A model generated the notes under the pieces. It did not search any database and was not told the DNA's origin. It worked only from the letters and a program-made list of their open reading frames with translations. The translations under genes were made by a program, and so were the position numbers. From NCBI RefSeq assembly GCF_024611995.1, contig NZ_CP102509.1:1364001-1428000 (forward strand): 64,000 nt of DNA, given 5' to 3'. Positions 1 through 64,000 of the stretch are shown here, piece after piece. This DNA is from Streptomyces sp. NBC_00162 (GTDB taxonomy: Bacteria; Actinomycetota; Actinomycetes; Streptomycetales; Streptomycetaceae). Each line of letters opens with the position of its first letter. Within the stretch, counting starts at the first letter, position 1.

Positions 1-818
1 CCGCCGAAGTAGCCGCCGCCTCCGCCGCCTCCGCCGTTTCCGCCGCGGGCGCCGTTGCCGCCGGGGCCTCCGCTGCCCGGGTTGGGCAGACCGGTCTGGG
101 GGTCGATGTCGCTGCCGGCGATCCCGGGGCCGCCGAGCGCCGAGTTGGGGCTTCCGGTGCCGTGTGCGGTCTGGCTCGCTCCGCCGCCGGCGACACCGGA
201 GCCCTCGGGGCCGCCGCCCTGTCCGCCGGGCTCCGCGACGGGACCGCCGGCGCCGCCGCGCAGCAGGGGTCCGCCGTTGCCCGCGCCTCCGCCGCCACCG
301 GCGACCAGGACCCGGTCGGACGGGCCGAAGGCACCGGCCCGTACGTCGGACGCGCCGCCGCCGGAGCCGCCCCCGCCGTGCGACCCGCCGCCGCCGGATC
401 CGTGGCCGAAGCCGCCGGGGCGGGCGTACTCACCGCGCCGGGAGCTGCCGGGGACTCCGGCGGCTCCCACCGTGATGCCGAGGTTCTGGCCGGCGCCGAC
501 GGCGAGTGTGGCGCGGCTCCGGCCGCCGAGGCCGCCGGGAGCCCCCTCGTTCGGGGGGTTGGGGGTGACGAATCCGGCGGCGCTGCCGCCTTCGGCCCCG
601 TACAGGTCGATGGTGACCGCGCTCACCCCGTCGGGGACGGTGAAGGTGTCCGTGCCCGTTGCGGTGTAGGCGCAGGTGGGAGGTGAGGCGGTGAAGACGC
701 CGCCGGCGCCGCAGGGTGTGGCTGCGGCCGGCTGGTCGGCGGTGGCGGGAAGGGCCGTCAGCACGGCTCCCAGGAGGCCGGTCACACCGGCCACCACCAC
801 GGTCTTGGATCTGAACAT
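1..818 (-). CDS. Secreted glycine-rich protein, partial (C-terminus beyond the left edge)
   Basis: The minus-strand frame stays open from position 818 to the window edge, so only about 272 N-terminal residues are visible. The N-terminus is a clear signal peptide: Met-Phe-Arg-Ser-Lys, a hydrophobic core rich in V, A, G and L, then ALPATA as the likely cleavage region. The next part has a beta-rich stretch (FTVPDGVSAVTIDLYGAEGG) that is typical of actinobacterial glycine-rich secreted proteins. It then becomes long Gly/Ser/Pro runs such as GGGGGGGGYFGG at the edge. An upstream ATG at 836 is in frame, but 818 gives the better signal peptide. The protein probably works outside the cell. Substrate or partner is unknown. 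It lies 50 bases downstream of another secreted protein gene on the same strand. Confidence 0.75.
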   Translation of the reverse strand, partial: MFRSKTVVVAGVTGLLGAVLTALPATADQPAAATPCGAGGVFTASPPTCAYTATGTDTFTVPDGVSAVTIDLYGAEGGSAAGFVTPNPPNEGAPGGLGGRSRATLAVGAGQNLGITVGAAGVPGSSRRGEYARPGGFGHGSGGGGSHGGGGSGGGASDVRAGAFGPSDRVLVAGGGGGAGNGGPLLRGGAGGPVAEPGGQGGGPEGSGVAGGGASQTAHGTGSPNSALGGPGIAGSDIDPQTGLPNPGSGGPGGNGARGGNGGGGGGGGYFG

Positions 819-868
819 GCTCAACGAGGGTCCCATCGAGGTATCGGGAAAGGACGCGGCTTCGGTTC

Positions 869-1948
869 TCAGACGCCGTCGTCGGCGCACAGCGCCCAGA
901 CGTCCGAGTAGGTGTTGGGCGAGCTTCCGCCGCCGGTGTGGGTGTACGCCGTCCAGTACGAGGCCGTGGTGGTCCCGTCGCCGACCGGGGTGCCGCCGGA
1001 GTCGCTGGGGTAGCTTCCGTTGAGGTGGTCGCCGACCGATCCCGGCCCGGTGAAGTTGGTGGTGGTCACGCTGCCCCCGCTGATGGCGGCGCCGCCGCTG
1101 ACCAGCTTTCCGTCCCCGCCTCCGCAGCCGACCGTCACGGTCTGGCCGGCGGTCGCGGCGGTGGGGCCGCTCACCTCGCTGAAGCGGACCTTGACCGTGG
1201 TGCCGCTGATGTTGATGTTGTTGCCGCTGCATATGGCGTAGGCGTACGTGGTGTTGTTGCTGTTGCCTCCGCCGCCGTTCCAGCCGACCGCGGCCCAGGA
1301 GTCGGGGTTGGTCTCGCCGTCGGCCGCCGCCTTCTGGCCGAAGTTGTGCCCGGAGTTGTTGAAGGTGGGGTAGCTGGCGATCGGCTTGAGGCTGCCGACG
1401 CTGGCCGGGGTGATGCGGGCGCCGCCGCCGAGCAGGCGGGTGTTGGCCGGGCAGGTCGCGACGACGAGGCCCACCGTGCCGCTGGAGGTGGGTCCGGCGA
1501 TCTTGTTCATGACCACCTGGGTGTGGTTGATCAGGTTGCTGGTGAAGCACATCGCGTACGGGGTGCTGGAGAACGAGGCGTTCACCGCGCCGCCGCTGCC
1601 GCCGATGCCGAGCCAGTACGTCACGTCGGTACCGACCACGCCGGTGGAGCCGGTGTACTCGGTGCTGCCGTCGGGGCTCGGCGAAGTGCCGTTCACCTTG
1701 TTCCCGTTGGACGAGGTGCCGGTGCCGATGGCCTGGTTTATCCCGCCGCCGGAGATGAGACCGCTGCTACAGGCCGCGTTGGTCGAAATCTCGGAGAAGG
1801 GAGATCCGGGCCCCATGGTGGCGCCCGGGGTCTTCACGGTCACACCGACCGTGTTGGCGTACGCCGACCCCGGTATCGCCAGGCCCAGCAGGGCGCCCAG
1901 GACCAGCGCCTTCCCGCCGAGGGACCGCCGCAGAAGCATCTTCCTCAT
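869..1948 (-). CDS. Secreted protein with three internal Cys/Gly-rich repeats
   Basis: This 359-residue protein has a signal peptide ending near GSAYA (about residue 31). The mature part is low in charge and rich in Gly, Ser, Thr and Asn. Three consecutive units of about 90-110 residues share one plan: a Cys, then L-(I/L/V)-(S/G)-GG, a Gly/Asn-rich loop with N/G-G-(T/S)-x-P or SYP, a W, and a final YA-x-C or WALC. Each unit therefore has a Cys near its start and another near its end, which suggests one disulphide per repeat. No enzyme motif is visible. AGAGAGAA lies just upstream of the ATG as ribosome binding site. The protein is predicted to be exported and perhaps surface-associated. No family name could be assigned with confidence. 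Confidence 0.8.
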   Translation of the reverse strand: MRKMLLRRSLGGKALVLGALLGLAIPGSAYANTVGVTVKTPGATMGPGSPFSEISTNAACSSGLISGGGINQAIGTGTSSNGNKVNGTSPSPDGSTEYTGSTGVVGTDVTYWLGIGGSGGAVNASFSSTPYAMCFTSNLINHTQVVMNKIAGPTSSGTVGLVVATCPANTRLLGGGARITPASVGSLKPIASYPTFNNSGHNFGQKAAADGETNPDSWAAVGWNGGGGNSNNTTYAYAICSGNNINISGTTVKVRFSEVSGPTAATAGQTVTVGCGGGDGKLVSGGAAISGGSVTTTNFTGPGSVGDHLNGSYPSDSGGTPVGDGTTTASYWTAYTHTGGGSSPNTYSDVWALCADDGV

Positions 1949-2083
1949 CGAATTCTCTCTTTCAGAGGTGGATTCCGTCCTGTGCGCGTGCGGAATGTAT
2001 CAGTCAGATATGCCAGCAGGTAAGGCAGATTCGGCAGATTTACCTAGCAAATGCGTACCCATCGGTAGCCGGGCACCGCAAAC

Positions 2084-2125
2084 GCGCCGCACCCCCGACC
2101 GGTGTCGTGGTCGGGGGCGCGGCGC
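2084..2125 (-). terminator. Hairpin downstream of the DsbB-like gene
   Basis: A 17-base stem (2084-2100 pairing with 2109-2125) with one mismatch and an 8-base loop lies 29 bases past the stop codon of the DsbB-like gene. It has no U-tract, as is common in Streptomyces. It separates that transcript from the secreted-protein gene that follows on the same strand. Confidence 0.6.
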
Positions 2126-2153
2126 GTGCGGGGATGCCTGGGGCCGGGCAGCC

Positions 2154-2798
2154 TCAGAAGAGGTCGGCGAAGAACTGGTAGCCGGTGGGGTCGCCGGGCA
2201 TCTGCCAGTGGAATCCCTGGAGGAGGAAGCAGGCGACGAGGTTGCTGACGGCGAAGAAGGCCAGGACCCCCAGGGTGAAGCCGGCGGTGCGGCGCAGGGC
2301 GGGCGAGGTGGCGGCGGCGTCCAGGGGCTGGGCCCCGTCGGCTAGGACGAGGGTGACGCCTGCGGCGAGGGCGGCCAGGAAGAAGGTGATGGCGGCCCAG
2401 GTGTACAGGTGCAGCCCGAAGAGGGCGCCGGCGTAGCCGGGGTCCGGGGGCACGATGTGCATCAGCACCTGTGCGCCGGAGACGGTGCCGCCGATCAGCG
2501 CGGAGACGAGGGCGACGCCCCAACCGGAGGCGAATTCACCGGTGGTCACGGCTCCCTTGCGGGAGCGGGCGATGATCATGGCGGGGCCGATGGCGCTGAG
2601 CAGCATGAACATGCGCTGGAGGAGGCACATGGGGCAGGGGTACTCCCACAGGCCGAACTGGAAGACGTAGGCGCCGCCGATGGTGGCGCACATGCCCAGG
2701 ACGTAGGCGTGGGCGAACCAGAGGCCGAGGCGGTTGGAGAGCCGGGCGGCAGGGGCGGCGGCTGCGGGGCCGGTGACGGGGGTGGTGACGGTGGACAT
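2154..2798 (-). CDS. DsbB-like disulphide bond formation membrane protein
   Basis: This 214-residue protein has four main hydrophobic segments and the DsbB signature CPMCLLQR (about residues 55-62) after the first segment. In DsbB this Cys-x-x-Cys passes electrons from thiol oxidation to quinone. The second periplasmic Cys pair of classical E. coli DsbB is absent; the only other Cys lie in hydrophobic segments. The partner oxidase, or the mechanism, may therefore differ. The ribosome binding site GAGGAG overlaps the stop codon of the 52-codon gene just upstream, so the two are probably translationally coupled. A LysR-type operator lies upstream of the pair. A quinone-linked membrane role fits the nearby cytochrome bd genes under the same predicted regulator. 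Confidence 0.85.
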   Translation of the reverse strand: MSTVTTPVTGPAAAAPAARLSNRLGLWFAHAYVLGMCATIGGAYVFQFGLWEYPCPMCLLQRMFMLLSAIGPAMIIARSRKGAVTTGEFASGWGVALVSALIGGTVSGAQVLMHIVPPDPGYAGALFGLHLYTWAAITFFLAALAAGVTLVLADGAQPLDAAATSPALRRTAGFTLGVLAFFAVSNLVACFLLQGFHWQMPGDPTGYQFFADLF

Positions 2799-2810
2799 TC
2801 CTGCTCCTCC

Positions 2811-2969
2811 TCAGAAGCTCAGGTTGAAGGCTCGGTCGAGGTGGGGGAGGAACGCGAGGATCGTGACGCTCAGCGTTCCCGCCCACAGCAGCAACCGGTG
2901 CCGGCGTGGCCAGTCCCGCAGGACGGCCAGGACGCATACGGCGATCAGGAGGAAGAGGATGGTGTACAT
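2811..2969 (-). CDS. Small two-segment membrane protein coupled to the DsbB-like gene
   Basis: This 52-codon gene starts with ATG at 2969, preceded by CAGGGACACC as ribosome binding site. The protein begins MYTILFLLIAVCVLAVL, has a short basic loop (RDWPRRHR), a second hydrophobic segment and ends LDRAFNLSF. It has one Cys, in the first segment. Its stop codon TGA runs directly into the GAGGAG ribosome binding site of the DsbB-like gene, 12 bases before that ATG. This supports a real gene and co-translation. No family was recognised. A subunit or chaperone of the DsbB-like protein is an inference from position only. Confidence 0.7.
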   Translation of the reverse strand: MYTILFLLIAVCVLAVLRDWPRRHRLLLWAGTLSVTILAFLPHLDRAFNLSF

Positions 2970-3026
2970 GGTGTCCCTGCTTCATCGGGGGGTTACGAAT
3001 TCATCCTCCGACGGGGAGTTCCGGCC

Positions 3027-3069
3027 CGGTAGCGGCAACGGATCAATGCATCCATAGAACAGGTCTATG
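3027..3069 (-). promoter_or_regulatory. LysR-type operator and promoter region, dsbB side
   Basis: The core at 3053-3069 reads (minus strand) CATAGA-N5-TCTATG, a perfect inverted repeat that fits the LysR T-N11-A rule. It overlaps the stop codon of the LysR gene. A further conserved stretch continues to 3027. The 33 bases 3027-3059 match 4044-4076 at 29 positions in inverted orientation. The proximal end lies about 58 bases upstream of the 52-codon gene, so the element probably controls that gene and the DsbB-like gene. Confidence 0.75.
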
Positions 3070-4036
3070 ACCTCGGGGACGTCGCGGACCTCGCGGACCT
3101 CGGGGACCTCGAGGGGCTTCCGGCGGCGTTGAGCGGCCTGCGGGCGAGAGCGTACAAGTCCCTGGCCGGGCCGGTCGGGCGCCGGCCGGTGGGCCATACG
3201 GCGCGCAGCGACCGGTCGAGGTCGAGCCCGGTCACCGACGGGGACCGCAGGGTGCCGGCGGCCAGTTCGTCGGCGACGGCGAGCGAGCTGAGGACGGCGG
3301 GGCCGCCGCCGCCGGCCACGGCGGTCTTGATGGCGGTGGTGGAGGCGAGTTCCAGCAGGGCGGAGGGCTGCCAGTCCGGGAGGTGAGCCGTGATCGCCCG
3401 CTCGAAGGCGGTGCGCGTACCGGATCCCGCCTCTCGCTGGATCAGCGAGGCCGCGGCGAGTTCCTCGAGGGTGATGGCGGTGCGCCGCGCCCAGGGGTGC
3501 GCCGGGGCCACCACGACGACGAGACGGTCCCGGGCCACGGCATGGCTCTCCAGCCCCTTCGGTGCGCGGGGGCTTTCGATGAAACCGATCTCGGCGCGGC
3601 CTTCCAGGACGGCCCGGGCCACGTCGGCCGAATTGCCGGACTCCAGTGCGACGCTGGTGGCGGGGTGCTGCGCCCGCAGACCGATGAGCCACTTGGGGAC
3701 CAGGTACTCGGCGACCGTCTGACTGGCGGCGACCTTCAGATGGGAGCTCCGCTGTTCGCGCAGGGCGCCGATGCCGGCGTCCAGCGCGTGCGCCGCGTCG
3801 ATCACGGTCCGGGCCCACTCGGCGATCAGCGCGCCGGCCAGCGTGGGTTTGGATCCGAGGGCGGAGCGCTCCAGTACGGGCAGGCCGACGAGCTTCTCCA
3901 GGTAGCGGATCCGGGAGCTGGCAGAGGGCTGGCTGATGCCGTGTTCCGCGGCGGCGCGCCCCAGGCTGCCGAGTTCGATGACGCTGAGCAGCAGGTCGAG
4001 GGCGGGCAGGTCGGGGACGCGCGGAGAGATGGGCAT
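3065..4036 (-). CDS. LysR-family transcriptional regulator
   Basis: This 323-residue protein has an N-terminal winged HTH at about residues 10-70, with the LysR core AAAEHGISQPSASSRIRYLE. It is followed by a substrate-binding domain of the CysL-like kind (LKVAASQTVAEYLVPKWL, then IGFIESPRAP). The C-terminal about 20 residues are Arg/Ser/Pro-rich. The start ATG at 4036 overlaps one half of the operator at 4034-4050, which predicts autoregulation. The gene is flanked by two copies of the same operator, each pointing outward: one to cydAB, one to the DsbB-like pair. The effector is unknown. A redox, sulphur or respiratory signal is suggested by the targets. Confidence 0.9.
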   Translation of the reverse strand: MPISPRVPDLPALDLLLSVIELGSLGRAAAEHGISQPSASSRIRYLEKLVGLPVLERSALGSKPTLAGALIAEWARTVIDAAHALDAGIGALREQRSSHLKVAASQTVAEYLVPKWLIGLRAQHPATSVALESGNSADVARAVLEGRAEIGFIESPRAPKGLESHAVARDRLVVVVAPAHPWARRTAITLEELAAASLIQREAGSGTRTAFERAITAHLPDWQPSALLELASTTAIKTAVAGGGGPAVLSSLAVADELAAGTLRSPSVTGLDLDRSLRAVWPTGRRPTGPARDLYALARRPLNAAGSPSRSPRSARSATSPRS

Positions 4037-4076
4037 AGAGCCATTCTATGGATGCATCGATCTGACGCCGCTACCG
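4034..4076 (+). promoter_or_regulatory. LysR-type operator and promoter region, cydA side
   Basis: The core at 4034-4050 is CATAGA-N5-TCTATG, identical in both half-sites to the copy at 3053-3069. Its left half contains the complement of the LysR start codon. The conserved extension GGATGCAT and GATC then GCCGCTACCG runs to 4076, 66 bases before cydA. Binding here could repress the regulator and activate cydAB. Confidence 0.75.
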
Positions 4077-4106
4077 CGAACCGCCGCGGCGGCCGAGGGT
4101 CGGGGC

Positions 4107-4145
4107 ATGAGCACCAAGACCCCCGCGCTGAAGGCGGCCTCGTGA
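4107..4145 (+). other. Possible 12-codon leader ORF overlapping the cydA start
   Basis: ATG at 4107 opens a frame encoding MSTKTPALKAAS, whose TGA stop overlaps the cydA GTG start (GTGA). GAGGG lies about 10 bases upstream of the ATG. Such an overlap would couple cydA translation to the leader. It could also be chance. No regulatory codon run is visible. Confidence 0.3.
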
Positions 4146-5674
4146 ACACGGCACAGGCACTGGCACTGGCGCCGGAGACGATGGCCCGCTGGCAGTTCGG
4201 CATCACCACCGTCTACCACTTCCTCTTCGTACCGTTCACCATCAGCCTGGCGGCGATCACCGCGGGGCTGGAGACCGCGTGGGTGCGTACGGGCAAGGAG
4301 AAGTACTTCCACGCCACGAAGTTCTGGGGAAAGCTCTTCTTGATCAATATCGCGATGGGTGTCGTCACCGGCATCGTCCAGGAGTTCCAGTTCGGCATGA
4401 ACTGGTCCGACTACTCGCGATTCGTCGGTGACATCTTCGGGGCCCCGCTCGCCTTCGAGGCGCTGGTCGCGTTCTTCCTGGAGTCCACCTTCATCGGCCT
4501 GTGGATCTTCGGCTGGGACAGACTGCCGAAGAAGCTCCACTGCCTGTGTATCTGGCTGGTCTCGATCGGCACGATCCTGTCCTCGTACTTCATCCTCGCG
4601 GCGAACTCCTGGATGCAGCACCCCGTCGGCTACGCCCTCGACAAGGCCACCGGCAGGGCACGACTCACCCACGTGTGGGCCGTACTGACGCAGCACACCA
4701 CCCTGGTCCAGGCGTGGCACACCCTCAGCGCCTCCTTCCTGACCGGCGCCGCCTTCGTCGTCGGAATCTCCGCCTTCCACCTGCGGCGGGCCAAGCGGAA
4801 CGGAGCCGGGCCGGCTTCCGGCGGGCGGACGCCGGTGGCCGTCATGCGCACCTCGCTGCGCCTCGGCCTCACCCTCGCGGTGACCGCCGGCCTGGCCACC
4901 GCCGTCAGCGGCGACAGCCTCGGCCAGGTCATGTTCGAACAGCAGCCGATGAAGATGGCCGCGGCCGAGGCCCTGTGGGACACCCGGGCACCCGCGCCCT
5001 TCTCCGTCTTCGCGGTCGGCGATGTGGACGAGGGCCGCAACGACGTCGCCGTCGAGATCCCCGGCGTACTGTCCTTCTTCGCGCACCACGACCTCACGGG
5101 CTCCGTGCCCGGCGTCAACGACACCGCCCGCCGGGAAGCCGCCCGGTACGGCGGCATGCCCGAGGACTACATCCCCGACGTCTTCATGACCTTCTGGGGC
5201 TTCCGCCTGATGATCGGCTTCGGCATGGTCTCCTTCGCGGGCGGCGCGGCCGGCCTCTGGCTGACCCGCAGCCGGCGCCGGCTCGACCCGCCACTGCGCA
5301 CCGGGGAAGACGAAGTGCCGCGGCTGATGCTCACCCGACGCCGCGAACTCGGCCCCTTCCTCACCACCTGGTACTGGCGGACCGCAACACTCACCCTCGG
5401 ATTCCCGCTGATCGCCAACTCGTTCGGCTGGATCTTCACCGAGATGGGCCGCCAGCCGTGGGCCGTCAACGGACTGATGAAGACCCGTGACGCGGTCTCC
5501 CCCGGCGTCTCCACCACCTCCACCGTCATCTCCCTGACCACCTTCACCCTGCTCTACGCCGCGCTCGCCGTCATCGAGGTCAGGCTGCTGACCCGGTACG
5601 CGAAGGCCGGCCCGCAGACCGGGGAGGCACCGCCGGAAGCATCCGGCCACCGCCCCCTGGCCTTCACCTACTGA
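4142..5674 (+). CDS. cydA: Cytochrome bd ubiquinol oxidase subunit I
   Basis: This 510-residue polytopic membrane protein starts with GTG at 4142 (VNTAQALALAPETMARWQFG). The start matches the usual CydA N-terminus, RxQFxxTxxYHFLFVPxT. Visible family hallmarks are the His in VYHFLF, SWMQHPVGY in the middle and GRQPW near residue 440. The quinol-loop region between the central helices is short, as in other actinobacteria. With CydB it forms a quinol:O2 oxidoreductase in the cytoplasmic membrane that works at low oxygen or under respiratory inhibition. cydB follows 25 bases later. The upstream LysR operator suggests control by the divergent regulator. No cydCD transporter genes are nearby. Confidence 0.95.
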   Translation: MNTAQALALAPETMARWQFGITTVYHFLFVPFTISLAAITAGLETAWVRTGKEKYFHATKFWGKLFLINIAMGVVTGIVQEFQFGMNWSDYSRFVGDIFGAPLAFEALVAFFLESTFIGLWIFGWDRLPKKLHCLCIWLVSIGTILSSYFILAANSWMQHPVGYALDKATGRARLTHVWAVLTQHTTLVQAWHTLSASFLTGAAFVVGISAFHLRRAKRNGAGPASGGRTPVAVMRTSLRLGLTLAVTAGLATAVSGDSLGQVMFEQQPMKMAAAEALWDTRAPAPFSVFAVGDVDEGRNDVAVEIPGVLSFFAHHDLTGSVPGVNDTARREAARYGGMPEDYIPDVFMTFWGFRLMIGFGMVSFAGGAAGLWLTRSRRRLDPPLRTGEDEVPRLMLTRRRELGPFLTTWYWRTATLTLGFPLIANSFGWIFTEMGRQPWAVNGLMKTRDAVSPGVSTTSTVISLTTFTLLYAALAVIEVRLLTRYAKAGPQTGEAPPEASGHRPLAFTY

Positions 5675-5699
5675 CACGCACCCCGGGACGACCACCACC

Positions 5700-6680
5700 A
5701 TGCACCTGCACGACCTCTGGTTCGTACTGATCGCCTTCCTGTGGACCGGCTACTTCTTCCTCGAAGGCTTCGACTTCGGCATCGGCATACTCACCGGGAT
5801 CCTCGCCCGCGACACCGAGGAACGCGGCGTACTGCTCGCCACCATCGGCCCCGTCTGGGACGGCAACGAGGTCTGGATGCTGACCGCCGTCGGCGCGACC
5901 TTCGCCGCCTTCCCCGACTGGTACGCCACCCTGTGCAGCGGCTTCTACCTGCCGATCCTCGCCGTGGTGGTCTGCCTGATCGTGCGCGGTGTCGCCCTGG
6001 AGTACCGGCACAAGCGCGACGACGAAGTGTGGCGGCGGGTCTGCGACCGCTGCGTGTTCTGGACCTCGCTGGTCTGCTCCGCCCTGTGGGGACTGGTCTT
6101 CGCCAACATGGTGCGGGGCGTGCCCATCGGTCCGGACGGGAACGTCACCGGCGGCCTGCTCGATCTCCTCCACCCGTACGCGCTCCTCGGCGCGCTGACC
6201 ACCCTGTGTCTGTTCACCCTCCACGGAACGCTCTTCGCCGCGCTGAAGACGACCGGCGCCGTACGCCGCCGGGCCCGGTCCCGGGTACGGCCGCTGGCCG
6301 ACGTCACGACCGTGGTCACCGGCGCCTTCCTGTTCTGGACACAGGTGCACCACGGCGGGCCGGTGTACGGCCTCATCGTGCTGAGCGTCGCCGTCGTGGC
6401 GCTGGTCGCCACCGTCGAACAGACCGCGCTGGGCAGGGACGGGAGGGCGTTCGCGCTGTCCGCGCTGGCAGTCGCGGCCACGGTCGCGACGCTCTTCCTG
6501 GCCCTGTTCCCCGATGTGATGCCGTCCTCGACCGATCCCGACTGGAGCCTGACCGTGGCCGGTTCGGCCGCGAGCCCGTACACGCTGACGATCCTGACCT
6601 GGGTCGCGGCCTTCATGACCCCCGTCGTCCTCGCCTACCAGGCCTGGACCTACTGGGTCTTCCGCAGGCGCGTCGGCTGA
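5700..6680 (+). CDS. cydB: Cytochrome bd ubiquinol oxidase subunit II
   Basis: This 326-residue membrane protein begins MHLHDLWFVLIAFLWTGYFF and has the CydB hallmark LEGFDFGIG followed by GPVWDGNEVW. Several further hydrophobic helices follow. It is the second core subunit of cytochrome bd oxidase and pairs with CydA, encoded just upstream. A GGGA ribosome binding site lies about 13 bases before the ATG. Its last 31 bases overlap the convergent MFS gene on the opposite strand, so no intergenic terminator fits between them. Confidence 0.95.
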   Translation: MHLHDLWFVLIAFLWTGYFFLEGFDFGIGILTGILARDTEERGVLLATIGPVWDGNEVWMLTAVGATFAAFPDWYATLCSGFYLPILAVVVCLIVRGVALEYRHKRDDEVWRRVCDRCVFWTSLVCSALWGLVFANMVRGVPIGPDGNVTGGLLDLLHPYALLGALTTLCLFTLHGTLFAALKTTGAVRRRARSRVRPLADVTTVVTGAFLFWTQVHHGGPVYGLIVLSVAVVALVATVEQTALGRDGRAFALSALAVAATVATLFLALFPDVMPSSTDPDWSLTVAGSAASPYTLTILTWVAAFMTPVVLAYQAWTYWVFRRRVG

Positions 6681-8121
6681 CGACCCTCCGACGGGGTCGT
6701 GCCGGACTCCCCTGTGGGCTGCGTGGCCCGACCGCGTACGCGGCTTCCGATGGCAACGGTGAGCGCAAGGACGATCAGGACCGCCGCGACGGCGAAGGTG
6801 ACCCGCATGCCGGTGGCGACGGCCTCGGGGCGCGCCGTGGTCACGTCGGTCGTCGCCGATGCGAGAGCGAACACGGCGCCCATGACCGATGCCCCCGTGA
6901 TGAGGCCGAGGTTGCGCGACAGGTTGAGCAGGCCGGAGACCACGCCCCGCCGGTCCGGGAGGACATCGGCCATGACGGCGGTGTTGTTGGCCGTCTGGAA
7001 CACCACGTAGCCGGCCGTGACGACGACCATGGGTGCCACGTAACCGGCGACGCCGAGCCGCGCCGGCATCGCGGACAGGACGGCGGATCCGGCCGCCATG
7101 GCGGCGAGCCCGGCGATGGTCATGCGTGGCGCGCCGAAGCGGTCCGCGATACGACCGGCCGGAACGCCGGCCAGGGCGGCGACGAGCGGACCGACCGACA
7201 GGACGAGTCCGACGAGGGCCTCTTGGAGCCCGAGGGTACGAGAGAGGTAGAACGGCCCGACCACCAGCGTCGACATCATCACCGTCGAGACGAGGGCGCT
7301 CGTGGCGAGGCCCCCGCTCAGCCTCGGATCGCGGAGCGTCCGCAACCGGATCAGGGGGACGCCGCTCTCGCCTCGGCGCGCACGAAGAGGCCGGCACCGC
7401 AGGTGGCGGCCACCAGCAGTGCCCCGTTGAGCGCACCGAACGCGCCGCGCCCCAGGGTCACGGCGAGCGCGTACGCCGCGAGCGTCAACGCGAGCAGCAG
7501 CGTGCCGACATGGTCGAAGCCGGCCCGGCCGGCCGTGGGCCCGCGCCGGTCGACCGGCAGGTGCCGGTGGGCGAGGAGAAGGGTCAGGATTCCCAGCGGG
7601 GCGTTGACGAGGAAGATCGCCCGCCAGCCGAACCCGGAGATCAGGACACCGCCGAGCGAGGGACCGAGCGCGGTGCCGACGGCGGACATCGTGCCGAGCA
7701 GCCCCATGGCGCTGCCGGTCTTCGCCTTCGGGACGGTCTCACCGACGAAAGCCATGGTGAGGGCCATCATGACGGCCGCTCCGAGGCCCTGCGCCGCCCG
7801 GGCGGCGATCAGCAGCCAGAGCGTGGGCGCGGCGCCGCACAGCACGGAGGCCACCGTGAACAGGAGGATCCCGGCCAGGAGCAGCCGTCGGCGGCCGACG
7901 ATGTCGCCGAGCCGTCCGGCGCCGACGATCAGGGTGGTGATGGCGAGGAGGTAGGCGAGGACGATCCACTGGACCTCCTGGAAGGAGGCGCCGAAGGCCT
8001 GGGCCAGCGTCGGCAGGCCGACATTGGCGATGCTGGTGCCGAGCGAGGACAGCAGCACGGAGAGCGAAAGGGCGGCGAGCGCCCGGCGAACCGCGGGTCT
8101 GGAGTCACTGTGTGGGTGCAT
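6650..8121 (-). pseudogene. MFS drug exporter (DHA2 type), interrupted by a one-base frameshift
   Basis: The N-terminal half (8121 down to 7351) encodes six to eight transmembrane segments with MFS motifs GRLGDIVGRRR and ARAAQGLGAA. It stops at TGA just after a run of five C (minus strand). The C-terminal half continues in another frame as LIRLRTLRDPRLSGG and carries the remaining segments to 6650. Adding one base at 7354-7358 joins both into about 490 residues, a normal 14-helix length. The start MHPHSDSRP at 8121 is chosen, although its ribosome binding site is poor and in-frame starts exist up to 8214. The protein would export drugs or metabolites by proton antiport. Sequencing error is at least as likely as real inactivation. 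Confidence 0.8.
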
Positions 8122-8268
8122 GCGCAGGAGCGTGCGCGCGCCGTGCGGTATCAGCAAATTTTGTTGCCGTTTCCGGGAAATGCCGCCGTGCGATGCGGTC
8201 CCCCGGATCCGCACCGCACGGCGTCTCTCGCCTTCAGGCCGGCCGCTCTACGGGAGCGGCGCCCCCGA

Positions 8269-8925
8269 TCAGTACGTGTCGAGCCGGAACCGCTGGTAGT
8301 TGGCGTAGGGGCCGTTCTGGTCCTGGCAACCGAAGTGCCGCAGGCCCACGTTGCTGTCGTCGATGCACAGACCGGTGGCCCAGTTCTTCAGGACGAAGCT
8401 GCCGTCCGTGGTCCCGAACAGCTCGAACCGCTGGTAGTTGGCGTACGGTCCGTTCTGGTCCTGGCAACCGAAGTGCCGCAGGCCGATGTTGCTGTCGTCC
8501 ACGCACTGGCCCGTGGCCCAGTTCTTGATGACGTACGTGGCACCGCCCAGGTGGATGAAGTCGAACTTCTGGAAGTTCGCGTACTGACCCCATCGGTCCT
8601 GGCACCCGAAGTGGCGCAGGCCGACGTTGCTGTCGTCCACGCACAGACCGGTGGCCACGCTCCTGAGGCGCCGGGTGGAGACGGCCTGGACACCCACGGC
8701 CTGCCCGGAGGCGGACCGGGCGACCAGGTCGGTGGTGGGTGCCGCCGAGGACGCCGGAATCGACGAAGACACGGACGCGGACACCGCCGCCGACGCGGCC
8801 GCAGACCCAGCCGGCGAGGTGTCGGCCGTCGAGGAGCCCGCTCCCGCGAGCGTCAGGGCGGATGCCGCGAAGACCGCGGCGGCGATCCGGAACACCCGTC
8901 CCGCCAACTTGCTCGTGCTGTTCAA
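8269..8925 (-). CDS. Secreted protein with three near-identical lectin-like repeats
   Basis: This 218-residue protein starts at TTG 8925, chosen because AGGAGG lies 4 bases upstream and the product then begins with a typical signal peptide (NSTSKLAGRVFRIAAAVFAA). After an Ala/Ser-rich linker come three 46-residue repeats with the core C-(V/I)-DDSN-(V/I)-GLRHFGCQD, then G-(Q/P)-YAN-(F/Y)-Q-(K/R)-F. The repeats are spaced exactly 138 bases apart (at 8293, 8431 and 8569) and are almost identical in DNA, which points to recent duplication. Three Cys-bounded units suggest a beta-trefoil, ricin-B-like carbohydrate-binding fold. The classical QxW motif is not obvious, so sugar binding is an inference. 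Confidence 0.8.
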   Translation of the reverse strand: MNSTSKLAGRVFRIAAAVFAASALTLAGAGSSTADTSPAGSAAASAAVSASVSSSIPASSAAPTTDLVARSASGQAVGVQAVSTRRLRSVATGLCVDDSNVGLRHFGCQDRWGQYANFQKFDFIHLGGATYVIKNWATGQCVDDSNIGLRHFGCQDQNGPYANYQRFELFGTTDGSFVLKNWATGLCIDDSNVGLRHFGCQDQNGPYANYQRFRLDTY

Positions 8926-9118
8926 CGTACCTCCTGTGGTGAGTTGGGTCGTACTCGCGCCGCTTACCCGGTGGATTCGAGACAAGGGCGCGCCTTGTGG
9001 TGGACGGCACCGTCGAACCGGTGTTCCCTGGTGCCGTTCCGCGGCCCGACACTGCCGGGCAGCGGAGTTGGCCGCACGGCCCGGAGCCGACCGCGCAGGT
9101 CAGCCGGGGGAGAGTGAC

Positions 9119-9145
9119 GGACAACGGGGGTTGTCCGCGGACAAC
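9119..9145 (+). promoter_or_regulatory. Palindromic operator candidate before the HTH/ricin gene
   Basis: Three half-sites of GGACAAC alternate in orientation: 9119-9125 forward, 9130-9136 reversed and 9139-9145 forward. The last two form a perfect 16-base palindrome at 9130-9145. It ends 12 bases before the start codon and would overlap the ribosome binding region, a good place for repression. The next gene has an N-terminal HTH-like segment, so autoregulation is possible but unproven. Confidence 0.5.
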
Positions 9146-9157
9146 CGGGGGGACCGG

Positions 9158-10879
9158 ATGGGCAGGACAGGCCGACCACAAGGGGCCATGAAGGGCGCGA
9201 CGTCGGCGGCCGATGACCTGGCCCGGTTCCTGGCGGAACTCACCGCCGAGCTGACGGTCCGGGAACTCGCGCAGCGCTACGGCGGCGGCAAGACGATGTG
9301 GAGCGAGTACCGCAGCGGCGCGCGGGTCGTCCCCCTGGGCAGGCTCAACGCCGTCGTACGGGACCGGGTGCGCGACGGCCGCGGACGCCAGGCGATGCTC
9401 CAGCGGGCGCGCCGGCTGCACGAGGCGGCACTGGTCGCCGAGGCGGAAGCGGGTCCCCGGCCGAGGCTCGACGAGGCGTTGCGGCGTGCCGAGGCCGACC
9501 TCGCCGCGGCCGAAGGGCTCGTACGGAGCCTGCTCGCGCTCCTGGCCACGCTGCTCGGGGAGAAGGCCGGCCCCGGGGCCGAGCCGCCGGAACGGGAGCC
9601 GAATCCGAAGCCGGAGCCGGAGTCGGAGTCGGAGCCGGAATCCGAAGCCACGGTGGGCGGCCTCGTGGACCGGGCGTTCCGTGAGCTGGAGACGGTCCGG
9701 TCCCTCCACCGGGCCGCCCGCCACGTGCTGGAACGGGCGCAGGAGCAGAACCGGGCCGCCCTGTCCGCCGGGTCCGGGCCGTCACCGACGGCCAGCGACG
9801 ACCTGGCGCTGGCGCTGGCCCGCACGGCGGATGCGCTGGCCCACAGCGCGTACGAAGTGCAGGGCCTGTGGCGGGAGTCGAAGGACGTTCCCGGCGGCGG
9901 CCGGGCTCCCCTGGAGGGTGTCGTCCTGGAGCGGACCGACCGTCCCTCCGCGGCTCGGGTCCACATGCGGACGGCTCCGCCGCCCCGACCGGACGACGCC
10001 CTGCCCATGGTGCCGGTACCGGCGGGCCTGGCCCCCGCTGCCCCGCACCGCGGCCTGCCCCGTTCCTCCCTGGCCGCCGTCGCAGCGGCCATCGTCCTGG
10101 CGGTCCTGGCGCTCGCGGCGTCCGCCGCGACGGCCGTGGTCGTCGCCACCGGGCAGCAGCCGGTGTGGACCCAGGCTCCGCTCGGCCCTCTTCAGCAGTA
10201 CGCGCGGGCTTCTGGTGCCGACGTACGGTCCCCTGCGCCCACGCCCACGTCCACCCCCACTCCCACGGCGCCCAGCCCCTCCCCGGGGAGCTCCACCCCG
10301 TCGGACCGCTCGCCGTCCCCGGCCCCGTCTCCGAACCCGGACTCGCGGGCCCCTGGCGCCGGTCCGGCTCCCACCCCCGGCTCCGCCCCCGTGAGCCCGC
10401 AGCCCACCCCCTCGAAGGAGCCGGGCCCTAAGGAGCCGCCGGGCGGCCTGTTCCGGTTGGTGAACGACGGCAGCCGCCTGTGCCTGGCCGTACCGCTCCG
10501 GAGCAACACGGCCGCGGACGGCATCGTCCAGGCCGACTGCGGTGGGATCGCGGAGCAGGAGTGGTACCTCACCCGGGAGACGACCGACCCGTCGGGCACC
10601 GTCTACTCGGTCCGCAACCGGTTCAGCGGCATGTGCCTGTCCGTCGACGCGGCCCGGACCACCAACGACGCCGCCGTCACCCACTACGTGTGCGGCGACC
10701 GGGAGGGACTGTTCCCCGACCAGTTCTGGAACGTGCGCTACGACGGCGGGCACCGTGCCTGGCAGCTGGTCAACGTCCACAGCGGCAAGTGCGCCGGGGC
10801 ACGACCGGGTGACGGGGCGAACGCGCCGGTACTCCAGCGGGACTGCCGCGACGACCCCTGGCTCATGTGGGCGCAGTGA
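9158..10879 (+). CDS. Membrane-anchored protein: HTH-like N-terminus, one TM helix, C-terminal ricin-type lectin domain
   Basis: This 573-residue protein starts at ATG 9158, after GGGGGGA. Residues about 15-80 form an HTH-like helical segment (LTVRELAQRYGGGKTMWSEY). A helical region with an acidic EPEPESESEPE run follows. One transmembrane helix (LAAVAAAIVLAVLALAASA) lies near residue 305. A long Pro/Thr/Ser linker leads to a C-terminal RICIN beta-trefoil of about 140 residues with repeats such as GSRLCLAV, SGMCLSVD and SGKCAGA, each with the usual Cys and W. The topology suggests a cytoplasmic regulator or scaffold linked to an outside carbohydrate-binding domain. It is divergent from the secreted repeat protein at 8269-8925. 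The mechanism is unknown. Confidence 0.85.
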   Translation: MGRTGRPQGAMKGATSAADDLARFLAELTAELTVRELAQRYGGGKTMWSEYRSGARVVPLGRLNAVVRDRVRDGRGRQAMLQRARRLHEAALVAEAEAGPRPRLDEALRRAEADLAAAEGLVRSLLALLATLLGEKAGPGAEPPEREPNPKPEPESESEPESEATVGGLVDRAFRELETVRSLHRAARHVLERAQEQNRAALSAGSGPSPTASDDLALALARTADALAHSAYEVQGLWRESKDVPGGGRAPLEGVVLERTDRPSAARVHMRTAPPPRPDDALPMVPVPAGLAPAAPHRGLPRSSLAAVAAAIVLAVLALAASAATAVVVATGQQPVWTQAPLGPLQQYARASGADVRSPAPTPTSTPTPTAPSPSPGSSTPSDRSPSPAPSPNPDSRAPGAGPAPTPGSAPVSPQPTPSKEPGPKEPPGGLFRLVNDGSRLCLAVPLRSNTAADGIVQADCGGIAEQEWYLTRETTDPSGTVYSVRNRFSGMCLSVDAARTTNDAAVTHYVCGDREGLFPDQFWNVRYDGGHRAWQLVNVHSGKCAGARPGDGANAPVLQRDCRDDPWLMWAQ

Positions 10880-10889
10880 CCGGGACCGC

Positions 10890-10916
10890 GGTCCGACCGG
10901 TCCGACCGGTCCGACC
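10890..10916. repeat. Three tandem 9-base repeats
   Basis: GGTCCGACC occurs three times in direct succession, 10 bases after the HTH/ricin gene. Each unit can pair with its neighbour, so the block may fold as a short hairpin and act as a terminator. Confidence 0.55.
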
Positions 10917-10981
10917 GAGCCGGCTGCCCGGGCCACGGCCTGCCGCGTGACGAGGGGCGGGTACCGGGCGGGCGGAGGAGA

Positions 10982-12325
10982 ATGGGAGACAGCTCACGGA
11001 GGGTCATGTCTGCCGTTGTCCGATGGTCCGGCCGATCGCTGACCGCAGTGCTTCTGAGCACGGCGGTCGCGTGGGGATCACCCGTCGCCGCACCGCCCGC
11101 CCAGGCCCGGGCGGCCGCCTCGATCGTCCTCACGCCGGACCAGGGCTCCCCCGGAACCCCGGTCGTCGTCAGCGGGTCCTGTGGCAGCGGCCCGACGGCC
11201 AACACCGCCGTGGGGGCGCGCGACAACGTCCGCGTCCGCTGGGACGACAGCCAAGTCGGCGCCACCGACAGCAACGCCGACGGGGCGTTCGAGCTCTCCT
11301 TCTCCGTTCCGGACGATGCCCCGGCCGGACCCCACTCCGTGACCGTCGACTGCGTCTACTCGGTACGGTCCACCGCGACCGCCACCTTCACCGTGGCGCC
11401 CCTCGCCGTCCCCGCCCTGACCCTGAGCCCGGCCGAGGGCCCGGCGGGGACGCCCGTCCGGGTCGACGGCTCCGGTTTCGCGTCCTGTCCCGGGAAGCTT
11501 CCCGGTACGGTGTCGCTCCTCTGGGACGGGAGCGCGATCGGATCCGCCGAAGTCGCCACCGGTGCGGACGGGTTCACCGCGGACATCACCGTCCCGGCCG
11601 ATGCCGCCCCCGAGGCGCACGACGTGAGGGCCGTCTGCGACCGGGACGACAGGATCGTCGCCACGGCGCCGTTCACGGTGGACGGCGGCGGGTCCCTGCC
11701 GCCCGATCAGGATCCGGTGGTGACGTTCGTTCCCGACGAGGGACAGGCCGGTACGGCGCAACCCCTCCTCTCCGGTTCCGGATTCAACTGTTCGAGTGTG
11801 GACCTGCTCTGGGACGGGGGAACGCTGGGCTCCTCCGAGGTATCGGAGGCGGGCACGTTCGAGACCAGGGTCCAGGTCGCAGCCGATGAGCCGACGGGCG
11901 ACCACGCGATGCTCGTCCGGTGCGCCTCGGACCCGGGCCAGGCCGCCGAGACCGCGTTCACCGTGACGGCCCCGGGGCCGTCCCCGGAACCGGAGACCAC
12001 CGGCCCGGGCCCCACCCCGAGTCCGGTCCCGAGTCCGGTCCCGCCGACGCCCGTCCCACCGACCCTCACCCCAGGGGACCAGAGCTCGACCCCCGTCGGC
12101 TGGGTGGTCGGCTCGAGCCTCCTCGGCGTGGGCCTGCTGGCCGCCGCCGGGGCAGCGATGCTGTCCCACCGCCAGCGGGGGCCGCGCTGGGTGCACGAGC
12201 ACGTCAGCACCCGGCTGCGCCCCTCCCCGGGGACGACCGACGTCATAGGCCCGCCCGGGCACTCCGTACGGCTGGAGCCGCGTACGGACCCCGGCGAGCA
12301 GACCGTGCAGGAGGAAGACCGATGA
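10982..12325 (+). CDS. Secreted, C-terminally anchored protein with Ig-like (IPT/TIG-type) repeats
   Basis: This 447-residue protein has a signal peptide (SLTAVLLSTAVAWGS...AQARA). Three beta-sandwich repeats of about 90-100 residues follow, each opening with L-(T/S)-P-x-x-G-x-x-G-T-P-V or a close variant and containing V-x-LLWDG or VRWDDS. A Pro/Thr/Ser wall-spanning linker, one transmembrane helix (VGSSLLGVGLLAAAGAAML) and a basic cytoplasmic tail follow. It is probably displayed on the cell surface. ATG 10982 and ATG 11006 both have AGGAG-like sequence very close to them, so the start is uncertain by eight codons. Its stop overlaps the next gene as ATGA, so the two genes form an operon. 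Confidence 0.8.
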   Translation: MGDSSRRVMSAVVRWSGRSLTAVLLSTAVAWGSPVAAPPAQARAAASIVLTPDQGSPGTPVVVSGSCGSGPTANTAVGARDNVRVRWDDSQVGATDSNADGAFELSFSVPDDAPAGPHSVTVDCVYSVRSTATATFTVAPLAVPALTLSPAEGPAGTPVRVDGSGFASCPGKLPGTVSLLWDGSAIGSAEVATGADGFTADITVPADAAPEAHDVRAVCDRDDRIVATAPFTVDGGGSLPPDQDPVVTFVPDEGQAGTAQPLLSGSGFNCSSVDLLWDGGTLGSSEVSEAGTFETRVQVAADEPTGDHAMLVRCASDPGQAAETAFTVTAPGPSPEPETTGPGPTPSPVPSPVPPTPVPPTLTPGDQSSTPVGWVVGSSLLGVGLLAAAGAAMLSHRQRGPRWVHEHVSTRLRPSPGTTDVIGPPGHSVRLEPRTDPGEQTVQEEDR

Positions 12326-12933
12326 CCACCGCTCCTGTCGCCGAGCCCCTCACCGTCCGGTCCTTCCTGCTGGGCACCGAGGAGGACCAAGCCGCACCCG
12401 GGCTCACCGAGGCGTTGCACGACCAGCACGCGGGCACGGGCCTCCTCCCCGGCCTGCGCGGTCTGACGAACGCGGCGGACCGGGCGGTCGAGGCGGAACT
12501 GGCCTCCGTCATCGGCGGGTTCCTCGACCTCGACCTCGTCTCCCTGGTCGCGGGCGGCTGGTCCAAGCACACCGCCCTCAAGGCCGCCGCCCGCCGGACC
12601 CGCCAGTACCCCGGCAGCGAGGAGATCGTCGCCCTGGCCACCCACGCCATCACGTCCACCCACCACCCTTCGGTGGACGTGCTGGTGGACGGCGCCCCGG
12701 CCGCGACCGTCGACGTGGGTCTCACCGTCGTCTTCCGGATCAGCGGACTGGTCGGCGTGGTCCGCGACGCCCGGCTGGTCACCGTGCGCGCCGCGGAATG
12801 CGAGGTCGAGGCGAAACTCGCCGTCCGGCAGATCGTCGTCGCGTCCCGGCAGGGCCGCCTGGACCTCCCCGCGGAACTTCGCCTGCGCTCCCCCGTCGAG
12901 CTGCTGCCTCCCGCGGACCAGGGGCCGGCGTAG
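12322..12933 (+). CDS. Conserved hypothetical protein, operon partner of the surface protein
   Basis: This 203-residue protein starts at ATG 12322, overlapping the previous stop codon by four bases. It has no signal peptide and no long hydrophobic helix. The sequence reads as alternating helices and strands (for example FLDLDLVSLVAGGWSKHTALKAAA), then a strand-rich half with VDVLVDGAPAATVDVGLTVVF. No family was recognised. The ATGA overlap with an Ig-like anchored protein suggests it acts on the cytoplasmic side of the same assembly. The gene ends only 10 bases from the convergent gene that follows. Confidence 0.75.
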   Translation: MTTAPVAEPLTVRSFLLGTEEDQAAPGLTEALHDQHAGTGLLPGLRGLTNAADRAVEAELASVIGGFLDLDLVSLVAGGWSKHTALKAAARRTRQYPGSEEIVALATHAITSTHHPSVDVLVDGAPAATVDVGLTVVFRISGLVGVVRDARLVTVRAAECEVEAKLAVRQIVVASRQGRLDLPAELRLRSPVELLPPADQGPA

Positions 12934-12943
12934 ACCTGGAGAC

Positions 12944-13468
12944 CTACTGGCGGACCGGCGGATCCGGATAGGAGCATCCCGGGTAGGTGTCGCCCTCGTA
13001 TTCGATGCCGCCCGCCATCGTCTGGTCGCAGTCGGGACAGGTGACGACGAAGTGCGGGTTGACACGGAGGAAGGCCGCGTTCTTCAGCTCGAAGATCGCC
13101 TTCACCGCATCCACCCCGTGTTCGCGGATCCCTTCCTTCAGGAAGTCGTACGCACTGAACGTATGGCCGTTCTTGCACGCGAAGTCGGCGAACCGGAAGT
13201 AGCCGATGTCTCCGAGTCCCAGCTCGGACTCGATCCGCGACTTCTCCTCACTCGATACCGGTTCGAGCCGTGACGCTTTGACGCGCTCGGGCGTCCAGTG
13301 CAAGCTCCTGAGGATGCGGGCCTGCTCGCGGGACAGGAAGAAGGAAGCGGTTCTGCCGCTTCTGATCGCCTCCTGCACGAAGGCCACTACGGCTTCGTCG
13401 TCCGCCGAGAAGACGGCCTTCCCCTCGCCGACGACGGCTTCGACATGGGCCAGCAAAGCTGTGTCCAC
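12944..13468 (-). CDS. Hypothetical protein with a possible C-terminal zinc ribbon
   Basis: GTG at 13468 is chosen because GGAAGGA sits six bases upstream. An in-frame ORF extends to 13558 but has no ribosome binding site. The 174-residue product begins VDTALLAHVEAVVGEG. It has a helical N-terminal half and a C-terminal part with FACKNGHTF, then CPDCDQTM and PGCSYP. These Cys and His residues could bind zinc. No family was recognised. It is convergent with the operon at 10982-12933 and ends 10 bases from it. Confidence 0.7.
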   Translation of the reverse strand: MDTALLAHVEAVVGEGKAVFSADDEAVVAFVQEAIRSGRTASFFLSREQARILRSLHWTPERVKASRLEPVSSEEKSRIESELGLGDIGYFRFADFACKNGHTFSAYDFLKEGIREHGVDAVKAIFELKNAAFLRVNPHFVVTCPDCDQTMAGGIEYEGDTYPGCSYPDPPVRQ

Positions 13469-13624
13469 GACGCGTCCTTCCAGATCTGCAGCCTGAATCC
13501 GATCCTGTGGTCGCGGACAACTATTCTGTTCGACCGCCCCGTTCGGCGGGTGCCACACGGCAGCCGCACCCGCCCGGCCTAATGGAGGGCAGCCTCACCC
13601 GCCGACGGCACCCATCGAGAACGG

Positions 13625-14395
13625 TCACGTCTGATACGGGTCGAATGGGATGCCCGCCGGCTTGGCTTTGGCCAGGTGGGATGCGTAGGCGCTGTCCTTC
13701 AGGCCGAAGTGGGCGCTGCCGAAATCGGCCTGGCTGAGCTTGTCCCGCAGTGTCGCAGGGTAGCCCGACCACCCGACGAGCGCGGGGAACTGCCAGGCAC
13801 GGCGGTGGTTCTCGGGCGGTTCGTCGTTGGTGTTCGCCGCGCGGAAGCAGTGGGTGCTGGCGCCGTCCTTGTGGTAGACGATCTTGGGGTGGGTGCCGTC
13901 CCAGCGGATCTGATCGCGCGCGTGGATGTTGAAGTCGCCGTGGGCGGAGGTCGCGACGTACTTGGCCTCGTTGCCCTGGATCCACACCACCACGTGTTCC
14001 CAGTCGTGGCGGTGGCCGCCGAGCTCGATGCCGGGGATGGCCTGGTCCTTCTCGAAGTACAGCGCGTACATCACGGCGCACCAGCCGTTGTTGCAGCTCC
14101 AGCGGGAGTATCCGTTGGTGTTGTCGAGGTCCGAGGCGTCGCGGCAGTTGCCGTTGAGGGCGCCGGTGGGCTTGAGTCCGCTGTTCAGAACTCCGGTCGG
14201 GCCTATGGCGGGTGTCGGGTAGCAGCCGTCGGTGTCGTAGTCATACGCCGGCTGGAAGGTCTGCTCGATCGCTTCGGCCTGGGCGGGCAGGGCCGGGGGT
14301 GGCGCCGCGAAGGCCGCCTGGGAAAGCCCGACGACCAGCGCGAGGGCGGCGCCGACGACCACGGCTGATCTCTGGATGTGACGGTTCGTCCGCAC
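13625..14395 (-). CDS. NPP1/NLP family secreted protein (necrosis-inducing-like)
   Basis: This 256-residue protein has a signal peptide ending near AAFA (residue 30). It carries the NLP hallmark GHRHDWEH at residues 127-134, whose acidic and His residues bind a divalent metal in characterised members. Cys pairs are present (C58/C84 region and C101/C106), as is the family's C-terminal HFGLKD segment. In plant pathogens such proteins bind membrane sphingolipids and lyse plant cells. Many Streptomyces also carry them with unknown role. It stands alone; a repeat-rich gap lies upstream. The family call is firm; toxicity is not shown by sequence. Confidence 0.92.
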   Translation of the reverse strand: MRTNRHIQRSAVVVGAALALVVGLSQAAFAAPPPALPAQAEAIEQTFQPAYDYDTDGCYPTPAIGPTGVLNSGLKPTGALNGNCRDASDLDNTNGYSRWSCNNGWCAVMYALYFEKDQAIPGIELGGHRHDWEHVVVWIQGNEAKYVATSAHGDFNIHARDQIRWDGTHPKIVYHKDGASTHCFRAANTNDEPPENHRRAWQFPALVGWSGYPATLRDKLSQADFGSAHFGLKDSAYASHLAKAKPAGIPFDPYQT

Positions 14396-14829
14396 AACAG
14401 GCCTCCTGGCCGGTCGGGTTCGAGGATGGCGGGCGAATCGCGACCACCGTCGTCCGACACGCCCGGAGCATCATTCGCGAACCGGGGCGACACGGCAAGG
14501 GTCCGGGACATCTCTCTTCCTCACACGGCGAAACTTCCGGACTGCCGCTCGGGCGATGGGAATTGACCAGCCGTCAGGAATGGAGGGCGACATGGGCTGG
14601 AATGCGGCAGGGGCACCGGTGGGCGTTGAGCGGCCCGAACCGGGCGAGGGCACTCACGGGAGGCACGGGGCCAGGGCGGGAGTGGTCCTGTCAGCTACGA
14701 GGAACCGTCGCCGCGCGGCGCGGGACTCGGCGCGGCACAGGAGGCCGCGCGGGATGGGAGGCCGCGCGGGATGGGAGGCCGAGCAGGGTGGGAGTCCGAG
14801 CGGGATGGGAGCCGAAGGCCGTCAGACGG
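14396..14829. other. Gene-free gap with tandem repeats
   Basis: No frame in this 434-base stretch has a convincing ribosome binding site and codon bias. It holds the upstream region of the NLP gene and the 17-base repeat block at 14740-14807. Confidence 0.6.
14740..14807. repeat. Four tandem copies of a 17-base unit
   Basis: The unit GGAGGCCGCGCGGGATG occurs at 14740-14756 and 14757-14773 exactly. It recurs at 14774-14790 and 14791-14807 with two or three changes, and a partial fifth copy follows. The 17-base period is not a multiple of three, so a coding role is unlikely. It probably arose by replication slippage. Confidence 0.85.
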
Positions 14830-14931
14830 TCATCGTCCGAGGGTGTTCATCAGGACGAGGGCCAAGAGGTCCAAGAGGATGACGGCGACGACGCCGCCGA
14901 TCATGATCCAGGCCCTGCGTGATTCGTCCAT
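14830..14931 (-). CDS. Small single-helix membrane protein
   Basis: ATG at 14931 opens a 33-codon frame. The product has a short charged N-terminus (MDESRRAW), then one long hydrophobic helix (IMIGGVVAVILLDLLALVL) and ends NTLGR. GGGAGG lies about 12 bases upstream, which is farther than usual. It sits 128 bases downstream of the TetR gene on the same strand. No family was recognised. Confidence 0.5.
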   Translation of the reverse strand: MDESRRAWIMIGGVVAVILLDLLALVLMNTLGR

Positions 14932-15059
14932 GCGTACGAGTCGCCTCCCGAGTCGGACATGCCGCCGTGCGCGGGTCCGGCGGCCGCCCGAAGGCCCCGC
15001 CGGCCTCTGGCCATCATGACCCGGTTCCACACGGAGCACAGGTCGGACGTCCGCCGGGG

Positions 15060-15692
15060 TCAGCCGGAGTGGCCGTCGGGGGTGAGGGTGGCGGCCGCCG
15101 CGAACAGGCGGGCGCAGCGCTGCGTCATGGCCGCCGGGGTCTGCTCCGGGTGCTTGACCCACCAGCGGACGAGGGTGGCGACCAGGTCCCGCCATACGTA
15201 CTTGAGCGCGTCGGCGTCCAGCGGGTCGGTGGATCCGGCCGCGCGCAGCAGTTCGGCGGTGCCGCCGGCGGCGAGCCGGTCGATGGCCGACCAGTACTCC
15301 GAGGCCCGGCGTGCCGCCTCGCCGCCGGGCGGCAGGGAGGTGTCGTACAGCACGAACCACGCCTCCCGCCGCCCCTCCAGGGCGGTGAAGACGCCGTGCA
15401 GTACGCGCAGCGGCGTGTGCGGAGCGGTCCCGTCCGGGCCCATCGCCGTACGGATGGCGTTCAGGAGCCGGTCCCCGACGGGGACCAGGCAGGCGACGTA
15501 CAGGTCCTCCTTGGTGCCGAAGTACTGGTGCAGCAGCGTCTTGGTGACGCCCACGCGGGCGGCGATCGCGGGGAGCGACGCGGCCGCGTAGCCGCGGGTG
15601 CCGAACTCCTCCGTGGCCGCCTCGAGCATCTGCTGCCGGCGGTGCTCCCGCGGGACTCCCTTGGTACCGGCTTTCGAAGGTGGGGTTGCCAT
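15060..15692 (-). CDS. TetR-family transcriptional regulator
   Basis: This 210-residue protein has the TetR HTH at about residues 17-65 (MLEAATEEFGTRGYAAASLPAIAARVG, then TKTLLHQYFGTKEDLY). The helical ligand-binding domain that follows is unlike its neighbours and gives no ligand clue. It is divergent from the FAD-dependent oxidase gene, with only 64 bases between the start codons. That gap holds a perfect 26-base palindrome, so it almost certainly represses both itself and the oxidase gene. Confidence 0.93.
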   Translation of the reverse strand: MATPPSKAGTKGVPREHRRQQMLEAATEEFGTRGYAAASLPAIAARVGVTKTLLHQYFGTKEDLYVACLVPVGDRLLNAIRTAMGPDGTAPHTPLRVLHGVFTALEGRREAWFVLYDTSLPPGGEAARRASEYWSAIDRLAAGGTAELLRAAGSTDPLDADALKYVWRDLVATLVRWWVKHPEQTPAAMTQRCARLFAAAATLTPDGHSG

Positions 15693-15710
15693 GAGCGGAT
15701 ATTATCAGTA

Positions 15711-15736
15711 GGTAATTTACCACTAGGTAAATTACC
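15711..15736. promoter_or_regulatory. TetR operator between the divergent genes
   Basis: GGTAATTTACC (15711-15721) and its exact reverse complement GGTAAATTACC (15726-15736) are separated by ACTA. Each arm is itself nearly palindromic, so two dimers could bind. This AT-rich island is the only such sequence between the TetR gene and the oxidase gene. It lies 19 bases from the TetR start and 21 from the oxidase start. Confidence 0.85.
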
Positions 15737-15756
15737 TCGACCTCTGGAGCGCCTCC

Positions 15757-17385
15757 ATGTCCGGCACCACCACGCAGCCGACGTCCCGCACCCGCTCCTG
15801 GTGGGGCTGGGGCTGGACGGACGCGCATCCCGACGACGCGGAATGCGCCGCGATGGGCGCCCTGCTGCCCGGCACCCTCAGCCGCCCGCTCCCGGTGCCC
15901 CGCATCCGGGACCTGGGCATCGGGAGCCCCGCCGTCGAACCCCCGCCGAGCCTCGCCCACCTGGTCACCGCGGACCCCGGGGACCGCGCCGCCCACGCCA
16001 TGGGAAAGGCGTACCGCGACGTGGTGCGTGCCCTTCGCGGGCGCCCCGGCCGCATCCCCGATCTCGTCGCCCGCCCGACGGACGAGCAGGGCGTGGCCGA
16101 CCTGCTGGACTGGGCGGGTGACCGGCAGGTCGCCGTCGTCCCGTACGGCGGGGGTTCCTCGGTCACCGGGGGCGTGGAGTACCGCGGCGACGCCCACCGG
16201 GCGGTGCTGTCCCTCGACCTGACCGCCATGGGCCGCGTCCTGGAGGTCGACACCGAGGGCCGGGCCGCGCGCATCCAGGCGGGCACCCTCGGGCCGAGCC
16301 TGGAGGACCAGCTGCGGCCCCACGGCCTCACCCTGCGGCACTTCCCGCAGAGCTTCGAGTTCTCCACCCTGGGGGGCTGGCTCGCCACCCGGGCCGGCGG
16401 CCACTACGCCACCGGCCGCACGCACATCGACGACTTCGTGCAAGCGATGCGCGTGGTCACCCCGGCCGGCACGAGCAGCTCCTGGCGGCTGCCCGCGTCC
16501 GGGGCGGGTCCCTCCCCCGACCGCCTGTTCCTGGGCTCCGAAGGGGCCCTCGGCATCATCACCGAGGCATGGGTCCGCCTGCAGGAACGCCCCCGCCACA
16601 AGGCGTCCGCCGCGGTCACCTTCACCGACTTCCACGACGCGCTCCGGGCGGTGCGCACCCTCGCACAGTCCGACCTCTCCCCCGCCAACTGCCGTCTGCT
16701 GGACTCCGGTGAGGCCGCGCTGTCGGGCGCGGCGCAGGACGGTTCCGCCGTGCTGGTGCTCGGCTTCGAGTCGGCGGACGAACCGGTGACCGCCCGGCTC
16801 GAACGGGCCGTCGGCGTGGCCCGCTCGTACGGCGGCCGGTACGGCGGGGCCGCAGGCCCGGACCAGGCCCCGGGCGAGGCCGCGGCCGGTGACACGGGCG
16901 GTGACGCGGCCGTGGGCGCCTGGCGTTCGGCCTTCCTGCGGATGCCCTACCTCCGCGACGGTCTGGCCAGGATGGGCGCCGTCGCGGAGACCTTCGAGAC
17001 TGCGGCCACCTGGGACCGGATCCCCGGCCTGATCGAGGCGGTGCGCACCGAGGTCGGCGCGGCGGCGCTCAAGGCCACCGGACACCCGGCAACCGTCAAC
17101 TGCCGTCTGACTCATGTGTATCCGGACGGGGCGGCTCCGTACTTCACCGTCCTCGCCGCAGGCCGTGCCGGTGACGAGGTCGCCCTCTGGGACGACCTCA
17201 AGGCCGTGGCGGGCGAGGTCCTGCACCGCCACCGGGCCACCATCACCCACCACCATGCCGTCGGCCGGGACCACCGTCCGGGCTACGACCGTCAGCGCCC
17301 CGAGCCCTTCGCCCTCGCGCTGCGGGCCGCGAAGGGGGCCCTCGATCCGCGGGGCATCCTCAACCCCGGCGTGCTCGTGGACTGA
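15757..17385 (+). CDS. FAD-binding oxidase, alkyl-DHAP synthase-like
   Basis: This 542-residue protein begins MSGTTTQPTSRTRSWWGWGW. It has the FAD-binding (PCMH/VAO) motif PYGGGSSVTGGVE near residue 130 and GGWLATRAGGHYATG near 210, both typical of alkylglycerone-phosphate synthases. C-terminal features are NCRLTHVYPDGA, a double-His active-site stretch THHHAVGRDH and the VAO-type ending LDPRGILNPG. In eukaryotes this family makes ether lipids from acyl-DHAP. In Streptomyces the substrate is uncertain and could be a different hydroxy acid or phospholipid precursor. It is divergent from, and probably repressed by, the TetR regulator. Confidence 0.87.
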   Translation: MSGTTTQPTSRTRSWWGWGWTDAHPDDAECAAMGALLPGTLSRPLPVPRIRDLGIGSPAVEPPPSLAHLVTADPGDRAAHAMGKAYRDVVRALRGRPGRIPDLVARPTDEQGVADLLDWAGDRQVAVVPYGGGSSVTGGVEYRGDAHRAVLSLDLTAMGRVLEVDTEGRAARIQAGTLGPSLEDQLRPHGLTLRHFPQSFEFSTLGGWLATRAGGHYATGRTHIDDFVQAMRVVTPAGTSSSWRLPASGAGPSPDRLFLGSEGALGIITEAWVRLQERPRHKASAAVTFTDFHDALRAVRTLAQSDLSPANCRLLDSGEAALSGAAQDGSAVLVLGFESADEPVTARLERAVGVARSYGGRYGGAAGPDQAPGEAAAGDTGGDAAVGAWRSAFLRMPYLRDGLARMGAVAETFETAATWDRIPGLIEAVRTEVGAAALKATGHPATVNCRLTHVYPDGAAPYFTVLAAGRAGDEVALWDDLKAVAGEVLHRHRATITHHHAVGRDHRPGYDRQRPEPFALALRAAKGALDPRGILNPGVLVD

Positions 17386-17540
17386 ACGGGGCCGCGGGCG
17401 GCCGGCGGACACGGCGGCCCGGCGGGTTGACAGCCGGGCGAAGTGCGCGCCGGATGGGGCCGTGCCACGCTGATCAGAGGCCTGGGGGCTCGCTGACCGG
17501 GCGGCGCGGCCCATGTCCGTCGAGCCGAACGGGGCGTGCC

Positions 17541-19181
17541 ATGGTGCGAGTAAAGAACACCCGATCGCGGGGGCGCCGCACGGCCGCCGGATGCGCGGCC
17601 CTGTTGCTCGTGGCCCTGATGTCGGGGACAGCGGCCGGAGCAACGCCGACACCCACCCCGACGCCCACGCCGACCCCGACCCCGACACCGTCCGGCGACG
17701 GCGGTTCCGGCCCGCTGGACCCGCGCATCACGGAGATCATGCGGAAGCCGGAGTACCGCTACGCCCAGTGGGGCCTCCTCCAGAAGGACCCGGCCTCCGG
17801 GCGGGTGGTCCACAGCCTGTTCCCCGGACAGTTCTTCATCCCCGGGTCCACGGCCAAGCTGTTCAGCGTGTCCGGGGCGTGGAACACCCTCGGTGCCGAC
17901 CACCGCTTCGAGACACCGGTCTACGCGGTCGGCGAGCGGCGCGGGGCCACCCTGACCGGTGACCTCGCCCTGGTCGCCCAGGGCGACCTCACCATGGGCG
18001 GCAGAACCAGCCCCGACGGCTCGGTCTCGTTCACCAACCTCGACCACACCTATGCCAATGACGTCCCCGGCGCCACCCTCACCCCGGAGAACCCCCTCGC
18101 CGGGATCGACCTCATAGCCCAGCAGGTACGGCGCTCCGGCATCACCCGCGTGGACGGGAACGTGATCGTGGACGACCGGCTCTTCGCCCCGGCCCCGGTC
18201 CTCGACCCGACTCCCACCCCACTGATCATCAACGACAACCTCATCGACCTGACGACCACGCCCGGGGACCGCGCCGACGCGCCCGCGCGCCTGGACTGGC
18301 GCCCGAAGGTGGCCCCGTACGACGTCACCTCGACGGTGAAGACCGTGGCGGCGGGCAAGCCGGCCGCCGTCACGGTGACGACCTCCGGGAACGGCACCCG
18401 GATCCGGCTGTCCGGCACGATCGCGGCGGGCGCCGAACCCGTACTGCGGGTGGCCCCCGTCACCGACCCGGCGGCCTTCGGACGCACCGCGCTGATCGAG
18501 GCGCTCGAACGGGCCGGGGTGGAGGTCACCGCCGGCCCGACGGGCCCCAACCCGGTAGGCGAGCTGCCCCGCACCTACGAGGGCCGGCCGCGCGTGGCGG
18601 TGTACACCTCGCCTCCCTTCGCCGAGTACGCCAAGCTCATCCTCAAGGTCAGCCACAACCTGGGCGCCAACCTGGGCATGTGCCTGATGGCCGTCACGAC
18701 CGGCAGCCACGACTGCATGGACGGGTTCCCGGTGCTGGCCGGGTTCCTGGACGAGGCGGGCGTCGACCGCAAGCAGGTGCAGCTCCTCGACGGCCGCGGC
18801 GGCAACCCCGTCGACCGGTCCACGCCGCAGGCGGAGGCGGAGATGCTGACGTACTGGCAGCGCAACCCCGAGGCGAAGCTCTTCCGGGAGGCACTGCCCA
18901 TCCTCGGCGTCGACGGCCTGCTGGCCGAGAACTGCCGCGACTGCCCCGCGCGCGGAAAGGTGTTCGCCAAGACCGGCGCCGCCGTGGGGCTGGACGCCCT
19001 CAACGACCGCCTGGGCGTGGGAGCGATCACGATCGCCGGGTACCTGGACAAGGGCGGCGGCCGCTACGACGTCTTCTACGCCGGCGTCACCGGTGCCTCC
19101 ACGCCGACGACCGACCCGAGCGGCATCCTGAGCATCGCCAACGACCTCGCCATGATCGCCGCGTACCTCCAGGAGGAGTGA
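17541..19181 (+). CDS. dacB: D-alanyl-D-alanine carboxypeptidase/endopeptidase, PBP4 (peptidase S13)
   Basis: This 546-residue secreted protein has a basic N-terminus, a signal peptide (AALLLVALMSGTAAG) and a (Pro-Thr)8 linker at about residues 35-50. The three penicillin-binding motifs are in order: STAK at 103-106 with the nucleophilic Ser, SHN at 371-373 and KTG at 477-479. The large insertion between the first two motifs is the S13/DacB arrangement. It trims D-Ala from, or cuts cross-links in, cell-wall peptidoglycan. ATG 17541 follows GGGG. The gene stands alone and ends at a strong hairpin shared with the convergent WD40 gene. Confidence 0.92.
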   Translation: MVRVKNTRSRGRRTAAGCAALLLVALMSGTAAGATPTPTPTPTPTPTPTPSGDGGSGPLDPRITEIMRKPEYRYAQWGLLQKDPASGRVVHSLFPGQFFIPGSTAKLFSVSGAWNTLGADHRFETPVYAVGERRGATLTGDLALVAQGDLTMGGRTSPDGSVSFTNLDHTYANDVPGATLTPENPLAGIDLIAQQVRRSGITRVDGNVIVDDRLFAPAPVLDPTPTPLIINDNLIDLTTTPGDRADAPARLDWRPKVAPYDVTSTVKTVAAGKPAAVTVTTSGNGTRIRLSGTIAAGAEPVLRVAPVTDPAAFGRTALIEALERAGVEVTAGPTGPNPVGELPRTYEGRPRVAVYTSPPFAEYAKLILKVSHNLGANLGMCLMAVTTGSHDCMDGFPVLAGFLDEAGVDRKQVQLLDGRGGNPVDRSTPQAEAEMLTYWQRNPEAKLFREALPILGVDGLLAENCRDCPARGKVFAKTGAAVGLDALNDRLGVGAITIAGYLDKGGGRYDVFYAGVTGASTPTTDPSGILSIANDLAMIAAYLQEE

Positions 19182-19196
19182 GCAGGGCGGCCGACG

Positions 19197-19253
19197 CCGT
19201 CGGGAACCCGTGAACCGCCTCCCGGTGCGGGGCGGTTCACGGGTTCCCGACGG
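19197..19253. terminator. Bidirectional terminator with a perfect 23-base stem
   Basis: 19197-19219 pairs perfectly with 19231-19253 around an 11-base loop. It lies 15 bases after the dacB stop. Its right arm contains the stop codon and last codons (LPVGNP) of the convergent WD40 gene, so the same hairpin can end both transcripts. Confidence 0.85.
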
Positions 19254-21462
19254 GGAGCGGCGCCGGGCTGAGCACCGCGAGGTCCGGGCCGTAGGCGACC
19301 ACGAGCCGCCCGTCCGGGGCCGTGGTGAGCGCACCCACGGGGAGCGGGAGCAGGTGGTCGTCGGCGGCCTCGCGCCCCGTGGCCAGGTCCCAGAAGCGCA
19401 CGGACTGTTCGTGGCCGATGGCCACGACCGGCCGGCCGTCCTTGACGGTGACGGCAAGGGTTGCGTGTGAGTCCTTGTGACCGGTCTGCGCTCCGCCGAT
19501 CTGCTGCAGGGTGGCGAGGTCCCACAGCCGTACGGTCCGGTCCCGGCTCTTGCTGATCGCGGCGACCCGCCCGTCCAGCACCACGGTCGCCACGGCCGTC
19601 ACCCAGTCGCTGTGGCCGGTGAGGGGTTGGCCGATCTGCCGGCCCGTGCCGAGGTCCCAGAGCCGTACGGTCTTGTCCCAGCTTCCCGTGACGGCGACGG
19701 GGCGTCCCTCCAGCACGGCCGTCGCGAGGGCGGTGACCCGGCTGGAGTGGCCCGCGAGGGGCTCGCCGACCCGCTGACGGGTGGTGAGGTCCCAGACGGC
19801 CAGGGTGCGGTCGCTGCCGGCCGTGACGGCGACGGGGCGGCCGTCCAGGGTCGCGGTGGCCATGGCCAGCACCCGGTCGTGGTGGGTGAGGAAGCGGCCG
19901 TCGAGGTCTCCCGCGGCGGCCGGATCCAGGATCTGCACTGCGGCGCCCGGACCGGCGGTGACGATGACGACCCGCCCGTCCACCACCGCCGTGGCGAGGG
20001 CGGCGGGCTCACCTTCCGGGCCGGTCACGGGGGCAGTGGCCGGCCGGCCGGTGGCCAGGTCCCAGGTGCGCAGGGTGTGGTCGGCGCCTGCCGTGACGGC
20101 AACGGGACGCCCGTCGAGAACGGCCGTCGCGATCGCCAGGACCGGTCCGCTGTGCCCTTGTCCTTGCCCCGCGTCGCCGTGCCCCGTCGTGTGCGAGTCG
20201 CCGAGGTCCCAGACGCGAAGTGTGTGGTCGGCGCCCGCGGTCACGGCGACCGGCCGCCCGTCCAGGACCGTCGTCGCCACGTCCCAGACCCGGCCGGTGT
20301 GGCCGGTGTGACCGGTCAGCAGTTGGCCGTTCCTGCGGTCGGAGAGCAGGTGCCACAGCGGTGTCTGCCGAGGCGTGCCGGTGGACTGGGAAGGCAGCTG
20401 TCCGGTCGCGCCGATGCTTCGGATCACCCGCGTGCCGTCCGTGTGGTGGCCGTCGGCCGTCAGGTCCCAGATGCGCAGGGACCCGTCCGCCGCGGTGGCG
20501 AGGGCTACCGTCCGCCCTCCCGACACCGTGGTCTCCCGGGCCCGTACGTAGGCGCCGCGTTGACGGACACCGCTCAGGGCGCCGATGAACTCGGGGTCCT
20601 CGTCGTCGAGCCCGAGGGCGACCGCTCTCCCCTGCACCACGGTCAGGGCGGACACACCGGGCACCTCCGCGGCGCGGGACAGGTCCGGGGAGGCCGGGGA
20701 GGTCTCCGCCGGGTGGCCGGTGGTCAGGTCCCACGCGCCCGGCTCCGCGCCATCAGCCCGGGCGGTGAGGGCGAGCATGCGCCCGTCGAGGTCGACGGTC
20801 CTCACCACCCGCAGGGACTCCCCCACTTGGCGGCCGCGGGCCAGGTCCCACAGCTCCACGGTCCGGTTCACGTCCGTGCGGTCGAGGGTGACGACGACAC
20901 GGCGCCCGTCGTCCAGCGTCGCGACGTCGATCGCCGACGGGAACGCGTTGACCTGCCTGCCGCTGAGCGGGTCCCAGACGCGCAGCGTCCCTTCCGCCCC
21001 CAGGGTGAGGACGCCGCGGCGCCCGTCCAGGACGGTGTCCTCCACCACCCTGACGAATTCCCCGGCCTCACGGCCGGTGGCCAGGTCCCACACGAGGACC
21101 GCCTCGTCGGCGTGCAGCGTGAGCGCGACGGCCTTCCCGTCGGCCACCGCCGTGGCCACGGACAGCACTTCGGCCGTCACCGACGACACCGGATCGGTGT
21201 GGCCGGTGACGGGGTCATGGAGCTGTACGCCCGTCGCCACGTCCCATATCCGCACGGTGTTGTCCCGGCTGCCGGAGACGGCGACCGGCCTTCCGCCGAC
21301 GATCGCGGTGCCGACCGCCGTCACCGGACCGTCATGGCCGGTGAAGGTGCCCAGCAGCCGACGCTCCGGCAGGGAAGACCCGTTCGCCCAGTCCGCCGTC
21401 CACGCGGCGGTGGGCTCTCCCGGCAGATCCGCGACGTGCTCACTCTCGGAGTTCTCAGACAT
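19237..21462 (-). CDS. WD40-repeat protein (about 13 repeats)
   Basis: This 741-residue protein is almost entirely WD40 repeats. Repeated endings include VRIWDVATG, VLVWDLATG, LRVWDPLSG, VELWDLARG, LRIWDLTAD, LRTWDLATG and VRLWDLGTG, and GH dipeptides such as FTGHDGP and LTGHSDW occur where expected. About 13-14 repeats would form two seven-bladed propellers, a scaffold for protein binding. There is no signal peptide or membrane segment. It starts 35 bases downstream of the XRE/NB-ARC/TPR gene and is probably co-transcribed with it. In many bacterial STAND proteins these WD40 repeats are fused to the NTPase, so here they may be supplied in trans. Confidence 0.9.
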   Translation of the reverse strand: MSENSESEHVADLPGEPTAAWTADWANGSSLPERRLLGTFTGHDGPVTAVGTAIVGGRPVAVSGSRDNTVRIWDVATGVQLHDPVTGHTDPVSSVTAEVLSVATAVADGKAVALTLHADEAVLVWDLATGREAGEFVRVVEDTVLDGRRGVLTLGAEGTLRVWDPLSGRQVNAFPSAIDVATLDDGRRVVVTLDRTDVNRTVELWDLARGRQVGESLRVVRTVDLDGRMLALTARADGAEPGAWDLTTGHPAETSPASPDLSRAAEVPGVSALTVVQGRAVALGLDDEDPEFIGALSGVRQRGAYVRARETTVSGGRTVALATAADGSLRIWDLTADGHHTDGTRVIRSIGATGQLPSQSTGTPRQTPLWHLLSDRRNGQLLTGHTGHTGRVWDVATTVLDGRPVAVTAGADHTLRVWDLGDSHTTGHGDAGQGQGHSGPVLAIATAVLDGRPVAVTAGADHTLRTWDLATGRPATAPVTGPEGEPAALATAVVDGRVVIVTAGPGAAVQILDPAAAGDLDGRFLTHHDRVLAMATATLDGRPVAVTAGSDRTLAVWDLTTRQRVGEPLAGHSSRVTALATAVLEGRPVAVTGSWDKTVRLWDLGTGRQIGQPLTGHSDWVTAVATVVLDGRVAAISKSRDRTVRLWDLATLQQIGGAQTGHKDSHATLAVTVKDGRPVVAIGHEQSVRFWDLATGREAADDHLLPLPVGALTTAPDGRLVVAYGPDLAVLSPAPLPVGNP

Positions 21463-21497
21463 GCCCAGAGGCTAGGCGCCGCCTCTGACATTCGGGG

Positions 21498-23954
21498 TCA
21501 GCGGGCCCCGGGGCTGAGCTCCTGCAGGACGGCCTGTCCCGCCGCACGGTGTTCGGCGGCCGCGGCCCGGTCCGTGCCGTCGAGCACGATCGCGATCCCC
21601 TCGTGGGCCAGTGCTTCCTCGTGCCGGTATCCCAGCCTCGGGGCCAGCTCCAGCGCCTGCCGGTACAGCCGCAGGGCCTCCTCGGGGAGGGCCGCGAGCC
21701 GGCAGGTCTCGGCGTAGCCGTTGAGGAAACGGATCTTCCAGTGTTCCTCGAACAGTTCGTCCAACAGCGCGAAGGCCTCCCGGTGACTGGCCAGTGCCTC
21801 CTCGTACCGGCCCATCCGCCGCAGGGCGACGCCCAGGCAGTTGAGGGCCCACGCCTCGTTGTTCATGTGCCCGTCCTCGCGGGCCAGTGCCAGCGCCAGG
21901 TGCAGGTGCTCCGCCGCCTCTTCGGGCGCCTCGCCGGCGATGGCCACGCCGAGGGTGATCCGTGCCGTCAGCGTCGGCGGCCATGCCGGGTCCGCGTGCG
22001 GAATGCCCAGCACCTCCCGGGCCCGCCGCGCCGCCTGCTCACGGTCTCCCAGTTGCAGCATCGCCCAGGCCTCGGAGGCGGCCGCGTGGGCCGCGCCCGC
22101 CGGGAGACCGGCTTGCTCGTACAACATCCCTGCCAGCCCGAAGAGTTCGAGCGGCTCCTCGACACTCCCCTGCTCCCACCTCAGATAGCCGCGGCGCATG
22201 GCCAGTTCGGCCTCCGAGCGCACGTCCCCCGCCCGGGACACCTCGACCCCGGCCGCCTCGTACGCGGCTCCGGCCTCCGCCATCCGGCCCGCGTTGTAAC
22301 GGGCGAAGCCCAGGTCGCTGTACGCCTCGGCCAGTTGCAGCGGATCGCCCAGGCGCTCGGCGGCGGCGAGCGACCGCTCGAAGAGGTGGTTGAGGTGCGT
22401 CGTACCGCAGCGCCGCGCGAAGTACGCCCGCAGGAAGCGCGGCAGCTCGCACACGTGCACATCGGCCCCGACGGCGACCGCCGTCTCGAAGGCGGCGATC
22501 ATCGCTTCGTACTCCGCGACGAGCCAGGCCAAGGCCGTGTTCTTGTCCGTGAACCGCGGCAGCGCGGCCGGGGGACGGCCCGCGGAGGGCGACCGGCCGG
22601 GCGACAGGACCTGCATCGCGGCGTCCGCCGCGGCCGCCGCGTGCACGTAGTAGTCGAGGAAGCGGCCCAGCGCCCGCTCCCGCTCGGCCTGCGAGTCCTG
22701 CTCCGCACAGGCCGCGCGCGCGTGCTGGTGCACCAGGTCGTGCAGCCGGTAGCGGCCGGCCGTCGGCTGCTGGACCAGGTGCGCGTCGACCAGGTCCTCC
22801 AGCATCTCCCGGGCACCGTGCAGGGGCACGTCCGCCAGCGACGCCGCCAGGTACTCGTCGAAGGAGCCCCCGGGCAGCAGCCCCAGCATCCGGAACAGCC
22901 GGGCGTGCGCCCGGTCCAGCTGCTTCACGGACATGGCGAACGCCGTGTCGAACTCGCTCGCGCCCTGCGCCAGCCGCTCTACGAGGATGCCCACGGTCCA
23001 GCCCGGCCGGTGCCGCAGCCGGGCCGCGGCCAGCCGCAGGGCCAGCGGCAGATGGCCGCACAGCCGCAGCACCTCGGCGGCGGACTCCGGTTCGCGGGCC
23101 AGCCGCCCTTCGGGGCCGCTGGGGTCGCCGCTGGCACGGGCCAGCAGCTCCGCGCTCTCCCGGGGGCTCAGCACGTCCAGCGACACCGGGGGCACCTCGT
23201 CCAGGCCCAGCAGCCGCTTGCGGCTCGTGATCACGACGACGGAGGGGCCTGCGCCGGGCAGCAGCGGGCGGACCTGGTCGGCGTCGGCGGCGTTGTCGAG
23301 GACCACGACGGCCCGCCGGCGGGCCAGTTCCGACCGCCAGCAGGCGGCCAGCTGTTCGATGCCCTCCTGCGGGACCCTCTCGGACGGGACGTCGAGGGCC
23401 GAGAGCAGCATGCGCAGCGCGGAGTCGGGATCGAGCGGTTCGCGGCCCTCGGTGAAGCCGTGCAGGTCCACATAGAGCTGGGCGTCCGGGTAGGGGGCGG
23501 CGAGCCGGTGCGCGGCGTGCACCGCCAGGCAGGTCTTGCCGACGCCTGCCATGCCGTCGAGGGCGACCACCTGGTGGCTTTCCAGCGCGGCGAGCACGGC
23601 GGCGAGTTGGGAATCTCGTCCGGTGAAGTCGGGTACGTCGCGCGGCAGATCGTTGCGGGGCCTCGGCTGGACCTGGCGGCTGGACTTCGGGGGCGCCGGC
23701 AGCGGGTTCGAGGACCGTTCCCACAGGGGGCGCAGGGGGCGGGGGTCGCGCTTGACGAGGCGGCAGAGGGCGATCACCGCGGGCCAGGGCGGCACGGTTT
23801 GGCCGCTGAGGTAACGCGACAGCGAGGAGGAGCTGAGTCCGGTGTCCCTCGCGAGGGCCCGGACGCCGAGCCCGGACAGCTCCTGGATCAGGCGCAGCCG
23901 GGCGGCCAGCTCGTCCTGCGGCCCGGTGTTCGCCGTCCGCTGTTCCACATCCAT
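21498..23954 (-). CDS. STAND regulator: XRE-type HTH, NB-ARC NTPase, TPR repeats
   Basis: This 818-residue protein starts at ATG 23954 after GGGGGA. Residues about 15-60 form an HTH (RALARDTGLSSSSLSRYLSG). NB-ARC motifs follow: Walker A GMAGVGKT at 134-141, Walker B-like RRAVVVLDNAAD near 225, a sensor region VVVITSRKR and HLPLAL (GxP type). The C-terminal half is TPR-like helical pairs (for example EAYSDLGFARYNAGRMAEAG, then EAWALNCLGVALRRMGRYEE). It should act as an ATP-dependent switch that senses a ligand through TPRs and acts through the HTH or a partner. The adjacent WD40 gene is a likely partner. No effector enzyme domain is fused. Confidence 0.9.
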   Translation of the reverse strand: MDVEQRTANTGPQDELAARLRLIQELSGLGVRALARDTGLSSSSLSRYLSGQTVPPWPAVIALCRLVKRDPRPLRPLWERSSNPLPAPPKSSRQVQPRPRNDLPRDVPDFTGRDSQLAAVLAALESHQVVALDGMAGVGKTCLAVHAAHRLAAPYPDAQLYVDLHGFTEGREPLDPDSALRMLLSALDVPSERVPQEGIEQLAACWRSELARRRAVVVLDNAADADQVRPLLPGAGPSVVVITSRKRLLGLDEVPPVSLDVLSPRESAELLARASGDPSGPEGRLAREPESAAEVLRLCGHLPLALRLAAARLRHRPGWTVGILVERLAQGASEFDTAFAMSVKQLDRAHARLFRMLGLLPGGSFDEYLAASLADVPLHGAREMLEDLVDAHLVQQPTAGRYRLHDLVHQHARAACAEQDSQAERERALGRFLDYYVHAAAAADAAMQVLSPGRSPSAGRPPAALPRFTDKNTALAWLVAEYEAMIAAFETAVAVGADVHVCELPRFLRAYFARRCGTTHLNHLFERSLAAAERLGDPLQLAEAYSDLGFARYNAGRMAEAGAAYEAAGVEVSRAGDVRSEAELAMRRGYLRWEQGSVEEPLELFGLAGMLYEQAGLPAGAAHAAASEAWAMLQLGDREQAARRAREVLGIPHADPAWPPTLTARITLGVAIAGEAPEEAAEHLHLALALAREDGHMNNEAWALNCLGVALRRMGRYEEALASHREAFALLDELFEEHWKIRFLNGYAETCRLAALPEEALRLYRQALELAPRLGYRHEEALAHEGIAIVLDGTDRAAAAEHRAAGQAVLQELSPGAR

Positions 23955-24134
23955 GGTTCCCCCGCTTCGCTGTCCCGCCCCGGCCGAAGTATTGCGGGCC
24001 AAGTCTGCGCAGATCAAGGCCATTTGAACTGTCCCAGGGCGTCCCATCGCCGTCGTCACGGCACGCCGGAGCGGCTGTCATGGAGTCACACCCCGAGGGA
24101 ACGGGGCACCAACCGGTAAGAGGAGCGAATCACC

Positions 24135-24590
24135 ATGCAGTCTCGTATGCAGAACCCCGCCGTCGTACTGTCCGGCGCGATGCAGCCCATCCAGGAGATC
24201 TTCAAGGCCGTGCACTCCGGTGGGGTGGACGGGCAGACGCTGGAGCTGGTGCATCTGCGGGTCAGCCAGATCAACGGCTGCAGCGCCTGCGTCGACGGCG
24301 GCGCCAAGTCGGCCCGCAAGGCGGGAGTGAGCGACGAGCGGCTGGCCACGGTCGCCGCCTGGCGGGAGGCCCCGTACTTCACCGAAGAGGAGCGGGCGGC
24401 CCTCACGCTGGCCGAGGCCGCGACGCGGCTGGCCGACCGTCCCGACCCGGTGAGCGACGAGGTCTGGGACACGGCCGCCACCTACTTCGACGAGAAGCAG
24501 CTGGCCGCGATCGTCCTGATGATCGGCGTCACCAACATGTTCAACCGGCTCAACGCCACGACCCGCCAGATCGCCGGCGCCTGGGGATGA
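24135..24590 (+). CDS. Carboxymuconolactone decarboxylase/AhpD-like protein lacking the usual active-site His
   Basis: This 151-residue protein shows the AhpD-like core ELVHLRVSQINGCSACVDGGAK. The Cys-x-x-Cys pair (CSAC) is present, but the His that normally follows four residues after the second Cys is replaced by Gly (VDGG instead of xDMH). In AhpD that His and a Glu help proton transfer in peroxidatic thiol chemistry. The protein may be inactive in that reaction or use another residue. AGAGGAG lies about 10 bases upstream of the ATG. It stands alone and ends at a strong hairpin. Confidence 0.85.
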   Translation: MQSRMQNPAVVLSGAMQPIQEIFKAVHSGGVDGQTLELVHLRVSQINGCSACVDGGAKSARKAGVSDERLATVAAWREAPYFTEEERAALTLAEAATRLADRPDPVSDEVWDTAATYFDEKQLAAIVLMIGVTNMFNRLNATTRQIAGAWG

Positions 24591-24599
24591 CGGGCCCCG

Positions 24600-24633
24600 G
24601 CCGGGGCCGGCGGGCAAACCCGCCGGCCCCGGC
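24600..24633 (+). terminator. Terminator hairpin, 15-base stem with CAAA loop
   Basis: 24600-24614 pairs perfectly with 24619-24633 around CAAA, 10 bases after the stop codon of the AhpD-like gene. Confidence 0.8.
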
Positions 24634-24689
24634 GGCCCGAAGGCATGACGATGACGTCCATCAAGCCCTGTACCAGGAGGAAACCCGCA

Positions 24690-25169
24690 ATGAACGACAC
24701 GCAGAAGCCCGCCGAGAACACCACCGCGACCGACAGCTCCTCGAAGAGATTCACGGACGAGGAGCGCGGCGCGATGAAGGAGCGGGCCCAGGAGCTGAGG
24801 GCGTCCGCGCGCCGCGGATCGCGCGCCGACAAGGCACGGGAGGAGGAAGCCGCCGTGCTCGCGAAGATCGCCGAGATGTCGGACTCGGACCGGGTCATGG
24901 CCGAACGGTTCCACGCGGTCGTCAAGGCGAGCGCGCCGGAACTCGCACCGAAGCTCTGGTACGGGATGCCCTCGTACGCCAGGGACGGCAAGGTCGTCTG
25001 CTTCTTCCAGAGCGCGCAGAAGTTCAACACGAGGTACGCGACGCTCGGTTTCAGCGACAAGGCGAACCTCGACGAAGGCGCCATGTGGCCGACCTCGTAC
25101 GCCCTGAAGGAGCTGACCGCCACCGACGAGGCGAGGATCGGCGCCCTCGTGAAGCAAGCGGCGAACTGA
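24690..25169 (+). CDS. DUF1801 (YdhG-like) protein
   Basis: ATG 24690 is chosen because AGGAGG lies 9 bases upstream; an in-frame ATG at 24645 lacks a site. The 159-residue product has a charged, probably disordered N-terminus ([20 protein letters not shown]). The DUF1801 core follows: [23 protein letters not shown] and [11 protein letters not shown], then TSYALKELT. The biochemical role of this family is unknown. It probably forms a small alpha/beta fold. It is separated from the previous gene by a terminator. Confidence 0.85.
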
Positions 25170-25318
25170 GGCCCGGGGCAGGTCCGCGCACCGGAAGCGA
25201 TCCGGCGTCCACCTTCCTCAGGAGACGCCGGACATGCCGGAGATTCCCCTCTCCCCCATTCTTCTCATGGAGAGGCCGCCACAGCCGACGGGCGCCGTTC
25301 CCGGAAGGAGGCGTCACC

Positions 25319-26185
25319 GTGCCCGGACCCCGTGCCTGGCCGCGTCGCTTCACCATGCCGGGCTGGATGCGCAAGTACACGCCGTTCCTGGGCCGGATCC
25401 TCGAGCAGCTCACAAGCATCTACGTACTGGACTGCGCCACTCGGCTGGCGGCGCAGGCGTTCCTCGGTGCGATCCCCGCCATTTTCGTCATCGCGGCCGT
25501 CTCCCCCGACTGGATGCGCGAGCAGCTGATCTCGACGATCAGCTCGACCCTGGGCCTGACGGGCCCCGCGCTGGACCAGGTGCGCGCCGTGTACGCGGCC
25601 GGTGACGCCGCGGCCGTCGCGAGCACCGGAGCCGTGGGCATCCTGGTGACCTTGCTGTCCGCCACCGCCTGCAGCCGCGCCCTGCAGACGACCTGCGAAC
25701 GGTCCTGGCACCTCCCGAAAGCCGCCGCCCGGCTCGCCGCCTGGCGCTGGCTCGCCTGGATCGGCGTGTGGCTGGCCGCCCTGATCTTCCAGGGACCGGT
25801 CCAGAACGCGTTCGGCACCGGCCGGGCGCTCGGCGCGGTCCTCGCACTGGTCAGCGGCACCTTGCTGTGGTGGTGGACCCAGCACCTGCTGCTCGGCGCC
25901 AGGGTCCCGTGGCTGCCGCTGCTGCCCGGCGCGATCCTGGTCGCGGTCGGGGAACAGGTGGTCACCTGGGGATCCAGGTTCTACATGCCCCGCGCGATAA
26001 ACCGCAGCCTGGAGCAGTTCGGGGGCCTCGGGCTGGTCTTCGTCATGCTGTCGTGGCTGATCATGTTGTTCTTCGTCGTCACGGTGGGCATCGCCGTGGG
26101 ATACGTAGTGGCCCATGAACCCCTGCCGGCACGCCACCTGGGCACTCCCGCCGACGCCCCGGAGGAGACGGCCACCCGGGGGTGA
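25319..26185 (+). CDS. YihY/BrkB family membrane protein
   Basis: GTG 25319 has AAGGAGG seven bases upstream. The 288-residue product has about six transmembrane helices with family features: an early amphipathic region (LAAQAFLGAIPAIFVIAAVS), a charged stretch CERSWHLPKAAARLAAWRW and the helix pair ending LIMLFFVVTVGIAVGYVVAHEP. The family was once called ribonuclease BN by mistake; it is an inner-membrane protein of unknown transport or envelope function. No operon partner is evident, with the DUF1801 gene 149 bases upstream. Confidence 0.85.
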   Translation: MPGPRAWPRRFTMPGWMRKYTPFLGRILEQLTSIYVLDCATRLAAQAFLGAIPAIFVIAAVSPDWMREQLISTISSTLGLTGPALDQVRAVYAAGDAAAVASTGAVGILVTLLSATACSRALQTTCERSWHLPKAAARLAAWRWLAWIGVWLAALIFQGPVQNAFGTGRALGAVLALVSGTLLWWWTQHLLLGARVPWLPLLPGAILVAVGEQVVTWGSRFYMPRAINRSLEQFGGLGLVFVMLSWLIMLFFVVTVGIAVGYVVAHEPLPARHLGTPADAPEETATRG

Positions 26186-26291
26186 GTCAGACCCCGGCAG
26201 GGTGACACGACTGGTGATCACCACAGATCACGGCTTGAGTGGAGAGCGTGGGCCGATCACAGTGCGTACCCGGTGAACCTTCGGTGGCTTC

Positions 26292-28977
26292 ATGCGGAAC
26301 CCGAACCCCGTACCCGTAGGGCCCGAGGTCCCGGGACGTCCGGAGCTCCCGAGCCTGGCGCCGTCCGGTGACCCGATGCTCACGGTCAGATTCGCCGTTC
26401 CGGCCGTGCCGAAGCTCCTGGTGTCCCGGCCCGAGCTGCTGAAGCGCCTGACGGCGGGGATGGGGGGCCCGCTCACCCTCGTCAGCGGTCCGGCCGGCGC
26501 CGGCAAGACGGTGCTCGCCGCCCACTGGGCGGCCAAGGGACTCGCGCCGCGGCCCCCGTATGGCTGACCGTCGAGCCCGGTGATGCTCCGGGCGCCTTCT
26601 GGGCGTACGTCCTGGAAGCCCTCCACCGGGGCGGGGTGGTGCTGCCGGCCGAGGTGGGCAGGCCCACCCGCGCCGAAGGGGTGAGCCAGTCACTGCTGGT
26701 GCGGCTGGCGGAAGGGCTGTCCGGGCAGCCGGAGCCCGTGGTGCTGGTGCTCGACCGGTTCGACGCGGCCCGCGCACCCGCGATCACGGACGGACTGGAC
26801 TTCGTGATCCGGAACGCCGCCGAGGGTCTGCGCACCGTGCTCACCAGCCGAACGGACGCGCTGCTTCCACTGCACCGCTACCGGGCGGCCGACGAGATCA
26901 CCGAGATCCGCCAAGCAGACCTGCAGTTCAGCCGGGCGGACGCCGAAACGCTCCTCGGCAAGCACCGGCTGGAGATCTCGCCGGAGGGCATCCGGCTTCT
27001 CGTGGACAGAACCGAGGGATGGGCGGCGGGGGTGCGCCTGTGCGCCCTGGCGATGCAGCGCAGCACCGACCCCGAGGAGTTCTTGCGCCAGTTCGCCGCC
27101 GACCGCACCACGATCGCCGACTACCTGCTCAACGAGGTGCTCGACGCCCAGCCGCCGGCCACTCAGGATCTGCTGCTGCGCGCCTGCGTCACCGACCGGA
27201 TCCACCCGGACCTCGCGGACGCGCTGACCGGCCGTGATGACGCCGCTCGGACACTCGCCGGGCTCGCCCACTCCAACACGTTCCTCGAACAGGTCGACGC
27301 AACGGCCTGGTACCGGCTGCACCCGCTGTTCGCCGAAGTCCTGCGCGCGCACCTGCGGCAACGCTGCCCCGGCCTCGAGCCCCGGTTGCACGGGCGGGCC
27401 GCGCGCTGGCTCGCCCGGGCCGGGCAGCTGACGGAGGCCGTGACGCAGGCCGCCGCCGCCGGTGACTGGGAGTTCGCGGCGGGACAGCTGATCGACAACG
27501 TGGCGATCGGCCGGCTCTTCACGGGCCTGGAAACGGACCAGCTGGGCGGTGCGTTCGCCGACATGCCGGCCGACGCGAAGGGCGCCGCACCGGCCCTGGT
27601 CGGCGCGGCCCGCAGACTGGCCGATCAGGACCTGCCCGGATGTGAGGCCGGGCTGCGGCGGGCGGACCTGTACCTGACCGACGCCTCGGGTCCGCAGGCG
27701 AGGCTCTGCCGCGCCTTCCTCGGGGTCCTCGCGGGGCGGCTGGCGGGCGACCTGGCGGCCACCGAGCGTGCGGCGGCCGACGCCGACGATCTGCTCGAGC
27801 GCATCCCGCCGCGTCTGCTCGCCGGGCACCCCGAGATCCGGGCCCTGATCCTGGCGGCCCTCGGCTCGGTCGAGCTCGGCGCCGGACGCCTCGACCGCGC
27901 CGAGTCCGCGCTGACGGCGGCGGTCGAGGCCTCCGGCGGGCAGGGGACGGAGGCCTCGCTCTGTGACGCGCTGGGATCACTGGCCCTGGTCGAGCTGCTG
28001 GGCGGCCGGCTGCGGCAGGCGACCGAGCACGCCCGCGCCTCGCTCGCCGTCGCCGAGCGGTCCGCACTTCCCCCGGAGCGCCGGGCACGTGTCGGCCACC
28101 TCGTCCTGGCGGGCGTCTCGGTCGAGCACGACGACCTGCCGGCCGCCCGCTCCCATCTCGACCTGGCGACCTTGGCGGCGGGTCCCCGTCCGGAGCCCGT
28201 GGCCGTGGTCGAGACCGCCGTCATCGGCGCGCGGCTGGCCGCGGCCGAGGGCGACGGGGAGGGGCGCTCGCCGCCGTCCACGCGCTCGGGCCGGCCGCGT
28301 TCCCGTCCCGGCTGTCCGCGTGGGCGCTCGACGAGCTGGCCGTCGCCGAGGCGTCCGCGTACCTCGCGCGCGCAGACGCCGCCGCGGCCCTGGTCGTCCT
28401 GGACGCGGTGGCCTCGGAGCGGCCGGAGCATGCGCTGGCCCGGGCCCGCGCCCTGCTGGCGGCGGGACGCGGGGACGACGCGGTCGAGTCGCTGGCCGGG
28501 CTGTCGGACGAAGCGGGCGTTCCGAGGCCCGTGCGGGCGCAGGCGTGCCTGCTCCGGGCGCAGATCGCCGCGTCGGACGGCGCCTCCGAGGAGACGCGGC
28601 GCCGGCTCGGTCAGGCGCTGGCGCTGGCCCGGCCTGAGGAGCTGCGCCGGATGTTCGCCGAGAGCGGCCCCTGGGTAGGCCGGATCCTGCACCAGGACCC
28701 GCAGCTGGCCCGGCTGCACAGCTGGCTGCCCTCCCTCGCCCCGGGGCGTGCCGGCTCTGCGGCCGGCGAGCGGCCGGCCGTGGTGGAGGCGCTGAGTGAG
28801 CGGGAGACCGAGGTGCTGCGCAAGGCCGCACAGCTGCTGTCCACGGAGGAGATCGCCGCCGAGCTGTACGTGTCGGCCAACACGGTCAAGACCCATCTGA
28901 AGAGCATCTACCGCAAGCTCTCCGCCACCCGGCGCAGCGAGGCCGTCCACCGGGCCCAGGACCTCGGGATCCTGTGA
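26292..28977 (+). pseudogene. LuxR-family regulator of the LAL/MalT type, broken by two one-base frameshifts
   Basis: Three overlapping frames together spell a normal LAL protein of about 895 residues. Part 1 (26292 to about 26540) has the P-loop GPAGAGKT. Part 2 (about 26540 to 28264) starts TRAAAPVWLTVEPGD and holds the winged-helix and helical-repeat region. Part 3 (28264 to 28977) starts ALAAVHALGPAAF and ends with the LuxR HTH (LSERETEVLRKAAQ, STEEIAAELYVSANTVKTHL). One missing base at 26535-26540 and one at 28259-28264, both next to G runs, explain the breaks. The codon bias stays normal throughout. GGTGG lies before the ATG; an internal ATG at 26376 is also possible. If intact, it is an ATP-dependent transcription activator. 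Confidence 0.85.
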
Positions 28978-29060
28978 CTCCCCCGAACCAGGCGATGCCG
29001 AGAAGGTGGTCGGGGACCGACCATGGAAGGTGAGGTCGGACGAGAGAGGTGAGTGCTCTC

Positions 29061-29258
29061 ATGCGCTACGAATTCCGCATAGCGGGCATCGTGCCGGACG
29101 CACTCGCCGCGAGCTTCCCCGAGCTCGACCGGATGCCCCTGCGGGAGCAGACCCTCTTCCTGGGCACCGTGGCGGACGAGGCCCACCTGTACGGGCTCCT
29201 CACCCGCTTCCAGTCCCTGGGCATGCGCGTGGTCGAGATGCGTCAGCAGCCTGCCTGA
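29061..29258 (+). CDS. Small hypothetical protein following the LuxR gene
   Basis: ATG 29061 is preceded by GGTGAG at seven bases; a GTG at 29049 is less well placed. The 65-residue product (MRYEFRIAGIVPDALAASFP...) alternates strands and helices and ends with MRVVEMRQQPA. A ferredoxin-like fold is possible. No family was recognised. It lies 83 bases after the LuxR gene and ends 12 bases before the convergent membrane-protein gene. Confidence 0.7.
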   Translation: MRYEFRIAGIVPDALAASFPELDRMPLREQTLFLGTVADEAHLYGLLTRFQSLGMRVVEMRQQPA

Positions 29259-29269
29259 CGGGGCGGCGG

Positions 29270-30601
29270 CTACGACTTTCCGGCACGCTCGGTGGGTTCG
29301 CTGTTGCGGCCGCCGGCCGCGAGGAGCGCGAGTACGGCGAGCACGGCGAGGAGGATGAGCACCATCAGCAGCACCGTCAGCACCGTCGGGTGGTTCCACA
29401 GCGCGAACACCAGCGCGATCACCAGCAGGGCCGCGAGGGTGAGCCACCGCCGGTAGGCGTCCACCCAGGTACCGACCTTGCCGGTGTGCACCCCGTGACC
29501 ACTGCCCCAGCGCGCGGCGGAGTCGGCCATGGTCTCGGCCTTCCCGCGCACGGAGACCGGCAGTCGGCCGGCTCCGGACAGGTAGGCGCCGATCGCCACC
29601 ACGATTCCCAGCACGATCGCGGTACGGATGCTGACGCGCAGGAAGCGGACGAGGGTGTCGAAGACGGCGGCGGCCGCGGCCGGGGACTGCACCTCCGCCG
29701 GCAGGTGATCGAGGTAGTAGCGGCGGGCGATCACGAGGCCGATGGCGAGGATCAGGCAGGCCGCGGCCGCGCAGAGGGTGGTGGTCACCAGTGCCCTGCG
29801 ACGGCGCCGGGCGAGCAGCACCCCGATGGCCCCGAGAACCACGGTGAGCACGGGCAGCCAGTTGCCGACGACGTCGAGCAGGTGCACCGCGTTCCTGATC
29901 TTGGCCAGCTTGTCGGACTGGAAGAGCACCATCTGCTTGTTGACCTCGGGGATCTTCTCCGCCGGGGAGAGGCCGGCGGCCACCAGATCCTCCTTGACCC
30001 GCTCGACCGCGACGCCAACGTCAAGGGTGACGGTGCCGTCGCTGACCTCGACCGCGCCCCGGCCCTCACCGGTGAGCGCGCGCACGACGGCCGTGTGTGC
30101 GGCCCGGTTGGCCTCGGTCCACACCTTCTCGAACCGGTCGCTGTCGACGAAGCGCGTCGCCACCTTGGTGACGGCCTGGTCGACGGCCGAGTCGAGCTGC
30201 GGCCCCAGCGCCTTGACGGCCGTACTGGCGCGCGGCGGCAGTCCCTGGGACTCCAGCCACGCCGCGATGTCCGCCGCGACCCGGGGGCCGTCGACCCGGA
30301 CATCGGCTGCCTCGGTGATGCGGTGGACGGTGGCGGCCTCGATCGCGGGGTCGGATGCGAGCGGGGACACCGTCGACACGTACCGGTCGGTGTCCAGCAC
30401 GATGTCGTGCACCCACACGGTGAGCAGGGAGACCGGTACGAGAATGCAGGTGAGCGTGATCAGCACGGCCGAGACCGTGCTCATCGCGATCCGCTTGGCG
30501 CGGGAGCCCTCGTGCGCCTTGCCGGCCGGGGCCGACGGCGACGACGGGGCGGACGACGCGGACGGCTGGGGCGGCTCGGGCGGCTCGGGCGGCGTACTCA
30601 T
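29270..30601 (-). CDS. Integral membrane protein with a large extracellular segment
   Basis: ATG 30601 is preceded by GGGAG at four bases. The 443-residue protein has a Pro/Ser-rich cytoplasmic N-terminus and one helix (VSAVLITLTCILVPVSLLTVWV). A soluble domain of about 190 residues follows (DTDRYVSTVSPLASDPAIEAA..., with AVEVSDGTVTLDVG), then two pairs of transmembrane helices and a C-terminal Ala/Leu/Val-rich helix pair. The pattern is seen in uncharacterised actinobacterial membrane proteins. Function is unknown. Its start is 217 bases from the divergent small membrane protein gene. Confidence 0.75.
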   Translation of the reverse strand: MSTPPEPPEPPQPSASSAPSSPSAPAGKAHEGSRAKRIAMSTVSAVLITLTCILVPVSLLTVWVHDIVLDTDRYVSTVSPLASDPAIEAATVHRITEAADVRVDGPRVAADIAAWLESQGLPPRASTAVKALGPQLDSAVDQAVTKVATRFVDSDRFEKVWTEANRAAHTAVVRALTGEGRGAVEVSDGTVTLDVGVAVERVKEDLVAAGLSPAEKIPEVNKQMVLFQSDKLAKIRNAVHLLDVVGNWLPVLTVVLGAIGVLLARRRRRALVTTTLCAAAACLILAIGLVIARRYYLDHLPAEVQSPAAAAAVFDTLVRFLRVSIRTAIVLGIVVAIGAYLSGAGRLPVSVRGKAETMADSAARWGSGHGVHTGKVGTWVDAYRRWLTLAALLVIALVFALWNHPTVLTVLLMVLILLAVLAVLALLAAGGRNSEPTERAGKS

Positions 30602-30818
30602 GGCACTCCCAGGGGACGACCGCGGCGAAGCTGCCGCTGCCGTCCATTGGACACGCACCGTAGCGACGTTCGCACGCCGGGTTGCTCCCTCCGGGCGGCG
30701 CCGTGGCCCAGTAGCGGTACGAAGATCACCCGCATCGGGTGATCACGGGAACCCGCTTCCTCGTGATGCTGGGAGGAAGGCACGGCCGGCCCGCAACGAC
30801 AGCTGTGAGGTGACTTCC

Positions 30819-31274
30819 ATGAGCCAGCAGACACCGACCGGAGGGAACTGGAACACCGGACCCGCTCCCGGCACGACACCACTGACCGAAGGTGGCGGCG
30901 ACACGATCAGCGGCGGCGTGCTCTTCGCCGCCGTGATGCTGATCGTCTCGGGCTGCCTGGCCGTGTTCGAGGGCATCGCGGCCATAGCGAACGACGACGT
31001 CTACCTCAGGATCGGGAGCTACGTCTTCGAGTTCGACCTGACGGCGTGGGGCTGGATCCACCTCATCATCGGAATCATCGTCGTCCTCGCCGGGATAGGC
31101 ATCTTCGCCGGCTCGGGCCTGGCCCGTGGAGCGGGCATCGGGCTGGCAGGCCTCAGCATCATTCTCAACTTCATGTGGCTGCCGTATCAGCCCTGGTGGG
31201 CGATCATCATCATCGCGATCGACGCGATCATCATCCTGGCCCTGTGCACCGGCTGGAAGAAGCAAACCGGCTGA
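30819..31274 (+). CDS. Four-helix membrane protein (DUF7144-like)
   Basis: This 151-residue protein has a polar N-terminus of about 30 residues and four transmembrane helices (for example GGVLFAAVMLIVSGCLAVFEG and WIHLIIGIIVVLAGIGIFAG). It includes the conserved-looking stretches GIAAIANDDVY and WLPYQPWWAI, and ends TGWKKQTG. This fits the small actinobacterial membrane family annotated as DUF7144. Function is unknown. GAGGTGA precedes the ATG. Two hairpins follow the gene. Confidence 0.75.
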   Translation: MSQQTPTGGNWNTGPAPGTTPLTEGGGDTISGGVLFAAVMLIVSGCLAVFEGIAAIANDDVYLRIGSYVFEFDLTAWGWIHLIIGIIVVLAGIGIFAGSGLARGAGIGLAGLSIILNFMWLPYQPWWAIIIIAIDAIIILALCTGWKKQTG

Positions 31275-31287
31275 CGCCGGCGACAGA

Positions 31288-31336
31288 CCCTGCTCGGCGC
31301 GCCGCCCGGCCCTGCCCGGCGACGCGCCGAGCAGGG
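31288..31336 (+). terminator. Terminator hairpin, 14-base stem
   Basis: 31288-31301 (CCCTGCTCGGCGCG) pairs perfectly with 31323-31336 around a 21-base loop, 13 bases after the membrane-protein stop codon. Confidence 0.75.
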
Positions 31337-31361
31337 CTGCGCGCTGCCGGGGGCGGACGCA

Positions 31362-31392
31362 TCCCTGACGCTGCCCGACTCCGCGTCAGGGA
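31362..31392 (+). terminator. Second hairpin, 10-base stem
   Basis: TCCCTGACGC (31362-31371) pairs with GCGTCAGGGA (31383-31392) across an 11-base loop. It may be a back-up terminator or part of the leader of the next gene. Confidence 0.5.
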
Positions 31393-31542
31393 CCCGTATG
31401 AACTCGGCCGGTCGTCGTCAAGGACCCGTCATGGGGTGGCGGCAGGTGCGGGAACCCGGGGATAGCTTCGGTGTCGCGCCCCGGACTGCCTCCCCGCACC
31501 CGGGGCCTCAACCGCCACTCGTGGTTCCTCCGGGAGGGCCCC

Positions 31543-31878
31543 ATGTGTTTGTTCCCGTACGAAGACGACCCCGATCCTGAAGAACGCGTCCCGGCCGGAC
31601 CCCTCTGCGTGCCCGTCCGGCCGGGAACAGCGGAGGTGGTGCTCCGGATGTTCCGCACCCCTCTCGGCGACCGCACCGCAGTCGGATTCACCCGCCCCGA
31701 CCTGCTGGCCGCGACGCTCGGCGCGGAGCAGCCCTGGATCCGGCTGTCCGAGTCCGCGCTCCGCGCGCTGGCTTCGCCGCTCGGCGTGCGCCTGGTGACG
31801 ATCGACCCGGCCCTCTCCGCTCCCGCCGTCACCCCGGTGCCGGCGCGGACGACCGCCGTCACAGTCCGCGTTCTCTGA
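31543..31878 (+). CDS. SAV_915-like small protein
   Basis: ATG 31543 is chosen because GGAGG lies five bases upstream. The 111-residue product begins MCLFPYEDDPDPEE and contains VPVRPGTAEVVLRMFRTPLGDRTAVGFT, then PWIRLSESALRALASPLGVRL. This resembles the small SseB-related proteins often found in Streptomyces next to lysA homologues. Function is unknown. It ends 13 bases before lysA and is probably co-transcribed. Confidence 0.75.
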   Translation: MCLFPYEDDPDPEERVPAGPLCVPVRPGTAEVVLRMFRTPLGDRTAVGFTRPDLLAATLGAEQPWIRLSESALRALASPLGVRLVTIDPALSAPAVTPVPARTTAVTVRVL

Positions 31879-31891
31879 GGGGGAAGTCCCG

Positions 31892-33225
31892 ATGACCATT
31901 GCCGTACTCTCCGACGTCGCCACCGGCGCGGAGGATCTGTCCATTTGGCCCGCCTCCACGGAGCGGCTCCCGCACGGCGGCCTGGCCGTCGGCGGGGTCT
32001 CCTCGCCGAGGTCGCCGAGCGGTTCGAGACCCCGGTCTACGTCCTGGACGAGGGTGAGGTGCGCGGGCGCTGCCGGACCTACCGGGAGGCCTTCCCCGGC
32101 GCCGACGTCCACTACGCCGCGAAGGCGTTCCTCTCCCGCGCGATGGTGCGCTGGGTGCAGGAGGAGGGACTGGGCCTGGACGTGTGTTCCGCCGGGGAGC
32201 TGGAGCTCGCCGTCACCGCCGGCTTCCCGCCCGAGCGGATCGTGCTGCACGGCAACGCGAAGTCGCCCCGCGACCTGGAGGCGGCGCTGCGGCTCGGCGT
32301 GGGGCGGATCGTCATCGACGGTCCGTCGGAGATCGCCCGGATCGCGGCCGCCGTCGGACCCGAGGGGCACCAGAAGGTCATGGTGCGGGTGGTGCCGGGC
32401 GTCTCGGCCGGGGGCCACGACAAGATCCGTACGGGCACGGAGGACCAGAAGTTCGGGCTGTCGCTCACCGACGGGGGCGCGCAGCACGCCGTCGCCCGGA
32501 TCCTGGGCCAGCCGCAGCTCGAACTGACCGGCCTGCACTGCCACATCGGATCCCAGATCACCGACGTGAAGCCCCACCTGGTGGCCCTGCGCCGCATGGT
32601 CGGGCTGATGGCCCGCATCCGTGACACCCACGGAATCGTCCTGCCCGAACTGGACATGGGCGGCGGCCACGGCATCGCCTACCGGCCCGGCGAACCCGCC
32701 CTCGACCTCACCGCGCTCGCCCGACGGCTGCGCGCCGAGCTGGTCGAAGGGTGCGGTGCGGCCCGGCTGACCGTGCCCCGGCTCCTCATCGAACCCGGGC
32801 GGGCCGTCGTGGGGCCGGCGGGAGTCGCCCTCTACCGGGTACTCGCCGTCAAACACACCGGCGAGAGGGTGTTCGTCGCCGTCGACGGCGGCATGAGCGA
32901 CAACCCGCGCCCCGCCCTGTACGGGGTGCGCTACGCGCCCCGCCTGATCGGCCGCCACTCGACGGCCGGCCCCCGTACGGCCACGGTCGTCGGCCGGCAC
33001 TGCGAGGCCGGCGACATCCTCGCGGCCGACGTGGAACTGCCCGACGACATCCACCCCGGCGACCTGCTCGCCGTACCCGTGGCCGGTGCGTATCAGCTGT
33101 CCATGGCCTCCGGCTACAACCTCGTCGGCCGCCCCGCGGTCATCGCGGTCCACGAGGGCGCGGCCCGGGTCCTCGTACGGCGCGAGACGCTGGAGGACTT
33201 CCGCAACCGGGACATCGGCGCATAG
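31892..33225 (+). CDS. lysA: Diaminopimelate decarboxylase, with a one-base frameshift near the N-terminus
   Basis: The body of this PLP enzyme is complete: VHYAAKAF with the PLP-binding Lys, LHCHIGSQI, MGGGHGIAYRPGE and LLIEPGRAVVG. It converts meso-diaminopimelate to L-lysine in the cytoplasm. ATG 31892 follows GGGGGAAG and encodes MTIAVLSDVATGAEDL to about residue 36. The frame then changes near 31994-32001, and LLAEVAERFETPVYVLDEG continues in the next frame. One extra base restores about 444 residues, a usual length. Sequencing error is likely. The pairing with a SAV_915-like gene suggests a paralogue with a special role, not necessarily the housekeeping lysA. Confidence 0.87.
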
Positions 33226-33240
33226 AGCCTCGCGCCGACG

Positions 33241-33284
33241 CTGAAAGGGCCGGGTCCGTCGGGTGACGGGTCCGGCCCTTTCAG
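33241..33284. terminator. Bidirectional terminator between lysA and the 2-MIB operon
   Basis: 33241-33260 pairs with 33265-33284. The outer 13 bases (CTGAAAGGGCCGG with CCGGCCCTTTCAG) are perfect, and the stem has A/T-rich outer ends usable in both directions. Confidence 0.75.
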
Positions 33285-33298
33285 GCGGCGGCGGTCGG

Positions 33299-34201
33299 TC
33301 AGATGCGGTCGGCCGCGATCAGGAGGTACTGGAAGGAGCCGTCCTTGTAGGAGTTGATGAACGCCTCTTCGATGCCGGTGACCAGGCGCGAGGTGGCCCG
33401 CAGCTCCCAGTAGGGCAGGGTCGCGGAAGTCAGGTCGATGACGGCCTGCGGTACGAGGCGGTTGTCGGCCATGGCGCGCATGTACTCCCGGCGGGAGTGG
33501 ATGTTGCACTCGAAGTGCGCGTTGATCTGGGAGACCCACTTCGAGGGCTGGCCGTAACGCGGGTTCCAGCAGCCCGTGATGGTCACGTAGCGGCCGCCGA
33601 CCTCGAGGACGCGGGAGTGCTCGGCGAAGAGGTCGTCCAGGTCGACGTACATGCTCGACTCGTTGTTCCACGAGGCCGCGGCCTGCCCGGTCTCGAAGGG
33701 CGTGCCGAGCATGTTGCAGACACGGGCGCGGACGTGGTCCTCGATGCCGAGTTCATGGGCGCGCTGGTTGGCGAAGTCGGCCTGCTTGGCCGACAGGGTG
33801 ACGCCCTCGACCTTGCATCCGAAGCGCTGGTGGGCCATGACCATCGAACCGCCGCGGCCGCAGCCGGCGTCCACGAGCGTGTCGTCGCGCTCGATGGGGC
33901 CGAGGTGGTCCAAAAGCAGTTCGGCCTGCGCCGACTCCAGGCGGTGGAGCTCGGCGATCAGCTTCTTCTCGTATGCGCTGTCGTCGGCGTCGCCGAGGGC
34001 GGCGTGGTCCACGTCCCCGATGCCGTAGTGGTGGTGGTAAAGGCCGTCGACGTCGCCGAGCCGCAGGTTCACGGGCCTGGCCTCGTTGTTCCAGTAACGG
34101 GCGATGTCCCCCTGATAGGGCGTCGCCGGGCCAGGGATAAATGCCGAGGTACCGGCCGAAGTGGCGGTGGCAGTGGCGGTGTTGAGATCGGTGCTAGTCA
34201 T
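33299..34201 (-). CDS. gpmt: Geranyl diphosphate 2-C-methyltransferase
   Basis: This 300-residue SAM-dependent enzyme methylates geranyl diphosphate at C2 to give 2-methyl-GPP, the substrate of 2-methylisoborneol synthase. Visible features are the Ala/Thr-rich tail-like N-terminus, ARYWNNEARPVNLRLGDVDG, the SAM-binding motif DAGCGRGG at 111-118 and NNESSMYVDLDDLF. It is the last gene of a three-gene operon, 15 bases after the MIB synthase stop. It ends at a bidirectional terminator. Confidence 0.95.
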   Translation of the reverse strand: MTSTDLNTATATATSAGTSAFIPGPATPYQGDIARYWNNEARPVNLRLGDVDGLYHHHYGIGDVDHAALGDADDSAYEKKLIAELHRLESAQAELLLDHLGPIERDDTLVDAGCGRGGSMVMAHQRFGCKVEGVTLSAKQADFANQRAHELGIEDHVRARVCNMLGTPFETGQAAASWNNESSMYVDLDDLFAEHSRVLEVGGRYVTITGCWNPRYGQPSKWVSQINAHFECNIHSRREYMRAMADNRLVPQAVIDLTSATLPYWELRATSRLVTGIEEAFINSYKDGSFQYLLIAADRI

Positions 34202-34216
34202 GGATACATCCCATCT

Positions 34217-35566
34217 TTACCAGAAATCGGGCAGGCTGTAGCGATAGGTGTTGGTCTGGTGCCAGTAGTGGTTGCCGTCGACCCACGCGGCCACTCCCCT
34301 CAGGAAGCGCAGCACGCTCGGGACGGGACAGGAGGCGGCCAGGTCGGCGGCCGCGGCCTCGAAGTCGTGCATGAGGTCGTTGTGGACCTCGACCGCCTTC
34401 AGGTAGGCCTCCCGGTCGGAGATGCCCTCACGTTCCGCGATCACCACGGGCAGGTTCAGGTGCCGGCCGGGGCTGGCGAGTTCCTTGGTGTAGGAGTACA
34501 GGTCGTTGACGATGGTGGTGGCGTTCCCGGCGAGTGCGATGACCCGCTGCATGGCGGGCAGGGCATGCAGGTCCGCGGGCAGTTCGTAGCCGCCGACGGT
34601 GTCCGTGATGGTGGGGCAGGGGCGGAAGTTGTTGAACTGCCGCATCGCCAGGTACTCCCACACCTCGGGCATGTGCTCCGTCTGGGCCCACGCGGCCTCG
34701 GCGAGGTAACCGAGATGCAGACGGGCCATGTCGTGCCGGTACCGGTCGGCCTGGGAGGGTGTGGACTGCCGGACGAAGTACTCCATGGCGGAGCGGTAGG
34801 CACGCCGAGGCGCGTCCGAGTGGAGCGACTGCGCCCACTCCGGCTGGTACTCCTTCGTCGTGTGCAGGGCGTCGAGGGCGGTGTGCGCCAGCAGCAGGCG
34901 TCCGCCGAGGCCGATGGGCGAGCCGCCGTGGTCCTCGCAGTAGCAGTCGTCGACCGCGTTCTCGGCGACCATCAGCCGCGTGGCGAGCATCAGGTGCTCG
35001 ACGGTGGGCGCGTCCGGATGGCAGGCGACCATGTAGCGCCCGACGTGGAAGCCGTCGAACTGGCCCTCCCAGTCCTCGGGGTAGAGCTCGACCTCGTCCA
35101 GCGCCCATGCCTTGATCCTGCGGCTGACCTCCTCCACCCGCGCCGGATCGGGCTCCGGCACCGGGTGGTGGTAGAGGCCCGGGATCGGATGACCCTCCAC
35201 CGGCGCCTCGGGCGCCGGGGACGCCGGTGGCTCCTCGCGCCGGGCCGGGTGCAGGCCCGCCGTGCCCAGGCCGCTGGGGCCGCTCAGGATCCGTTCCAGG
35301 GCAGGGCTCGGCCGCCTCACCGCCGCCGCGCCCTCCCCCACGTGCTGAGCGATCGATTCGCCGGGGACGGGCACCGTCGCGGGCACGGCCCCCGGACCGA
35401 AGACGGGAACGAAGGGCAGGGCGGGCCCTGAAGGCAGGGCGGGGCGGGCGTCGCCGACGGCGGCTTCGGTTCCGGAGGCGTGCGCGTGGGCGAGGACGTG
35501 GGCCCCGAAGCGGGCCGCGGCGGCAGGCAGGCTCGACTGCAGAGGGGAAAGCCCAGGATCGGGCAT
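34217..35566 (-). CDS. tpc: 2-methylisoborneol synthase (terpene cyclase) with a long disordered N-terminus
   Basis: This 449-residue class I terpene cyclase turns 2-methyl-GPP into the earthy odorant 2-methylisoborneol. The metal-binding motifs are DDCYCED at 206-212 and the NSE triad NDLYSYTKE at 354-362; HQTNTYRYS lies near the end. Residues 1 to about 125 are Ala/Pro-rich and probably disordered, ending with ERILSGPSGLGTAGLHPAR. In known systems such an N-terminal extension targets the enzyme into the encapsulin encoded upstream. AAGGAG lies six bases before the ATG. It is the second gene of the operon. Confidence 0.96.
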   Translation of the reverse strand: MPDPGLSPLQSSLPAAAARFGAHVLAHAHASGTEAAVGDARPALPSGPALPFVPVFGPGAVPATVPVPGESIAQHVGEGAAAVRRPSPALERILSGPSGLGTAGLHPARREEPPASPAPEAPVEGHPIPGLYHHPVPEPDPARVEEVSRRIKAWALDEVELYPEDWEGQFDGFHVGRYMVACHPDAPTVEHLMLATRLMVAENAVDDCYCEDHGGSPIGLGGRLLLAHTALDALHTTKEYQPEWAQSLHSDAPRRAYRSAMEYFVRQSTPSQADRYRHDMARLHLGYLAEAAWAQTEHMPEVWEYLAMRQFNNFRPCPTITDTVGGYELPADLHALPAMQRVIALAGNATTIVNDLYSYTKELASPGRHLNLPVVIAEREGISDREAYLKAVEVHNDLMHDFEAAAADLAASCPVPSVLRFLRGVAAWVDGNHYWHQTNTYRYSLPDFW

Positions 35567-35674
35567 CCGTAGCTCCTTGGTGAGGTGGGTGGGCTGTCCC
35601 GGATCCCGGGCATGCTCGGTCGGCCCGGGAGGGTCCGGGCTGTCGTGACCGTGGGGAAGTTCTCCGGACAGGGC

Positions 35675-37087
35675 CTAGTCGCGCCTGCGGGCGATCTGCA
35701 CGTTCTCCAGCACGCCGAGCGCGTCGGGCACCAGGATCGCGGCGGAATAGTAGGTGGTGACCAGGTAGGAGATGATCGACCTCTCGTCGATGCCCATGAA
35801 GCGCACCGACAGACCCGGCTCGTACTCCTCCGGCAGACCGGTCTGGCGCAGGCCGATGACGCCCTGGTTGTCCGCGCCGGTTCGCATGACGAGGATCGAG
35901 CTGGTGTTCTCCTTGCTGATGGGGATCTTGTTGCAGGGCAGGATCGGGACCCCGCGCCAGGCCGGGACCAGCTGCCCGCCGACGTCGACGTGGTCCGGGT
36001 AGAGCCCGCGGGCGTTGAACTCGCGCCCGATCGCAGCGATCGCCTTGGGGTGGGCGAGGAAGAACTTGGAGCCGCGGCGGCGGCAGAGCAGCTCGTCGAG
36101 GTCGTCCGGAGTGGGCGGGCCGGAGTGGGTCTGGATCCGCTGCTTGAAGTCGGCGTTGTGCAGCAGGCCGAACTCCCGGTTGTTCACGAGTTCGTGCTCT
36201 TGCCGCTCGCGCAGCGCCTCGATGGTGAGCCGGAGTTGCTCCTCGGTCTGGTTCATCGGCTCGTTGTAGAGGTCGGCGACCCTCGTGTGGACCCGCAGAA
36301 CGGTCTGCGCGATGGAGAGTTCGTACTCGCGCGGCTTGGCCTCGTAGTCGACGAAGGCGCCGGGCAGTTCGGCTTCGCCGGTGTGGCCCGCCGACATGGC
36401 GATCTCGGCCTCGCCGTGCTTGTTCTGCCGCTGACGGGGCAGCGCGCTGAACTCCCGGACGTGGGCCTGGAGGCTCGGCGCCGAGGCCAGCACGGCGGCG
36501 AAGTCGGCGCGGGAGAGCGTGAGCAGGGTGCCGGGGGTCTCGGCGGTGGCGGTGTAGTCCCACCCGCCGGCCCCGTCGAGCAGGGCGTTCTCACCGAACC
36601 GGTCGCCGCTGGCGAGCACGGCGACGGCGACCTCGTCACCGTACTGGCCGACGGAGGTCTGGTTGATGCGGCCGTGCGCGATCAGGTGGATGTGCTCGGA
36701 GGGGGCACCGCGCTCGACCAGCACCTCGCCGGCCCGGAAGTCACGCTGGACGCACCGGCCGGCGAGCGCGGTCAGCACCTCCACGTCGTCGAAGCCGCGC
36801 AGCAGGGCCAGTTCGCCGAGCTCGCGGGGGATCACCCGGACGGTGGCGCCGTCCTGGACGAAGTCGATGCGCCCGTCGCCGACGGTGTAACTCAGCCGCC
36901 GGTTCACCCGGTAGGTGCCGCCCTTGGTCTCCACCCAGGGGAGCATCCTCAGCAGCCAGCGGGAGGTGATCTCCTGCATCTGGGGGGCGGACTTGGTCGT
37001 GGTGGCAAGGTTGCGGGCGGCCGCCGTGCCCAGGCTGGACTGCTTCGGCGGCTCCAGCTGCGCTTCCGGGCTGGTGTCAACGGTCAT
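35675..37087 (-). CDS. eshA: Family 2B encapsulin shell protein (EshA-like, cyclic-nucleotide-binding-type domain inserted)
   Basis: This 470-residue protein combines an N-terminal arm ([20 protein letters not shown]) and first shell segment with a CNMP-binding-type domain at about residues 92-205 ([21 protein letters not shown]). An HK97-fold shell domain with [20 protein letters not shown] and [20 protein letters not shown] follows. EshA of Streptomyces is a known homologue, and family 2B encapsulins form protein compartments that package 2-MIB synthase. ATG 37087 follows AAGGAG at 11 bases. It is the first gene of the operon, ahead of the cyclase it should enclose. Whether a nucleotide binds the insert domain is not shown by sequence. 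Confidence 0.92.
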
Positions 37088-37553
37088 CGGGCGAGCTCTC
37101 CTTCGTAAGGGAGGCGATCGGCATAGGTGCACGTCACCGGTGAAAGAGGAAAAAGAGGGCGAATATCCGGGAATCCGTCCAGATCCGGTGGAACATTAAC
37201 GGCCGGTACCGCCATCCGCCCCGCCTGAATCGCTGGCATTACCTCGATGCAGTGATCTTGTCCCGCAGGGTGTTTGCCGGGGCGACCGACGGTATTCGGA
37301 CTGGTCGAGAGCGCGCCCGGCACGCGGCGCGACCGCTCGCCAGGCCCGATCCGACGGCTCACCAGAGGAATCCGGCCAAATTCACCACCGAACTCGACCG
37401 CCGATGGCCGCCACACTCCCCACCGGCCCCTCCGCTCTCGCCCGCGGCGGATTCGGTCAACTGCCGTGCACCCGCAGCCATTGACGTGTATGTGTCATTG
37501 CGTGGGGCTTGCCATGAGGTCGGTGGGCCGGTGCCGGTACGGGAGCGGTCGAC
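37088..37553. promoter_or_regulatory. Divergent promoter region between eshA and a Crp/Fnr gene
   Basis: This 466-base gap has no credible gene. It is locally A/T-richer near 37140-37200 and 37350-37390. GGTGCACGTCACC at 37126-37138 is an imperfect palindrome with GTG/CAC ends, which recalls a Crp-type half-site pair, and CACCGGTG follows directly. No clear -35/-10 pair was found for either direction. Confidence 0.4.
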
Positions 37554-38294
37554 GTGAGTCTCATCGAACAGGAGCAGCCCCTGCTCCACGCGTTACGCCC
37601 GCAGGACCGGGCGGCGCTGCTGGCCCTCGGCGTACCTCGCCGCTACGAGCCCGGTGCGGTCATCCTGCCGGAACGCGCCACCACTTCCCACGTCGTGGCG
37701 ATCACCGGCGGCTGGGCGGTGGTGTCGGTGACCACCGAGCGCGGCAACCGCCTGATCCTCGCCCTGCGCGGCGCCGGGGAGCTGGTGGGCGAGCTGGCCG
37801 CCATGGACCTGCGGCCGCGCAGCGCCACCGTGGCCGCCCTCGGGCCGGTGGCCGCCGTGGTGATCCCGGGCGACCGGTTCCGCGGCTTCCTCGCCGGCAG
37901 CCCCGCCGCCAGCGCGCTCGTGCTGCGCCAGCTCAGCTCGCGGCTGCGCAGCTCCGACGGCGAACGCCGCTCGCTGGCCTCGGAGAACGTGCTCCAGCGG
38001 CTCGCGGCACGGCTCGTCGAACTGGTCGAGCGGACCGGCCGCCGCAACCCCGACGCGAGCGTCATCATCGACCTGCCGCTCCCGCAGCACGACCTGGCCG
38101 CGTCCGTGGGCTCGACCCGCGAGGCGGTGGCCAAGGCCCTGCGCCTGCTGCGCGAGCGGGGCATCGTCCGCACCGCTTCGCGGCAGTTGGTGGTCACCGA
38201 CCTCGAACCGCTGCGGCTGCTCGCCGGCGGGGGCGGCGGTGACGGGGGCGGGGGCAGGGGCGGGGGCCCGCGCCTACCGCGGCCGGGTGTGTAA
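37554..38294 (+). CDS. Crp/Fnr-family transcriptional regulator
   Basis: GTG 37554 follows GGGAG at eight bases. The 246-residue protein has an N-terminal cyclic-nucleotide-type beta barrel (PGAVILPERATTSHVVAITGG, then GAGELVGELAAMDLRPRSATVAAL). The long dimer helix runs to about residue 140. A winged HTH follows (LPQHDLAASVGSTREAVAKALRLLRERGIV). The tail is a Gly-rich stretch. The glutamate in GELAAMD is kept, but the Arg-Ser pair needed for cAMP phosphate binding reads RPRSAT, so cAMP binding is possible. It is divergent from the 2-MIB operon and upstream of the cyclase-like gene. It could regulate either. Confidence 0.9.
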   Translation: MSLIEQEQPLLHALRPQDRAALLALGVPRRYEPGAVILPERATTSHVVAITGGWAVVSVTTERGNRLILALRGAGELVGELAAMDLRPRSATVAALGPVAAVVIPGDRFRGFLAGSPAASALVLRQLSSRLRSSDGERRSLASENVLQRLAARLVELVERTGRRNPDASVIIDLPLPQHDLAASVGSTREAVAKALRLLRERGIVRTASRQLVVTDLEPLRLLAGGGGGDGGGGRGGGPRLPRPGV

Positions 38295-38363
38295 ACGGCT
38301 ACATACAGCATGCCGGGGCGCCACCATCCTGGGCGTGTCGGTTCGGCGTTCCAGGGGGGCGGA

Positions 38364-39275
38364 GTGAGCAACAGTCATGAGGCGGCCGTGCACCGGCTGG
38401 TGGTGAGCGCGGACATCAGAGGGTCGGGTCAACTGGACCAGCACGCCAAACTGCGGTCGCGGCGCGCGATGTACGAGGTCTTCGAGGCGGCCTTCGAGGC
38501 GATCGGGGTACCCGTCGGACAGGTACACGTCGAAGACCGCGGCGACGGGATACTGGCCGCGCTGGACCCGGCCGTACCGCCCGCGGCTCTGGTGGGGGTG
38601 TGGCTCGAAGAGGTCCACCAGGGCCTGCGCGAGCACAACCGGGGACGGCTGGAGCCACTGCGGCTGCGCGTCGCCATGCACAGCGGGCCCGTCAGCGACG
38701 ACGGCCGGGGGCTGGTGGGCCGGACCGTGGACCTGGCCTGCCGGCTGTGCGACAGCGAGCCGGCGCGGGAGGTGCTGGCCGCGGACGAGACGATCGGACT
38801 GGTCTTCGTGGTCTCGGACGTCCTGTACCGCACGGTGGTCGCCGACGGCGGCCGGTTCGTCGAGCCCGAGTGCTACGCGCCGTATCCCGTACGCGTCAAG
38901 GAGACCGACGAGACGGCCTGGTTCCACGTGCCCCGGCGCTCCCGGCCGCCGCTGCCGGAGCCCGGGCGAGTGCGGCAGGACGGGGACGACGCCGACGGGG
39001 GCGGCGCCGGGGACCGGAGGCAGGGCGACCGGCGGGAAGCAGACCGCCGGCAGGACGGGGACCGGCGGACGGGGGAACGACGGACCGGGGAACGGCGCGA
39101 CGGAGACCGGCGCAACGGCGCGCAGCCCGCGCCGCCGCCGCCCGCGAAGTACGCGATCACCGTGCACGGACCCAATCAGATCGTGGACGGCGCGGAGGTG
39201 CACGGGAACGTCACCGGTGTGACCCTCACGCGCGACGAGGGCGACGCCGCGGACCGGGATGGTGGAGATGAGTGA
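38364..39275 (+). CDS. Class III nucleotide cyclase-like protein with a DRR-rich linker and a C-terminal beta motif
   Basis: GTG 38364 is chosen with GGGGCGGA nearby; an ATG at 38310 has no site. The 303-residue protein has a cyclase-homology core: LVVSADIRGSGQLDQ (first metal Asp region), HVEDRGDGIL (second metal Asp region), LRLRVAMHSGPV and GRTVDLACRLCD. A charged linker follows with repeated DRR/GDR/GER units (about residues 217-257). The end, TVHGPNQIVDGAEVHGNVTG, is strand-rich. Whether it makes cAMP, cGMP or is inactive cannot be told. It overlaps the next gene by 17 bases, so the two are co-translated. Confidence 0.75.
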   Translation: MSNSHEAAVHRLVVSADIRGSGQLDQHAKLRSRRAMYEVFEAAFEAIGVPVGQVHVEDRGDGILAALDPAVPPAALVGVWLEEVHQGLREHNRGRLEPLRLRVAMHSGPVSDDGRGLVGRTVDLACRLCDSEPAREVLAADETIGLVFVVSDVLYRTVVADGGRFVEPECYAPYPVRVKETDETAWFHVPRRSRPPLPEPGRVRQDGDDADGGGAGDRRQGDRREADRRQDGDRRTGERRTGERRDGDRRNGAQPAPPPPAKYAITVHGPNQIVDGAEVHGNVTGVTLTRDEGDAADRDGGDE

Positions 39276-41612
39276 CGCAGGCGGCGCCGGAGCCGGCGCA
39301 CAGGGCGGCGGAGAGGCCGCGGGCGGGAACGCGGCCGCCGCCGGGGCGGCCGGCGGCGGACCGGGCGCGGGAGGTCCCGCGGGCGGCGACGGCCGGGACT
39401 TCGCCGCGGCCCGCAGCGGTCCGTTCGGCAACAGGCTGGGGGACGGGGGCTACGACGCGGCGCGGCAGGCACGCGCGCACTTCTTCGACGTGCGCGGGCG
39501 CAACGCCGTCGTCGACGGCACCCGGGGCGACGTCCACCTGGGCGACCACCACCACTACCACGGCGGCCGGGCCGCAGCCGCCCGGCTGGTCACCGGCTCC
39601 GTGCACCGCGACGAACTCCGGAGGTTGCGGCGGGTGTTCCAGGAACCGCCCGGCTACGGGGCGGCGCGGACCCGCCTGGAGCGGCAGCGGCTGATCGCGT
39701 TGTGCGGTGACCCGGGCAGCGGACGCACGTACACGGCGCTTTCCCTGCTCGACGAGGTGACGCGCGGCCGCATCGAGCGGCTGGACCCGCGCACCGAGCT
39801 GCACCGCATCGACGGGGCCGACCTCCAGGCGGAGCACGGCTACCTGGTGGAGATCACCGGGGACGGCGTGTTCCACGCCGAGCGGCGCCCGGCCGACGAG
39901 GACCGGCACGGGGAGGACCGGGCCCGGTTCGCCGAACCTCCGGCCGAACTGCACCTGGACCGGCTCAGCTCGCTGCTGGAGCGGCACGGCGCGTACGCGA
40001 TCCTGGTCGTCGAGGCGGGCGGCTTCGCGGACGAGCTGCTCCGGGGGCGGTACGGCACGCTGTTCCGGCCGCCCTCGTCCGACGGCATGCTGCGCAAGCA
40101 CCTGGTGGCCCTGCTGGGGCACGGCGAGGTGGAGCGGCTGGCGGCGGCCCTGGCCCTGGCCGACCGGGCGGACGTGACGGCGGCCCTCGGACTGGACCAA
40201 CTGCGGCCCCACGAGGTCGAGTCGCTGGCCCGGCTCCTCGTCGACCACCTTGCGGGGAAGCTGCCCGAGGAGGAACTCCTGGCCGAGCTGCGGACCTTTG
40301 CGGCGCGACAGGCGGAGGCCTGGTTGGCGGCGCCGGGGCGGGTGCCGCCCCGCAACCGGGCGGCGATGGCGGCGGCGACCCGGCTGGCCGCCTTCCGCAC
40401 GACGGTGGCGGTGTTCAGCGGTTCGCCGTACAGCGTGGCCGCCGACGCCGCCGAGCGGCTGGCCTGGGAGTTCGCGGTCACCATGGACCCGGCGAAGGAT
40501 CCGGGCCGGGCGCTGTTCCACGACCACCAGGACGCCCGGCTCGCGGCCGCGCGGGCCGAGGTGTTCACCGGGGACGTCCGGTTCGGCAGCCGGCCGCTGG
40601 GCGTGCGCAAGGTACGCCTCCAGGGCCGGGCGCTGCCCTGGGCGGTGCTGTCCCACGCCTGGGAGGGCTACCCCAACGTGCGCGGGCCCCTGGGCCGCTG
40701 GCTGCGGACACTGTGCGACGACGGCCGGCCCGTCGCATGGGTGCCCGCCGCGCTCACCGTCGGGGCGCTGTGCCCGCGCGACCTGGCGTTCCTGTTCCAG
40801 GAGGTGGTGCTGCCGATGGCGACCTCGGACTCCCCGAGCAGCGCGTGGCCGCGGCGACGGCGCTGGCCTACGCCGCGTCCCTCGACGAGGCGGTCCGGCC
40901 GATCGTGCGCGACACGGTGCGGGCGTGGGCCCGCGACGAGGCCGACGCGGGCCTGCGCAGCACGGCGGCCCTGGTGCACGGTTACGGCACGGTCGAACGG
41001 TCCGTCTCCGCCTCCCTCGACGAACTCGGGCTGCTGGCCGGGCGCGACGACGAGGAGCTGCTGACGCACGCCTCGTACAGCGTGGCGCGGCTGGTCGTCG
41101 GCTCCCACGGGGCGACCGCACTGGCACGGCTGGGATCCTGGCTGGGCGACCGCCGCTGGAGCCGGCACGACCTGGCCCTGTTCACCGTGGACCGGCTGCT
41201 CTGGCAGCAGCCGTCCGCCCTGTGGGGCCTGGAGGACGTGCCCTGGCTCGCGGAACACCCGGGCTGGCCGGTGGTGGCGGGGCTGCTCACCGCCCGGCCG
41301 GAGGCCGCCCCCATGCTGGCGGACCTGGTGTGGACCGGACTGGACACCGCCCGGTGGCGGGCGGAGGTGGAGTCCTCCCTCGCCATCTGGATGCGTCTCG
41401 CCGACGAGGACCCCGGGCTGCTGGACGTCCTGTGCGGCTTCCTCCCGCTCCTGGTGAGTGCGCAGGACGACATCGAGCGGCTGCGGAACCTGGTGCGGCG
41501 CATGGAGCGCGACCCCGACGAGTCCTTGACCGGGGCCACCACGCGGCGGCTGTACGACGCCGTGCCGCGGACCGTGATCATCCCGCCGGGCGCGTCCGGC
41601 GCCACGAGCTGA
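39259..41612 (+). pseudogene. Large P-loop ATPase with helical-repeat C-terminus, one-base frameshift in the middle
   Basis: Two frames together give about 784 residues. The first (39259 to about 40820) has a Gly/Ala-rich N-terminus and VRGRNAVVDGTRGDVHLGDHH, then the P-loop GDPGSGRTYTALS, in which the usual Lys is Arg, and a LERHGAYAILVVEAGGFADEL segment in the Walker B position. It then becomes helical. The second (from about 40822 to 41612) continues DLGLPEQRVAAATALAYAA and consists of HEAT-like helices. Adding one base near 40819-40822 joins them. ATG 39259 or ATG 39268 may be the start. It belongs with the cyclase-like gene upstream and the SPFH-like gene downstream. Function is unknown. 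Confidence 0.75.
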
Positions 41613-41630
41613 GAAGACGGAGTGATGACC

Positions 41631-42788
41631 ATGAACTACCCCGTACACGTCGGCCCGCCCGCCCCGCCCGCCCCGCCCGGGCCGCCGGCCCCGCCAGCCC
41701 CGCCCGTCGCGCCGCACCGCCCCTGGAACCCGCAGCCGCCCCATGCGGCCGCCGTGTCCCCCCGGCTGGAGGGCGAGCGCCCGGCGTCCGCACAGGCGCT
41801 GGCCGGCCCCTTCATCCGCGAGTACCGTCCGGCCTGGCCGTACCGGCACCGCAGCGCCCAGTACGTGGCCGTGCTCTACTACCGCAACCGTCCGCCGCGG
41901 GCGGTGGGGCCCGAGGGCGACGAAAGCTTCCTGCTGCGCTGGTTCACCCGCCCGTACACTGCGTTCGAACTCCAGCTGGGCTGGCACACCGTCTCGTTCC
42001 AGGCCCAGTTGCCGGCGTCGGAGAGGGGCCGGTCCTTCCCCGCCGACGTGGCCGTCCGGTGGCGGGTGGCCGACCCCTGCGGCGTTGCCCGGAGCCAGGT
42101 CACCGACGTGGGCGCACTGCTCGTGCCGGAACTGGAGCAGCGGCTGCGCGACGTATCGCGCACCTACTCGATCAATCACGCCGAGGAGGTCCGCGACGCG
42201 GTCAACGAGGCGCTGACCGGGCACGAGCTGGGCGTCCGGTTCGGCATGGAACTGGACGTGTTCGTGACGATCCAGGCGGACCGGCTGAGCCGGGAGCACG
42301 GCGTACGGGTCGGCGAGGTCCTCAACCAGACCGCCGTGGAACAGTTCCGCCAGCGGCTGCGGGAGATCCGGGACGACAACGAGCGCCTCCTCATCCAGCG
42401 CTGGGCGGAAAGCTTCCAGCACGCCATGGAGAAGGGCGACGACGCCGTCATGGCACAGATGATGGCCCGCAACCCGCAGGACGTGCAGGAGATCCGGAAG
42501 CTGTTCCGCAGTGAGCAGCGCGAGGAGCGCCAGGACGGCATGGAGCTCATGACCCGGTTGATCGACGGCGGGCTGCTGGAGCGCTGGGAGCTCGGCGAAC
42601 AGGCCATGGTGGTCGTGGAGTTCCTGCGGTCGGGCGCCCGCCGGGTGGCCTCGGAGCCGCTGCCCGAGCTGACGGACGAGCGGCGGCGCAAGCGCGCCCT
42701 CTACTGGGAGCGCGAGCCGGACCGGGGCTCCGCCTCGGCTGCCGAGGACGGGGCGGCCGCCGGTCCCCCCGCAGACGCCGACGGGTGA
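41631..42788 (+). CDS. SPFH/band-7-like protein with a Pro-rich N-terminus
   Basis: ATG 41631 is chosen, with GGAG eight bases upstream. Residues 8-45 are a Pro/Ala-rich run. The next 150 residues form strands and a helix of SPFH type: YVAVLYYRNRPPRAV, then FPADVAVRWRVADP and LVPELEQRLRDVSRTY. A charged coiled-coil follows (QFRQRLREIRDDNERLLIQRW, EEIRKLFR-like). There is no transmembrane helix, so membrane contact would be indirect. SPFH proteins form ring scaffolds. The gene lies 18 bases after the ATPase gene and ends at a hairpin. The SPFH call is moderate confidence. Confidence 0.65.
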   Translation: MNYPVHVGPPAPPAPPGPPAPPAPPVAPHRPWNPQPPHAAAVSPRLEGERPASAQALAGPFIREYRPAWPYRHRSAQYVAVLYYRNRPPRAVGPEGDESFLLRWFTRPYTAFELQLGWHTVSFQAQLPASERGRSFPADVAVRWRVADPCGVARSQVTDVGALLVPELEQRLRDVSRTYSINHAEEVRDAVNEALTGHELGVRFGMELDVFVTIQADRLSREHGVRVGEVLNQTAVEQFRQRLREIRDDNERLLIQRWAESFQHAMEKGDDAVMAQMMARNPQDVQEIRKLFRSEQREERQDGMELMTRLIDGGLLERWELGEQAMVVVEFLRSGARRVASEPLPELTDERRRKRALYWEREPDRGSASAAEDGAAAGPPADADG

Positions 42789-42810
42789 CGGCCGCCGCCC
42801 GGCCCGAGGA

Positions 42811-42841
42811 GGGCGCGGCGGGGGGCGCCCCGCCGACGCCC
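42811..42841. terminator. Nested hairpin between convergent genes
   Basis: GGCGGGG pairs with CCCCGCC around a 4-base loop, inside an outer GGGCG/CGCCC pair. It lies between the SPFH-like gene and the glucanase gene, whose stop codons face each other. Confidence 0.6.
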
Positions 42842-42860
42842 TACGGGTCCTGGTCCTGGC

Positions 42861-44048
42861 CTAGTTGAAGGGTTCCAGCGTCATGAAGGCCTCTTGCGGG
42901 TTGCCGTCGTGCACCAGCGACTCGTGGGCGCCCACGTCGTCGAAGGCGAAGCCGTACGCCTTACCGTCGGCCATCTGTCCGTGGATGATGCGGGAGTAGT
43001 GGCTGGTGACGGCGTCGCGGTAGAAGTTGGTGCCGTTCGCGTCGGGTTGGTTGGGGTTGGTCAGGAGCGTCGACCGGTTGTAGCCCGCGCACAGGGTGCG
43101 GGAGATCGGGCCGCGGACGAGGTCGTTGGGTGCGTCCAGGAGCTTGTAGCAGCCGAAGATGCTGTCGGAGTCCGGCTTCTGGAAGCTGGTGACCACCGCT
43201 CCTGAGCCGTTGGTGAAGTTCATGACGTTGCCCGAGACCCGGCCGTAGTACTTGGTGTTCGGCTGGTTCGCGAACGGCGTCACGGTGAGCGTGGAGGAGC
43301 TGTACTTGCTCCAGACCCGGTTGATGTAGTCGTTCATGACGCCGGGCGGGATTCCGCCCGCCTCGATGCCGTGACCGGGCGAGAGCGCTCGCAGCGGCGT
43401 GCCGTCGGGGCGGTTCTGGATCAGTCCGCCCCAGCCGGCCGAACGCAGTTGGCTGAAGACGGCGTTGTAGCCGCCCGGCTTCAGCCGGCCGGTGTTCCTG
43501 ACCGTGCCGTCGGCCGCCTTCACACCCACCGCGTAGGGAGCCGAGAACATGTCGACCTGGGTACTGTTGATCCACAGGCCGGCGTCGTTGAGCGTGTACT
43601 CGGACCAGTTGAACAGGATGTTGCGGTTGGGGTCGGAGCTGTTCTGCACGGCAGGCTGCACCAGGCCGCCGGTGCTCAGCTTGAAGACGATCTTCTGGCC
43701 GATGGAAAAGTAGACGCGTCCCGAGAACTTGGGCATCCGGATCGTCTTGGTCTGCCCGTTGGCCGGACCCGCGATCGACGCGTCGGGCGCGGGGGTGGGG
43801 GGATTGCCTCCCGCGGGCCAAGGGTGGAACGTGCCGTTGGCGTCGGCCCAGCCCTGCTGGCCCGTCGTGAGCAGGGTTCCCAGGTTGTAGACGTAGACCG
43901 GCTCGCTGCGCCCCGAGCTGTTCTTGATCGTGAGCGGGATGGTGGCCGGTACGGCCTCCGCGGATGGCGACGGACCGAAAACCATCAGGCCGGCGGCGAC
44001 GGCCAGCGCCGCGACCCCGGATGCCAGCACTTTCGATAAGCGGAACAT
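42861..44048 (-). CDS. Secreted beta-1,3-glucanase, glycoside hydrolase family 64
   Basis: This 395-residue protein has a signal peptide (VLASGVAALAVAAGLMVFG...AEA) and the GH64 fold. Recognisable parts are the N-terminal PLTIKNSSGRSEPVYVYNLG, SGRVYFSIGQKIVF, NWSEYTLND, VDMFSAPYAVGV, SPGHGIEAGGIPPG, and the C-terminal FAFDDVGAHESLVHDGNPQ. These enzymes cut beta-1,3-glucan (laminarin, fungal walls) to oligosaccharides. No separate carbohydrate-binding module is attached. A perfect LacI-type palindrome lies 35 bases upstream, which predicts sugar-responsive repression. The gene stands alone. Confidence 0.92.
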   Translation of the reverse strand: MFRLSKVLASGVAALAVAAGLMVFGPSPSAEAVPATIPLTIKNSSGRSEPVYVYNLGTLLTTGQQGWADANGTFHPWPAGGNPPTPAPDASIAGPANGQTKTIRMPKFSGRVYFSIGQKIVFKLSTGGLVQPAVQNSSDPNRNILFNWSEYTLNDAGLWINSTQVDMFSAPYAVGVKAADGTVRNTGRLKPGGYNAVFSQLRSAGWGGLIQNRPDGTPLRALSPGHGIEAGGIPPGVMNDYINRVWSKYSSSTLTVTPFANQPNTKYYGRVSGNVMNFTNGSGAVVTSFQKPDSDSIFGCYKLLDAPNDLVRGPISRTLCAGYNRSTLLTNPNQPDANGTNFYRDAVTSHYSRIIHGQMADGKAYGFAFDDVGAHESLVHDGNPQEAFMTLEPFN

Positions 44049-44082
44049 GTTCTTCCTTACCTGTGGGGAAATCCGAACTGCT

Positions 44083-44096
44083 TGAGAGCGCTCTCA
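44083..44096 (-). promoter_or_regulatory. LacI-type operator before the glucanase gene
   Basis: TGAGAGCGCTCTCA is a perfect 14-base palindrome centred on the CG typical of LacI-family sites. It differs by one base per arm from TGGGAGCGCTCCCA, the site of the Streptomyces cellobiose repressor CebR. It is 35 bases upstream of the glucanase ATG. Confidence 0.75.
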
Positions 44097-44226
44097 GAGT
44101 CCGGCTCCGGTCATCTCCTGTCAATGAACCTGACAGAGCTCGGAGAACCCGATCGACCTCGGTAGGCTCGGTGCGGCGTTCGGGCAAGGGCAGGGCGCAA
44201 CTGCCGTCAACAGGGGATGAGTCGAC

Positions 44227-45945
44227 ATGAGCGGTGCACCGTCTTTGGAGCCCTTCCGGCCCTTGGGGAACGACGACCCGCCCGTTGTGGGCGGGTACCG
44301 CCTGGCGGCGGTCCTGGGCGCGGGCGGCATGGGCAAGGTGTACCTGTCGTTCACACCTGGCGGGCGGCCCGTCGCGCTGAAGGTGATCCGCCCCGAATTC
44401 AGTGAGGATCCGGAGTTCCGGCGCCGGTTCCAGCAGGAAGTGCGATCCGCCCAGCGGGTGCAGGGCCTGTACACGGCACCGGTCATCGACTTCGACACCG
44501 ACGGTGCGCAGCCGTGGCTTGCCACCGCCTACGTACCCGGGCCCTCGCTCGCCGAGGCGGTGTCGACGTACGGCGCGCTGCCGCTGCGCAGCGTGCTCCT
44601 GCTGACCGTCGGAGCCGCCGAAGCCCTGCACGTCATCCACGCCGCGGGCATCGTGCACCGCGACCTGAAACCCGCGAACGTCCTGCTCGCCGCGGACGGC
44701 CCGCGCGTCATCGACTTCGGCATCGCCCGCGCCGCCGACACCACGGCCCTCACCGGCACCGGCGTCAGCGTGGGCACGCCGGCGTTCATGGCGCCCGAAC
44801 AGGCGGCGGGCGCTGCCGTGACGCCCGCCACCGACATCTTCGCCCTCGGCCAGATCGCGGCCTACGCGGCGATCGGGGCGCCCGCCTACGGCAACGGCCC
44901 CTCCCACGCCGTGCTGTACCGGATCGTCCACGAGGACCCCGACCTCAGCCGGCTGCCCTCCGAGCTGCGGCCGCTGATCGCCCGGTGCCTCAGTCGCGAG
45001 CCGGCCGGGCGGCCCGCCCTGACCGAGATCATCGAGCTGTGTCACGGCCTCTCCCCCGACCCGCTGAGGCAGGGCGAGGACTGGCTGCCGCAAACACTGG
45101 CCGGGTCCCTCACCTCGCGCCAACAGCTCCCTGAACCCGCCCGTACGCCGGCCCCCGGCGGCCCGACACCCACCGCGTACTCCCCGCACGTGCCGGCGCC
45201 CGGGTTCGGGCCGGCGCCCGGGTCCGAGCAGGCGTCCGCGCCCACGCGGACCGCGCCGGGCAGGCCGGGGACGGCTCCGGCCGGCCCGGGCTTCCCGCCC
45301 ACCCCGCCGCCTGCCGTCACCGGGCAGCAAGCCTGGGGCCCGCCGCTTCCCCCGCAGCGGCGGAAGGGCCGCGGCCTGATCATCGCCGGCGCGGTGGCGG
45401 CGGCGCTGGTCGGGCTGGTCGTCGTCAACTCGCTCCTGCCGGACGGCTCGGGCAAGGACGGCTCCAAGCAGCCCGCCGCCGGCAACTCCGCCGAACCGTC
45501 GGGCGGGAAGCGGCCGGACCCGCAGCCCGTCGAGTACAAGGGCATCGACCTGACCGAGAACTACTTCGTGATGCTGGCCGACAACCCGCCGCGTCCGACC
45601 GGCAAGGAGGGCGCCGCATTCGGCAGCAAGGGTGACGTGTACTACCAGCCGCGCGTGCTCAACGTGGTGGACCGGGACGAGATCGCCACGGGCAACGGCA
45701 AGCTGGTGCTGCTGAACAGCGGGCAGCAGGGTTCTCTGGACACCTGCCGCTCGGAGACCCGTTACAGCAAGTCGATCCGCCTCGACCAACTCGGCGACGG
45801 CTCACAGCTCTGCGTCCTGAGCGATGCCGGACACATCGCGGTGGCGACGTACCGCGGCAGGTCCGGCGGGAACGATCCGAGCAAGTACATCACCCTCGAC
45901 CTGACCGTCTGGCGCAACGCCGAGGATCCGCAGAAGAAGGGGTGA
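44227..45945 (+). CDS. Membrane Ser/Thr protein kinase
   Basis: This 572-residue protein has an N-terminal kinase domain: GAGGMG at 31-36, Lys52 in ALKVI, HRDLKPAN at 144-151, DFGIA at 163-167 and FMAPEQ. A Pro/Ala-rich linker runs to about residue 370. One transmembrane helix (GLIIAGAVAAALVGLVVVNSLL) follows. The extracellular part of about 170 residues has two Cys (CRSE and LCVL) and strands; no PASTA repeats are present. The outer domain probably senses an external ligand. The inner domain phosphorylates Ser/Thr targets. It is divergent from the glucanase gene, with 178 bases between the starts. No partner phosphatase is adjacent. Confidence 0.93.
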   Translation: MSGAPSLEPFRPLGNDDPPVVGGYRLAAVLGAGGMGKVYLSFTPGGRPVALKVIRPEFSEDPEFRRRFQQEVRSAQRVQGLYTAPVIDFDTDGAQPWLATAYVPGPSLAEAVSTYGALPLRSVLLLTVGAAEALHVIHAAGIVHRDLKPANVLLAADGPRVIDFGIARAADTTALTGTGVSVGTPAFMAPEQAAGAAVTPATDIFALGQIAAYAAIGAPAYGNGPSHAVLYRIVHEDPDLSRLPSELRPLIARCLSREPAGRPALTEIIELCHGLSPDPLRQGEDWLPQTLAGSLTSRQQLPEPARTPAPGGPTPTAYSPHVPAPGFGPAPGSEQASAPTRTAPGRPGTAPAGPGFPPTPPPAVTGQQAWGPPLPPQRRKGRGLIIAGAVAAALVGLVVVNSLLPDGSGKDGSKQPAAGNSAEPSGGKRPDPQPVEYKGIDLTENYFVMLADNPPRPTGKEGAAFGSKGDVYYQPRVLNVVDRDEIATGNGKLVLLNSGQQGSLDTCRSETRYSKSIRLDQLGDGSQLCVLSDAGHIAVATYRGRSGGNDPSKYITLDLTVWRNAEDPQKKG

Positions 45946-45946
45946 C

Positions 45947-45972
45947 GGCGGGGCGCCCGAGGACGCCCCGCC
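45947..45972 (+). terminator. Hairpin after the kinase gene
   Basis: GGCGGGGCG (45947-45955) pairs perfectly with CGCCCCGCC (45964-45972), directly after the stop codon. Confidence 0.7.
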
Positions 45973-46027
45973 CGGTGGAACCGCTGCCGTGTACGTGCCC
46001 GCCTCCAGGGAGATGTCCAGGCACGGG

Positions 46028-47458
46028 TCAGTCCGTCGGCAGTTCCTCCGCCGGCAGCCGGCCTGCACGTACTGCGTCGACCAGGGCCTGATGGTCGCGC
46101 TCGTTCTGGTCGGCGTACGCTTCGGCGAAGGCGACGAGCGCCCGGTCGAATGCTTCGCCGCGGCCCAGGTACGCAGCGATCGCCACCCGGTCGCCCGACC
46201 GTGCGTGCGCGCGGGCGAGGGTCATGCCGCACACGTCGCCGAAGGTCGCCAGCTGCCGGGGCGACATCGTCTCCGGCATGGCGATGCCCTTCCAGTCGCG
46301 AAGCTGGCGGACGTAGAAGTCGCGCTGTTTGCCGTCGATCCCGTCCACCCGCTGCCAGCCGAGGAAGATGTCGCTCGCCGCCTGCATCAACCGCTGTCCC
46401 GAGACCACGCGCTCGCCCTGGTTGCGGTACCTGCTCGCGCCGACGTGCTCGGCGAGCACGGACGTGTCTGCTTCCTTGGCCTGGAGGAAGAGCGGGTCAC
46501 GGCCGTCGCGGCCGAGGAGCAGGAAGATCCAGCAGCGGGTACCGACGCTGCCGACGCCGACCACCTTGCGCGCCACGTCCGCCAGCCGGTAGTCCGCCAG
46601 GAGTGCCCGCCGGTCCGTGCTCAGAGTGAGGCCGTAGCGTTCGAGCAGACTGCGGAGCTGGCGCACGAGCGCGCTGCGCTCCTGGTCCGGCAGGAGGTCG
46701 GCGATCGGCACCAGCAACGGGGGGTCCGGCGCGATCCTGGGCGTGCCGTCGACCAGCTCCGTGAGCTTGTCGTAGACCTGCAGGCTGTCGTGCGAGCGGG
46801 CCTTCTCCATGGTGCCGGCCAGCTTCTTCTGTCCGCGCTTGCGGAGCTGCTGTGCGGCGAGGTCCTGGAGGCGGTCCGAGTCGATGCTCGCGTACCAGAC
46901 CTCGAGGTTGCCCATGCCGGCGAATCCGCGCATCGCCTCGCGGTAGCCACGGACGGCGGTGCTCACGATCCGGGCGCGCTCCGCGTCGTCGAATCCGTTC
47001 GCCCGGGCGGCGATGACAAGACTCGTGGCCAGTCGTTTGACGTCCCATTCCCAGGGGCCGGGCAGCGTCTCGTCGAAGTCGTTGATGTCGAACATCAGCC
47101 GTCGCTCCGGAGAGGCCAGCAGCCGGAAGTTCAGCAGGTGCGCGTCTCCGCACAGCTGGGCCGTGATCCCCGAGTCGGGGCTGCCGGCCAGGTCGGACGC
47201 CATGATCGCGGCGGCTCCCCGGTAGAACCGGAAGGGAGACTCCGACATCCTGCTGTAGCGGATCGGGACCAGCTCGGGCACCCGGGCCGTGGACTGCGCC
47301 TCCAGGATCGCCAGTGGGTCCGGCCTGTCCGGAGACGGCCGGTACACGGCGTGCCCGGACCGTGGCGAGCGGCTCCGGGCCTCCTTGCCTTGGGCTGCGC
47401 GTTCCTCGGGCGTGCTGTGGGAAACCGCGCGCATCGCGGTGGCCGGGCTCTCGGACAT
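46028..47458 (-). CDS. DUF2252 family protein (kinase-like fold)
   Basis: This 476-residue protein matches the DUF2252 family: VPIRYSRMSESPFRFYRGAA near residue 65, LCGDAHLLNF and MFDINDFDETLPGPWEWDVK, then GVGSVGTRCWIFLLLGRDG and FLQAKEAD. The GDAHLLNF and D-x-NDFDE motifs resemble the catalytic HxDxxxxN and metal-binding DxD of aminoglycoside-phosphotransferase-like enzymes. A kinase role is an inference; the natural substrate is unknown. It is co-oriented with the small CMD-like gene upstream at 47552-47878. The start was taken at the ATG at 47458. Confidence 0.9.
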   Translation of the reverse strand: MSESPATAMRAVSHSTPEERAAQGKEARSRSPRSGHAVYRPSPDRPDPLAILEAQSTARVPELVPIRYSRMSESPFRFYRGAAAIMASDLAGSPDSGITAQLCGDAHLLNFRLLASPERRLMFDINDFDETLPGPWEWDVKRLATSLVIAARANGFDDAERARIVSTAVRGYREAMRGFAGMGNLEVWYASIDSDRLQDLAAQQLRKRGQKKLAGTMEKARSHDSLQVYDKLTELVDGTPRIAPDPPLLVPIADLLPDQERSALVRQLRSLLERYGLTLSTDRRALLADYRLADVARKVVGVGSVGTRCWIFLLLGRDGRDPLFLQAKEADTSVLAEHVGASRYRNQGERVVSGQRLMQAASDIFLGWQRVDGIDGKQRDFYVRQLRDWKGIAMPETMSPRQLATFGDVCGMTLARAHARSGDRVAIAAYLGRGEAFDRALVAFAEAYADQNERDHQALVDAVRAGRLPAEELPTD

Positions 47459-47551
47459 CGATGCACTCCTGACTGGCCCTGCGGTCCTCGCGAAGGGAAC
47501 GGCGCCCGTCTCCGCGCGCCCTTGATCAAGTGGTGCCGTGGGTCGTCCGCG

Positions 47552-47878
47552 TCAGCCTTGGGCCTCGATCTCGGCTTCGGCGACGGCGATGGCGATGCCG
47601 AGCGCCCTGGTGATGTTGCCGGCTGCCGTCATGACGCGGGCGGTGCCCACGATGGGGGCGATCGCGACCAGCACGTCCTGCAACTGCTCAGCGGTCAGAC
47701 CGGCCTTGAGGGCGGGGTCGATGTGGGCGACGTAGGAGATCGGCGGAGCGTCCGAGGCGGCGAGGGCCGCGATGCGGGTGAGCAGCAGCATGTCAGGGGC
47801 CAGCCCGCAGCGCTCGAGCGAGTCGACCGTCATGGCGGCGAGGGTGTCCAGGACGGGGGTTTCGGATGCAATGGACAT
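47552..47878 (-). CDS. Carboxymuconolactone decarboxylase-fold small protein without Cys pair
   Basis: ATG 47878 is chosen; AGGAG lies 10 bases upstream. The 108-residue all-helical product includes LLLTRIAALAASDAPPISYVAHIDPALKAG-type sequence and LTAEQLQDVLVAIAPIVGTARVMTAAG. This matches the small CMD/AhpD-like fold, but the CxxC redox pair is missing; its only Cys is near residue 24. It may be a non-redox member, such as a gamma-carboxymuconolactone decarboxylase relative. The DUF2252 gene follows 93 bases downstream. Confidence 0.78.
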   Translation of the reverse strand: MSIASETPVLDTLAAMTVDSLERCGLAPDMLLLTRIAALAASDAPPISYVAHIDPALKAGLTAEQLQDVLVAIAPIVGTARVMTAAGNITRALGIAIAVAEAEIEAQG

Positions 47879-48145
47879 AGCGCACGTTCTCCTGGGGTGT
47901 CGGTGTCGACCCGCCCGAGCACGGGAGTGAAACGATGGGCGAGGATGCCCGTAATCAGTGGAATATCTTCGCTTCAACCCTAGAACCTCACCGGGTACTG
48001 CGCATGGGGGCGCGGGATGATGCGTGCGCGGTCCCCAGGGCGCCGGATCGGGGCTGTTCGCCGGTCCCCAGCCGGAGTGCGGTGAGCTCAGCCGCGGCGC
48101 ACGCTGGAAAGCAGGGCACCACGGCGGCAGAACGGAGCAGCGCCG

Positions 48146-49540
48146 ATGGCTGACGCGGATGTCACGGGACGCACCGCCGGCGCCGTGCGTGGCGTGCTGG
48201 CCCCACTCGCGCTGGCCCAGTTCATCTGCAGCTTCGCCGGTTCGAACATGAACGTGATGATCAACGACATCAGCGAGGATCTGGACACGACCGTACAAGG
48301 AGTGCAGATCGCGATCACGATCTTCCTCCTGGTCATGGCGGCGCTGATGATCCCCGGCGGCAAGCTGACCGACCGCTACGGCCGCAAGCGGTGCTTCCTG
48401 GCCGGCCTCGCCGTGTACGGCGTCGGCGCCTTGCTGAGCGCGATCGCGCCGGGTCTGGGCATCCTCATCGTCGGCAACTCGATCCTCGAGGGAGTCGGCA
48501 CGGCACTGCTCATCCCGCCCGTCTACATCCTCACCACGCTCCTGTACACGGACGTGACCTCACGTGCGCGTGCGTTCGGGACCATCATGGCCCTGGGAGG
48601 GATCGGCGCCGCCGCGGGGCCGCTGATCGGCGGACTCATCACCTCCGCCATCAGCTGGCGGGCGGCCTTCGTGTTCCAGGCCCTGGTGATCGCATTGATC
48701 ATCATCCTGAGCCGACGCATCAAGGATCCCCTGCCGGCGGATCCCACGCGCCCCTTCGACACCGCCGGAGCGGTCCTCTCGGCCGTCGGCCTCATCCTCA
48801 TCGTCACGGGGATCCTGGCAGCCGACAACAACATCTGGCTGATGATCGCTCTGCTCGTTCTCGGCGCACTCGTGCTGCTGTGGTTCTTCCTGTCGGTACG
48901 CGCCAAGGAGCGGGCCGGCAAGGAGCCGCTCCTGTCGACGAGCCTGTTCCGCAACCGGACGTCCAACCTCGGACTCGTCACGCAGAACATCCAGTGGCTC
49001 ATCCTCATGGGGACCTCGTTCGTGGTCGCCACCTATCTGCAGGTCGTCCGCGGATACGACGCGATCCAGACCGGCGTGATCTTCACGGCGGCCACCCTCG
49101 GCCTGCTCGTGTCTTCACTGGCCGCCGCGCGCCTGGCCGAACGGCACACGCAGCGCACCCTCATCATGACGGGCTTCATCGTGACGATCGCCGGAGTCGG
49201 CGTCCTGCTGAGCATGGTGAGCGGCACTCCGAATGCGTGGGCCTTCGCCCCCGGACTCCTGCTGATCGGCCTGGGAATCGGCCTGATGCTGACCCCCTCG
49301 GTCAACGTCGTGCAGTCGAGCTTCCCCGATGAACAGCAAGGCGAGATCTCCGGGCTCTCACGCTGCATCTCCAACCTCGGCTCATCGCTCGGAACCGCGG
49401 TCGCCGGCACCATCCTCGTCGCCGGCCTCACCACCCGTGCCTACGGCGCCTCGATGATCACCCTGGCGGTTCTCGGGCTCGTCGGCCTCGCCGCCGCGGT
49501 GTTCCTCCCCCGGCGCCCGGATCCGAGCGCCACTCGCTGA
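48146..49540 (+). CDS. MFS transporter, DHA2-like
   Basis: This 464-residue protein has 13-14 transmembrane helices. MFS motif A, GGKLTDRYGRKRC, lies between helices 2 and 3. GNSILEGVGTALLIPPVYI and IGAAAGPLIGGLITSAISWRAAFVF follow, typical of DHA2 (drug:H+ antiporter 2). A loop RAKERAGKEPLLSTSLFRNRTS separates the halves. Substrate is unknown. GGAG lies about 12 bases before the ATG. Unlike the MFS gene at 6650-8121 it is intact. It ends 34 bases from the convergent ligase gene. Confidence 0.88.
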   Translation: MADADVTGRTAGAVRGVLAPLALAQFICSFAGSNMNVMINDISEDLDTTVQGVQIAITIFLLVMAALMIPGGKLTDRYGRKRCFLAGLAVYGVGALLSAIAPGLGILIVGNSILEGVGTALLIPPVYILTTLLYTDVTSRARAFGTIMALGGIGAAAGPLIGGLITSAISWRAAFVFQALVIALIIILSRRIKDPLPADPTRPFDTAGAVLSAVGLILIVTGILAADNNIWLMIALLVLGALVLLWFFLSVRAKERAGKEPLLSTSLFRNRTSNLGLVTQNIQWLILMGTSFVVATYLQVVRGYDAIQTGVIFTAATLGLLVSSLAAARLAERHTQRTLIMTGFIVTIAGVGVLLSMVSGTPNAWAFAPGLLLIGLGIGLMLTPSVNVVQSSFPDEQQGEISGLSRCISNLGSSLGTAVAGTILVAGLTTRAYGASMITLAVLGLVGLAAAVFLPRRPDPSATR

Positions 49541-49574
49541 CCCATGGCGTCGGCACCGTACGGGAAGCGCCCGT

Positions 49575-50756
49575 TCAGGCGGCGGCGGTGGTCTCGGCAA
49601 GGTAGTCCACGACATCGCGCAGCCGGCCGTGGTGGCCGTAGGCGGCGCGTTGCCTCGCCGCGCCTCCGCCGTAGGTACGCAGCTGCCAGAGGTGCTGTTC
49701 GACCAGTGAGAGGTCGCCGGCGACGGCAAGCGCGGGGGCGGTCTTGGCGAGCAGCCGCTCGGCCAGGATGTGGGCGGGGAGGGTGCATCCGGTGGCCGGA
49801 TCCAGGCCGACGCCTTCCATGCCGTGGCGGGCGGCCATGCGATGGGCCTCGTACAGCGCAGTCTCCGGGAACATCGGGACCGGGCGGCCTTGAGAGATGT
49901 CCGTGAGCAGCGTCGTTGCCAGGGCTCGGACGAGGGCTGCAAGGAGGACGACGGTGTCGACGTCTGCGTTGACGTCGGCGACCCGGATCTCCAGGGTGGG
50001 GACGTGTTCGGACGGCCGGGCGTACCAGTAGATCATCCGGCGGTCCAGCAGGCCCCTCTCGGCCATGAGCGAGGTGACCGCCTCCTCGTAGGCGGCCTCG
50101 TCCGGCAGCATGGGCGCCGGCCCGACCGTCGGCCAGCGGGTGTGCTCGACGGCTCGCCGGCTGGCATAGCTGGTGTCCCGGCCGTGGACGAAGGGGGAAT
50201 TCGCAGCCAGGTGCTGGAGGGTGGGCAGCCAGGGCCTCATGTGGTTGGCCAGTGCCAGAGCCTGCGCCCTGCTGGTCACGCCGACGTGGATGTGGCAGCC
50301 GCACACGATGCCGTCGTACTGCCCCAGGGCTGCGGCGAAGCCATGGGCCATGCGCTGATAGCGTTCGTCGTCGCTCACCGTCAGCGGCTCCGCGGGGTCC
50401 GTCACCGGGGTCCCGGAAGCGACCAGCAGGCATCCCTCTCCCGCCGCCGCATCCCCCATCACCCTCCGCAGGCGGACGAGCTCGGCCCGCAGCGCGGCCG
50501 CCGTCGAGACCGGCTGGGTACAGACCTCCACCTGCGCGGTGTAGAACTCGCCCTGCGCCTGGCTTCCCAGCACCGTGGCCGCGGCCTCGAGGACATGCGG
50601 CGCACTGCCCGAAGGGGCCCGCGTATGGCGGTCCACCAACAGGAACTCTTCCTCCACGCCCATCGTCACCAGCCCGCTCGGCAGCGCGGGCTCCGCTTGC
50701 GGGTCAGGACGGTCCAGGAAGTCACGGCCCGCGGGCGTAGGCAGGATCAGCGTCAT
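49575..50756 (-). CDS. Carboxylate-amine ligase of the YbdK/GCS2 family
   Basis: This 393-residue protein has the GCS2 signature MGVEEEFLLVD near residue 32. It also has YTAQVEVCTQPV, GCHIHVGV, HLAANSPFVHGRDTSYASRR and PTLEIRVADVNADVDTVVLLAAL. Such proteins show weak glutamate-cysteine ligase activity in vitro; in actinobacteria, which use mycothiol, the real substrate is uncertain. It is probably cytoplasmic. The first 30 residues are a nonconserved tail, so the internal GTG or ATG just before GVEEEF could be an alternative start. Confidence 0.88.
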   Translation of the reverse strand: MTLILPTPAGRDFLDRPDPQAEPALPSGLVTMGVEEEFLLVDRHTRAPSGSAPHVLEAAATVLGSQAQGEFYTAQVEVCTQPVSTAAALRAELVRLRRVMGDAAAGEGCLLVASGTPVTDPAEPLTVSDDERYQRMAHGFAAALGQYDGIVCGCHIHVGVTSRAQALALANHMRPWLPTLQHLAANSPFVHGRDTSYASRRAVEHTRWPTVGPAPMLPDEAAYEEAVTSLMAERGLLDRRMIYWYARPSEHVPTLEIRVADVNADVDTVVLLAALVRALATTLLTDISQGRPVPMFPETALYEAHRMAARHGMEGVGLDPATGCTLPAHILAERLLAKTAPALAVAGDLSLVEQHLWQLRTYGGGAARQRAAYGHHGRLRDVVDYLAETTAAA

Positions 50757-51074
50757 GGCAGTTCCCCTTCACCGGGCGGGTCCCCCTGCCCTGGCGGGCA
50801 ACGGAACCCGCCTCTCCCCGGCTCGGCTCTGTAGGGCCATCATCTCCCACATCCCCGGACACAGCCGTGCGGGACGCAGACCCGGGTCCGATACGTGCCT
50901 TGACCTCGGCATTCGCACGACCCCGACAACCCGGAACGGCCGTACCGCAGGGCACAGTACGTCCCTCTCGCGTCACTCCCCCGCCACGATTCGCGGTCGA
51001 CGGGATGCGCATCGTGACGGACCGCGTGAGTGTGGGAGCAGAAGGCCTTCACACGCATCGAAGGAGTCACCCTC

Positions 51075-51275
51075 ATGGGCGGTAGCCAGGACAAGCGCCG
51101 TGAGCCGGACAAGAGCCGCGAGGAACAGGAGCGGCTGCGGCGCCCTAGCCAGGACCCCGTCCACCCCGACCAGGGCCCGCCACCCCGTGGAAAGGGCCCC
51201 GACGAGATCAGCCGGCGCCGCGGGGAACACCCGCTCCAGGAAGAGCGCGACCTGCGTGACGACGAGGACTTCTGA
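51075..51275 (+). CDS. Small charged, disordered protein
   Basis: ATG 51075 has AAGGAG eight bases upstream. The 66-residue product (MGGSQDKRREPDKSREEQER...) is almost all Arg, Asp, Glu, Lys, Pro and Gln, with no hydrophobic core. It is probably disordered. A terminator hairpin follows directly. Streptomyces often carry such small acidic/basic proteins of unknown role. No family was assigned. Confidence 0.7.
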   Translation: MGGSQDKRREPDKSREEQERLRRPSQDPVHPDQGPPPRGKGPDEISRRRGEHPLQEERDLRDDEDF

Positions 51276-51300
51276 ACCGGAGCACCGCGGTCCCACGTAC

Positions 51301-51343
51301 GCAGAGCCCCGGCCGGACACAGCCACCCCGGCCGGGGCTCTGC
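51301..51343 (+). terminator. Terminator hairpin, 16-base stem
   Basis: 51301-51316 pairs perfectly with 51328-51343 (GCAGAGCCCCGGCCGG with its complement) around an 11-base loop. Confidence 0.8.
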
Positions 51344-51344
51344 C

Positions 51345-52372
51345 ATGACTCTCCGATCGGCCGTCCGCTCCCCGGAGTCGGGCACGGCTGTCAGCCGGGC
51401 TGGCCTTGGCCTGCGCACTGGGCGCGGTGGTGGCACTGGTGGCTGCGAGCGGCCCCGGCGGTCTGTTCATCCTCGTGGTCGGGGTGGTCGGCGCGGCGCT
51501 CGCGGCCGTGGGTACGTGGTGGGTGCTGTCCCACCACGGCGCGGTGCGGGTGGTCGGAGCACTGATCATGACGGGCGCACCGCTGGCCGTCCTGGTCATC
51601 TACGCCCGGGCGGATCTGTGGCCCGTGGCGCTGACCGCCATCGCGCTGTGGGGAGCCGCCGTGGTGTGCGCGCGGGCGGCGCTGCGCGGGGTGCGACAAC
51701 CCGAGGGAATGCAGGCGGTCGCCTGCGCCCTCCCCCGGCATCCGGTGCTGATCATGAACCCGAGGTCCGGCGGTGGCAAGGTCGGCCGGTTCGGCCTGGC
51801 CGAGAAGGCCGAGGCGCTGGGTGCTCGGGTCGTGCTGCTGGACACCGCGGTCAGGACGGACGTGGCCGAAATCGCCCGTCAGGCGGTGGCCGAAGGCGCG
51901 GACCTGCTCGGGGTGGCGGGCGGGCACCGGGCCGGGTCCTTGTGGTCCAGGCCGAGAACCTTGGCGCGCCGCCCCCGAACCGATGACCATGGGCGGCCGC
52001 AGAACCCGGCTCGACCTCGGAGTGCTGGGAGTCGTCGGGATCCGGGTGAACAACGCGGCCCAGGCGGCCGACGTCGCGCTCCGAGGTGCCCGGGCCGCCG
52101 GCCTCCAGGTACTGACCTCCCAGCAGGTCGTCATCGGATCGGACACCGACAGCATCCCGGTCGCCGTGGACGGAGAGGCCCTGACCATGCCCACACCCGT
52201 CACCTGCTCCATCCGCCCGGGTGCGTTGCGCGTACTGGTACCGAGGATTCGCCCCGGGGCTCCGGCGGCCGGTCCGCCCATGCACTGGCGTGAGGTCGTG
52301 TCACTGGCCTTCAGCCGGCGGCGGCCGGGGCGCGCAGCGGAGGACCGGGCCGACGCGGAGCGTGCCCCGTGA
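51345..52372 (+). pseudogene. Diacylglycerol kinase-like gene with internal deletion and frameshifts
   Basis: A membrane segment pair (CALGAVVALVAASGPGGLFIL and later) is followed by the lipid-kinase start VLIMNPRSGGGKVGRF and GADLLGVAGG. The essential GGDGT motif and about 100 residues after it are missing. Sequence resumes at about 51924 as RVLVVQAEN in another frame, then shifts again at 51957-51960 to PWRAAPEPMTMG and RRTRLDLGVLGV, the normal C-terminal part. The N-terminal membrane region has no in-frame start (51345 ATG is one frame off). Several lesions, including loss of the catalytic core, make inactivity certain for this sequence. The intact ancestor would phosphorylate diacylglycerol or a related lipid at the membrane. 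Confidence 0.8.
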
Positions 52373-52480
52373 CTCGCCCGGCCCGAGGATGCCCGACCTG
52401 CCGCGCAGCGTCACAATGAGCCTTACCGCTGCTTTCGCTGTTCCCGCTGTTTCGCTGTTCGTAGCGGATTGGAGACATCC

Positions 52481-52708
52481 GTGAAGGACCTCAAGTTTGA
52501 GCAGAAGCGTTCCCTGTCCCGCCTCGAGGCCGCCGACCAGCTCTCCGCGCTCGCGGAGGCGCTGAGGCACGGCGGCAATGCCGAACTGGAGCTCGGTCCC
52601 GGGACCCTGACCCTGCGGATCCCGGACGAACTCCGCACCGAGATCGAGGTCGAGGTCGGCGACGGGGAGATCGAGATGGAGATCGAACTCAAGTGGCCCA
52701 CCGCCTGA
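52481..52708 (+). CDS. Amphi-Trp domain protein
   Basis: GTG 52481 is chosen because GGAG lies seven bases upstream and family members begin at KDLKFEQK; a TTG at 52469 is an alternative. The 75-residue product has KRSLSRLEAADQLSALAEALR, then a strand-rich half LELGPGTLTLRIPDEL and ELKWPTA with the single Trp near the end. This is the amphi-Trp domain, found in small stand-alone proteins across actinobacteria and archaea. Function is unknown. It is convergent with the ppk2 gene, 15 bases away. Confidence 0.85.
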   Translation: MKDLKFEQKRSLSRLEAADQLSALAEALRHGGNAELELGPGTLTLRIPDELRTEIEVEVGDGEIEMEIELKWPTA

Positions 52709-52723
52709 GTTCAGGGGCGGGCA

Positions 52724-53518
52724 TCAGGCTTTCCGAAGACCGGCCGCGTGATCGGGTACGGCGGTCTGAAGCTCCTTGGGCGGGCGCTCGTATCCCGTCG
52801 ACGGGGGCCGCGGCGGCAGGACGAGCGACGGCAGGGCCACGTCCTCGTAGGAGACCGATGACAGCAGGTGGGCGATCATGTTCAGTCTCGCGCTGCGCTT
52901 GTCATCGCTCTCGACCACGTACCAGGGGGCGTCCACCGTGTCCGTGTGGACGAGCATCTCGTCCTTGGCCCGGGAGTACGCCTCCCAGCGCGTGAGGGAC
53001 TCCAGGTCCATCGGCGAGAGCTTCCACCGCCGCAACGGGTCCTGCGTGCGGCGGCGAAAGCGTTCCTCCTGGACGGCATCGCTGACGGAGAACCAGTACT
53101 TGCGGAGCAGGATCCCGTCTTCCACCAGCATGTGCTCGAAGACCGGGCACTGGCGCAGGAAGCGCTGATGCTCGGCGGGCGTACAGAAGCCCATGACGTG
53201 TTCCACTCCGGCGCGGTTGTACCAGCTGCGGTCGAAGAGCACGATCTCACCGGCGGCCGGCAGGTGCTCCACGTAGCGCTGGAAGTACCACTGGGTGCGC
53301 TCCCGCTCCGTCGGCTTCGGAAGGGCCGCGATACGTGCCACGCGGGGGTTGAGGTGTTCTGCGACGCGTTTGATCGTTCCGCCTTTGCCCGCTGCGTCCC
53401 GGCCTTCGAAGACGACGACCAGTCGGGCACCCTCCACACGCACCCATTCCTGGAGCTTGATCAGCTCCGTCTGGAGCCGCAGCAGTTCCTTCTCGTAGAC
53501 CGCCTTCTTGAGACCCAT
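52724..53518 (-). CDS. ppk2: Polyphosphate kinase 2
   Basis: This 264-residue protein has PPK2 hallmarks: Walker A GRDAAGKGGT at 39-48, the basic lid region PKPTERERTQWYFQRYVEHLP, and Walker B DRSWYNRAGVE near 96-106. KYWFSVSDAVQEERFRRR and ARLNMIAHLL follow. The enzyme transfers phosphate between polyphosphate and nucleotides, usually making GTP or ADP-derived products in the cytoplasm. The 264-residue length fits a single-domain PPK2. It sits alone. The 331-base A/T-richer gap that follows is its upstream region and that of ectA. Confidence 0.95.
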   Translation of the reverse strand: MGLKKAVYEKELLRLQTELIKLQEWVRVEGARLVVVFEGRDAAGKGGTIKRVAEHLNPRVARIAALPKPTERERTQWYFQRYVEHLPAAGEIVLFDRSWYNRAGVEHVMGFCTPAEHQRFLRQCPVFEHMLVEDGILLRKYWFSVSDAVQEERFRRRTQDPLRRWKLSPMDLESLTRWEAYSRAKDEMLVHTDTVDAPWYVVESDDKRSARLNMIAHLLSSVSYEDVALPSLVLPPRPPSTGYERPPKELQTAVPDHAAGLRKA

Positions 53519-53849
53519 GGCCGTCTCCTCCCCGTCGTAGTCCGGCGCGAAATCCGTCGCGCCGGCCAGGCGCGCCGTCGCGTATAACCGTGCAGCTATG
53601 AACGAAACCCCCGACCGGCCGACGAAGACATCACATTCAAGTGGAATATATGAGACAGAACAAAGACGTTATCCGCTCGTTATAGAAGCGGGGGTGGGGT
53701 GGAAATATCAGCATTTTTCATAGAACTACGGGGCACTTGCCAGCGTCTCGCGATCCCAGGAAGCCGTCTGCAACTATCACGAGTCATGCCAGTTCCATAA
53801 CCCCTCAGGGCCATGCAATTTGCGCCATCGCTGGGTAACTTCGGCCCGC
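53519..53849. other. A/T-richer gap upstream of ectA and ppk2
   Basis: This stretch is markedly lower in G+C than the surroundings, especially 53630-53730 (for example GAAATATCAGCATTTTTCATAG). It carries no convincing gene. It should hold the promoters of the divergent ppk2 and ectA genes, with osmotic control expected for ectABCD. No clean sigma-factor pair was identified by eye. Confidence 0.5.
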
Positions 53850-54410
53850 ATGACTGCTCATGCAGAACTAGCCCGTTACGGAAAGATCCTGCCGTCCGCT
53901 CCGACCACCCCGACCAACCCCACCACGCACATCGACCGCCCCCGCCCAGGTGACGGCCCCCTGCTGTGGCGCCTCGCCCGCGACTCCAGGACGCTGGACC
54001 TCAACTCGGCCTACAGCTATCTCCTCTGGTGCCGTGACTTCGCCGGCACGTCCGCGGTGGCCCGCGACGCCTCCGGGCGTGCCGTCGGATTCGTCAGCGG
54101 ATACCTGCGGCCCGACAGTCCCGGAACCCTGCTCGTCTGGCAGATCGCCGTCGACGCCTCCGCCCGCGGCCTGGGAATCGCCGGGGCCCTGCTCGACGGC
54201 CTCTCCGCCCGCGTGGCGGCAGAACACGGATTGAGCTCCCTGGAGACCACCATCTCCCCCGGAAACCTCGCGTCGGAGCGACTGTTCGCCTCGTACGCCG
54301 CACGGCACGGCGCCACGCTCACGCGCGAAGTGCTGTTCACCGCGGAAGAGTTCCCGGACGGCGGGCACGCCCCGGAGGTCCTGCACCGCATCGGGCCGCT
54401 CCACTTCTGA
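53850..54410 (+). CDS. ectA: L-2,4-diaminobutyrate acetyltransferase
   Basis: This 186-residue GNAT-fold enzyme acetylates diaminobutyrate in ectoine synthesis. Family features are RPGDGPLLWRLARDSRTLDL, NSAYSYLLWCRDFAGTS and QIAVDASARGLGIAGALLDG with the acetyl-CoA loop (R/Q-x-x-G-x-G/A type), then LETTISPGNLASERLF. ATG 53850 (MTAHAELARYGK) is taken as start. There is no good ribosome binding site, so a leaderless or weakly initiated message is possible; an in-frame start at 53820 exists. ectB follows 65 bases later. Confidence 0.93.
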   Translation: MTAHAELARYGKILPSAPTTPTNPTTHIDRPRPGDGPLLWRLARDSRTLDLNSAYSYLLWCRDFAGTSAVARDASGRAVGFVSGYLRPDSPGTLLVWQIAVDASARGLGIAGALLDGLSARVAAEHGLSSLETTISPGNLASERLFASYAARHGATLTREVLFTAEEFPDGGHAPEVLHRIGPLHF

Positions 54411-54475
54411 TCCCGGTTCTGATCCCGGTTCGCACAGCCGATACCGAACACCCCCACATTCATTGGAGAGTTGCC

Positions 54476-55744
54476 TTGACCATGACCGAGCCGGTCCTGT
54501 CCGTCTTCGAGACCGTGGAGTCCGAGGTGCGAAGCTACTGCCGCGCCTGGCCCGTCGTCTTCGAGCGCGCCACGGGAAGCCGGCTGTACGACGAACACGG
54601 CCGCGGCTACCTGGACTTCTTCGCGGGCGCCGGGTCCCTCAACTACGGCCACAACAACCCCGTCCTGAAGCGGGCCCTGCTCGACTACCTGGAGCGGGAC
54701 GGCATCACGCACGGGCTGGACATGGCGACGACCGCCAAGAGGGCCTTCCTCGAGACGTTCCGGTCCCACGTCCTCGAACCCCGCGCACTGCCCTACAAGG
54801 TGATGTTCCCGGGACCCACCGGGACCAACGCCGTCGAAGCGGCGCTCAAGCTGGCGCGGAAGGCCAAGGGCCGCGAGTCGGTCGTGTCCTTCACCAACGC
54901 CTTCCACGGCATGTCGCTCGGCTCGCTCGCCGTCACGGGCAACGCCTTCAAACGGGCCGGCGCAGGCATCCCGCTGGTGCACGGCACGCCGATGCCCTTC
55001 GACAACTACCTCGGCGGCCGGGTCCCCGACTTCCTCTGGTTCGAGCGGCTGCTGGAGGACCAGGGCTCCGGCCTCAACCACCCGGCGGCGGTCATCGTCG
55101 AGACGATCCAGGGCGAGGGCGGGATCAACGTGGCCCGCGCGGAATGGCTCCGCGCCCTCGCGGACCTGTGCCGGCGCCGCGACATGCTGCTCATCGTCGA
55201 CGACATCCAGATGGGCTGCGGCCGGACCGGCGAGTTCTTCTCCTTCGAGGAGGCCGGCATCACCCCGGACATCGTCACGCTGTCCAAGTCCATCAGCGGC
55301 TACGGACTCCCCATGTCCCTGTGCCTGTTCAAGCCCGAGCTGGACCTCTGGGAGCCGGGCGAGCACAACGGCACCTTCCGCGGCAACAACCCGGCCTTCG
55401 TCACCGCCACCGCGGCCCTGGAGACGTACTGGGGCGACGGCGTCCTGCGCGAGCGGACCCTCGTCCAGGGCGGGCGCATCGAGAGCGCGCTGCGCGAGCT
55501 GTGCGGCGAACACGGCCAGCTGGGCGCGACCTACCGGGGCCGCGGACTGGTCTGGGGCATCGAATTCGCCCACAAGGAGCGCGCGGCGGAGGTCTGCCGG
55601 AGGGCCTTCGAGCACGGTCTCCTCGTCGAGACCTCGGGCCCCGAGAGCGAGGTCGTGAAGCTGCTCCCGCCGCTCACCGTCACCGGCGACGAACTCGACG
55701 AGGGCCTTGCCATCCTCGCCCGCTCCGTCCGCGAAGCCGCCTGA
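54476..55744 (+). CDS. ectB: Diaminobutyrate-2-oxoglutarate transaminase
   Basis: This 422-residue PLP enzyme converts aspartate semialdehyde to 2,4-diaminobutyrate, the first committed ectoine step. TTG 54476 gives MTMTEPVLSVFETVESEVRS, which lines up with known EctB starts; GGAGAG is five bases upstream. ATG 54482 is an alternative. Features are FAGAGSLNYGHNNP, GPTGTNAVEAALKLAR, DIQMGCGRTG and TLSKSISGYG with the PLP Lys, and NGTFRGNNPAF. It is between ectA and ectC in one operon. Confidence 0.95.
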   Translation: MTMTEPVLSVFETVESEVRSYCRAWPVVFERATGSRLYDEHGRGYLDFFAGAGSLNYGHNNPVLKRALLDYLERDGITHGLDMATTAKRAFLETFRSHVLEPRALPYKVMFPGPTGTNAVEAALKLARKAKGRESVVSFTNAFHGMSLGSLAVTGNAFKRAGAGIPLVHGTPMPFDNYLGGRVPDFLWFERLLEDQGSGLNHPAAVIVETIQGEGGINVARAEWLRALADLCRRRDMLLIVDDIQMGCGRTGEFFSFEEAGITPDIVTLSKSISGYGLPMSLCLFKPELDLWEPGEHNGTFRGNNPAFVTATAALETYWGDGVLRERTLVQGGRIESALRELCGEHGQLGATYRGRGLVWGIEFAHKERAAEVCRRAFEHGLLVETSGPESEVVKLLPPLTVTGDELDEGLAILARSVREAA

Positions 55745-55780
55745 CCGGCACCCGCCCCCCACACCACGAAGGGCACCACC

Positions 55781-56185
55781 ATGATCGTCCGCTCGTTCCG
55801 GGACATCGAGGGAACCGACCGCCACGTCAGGGCGACATCCGGCACCTGGGAGAGCAAGCGCATCGTCCTGGCCAAGGAACGCGTCGGCTTCTCCCTGCAC
55901 GAGACCGTCCTGTACGCCGGCACCGAGACGTCCATGTGGTACGCGAACCATGTGGAGGCCGTGGTCTGCACGGCGGGGGAGGCTGAACTCACGGACGAGG
56001 AGACGGGCCGGACTTACACGATCACGCCGGGAACCATGTACCTCCTCGACGGCCACGAGCGGCACACCCTGCGCGTGAAGCACGAGTTCCGCTGCCTGTG
56101 CGTCTTCAACCCGCCCGTGACCGGCCGGGAGGACCACGACGAGAACGGCGTGTACCCGCTGCTCACCGAACCCGACCACAGCTGA
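55781..56185 (+). CDS. ectC: Ectoine synthase
   Basis: This 134-residue cupin closes N-acetyldiaminobutyrate to ectoine. Features are [36 protein letters not shown] and [29 protein letters not shown] with metal-binding residues, and [17 protein letters not shown] at the end. Length is normal for EctC. It starts 36 bases after ectB and is followed by ectD. Confidence 0.96.
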
Positions 56186-56261
56186 CCTGCGGAAACACCC
56201 AGAAAGAAAGCACGCGAGAAAGCCCAGAGAGAAAGCACGGAGAGGAGAGGCAGGCACCACC

Positions 56262-57164
56262 ATGACCTACGCATCCACCCGCACTGCGAACGACCTGTAT
56301 CCGACCAGGGGCTCCGAGGAGGTGCTCACCGGCCGCACCGACCCCGTCGTCTGGTCCGAGCCCGGCACCCCGGGCCCCATCTGGGCCCACGAGCTGGAGA
56401 GCTTCGAGCGCGACGGCTACCTGTCCGTCGACGAACTCATCACGCCCGACGAGGTGGACGTCTACCGGGCCGAGATGGACCGGCTGCTGCGCGATCCTTC
56501 GACGCTGGCCGACGAGCGGTCCATCGTGGAGCCGAAGTCCCGGGAAGTACGCTCCGTCTTCGAAGTCCACCGGATCAGCGAGGTGTTCGCGTCCCTCGCC
56601 GCCGATCCGCGTGTGGTGGGGCGCGCGCGACAGATCCTGGGCTCCGAGGTGTATGTGCACCAGTCCCGGATCAACGTAAAGCCCGGTTTCGGCGCCAGCG
56701 GCTTCTACTGGCACTCCGACTTCGAGACCTGGCACGCCGAGGACGGCCTGCCGCACATGCGCACCGTGTCGGTGTCCATCGCCCTGACGCCGAACTACAC
56801 CACCAACGGCGGCCTGATGATCATGCCCGGCTCCCACCGGAGCTTCCTGGGCTGTGCCGGTGCGACGCCGAAGGACAACTACAAGAAGTCCCTCCAGATG
56901 CAGGATGCGGGCACCCCCTCGGACGAGGCGCTGACCAAGTTCGCCTCGGCCTGCGGCATCAAGCTCTTCACCGGCAAGGCGGGTTCGGCCACCTGGTTCG
57001 ACTGCAACGCGATGCACGGCTCGGGTGACAACATCACGCCCCACCCGCGCAGCAACGTGTTCCTCGTCTTCAACAGCGTCGAGAACCGCCCGTCGAAGCC
57101 CTTCGCCGCCCCGGTGCGCCGCCCCGGGTACATCGCCTCGCAGGACTTCACCCCCGTGCGCTGA
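56262..57164 (+). CDS. ectD: Ectoine hydroxylase
   Basis: This 300-residue Fe(II)/2-oxoglutarate dioxygenase makes 5-hydroxyectoine from ectoine. It has the EctD signature FYWHSDFETWHAEDG with the His and Asp iron ligands, then PHMRTVSVSIALT, NGGLMIMPGSH and NAMHGSGDNIT with the distal His. HPRSNVFLVFNSVENRP binds 2-oxoglutarate. An AG-rich stretch (GGAGAGGAG) lies about 12-20 bases before the ATG. It is the last gene of the operon and a hairpin follows. Confidence 0.96.
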   Translation: MTYASTRTANDLYPTRGSEEVLTGRTDPVVWSEPGTPGPIWAHELESFERDGYLSVDELITPDEVDVYRAEMDRLLRDPSTLADERSIVEPKSREVRSVFEVHRISEVFASLAADPRVVGRARQILGSEVYVHQSRINVKPGFGASGFYWHSDFETWHAEDGLPHMRTVSVSIALTPNYTTNGGLMIMPGSHRSFLGCAGATPKDNYKKSLQMQDAGTPSDEALTKFASACGIKLFTGKAGSATWFDCNAMHGSGDNITPHPRSNVFLVFNSVENRPSKPFAAPVRRPGYIASQDFTPVR

Positions 57165-57242
57165 CGCGTCCGGCCGACCCGGCCCGGCCCGGCATCTGCC
57201 CGGCCGGGCCGGCCTGTCCCCCGCACCCGATTGGTTGCGCGT

Positions 57243-57277
57243 ACGAAGACCGGCCGCACGAAGTGGCCGGTCTTCGT
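57243..57277 (+). terminator. Terminator of the ectoine operon, 13-base stem
   Basis: ACGAAGACCGGCC (57243-57255) pairs perfectly with GGCCGGTCTTCGT (57265-57277) around GCACGAAGT, about 80 bases after the ectD stop. A second GC-rich hairpin lies at 57180-57212. Confidence 0.75.
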
Positions 57278-57296
57278 GGAATCGACCGACATCGGC

Positions 57297-57326
57297 TTGA
57301 CCGATGAACCTGCGGCAACGTAACTT
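57297..57326 (+). promoter_or_regulatory. Sigma70-type promoter for the peptide gene and xdh operon
   Basis: TTGACC at 57297-57302 and TAACTT at 57321-57326 are separated by 18 bases. This is one of the clearest vegetative-type promoters in the window. It lies 44 bases before the 25-codon gene. Confidence 0.6.
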
Positions 57327-57369
57327 CGGCCGCACCGATTCGCGAGCTACTGGAAGGAGGCGAAGCCGG

Positions 57370-57447
57370 ATGTCGACCATCTCCGAGCTGTCTCGCCTCG
57401 CTCACCAGATCGCCTGGGCTCCGGGTCGTGTAGCACACGGCTGCTGA
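57370..57447 (+). CDS. 25-residue peptide gene upstream of the xdh operon
   Basis: AAGGAGG lies about 10 bases before ATG 57370. The peptide MSTISELSRLAHQIAWAPG then RVAHGC is amphipathic in its first half and ends with a Cys, then TGA. It sits 44 bases after a good promoter and 188 bases before the FeS/FAD subunit gene. Possible roles are a leader peptide controlling the operon or a small protein. No modification enzymes for a ribosomal peptide are nearby. Confidence 0.55.
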   Translation: MSTISELSRLAHQIAWAPGRVAHGC

Positions 57448-57635
57448 GCAGCCCCTCTTGCCGGCGTGCCCGATCGCGGCCCCGGCACCTTTCCATCTCT
57501 GTCACCGTTTACGGCACGTCGTTGTGTGCCGATTTATTGCGCTCTGGGTTCTCGAGCTGCGTCACCGAAATAGAAAGCTCCTGAAATGGCGACTAGGACA
57601 GTCAGATCGACCGCGCGCCGAAATGAGGACGTGCC

Positions 57636-59107
57636 ATGGTAGCGGCGCGGATCACGGTCAACGGGAAAGAGGCACCGATTTCACCGGCTGCACCCCACAC
57701 CACGGTGCTGGATTTCCTGCGCGAGCGCGGCCTCACCGGCACCAAGGAGGGCTGCGCCGAGGGTGAATGCGGCGCCTGCTCGGTCCTGGTGGCCCGTCCC
57801 GGGGTGCACAAGCCCACCGACTGGGTGGCGGTCAACGCCTGCCTGGTCCCGGTCGCGGCGCTCGACGGTCAGGAGGTCGTCACCTCCGAAGGTCTCGCCA
57901 CCGCCGGCGAACCCGGTATGCCGGCCACCTTGCACCCTGTGCAGGAGGAGATGGCCGTCCGCGGCGGTTCCCAATGCGGTTACTGCACACCGGGGTTCAT
58001 CTGCAGCATGGCCTCCGAGTACTACCGCCCCGGCCGCTGCGCACACGCGGACTCGGACGCGGCCTCGGCCGACAGCACCGACTCCGAACACGGTCCGAAC
58101 GGTTTCGACCTGCACGCGCTGAGCGGAAACCTGTGCCGCTGCACCGGCTATCGCCCGATTCGCGATGCCGCGTTCGCCGTCGGTGCGCCCGCCGAGGACG
58201 ACGCCTTGGCGCAGCGCCGCGAGCAGTCCCCGCCCGAACCGGCCGCCACCGAATACACCCAGGACGACAGCGCGTTCCTGCGGCCGAGCACCCTGGCCGA
58301 TGCGCTGCGGCTGCTGCGCGAGCGGCCCGGCGCGGTGGTGGTCGCCGGAAGCACCGACTGGGGCGTGGAGGTGAACATCCGTTCCCGCAGGGCGAATTGC
58401 GTGGTCGCGGTCGACCGGCTGCCCGAAATGCGGTTGCTGCGAGTCGAATCCGACCACATCGAGATCGGGGCGGCGCTGACGCTCACAGAGATCGAACGCC
58501 GCCTCGACGGCAGCGTTCCACTGCTGGCAGAGCTGTTCCCGCAGTTCGCATCCCGGCTCATCCGCAACAGTGCGACCCTCGGCGGCAACCTGGGTACCGG
58601 GTCCCCCATCGGTGACAGTCCGCCGGTGCTGCTCGCGCTCGAGGCGTCGGTGGTACTCGCCGACGCCGACGGTGAGCGCGAAGTCCCCCTGTCCGACTAT
58701 TTCACCGGCTACCGGCAGAGCGTGCGCCGTCCCGGCGAGCTGATCCGCGCGGTACGCGTCCCGCTGCCGCTGTCGCCGGTCGTGGCCTTCCACAAGATCG
58801 CCAAACGGCGCTTCGACGACATCTCCAGCGTGGCGGTCGCGTTCGCGCTCGACATCGAGGACGGGATCGTACGCAAGGCACGCATCGGCCTGGGCGGCGT
58901 GGCCGCCACCCCGATCCGCGCCATCGCCGCCGAGGCGGCCCTGGAGGGCAAGCCGTGGGCGGTGGAGACCGTCGAGGGCGCGGCCCGGGTGCTGCGGGCC
59001 CAGGGCACGCCGATGGACGATCACCGCGCCAGCTCCGGCTACCGCTCCGCGATGCTCGGCCAGAGCCTGCTGAAGCTGTACGCACAAACCACCGAGGCGG
59101 TGTCGTC

Positions 59108-59111
<4 letters not shown>
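57636..59111 (+). CDS. xdhA: Xanthine dehydrogenase-type small subunit: two [2Fe-2S] clusters and FAD domain
   Basis: This 491-residue protein begins with a plant-type ferredoxin domain (CAEGECGACSVLV and a following Cys). The second [2Fe-2S] domain has QCGYCTPGFICS and GNLCRCTGYRPI. The FAD-binding domain (SAFLRPSTLADALRLL, VVAGSTDWGVEV, IRNSATLGGNLGTGSPIGD) follows. The linker between the FeS and FAD parts is Asp/Ser-rich. It passes electrons from the molybdenum subunit to NAD or another acceptor. GAGG lies seven bases before the ATG. Its stop overlaps the next ATG (ATGA). Confidence 0.92.
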
Positions 59112-61499
<2,388 letters not shown>

Positions 61500-61507
<8 letters not shown>

Positions 61508-62375
61508 CATGACATGGGTCGCCGCGGTCGCGCGGTTGCGGGCACGCCGGGAACCCGGCGTGCTCGTGACCGTCGCGACCGTGCGCGGCCACGCGCCCCG
61601 CCGGGCCGGTGCCAAGCTCGTCGTGGGACAGACCGAGACCTGGGGTTCGATCGGCGGCGGCAACATCGAGGCGGTCGCCATCGATCGGGCGCGCGAGCTG
61701 AACGGCACGGCCGACGCGGAGCCGGAGCTGATGGAATTCGCCCTCAACGACAAGGTCACCGGCCGACACGGCGTGCAGTGCTGCGGCGGAGCCGTCACGG
61801 TCCTGCTCGAACCCCTGCCGGTGGTCCAAGCGGTGGCCGTCTTCGGCGTCGGGCACGTCGGCCTGGAGCTGGCCCGCATCCTCGCCCGCCACAACCTCGA
61901 TCTGCACCTGATCGACACCCGCCCCGACATACTGACCGACGAACGGCTCAGCGTGCTCGCGGACGCGGTGGCGCAGATCCACGTGCACCACACTCCGCTG
62001 CTTCCGGAGGAGGTGCTCACGGAGCTGGCACCCGGCACCCACGTCCTGATCATGACCCACGATCACGCCGAGGACGCCGCGCTGTGCGACGCCGCCTTGC
62101 GCACCGCCGGTCTCGGCTCGATCGGATTGATCGGCTCGGCCGCCAAATGGGCGCGGTTCCGGCAGCGGCTGGCCGCCGAGGGCGGCCACGACGCCGCCAC
62201 CATCGACCGGATCAAGACCCCGATCGGAATGGCCGGGATCACCGGCAAGGAACCCGCCACGATCGCGGTGAGCGTCGCGGCAGACCTGCTCCGGGCCTTC
62301 GAACACGACCGCCACCGGGCAGTGCCGAGCGCGGTTGGCGCGGCGCCGTTCGCTCCAGTGGCCGGTAGCGCGTGA
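61500..62375 (+). CDS. xdhC: XdhC-type molybdenum cofactor maturation protein
   Basis: This 291-residue protein overlaps xdhB by eight bases. XdhC proteins bind sulphurated molybdenum cofactor and load it into XdhB. Features are LVTVATVRGHAPRRAGAKLVV, TWGSIGGGNIEAVAI, GRHGVQCCGGAVTVLLEPLP and a Rossmann-like part with VFGVGHVGLELARILAR, then HVLIMTHDHAEDAALC and GLIGSAAKWARFRQRL. The C-terminus has IGMAGITGKEPATIAVSVAADLLR. It ends 33 bases from the convergent phosphatase gene. Confidence 0.93.
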
Positions 62376-62408
62376 GTTCACGGTCACGGCACCCTACTGG
62401 CCTCCGCG

Positions 62409-64000
62409 TCAGCCGCTCGCGGGGCGCCAGGGGATCTCGGCCCACACCTGCTTGCCGCCGCTGAGCGGCACCGAGCCCCAGGCCGTCGTCGTCGCCTCGA
62501 CGATGAGCAGCCCGCGACCGCCGGTCGACTCCCAGCTCACCGACAGCGGTTTGACGGGGCTGCGCGGCGAGGTGTCGTTCACGGCGATCCGCAGCCGGTC
62601 CGTCGACAGGGTCAGATCCATGCCCACCTCGCCCTGGGTGTGTGCGATGGCGTTGGTGACCAGCTCGGACACGACCAGCAGAGCTACGTCGAGTTCGTCC
62701 TCCACTCCCCAGGACCGCAGGGTGCGCGCGGCGAAGCGGCGCGCGTGCATGACCGCCTTGGGGAGCCGCCACACCGTCCAGTGGCTCCGCTTCGGCCGGT
62801 CCCCCGTGCCGTCGTAGCGCAGCAACAGCACCGCCACATCGTCGTCGCGGCGGCCCACACCGAGGACCAGCTCGTCGGCCACCCCTCCGGCATCGGCCGG
62901 GTCGGCCACGGCGAGCATTTCGCACACCCGCCGCATGCCCTCCTCCAGCGGCAGCCTGGCGGACTCGACCAGGCCGTCCGTCAGCAGAACGAGCAGGGTT
63001 CCGGGGAGCAGCCCCGCCTCGGTCATGGGGAACTCGGCTTCCGCGAGCACGCCCAGTGGAGGCCCGCCCTCGACCACCATCTCCTCGGTGATGCCGTCGG
63101 GGTGGCGCAGTATCGGCGGCATGTGGCCGGCCCGTACGACCCTGGCGATGCCCTCCTCCATGTCCAGGTCCACATACGCACAGGTGGCGAACAGATCGGT
63201 CTCCATGCCGACGAGCAGACGGTTGGCCCGCGCGACCACCACATCGGGCGGGTGGCCCTCCACCGCATAGGCCCTGACCGCCGTACGCATCTGGCCCATG
63301 ATGGTGGCGGCTCCCGCGCTGTGCCCCTGTACATCCCCGATGACGAACGCCACATGACCGTCGCTGAGCGGAATGACGTCATACCAGTCGCCGCCGACCT
63401 CGAGTCCCGCCGTCGCGGGCAGGTAGCGGGCGACAGCGACTCCGCCCGGCAGCTCCGGGAGCTTACGGGGCAGCAGACTGCGCTGGAGCATGGTGGCGAG
63501 TTCGTGGCGCGCGTCCAGTGCGTGGGCGCGCACCAGAGCCTGCCCCACCAGCCCCGCGGTCGCGGTCAGCAGCGACCGCTCCTCCGGTCCGAACCGGTGC
63601 TCCGCGTCCCACCCCACCAGACACACCCCGACGATCCGGCCTTCGGCGGGCAGCGGGAGCACCGCGAGTCCACCGGGCCCGACGCCCAGCAGACCGGGCT
63701 CGAGAGCCGCGCCCGGCGGCCACAGACTCATGTGCCCCCACGCAGCGCGCTCTGCAGGGTGGGCAGGTCGCTGAGCGACACGTCGGGCCATTCGGATCGC
63801 CATTCCGAGCGCCAGACCTCGGGCCAGGCATCGGGTTCGGGAGGGTCGAGGGCGGTGACGATGAGCCGTTCGGGCTCCAGTTCGCCTACCGCGACCCGGG
63901 AGGCGCCGAGCGGCTCGCGCAGGGCGGCGACCACCAGCCGGCTGACGTCTCGGATGGTCGCCGCGCCGGCCAGCGTGGCCGACAGCCGCTGGACGAGGGA
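62409..64000 (-). CDS. GAF/SpoIIE phosphatase with C-terminal ATPase domain, partial at the right edge, one-base frameshift
   Basis: The gene enters from the right edge. Its 5' part (64000 to about 63735) encodes a GAF-like domain: TIRDVSRLVVAALREPLG, then RVAVGELEPERLIVTALD. After a run of five G (minus strand; 63735-63739) the frame changes and MSLWPPGAALEPGLLG continues to 62409; one extra base joins them. The next part is a PP2C/SpoIIE phosphatase (GGDWYDVIPL, GDVQGHSAGAA, LLVLLTDGLVESAR). It ends with a HATPase_c domain (LVVSELVTNAIAHT, GGRGLLIVEA). Such proteins control anti-anti-sigma factor phosphorylation or similar switches. The N-terminus is beyond the window. Confidence 0.85.
   Translation of the reverse strand, partial: PRPAAVGHAGRRGDHPRRQPAGGRRPARAARRLPGRGRRTGARTAHRHRPRPSRTRCLARGLALGMAIRMARRVAQRPAHPAERAAWGHMSLWPPGAALEPGLLGVGPGGLAVLPLPAEGRIVGVCLVGWDAEHRFGPEERSLLTATAGLVGQALVRAHALDARHELATMLQRSLLPRKLPELPGGVAVARYLPATAGLEVGGDWYDVIPLSDGHVAFVIGDVQGHSAGAATIMGQMRTAVRAYAVEGHPPDVVVARANRLLVGMETDLFATCAYVDLDMEEGIARVVRAGHMPPILRHPDGITEEMVVEGGPPLGVLAEAEFPMTEAGLLPGTLLVLLTDGLVESARLPLEEGMRRVCEMLAVADPADAGGVADELVLGVGRRDDDVAVLLLRYDGTGDRPKRSHWTVWRLPKAVMHARRFAARTLRSWGVEDELDVALLVVSELVTNAIAHTQGEVGMDLTLSTDRLRIAVNDTSPRSPVKPLSVSWESTGGRGLLIVEATTTAWGSVPLSGGKQVWAEIPWRPASG

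Follow-up and report, generated by a model that had tools for sequence, protein, structure and literature searches.

The locus described here raises the question of why a single gene for a LysR-type regulator should carry the same operator at both of its ends, one copy facing the genes of a cytochrome bd oxidase and the other a pair of genes that includes a DsbB-like one. It lies in a 64,000-nucleotide stretch of the genome of Streptomyces sp. NBC_00162, the whole of which is referred to as the window. The regulator gene (3065..4036, minus strand) encodes a protein of 323 aa that is considered FinR/YeiE-like on its Pfam LysR_substrate and HTH_1 domains and its PDB matches. On one side of it are cydA (4142..5674, plus strand), encoding the 510 aa subunit I of the oxidase (PF01654, 551.8 bits; PDB 7d5i, 7nkz), and cydB (5700..6680, plus strand), encoding the 326 aa subunit II (PF02322 and TIGR00203, above cut-off), both domains of a cytochrome bd oxidase thus being present. 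On the other side, on the minus strand, are a 52-codon membrane-type gene (2811..2969), which is DUF5993-like with a PF19455 score of 17.4 bits that is below the cut-off of 27, and a gene (2154..2798) for a DsbB-like membrane protein of 214 aa with one CPMC motif (PF02600, 44.9 bits; alignment). The reading preferred here, with a probability of roughly 70%, is that this is a derived locus, in which a FinR/YeiE-like and probably sulfite-responsive regulon has been rewired.

A first-pass annotation had placed perfect 17-base boxes at 3053-3069 and 4034-4050, and the letters of the window bear this out. The box at 4034-4050 (CATAGAGCCATTCTATG), found at the same place in close relatives, overlies the start codon of LysR (4034-4036, minus strand) and looks toward cydA, whose GTG is at 4142, with the T-N11-A palindromic operator of a LysR divergent promoter thus present as a perfect box. 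The box at 3053-3069 (CATAGACCTGTTCTATG on the minus strand) covers the LysR stop codon and faces the 52-codon and DsbB-like genes. The extension of 33 bases reported around the boxes, 29/33 identical in inverted orientation, is also there and the inverted repeat reaches further, to 46 nt with 38/46 identical. Only these two sites match the perfect pattern in the whole 9.02-Mb genome (9,023,989 bases), therefore the pair is more than chance; a shuffle test confined to the window is less decisive, with two or more sites of no more than two mismatches in 2/100 shuffles, and it is the genome-wide and comparative tests that carry the weight. The strain's genome has a single site with one mismatch, C1:992824, which falls within a long reading frame and was discarded. 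Not every relative has the second box over the LysR stop codon, the overlap being absent in the related loci L002 and L003 and present in L004 and L013, the listing compared being one that does not include L001. At 3069-3122 of the window there are repeats of 27 nt that overlap with a period of 9 nt (GACCTCGGG-like) and encode an extra C-terminal tail of the LysR protein, which ends inside the Dsb-side box.

Relatives of the regulator were collected by a scan of genome contigs that found 449, the best 80 of which were kept. The box, in the form CATAR-N7-YTATG, is found no more than 330 bases upstream of the LysR match in 70 of these 80 loci, and elsewhere in the 80 loci the pattern has only five copies, one on the Dsb side of each of L001, L002, L003, L004 and L013; a reversed control pattern has no occurrence in the 80 loci. 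Conservation in relatives, on which the first-pass annotation had made its proposal depend, is thus found, both in these 70 loci and in front of the DsbB orthologue in all seven genomes that have one. The ten loci without an exact box count against the preferred explanation; three of them (L018, L068, L074) do carry a box that differs at one position, and seven (L023-L025, L028, L029, L037, L039) have no box at up to one mismatch. The box ATG shares the LysR reading frame in 64 of the 70 box-bearing loci, 63 of which also have a TANNNT within the box six bases ahead of that ATG, a layout suggestive of a leaderless lysR transcript whose -10 region is covered by the operator. In the window the putative -10 element would be TAGAAT at 4043..4048 (minus strand), inside the box, its promoter role being presumed from the conserved TANNNT.

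The gene that usually faces the regulator is a transporter of the SLAC1/TDT family, found divergently within 2 kb in 67 of the best 80 loci, and the LysR-transporter pair is common in Streptomyces and also occurs in Nocardia, Lentzea and Actinomadura. Four of the 13 loci without a divergent TDT gene have one elsewhere in the locus (L003, L028, L037, L039) and nine have none. The transporters of two relatives score 282.3 and 265.7 bits for PF03595, the one compared with TIGR00816 falls below that cut-off at 164 of 237 bits, and a PDB search gave no close solved relative, the best match being SLAC1 at E 0.022. The yeast sulfite pump Ssu1 is a member of the same SLAC1/TehA/TDT family.

Beyond what the first-pass annotation had seen in it, the extension around the box contains a third half-site and a CTACC at fixed spacing. 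Read toward its target, the resulting module is CATAR-N7-YTATG-N4-CATNG-N11-CT, often CTACC. By letter match, the full module facing cydAB covers 4034..4075 on the plus strand (box, N4, CATCG at 4055-4059, N11, CTACC at 4071-4075) and that facing the Dsb pair covers 3028..3069 on the minus strand (box, N4, CATTG at 3044-3048, N11, CTACC at 3028-3032). Columns 38-39 are CT in 51/51 distant and 14/15 close rows with a divergent TDT gene, counts that include the window, count L006 twice, leave out the rows with no divergent TDT (4/19 close, 2/53 distant) and stand apart from L018, L068 and L074, which have no exact box and are outside the table. CTACC may be a -10 element or may belong to the activation site, the sequence TACCGC around it fitting TANNNT poorly. 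The full module is present in 265/392 Streptomyces genomes, with the reversed control present in at least one (G224) among the matches listed. A draw across the phylum found the module in 11/346 genomes, and as 10 of the 11 are Streptomyces the strict module is rare outside the genus. In the strain's own genome there are three perfect modules, two at the locus and one between a second LysR-TDT pair, and this second LysR (C1:6673625), of the same family (55%) and with a similar operator, counts against the preferred explanation, as either paralogue may be the one at work. Three further CATAR-N7-YTATG matches in this genome (L154, L156, L157) were rejected as chance, as they overlap ORFs of at least 100 codons, judged from the ORF listing alone, and the reversed control also gave three.

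The type of regulator gives an indication of what the signal may be. The window LysR scores 47.0 bits for HTH_1 (cut-off 26.6) and 157.9 bits for LysR_substrate (cut-off 28), both above, and the best PDB matches of its effector domain are YeiE 8sbh and 7erp/7erq. The top-ranking NCBIfam models are a selenium-metabolism LysR (159 of 250 bits) and YeiE (150.1 bits, the equivalog NF040889 having a cut-off of 480), both below cut-off. Glu145 of E. coli YeiE, the residue that separates sulfite from sulfate (PMC12423496), aligns with Glu154 of the window LysR and is Glu in 80/80 relatives, and Ser105, Thr107, Asn135, Ser136, Arg201, Ser205 and Thr207 are also invariant in the same best 80 of 449. 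With an effector domain closest to YeiE and the discriminating Glu, the regulator probably belongs to the wider YeiE/FinR-type sulfite-binding group, and a resemblance to the sulfite-binding YeiE and FinR is suggested. YeiE is an autorepressor that activates the adjacent yeiH on sulfite (PMC12880088), and according to that paper, citing earlier work, the FinR of P. aeruginosa occupies its own promoter whether or not sulfite is present.

The genes found behind the module away from the regulator point in a similar direction. Among 14 regions, hand-picked from the sites listed as being unlike LysR-TDT sites, eight have behind the module a gene for a ferredoxin-NADP reductase, which is tentatively named FprA-like on its PDB matches to mycobacterial FprA (298.9 bits) and adrenodoxin reductase (252.2 bits). 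A second draw, blind to the sites, matched fprA in 40/61 genomes at E 1e-150, and in the best 30 of these 40 the best module score upstream is 13-16 of 16 in every locus: 16 (exact) in 4, 15 in 20, 14 in 4 and 13 in 2, with the strain's own fprA one of the two scoring 13. Shuffles of single bases, not dinucleotides, reached 13 in 3/6000 and never higher. At up to three mismatches the strain's genome has 28 module matches vs 18 for the control, thus the weak sites were not used, except for that of fprA which is backed by relatives. In many of the fprA loci (L208-L237) the module is followed by a TTAGG...CTTAGTTTAGG-like sequence, which we take to resemble the box of an iron regulator (DmdR/IdeR), suggesting that iron and sulfur jointly control fprA.

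Other genomes add further genes, in G080 the module precedes a MauE - DsbA-like - glutamate-synthase-like operon and in G385 and G309 a glutamate-synthase-like gene. A PF03601 (yeiH) neighbour of a LysR of this family was seen in two genomes: G348, where the full module precedes yeiH divergent from the regulator (47%), and G283, where a second LysR (49-50%) adjoins yeiH with the box CATAGGTGAACTCTATG and a CTACC 20 bases on, with no CATNG. Two divergent full modules 38 bp apart are found at 3560-3675 of L179 (G361), where the one adjoining ORF that was tested matched no Pfam family, and a full module at 3327-3365 of L184 (G237), where an ORF of 492 aa begins whose product looks secreted by eye, may be chance; the calling of ORFs by GC frame around relatives' loci is heuristic.

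Taken with the type of regulator, these module and box genes (TDT, yeiH, fprA and, in one genome, the DsbA-like operon) argue for sulfite or sulfur-redox stress. The part of this argument that depends on fprA is weakened by the finding that in Salmonella sulfite reduction was no help to growth under aerobic sulfite stress (PMC12880088). It is also possible, if unlikely, that the same regulon has an oxidative or thiol stress as its inducer, such as superoxide, hypochlorite or disulfide stress. FinR in P. aeruginosa answers paraquat and NaOCl, both of which induce fprA through it (PMC5302815), a fact that counts against sulfite as the signal may then be oxidative, and the targets do include fprA, a DsbB-like gene and the MauE-DsbA-like operon of G080. 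Against this, TDT and YeiH transporters are not obvious oxidant defences, the Glu that discriminates sulfite from sulfate is invariant, and YeiE and its homologues bind sulfite (PMC12880088).

How such a regulon would come to face cydAB can be read from the closest relatives, two of the three having the order box-TDT-cydAB and the third, L003, having neither TDT nor cydAB at the corresponding place. In the window there is no intact PF03595 gene behind the operator, nor a divergent PF03601 (YeiH) gene, but between box and cydA, where the first-pass annotation had noted nothing, there is the remnant of a deleted gene. This 12-codon reading frame (4107..4145, plus strand; MSTKTPALKAAS*) has a stop codon that overlaps the cydA GTG, corresponds at its start to the beginning of TDT in L001 and L002 and corresponds in its last codons to the end of that gene. 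From this comparison it is concluded that the TDT gene of the window was deleted internally and in frame with the remnant left behind, and, as the remnant is directly before cydA, that cydAB stands where TDT stood and took over its promoter. By eye, the TDT gene of L002 likewise lacks an internal in-frame stretch that L001 has. In the loci examined cydAB is under the operator only behind TDT, as in L001, L002 and G283, and directly only in the NBC_00162 strain.

On the Dsb side, an orthologue of the DsbB-like protein, at 72% identity or above, is found in 7 of 392 Streptomyces genomes searched, some match at E 1e-20 being found in 32, and in all seven, window included, a homologue of the 52-codon gene is upstream; three relatives score 15.2-19.3 bits for PF19455 (gathering 27). 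The box is also upstream in all seven, of which two (G256 and G277) are the genomes of L001 and L002 and four have no adjacent LysR. These four, G283, G299, G172 and G133, have no LysR in the 11-kb stretches fetched around DsbB and elsewhere in the genome only LysR relatives of 49-61%. The spacing box-N20-CTACC is seen on the Dsb side in the window, L001, L002, L003, L004, L013, G299, G172 and G133, with the third half-site in G133 having T instead of C. In G283 the DsbB-DUF5993 and TDT-cydAB genes are divergent from one shared box, with CATNG and CTACC on the TDT side only and none facing Dsb, which counts against the preferred explanation. In all 9 orthologues of the DsbB-like protein compared one CPMC is accompanied by two conserved cysteines that stand alone (GMC/GLC and ACF/ACL), neither of which, on an assumed topology, is in the stretch expected for the second DsbB pair. 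The strain's genome has a second DsbB-like protein (43%) at C1:5514184-5514786 (L141), behind genes that by eye resemble a response regulator and a sensor kinase, and a paralogue in G283 (L149) has a small 54-codon gene in front of it, much as the DUF5993-like gene precedes DsbB in the window.

It might be argued that the operators are no more than relics, left over from a lysR-TDT unit and a duplication, and that neither cydAB nor dsbB is effectively regulated by LysR here, although this seems rather improbable. In its favour TDT is being lost in the clade, as seen in the window remnant, the gap of L002 and the absence from its place in L003, and L003 retains an intact Dsb-side module with only the end of DsbB left, therefore a module alone is no proof of a working target. 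However, the Dsb-side box is present in 7/7 genomes with the orthologue, and CTACC, which is gone from the TDT-less sides of six box-bearing loci (L003, L004, L005, L007, L059, L064), is intact on the cyd side of the window though no TDT follows.

The first-pass annotation had predicted one regulon in which LysR would control the bd oxidase together with membrane thiol oxidation, both feeding the quinone pool, and one duplicated operator does face both gene sets in the window, CydA has GRQPW and the DsbB-like protein a CxxCxxxR (CPMCxxxR) motif, and G283 has both sets divergent from its shared box, but a pairing through oxygen and the quinone pool is very doubtful as the divergent gene is TDT in 67/80 loci, among the 80 only L001 and L002 have cydA close to LysR, another cydAB of the strain's own genome has no module in the surrounding 8-kb stretch, and fprA, yeiH and TDT genes have the module or the box in front of them. 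The search of Streptomyces genomes that had been proposed gave a similarly divided answer, the box being upstream of every DsbB orthologue and cydA directly behind it only in the NBC_00162 strain. A third and distant CydA homologue (27% to that of the window) is encoded at C1:1655508-1656779 (L153).

The rewired sulfite regulon may operate as follows, with binding, induction and signal all predicted from sequence comparison. LysR would bind CATAR-N7-YTATG at its own start codon, over the -10 region, and so repress itself. With its inducer bound, for which sulfite or a reactive sulfur species related to it is the most likely candidate, the protein would also engage the neighbouring half-site CATNG and activate the promoter on the CTACC side, although FinR still bound in vitro when the second palindrome, which includes the third half-site there, was changed (PMC5302815), and thus the third half-site need not matter. 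The ancestral activated gene would be the SLAC1/TDT-family transporter, probably an exporter of anions (sulfite), cydAB would have joined the LysR-TDT operon in a small group of Streptomyces, a copied operator-promoter module would have come to drive the DUF5993-DsbB pair, and the in-frame internal TDT deletion would have put cydAB directly behind the operator and a 12-codon minigene. Induction would then reach cydAB in one direction and DUF5993-DsbB in the opposite one.

Sulfite attacks disulfides, and the genes would form a set for dealing with it by export (lost here), by reduction with FprA supplying ferredoxin, by a bd oxidase and by disulfide repair or oxidation. Whether this extends to a FinR/YeiE-like sulfite regulon across the genus, comprising TDT or YeiH, fprA and sometimes DsbA- or DsbB-like genes, that was rewired in one clade by module copying and transporter deletion to give bd oxidase and DsbB-like protein as a sulfite-induced output, is an even bet. 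It would provide a testable inducer, operator and list of targets for a widespread Streptomyces LysR-transporter pair, and would link sulfur stress, and not oxygen alone, to a bd oxidase and a DsbB-like protein. It would also be a readable case of regulon rewiring, by a copied operator-promoter on one side and by promoter capture through gene deletion on the other.

No account of the LysR/cydAB/DsbB arrangement in Streptomyces was found in the titles and abstract starts of the open-licence PMC literature, and the same literature gave no link of LysR, sulfite and a TDT exporter, none of sulfite, LysR and FprA in Streptomyces, and no account of binding, expression or ligand for an actinobacterial member. 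Among its matches listed there was no TDT family transporter with LysR in Streptomyces, and the passages of its one matching ChIP-exo paper gave no YeiE binding motif. The available parts of the YeiE literature do not name cydAB or dsbB as YeiE targets.

Compared with known systems, the DsbB-like protein is like DsbB (PF02600) in its CxxCxxxR motif and a score above the Pfam cut-off, and unlike it in having one CxxC with two lone cysteines, in falling below the NCBIfam DsbB cut-offs and in being paired with a DUF5993-like gene. The ancestral divergent target is a PF03595 member as in SLAC1/TehA/TDT, but below the TIGR00816 cut-off and, in the window, deleted. In YeiE-YeiH of E. coli, Salmonella and Cronobacter a LysR gene is likewise divergent from that of a membrane protein (PMC12880088), YeiE is the best PDB match of the window effector domain with the Glu145 equivalent kept, and the E. 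coli intergenic region has one ATAA-N7-TTAT core, as do 34/1000 shuffles. It differs in that the usual neighbour here is SLAC1/TDT (67/80) and not PF03601, in the operator outside the core and in the NCBIfam YeiE cut-off, which the window LysR does not reach.

FinR-fprA of P. aeruginosa differs in its half-site letters, in gene order, in fprA here being unlinked to LysR and named by its match to mycobacterial FprA/adrenodoxin reductase rather than to the Pseudomonas enzyme, in the oxidants reported as its signal and in a second palindrome that is dispensable for binding. However, FinR controls the divergent fprA through TATCC-N7-GGATA (PMC5302815), a 17-bp palindrome that has the same 5-7-5 layout and is followed by another half-site, at a gap of 5 bp in the printed P. 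aeruginosa sequence vs 4 bp here. In both systems the regulator's own promoter contains a box that is at the same time upstream of the promoter to be activated, and in both fprA is a target.
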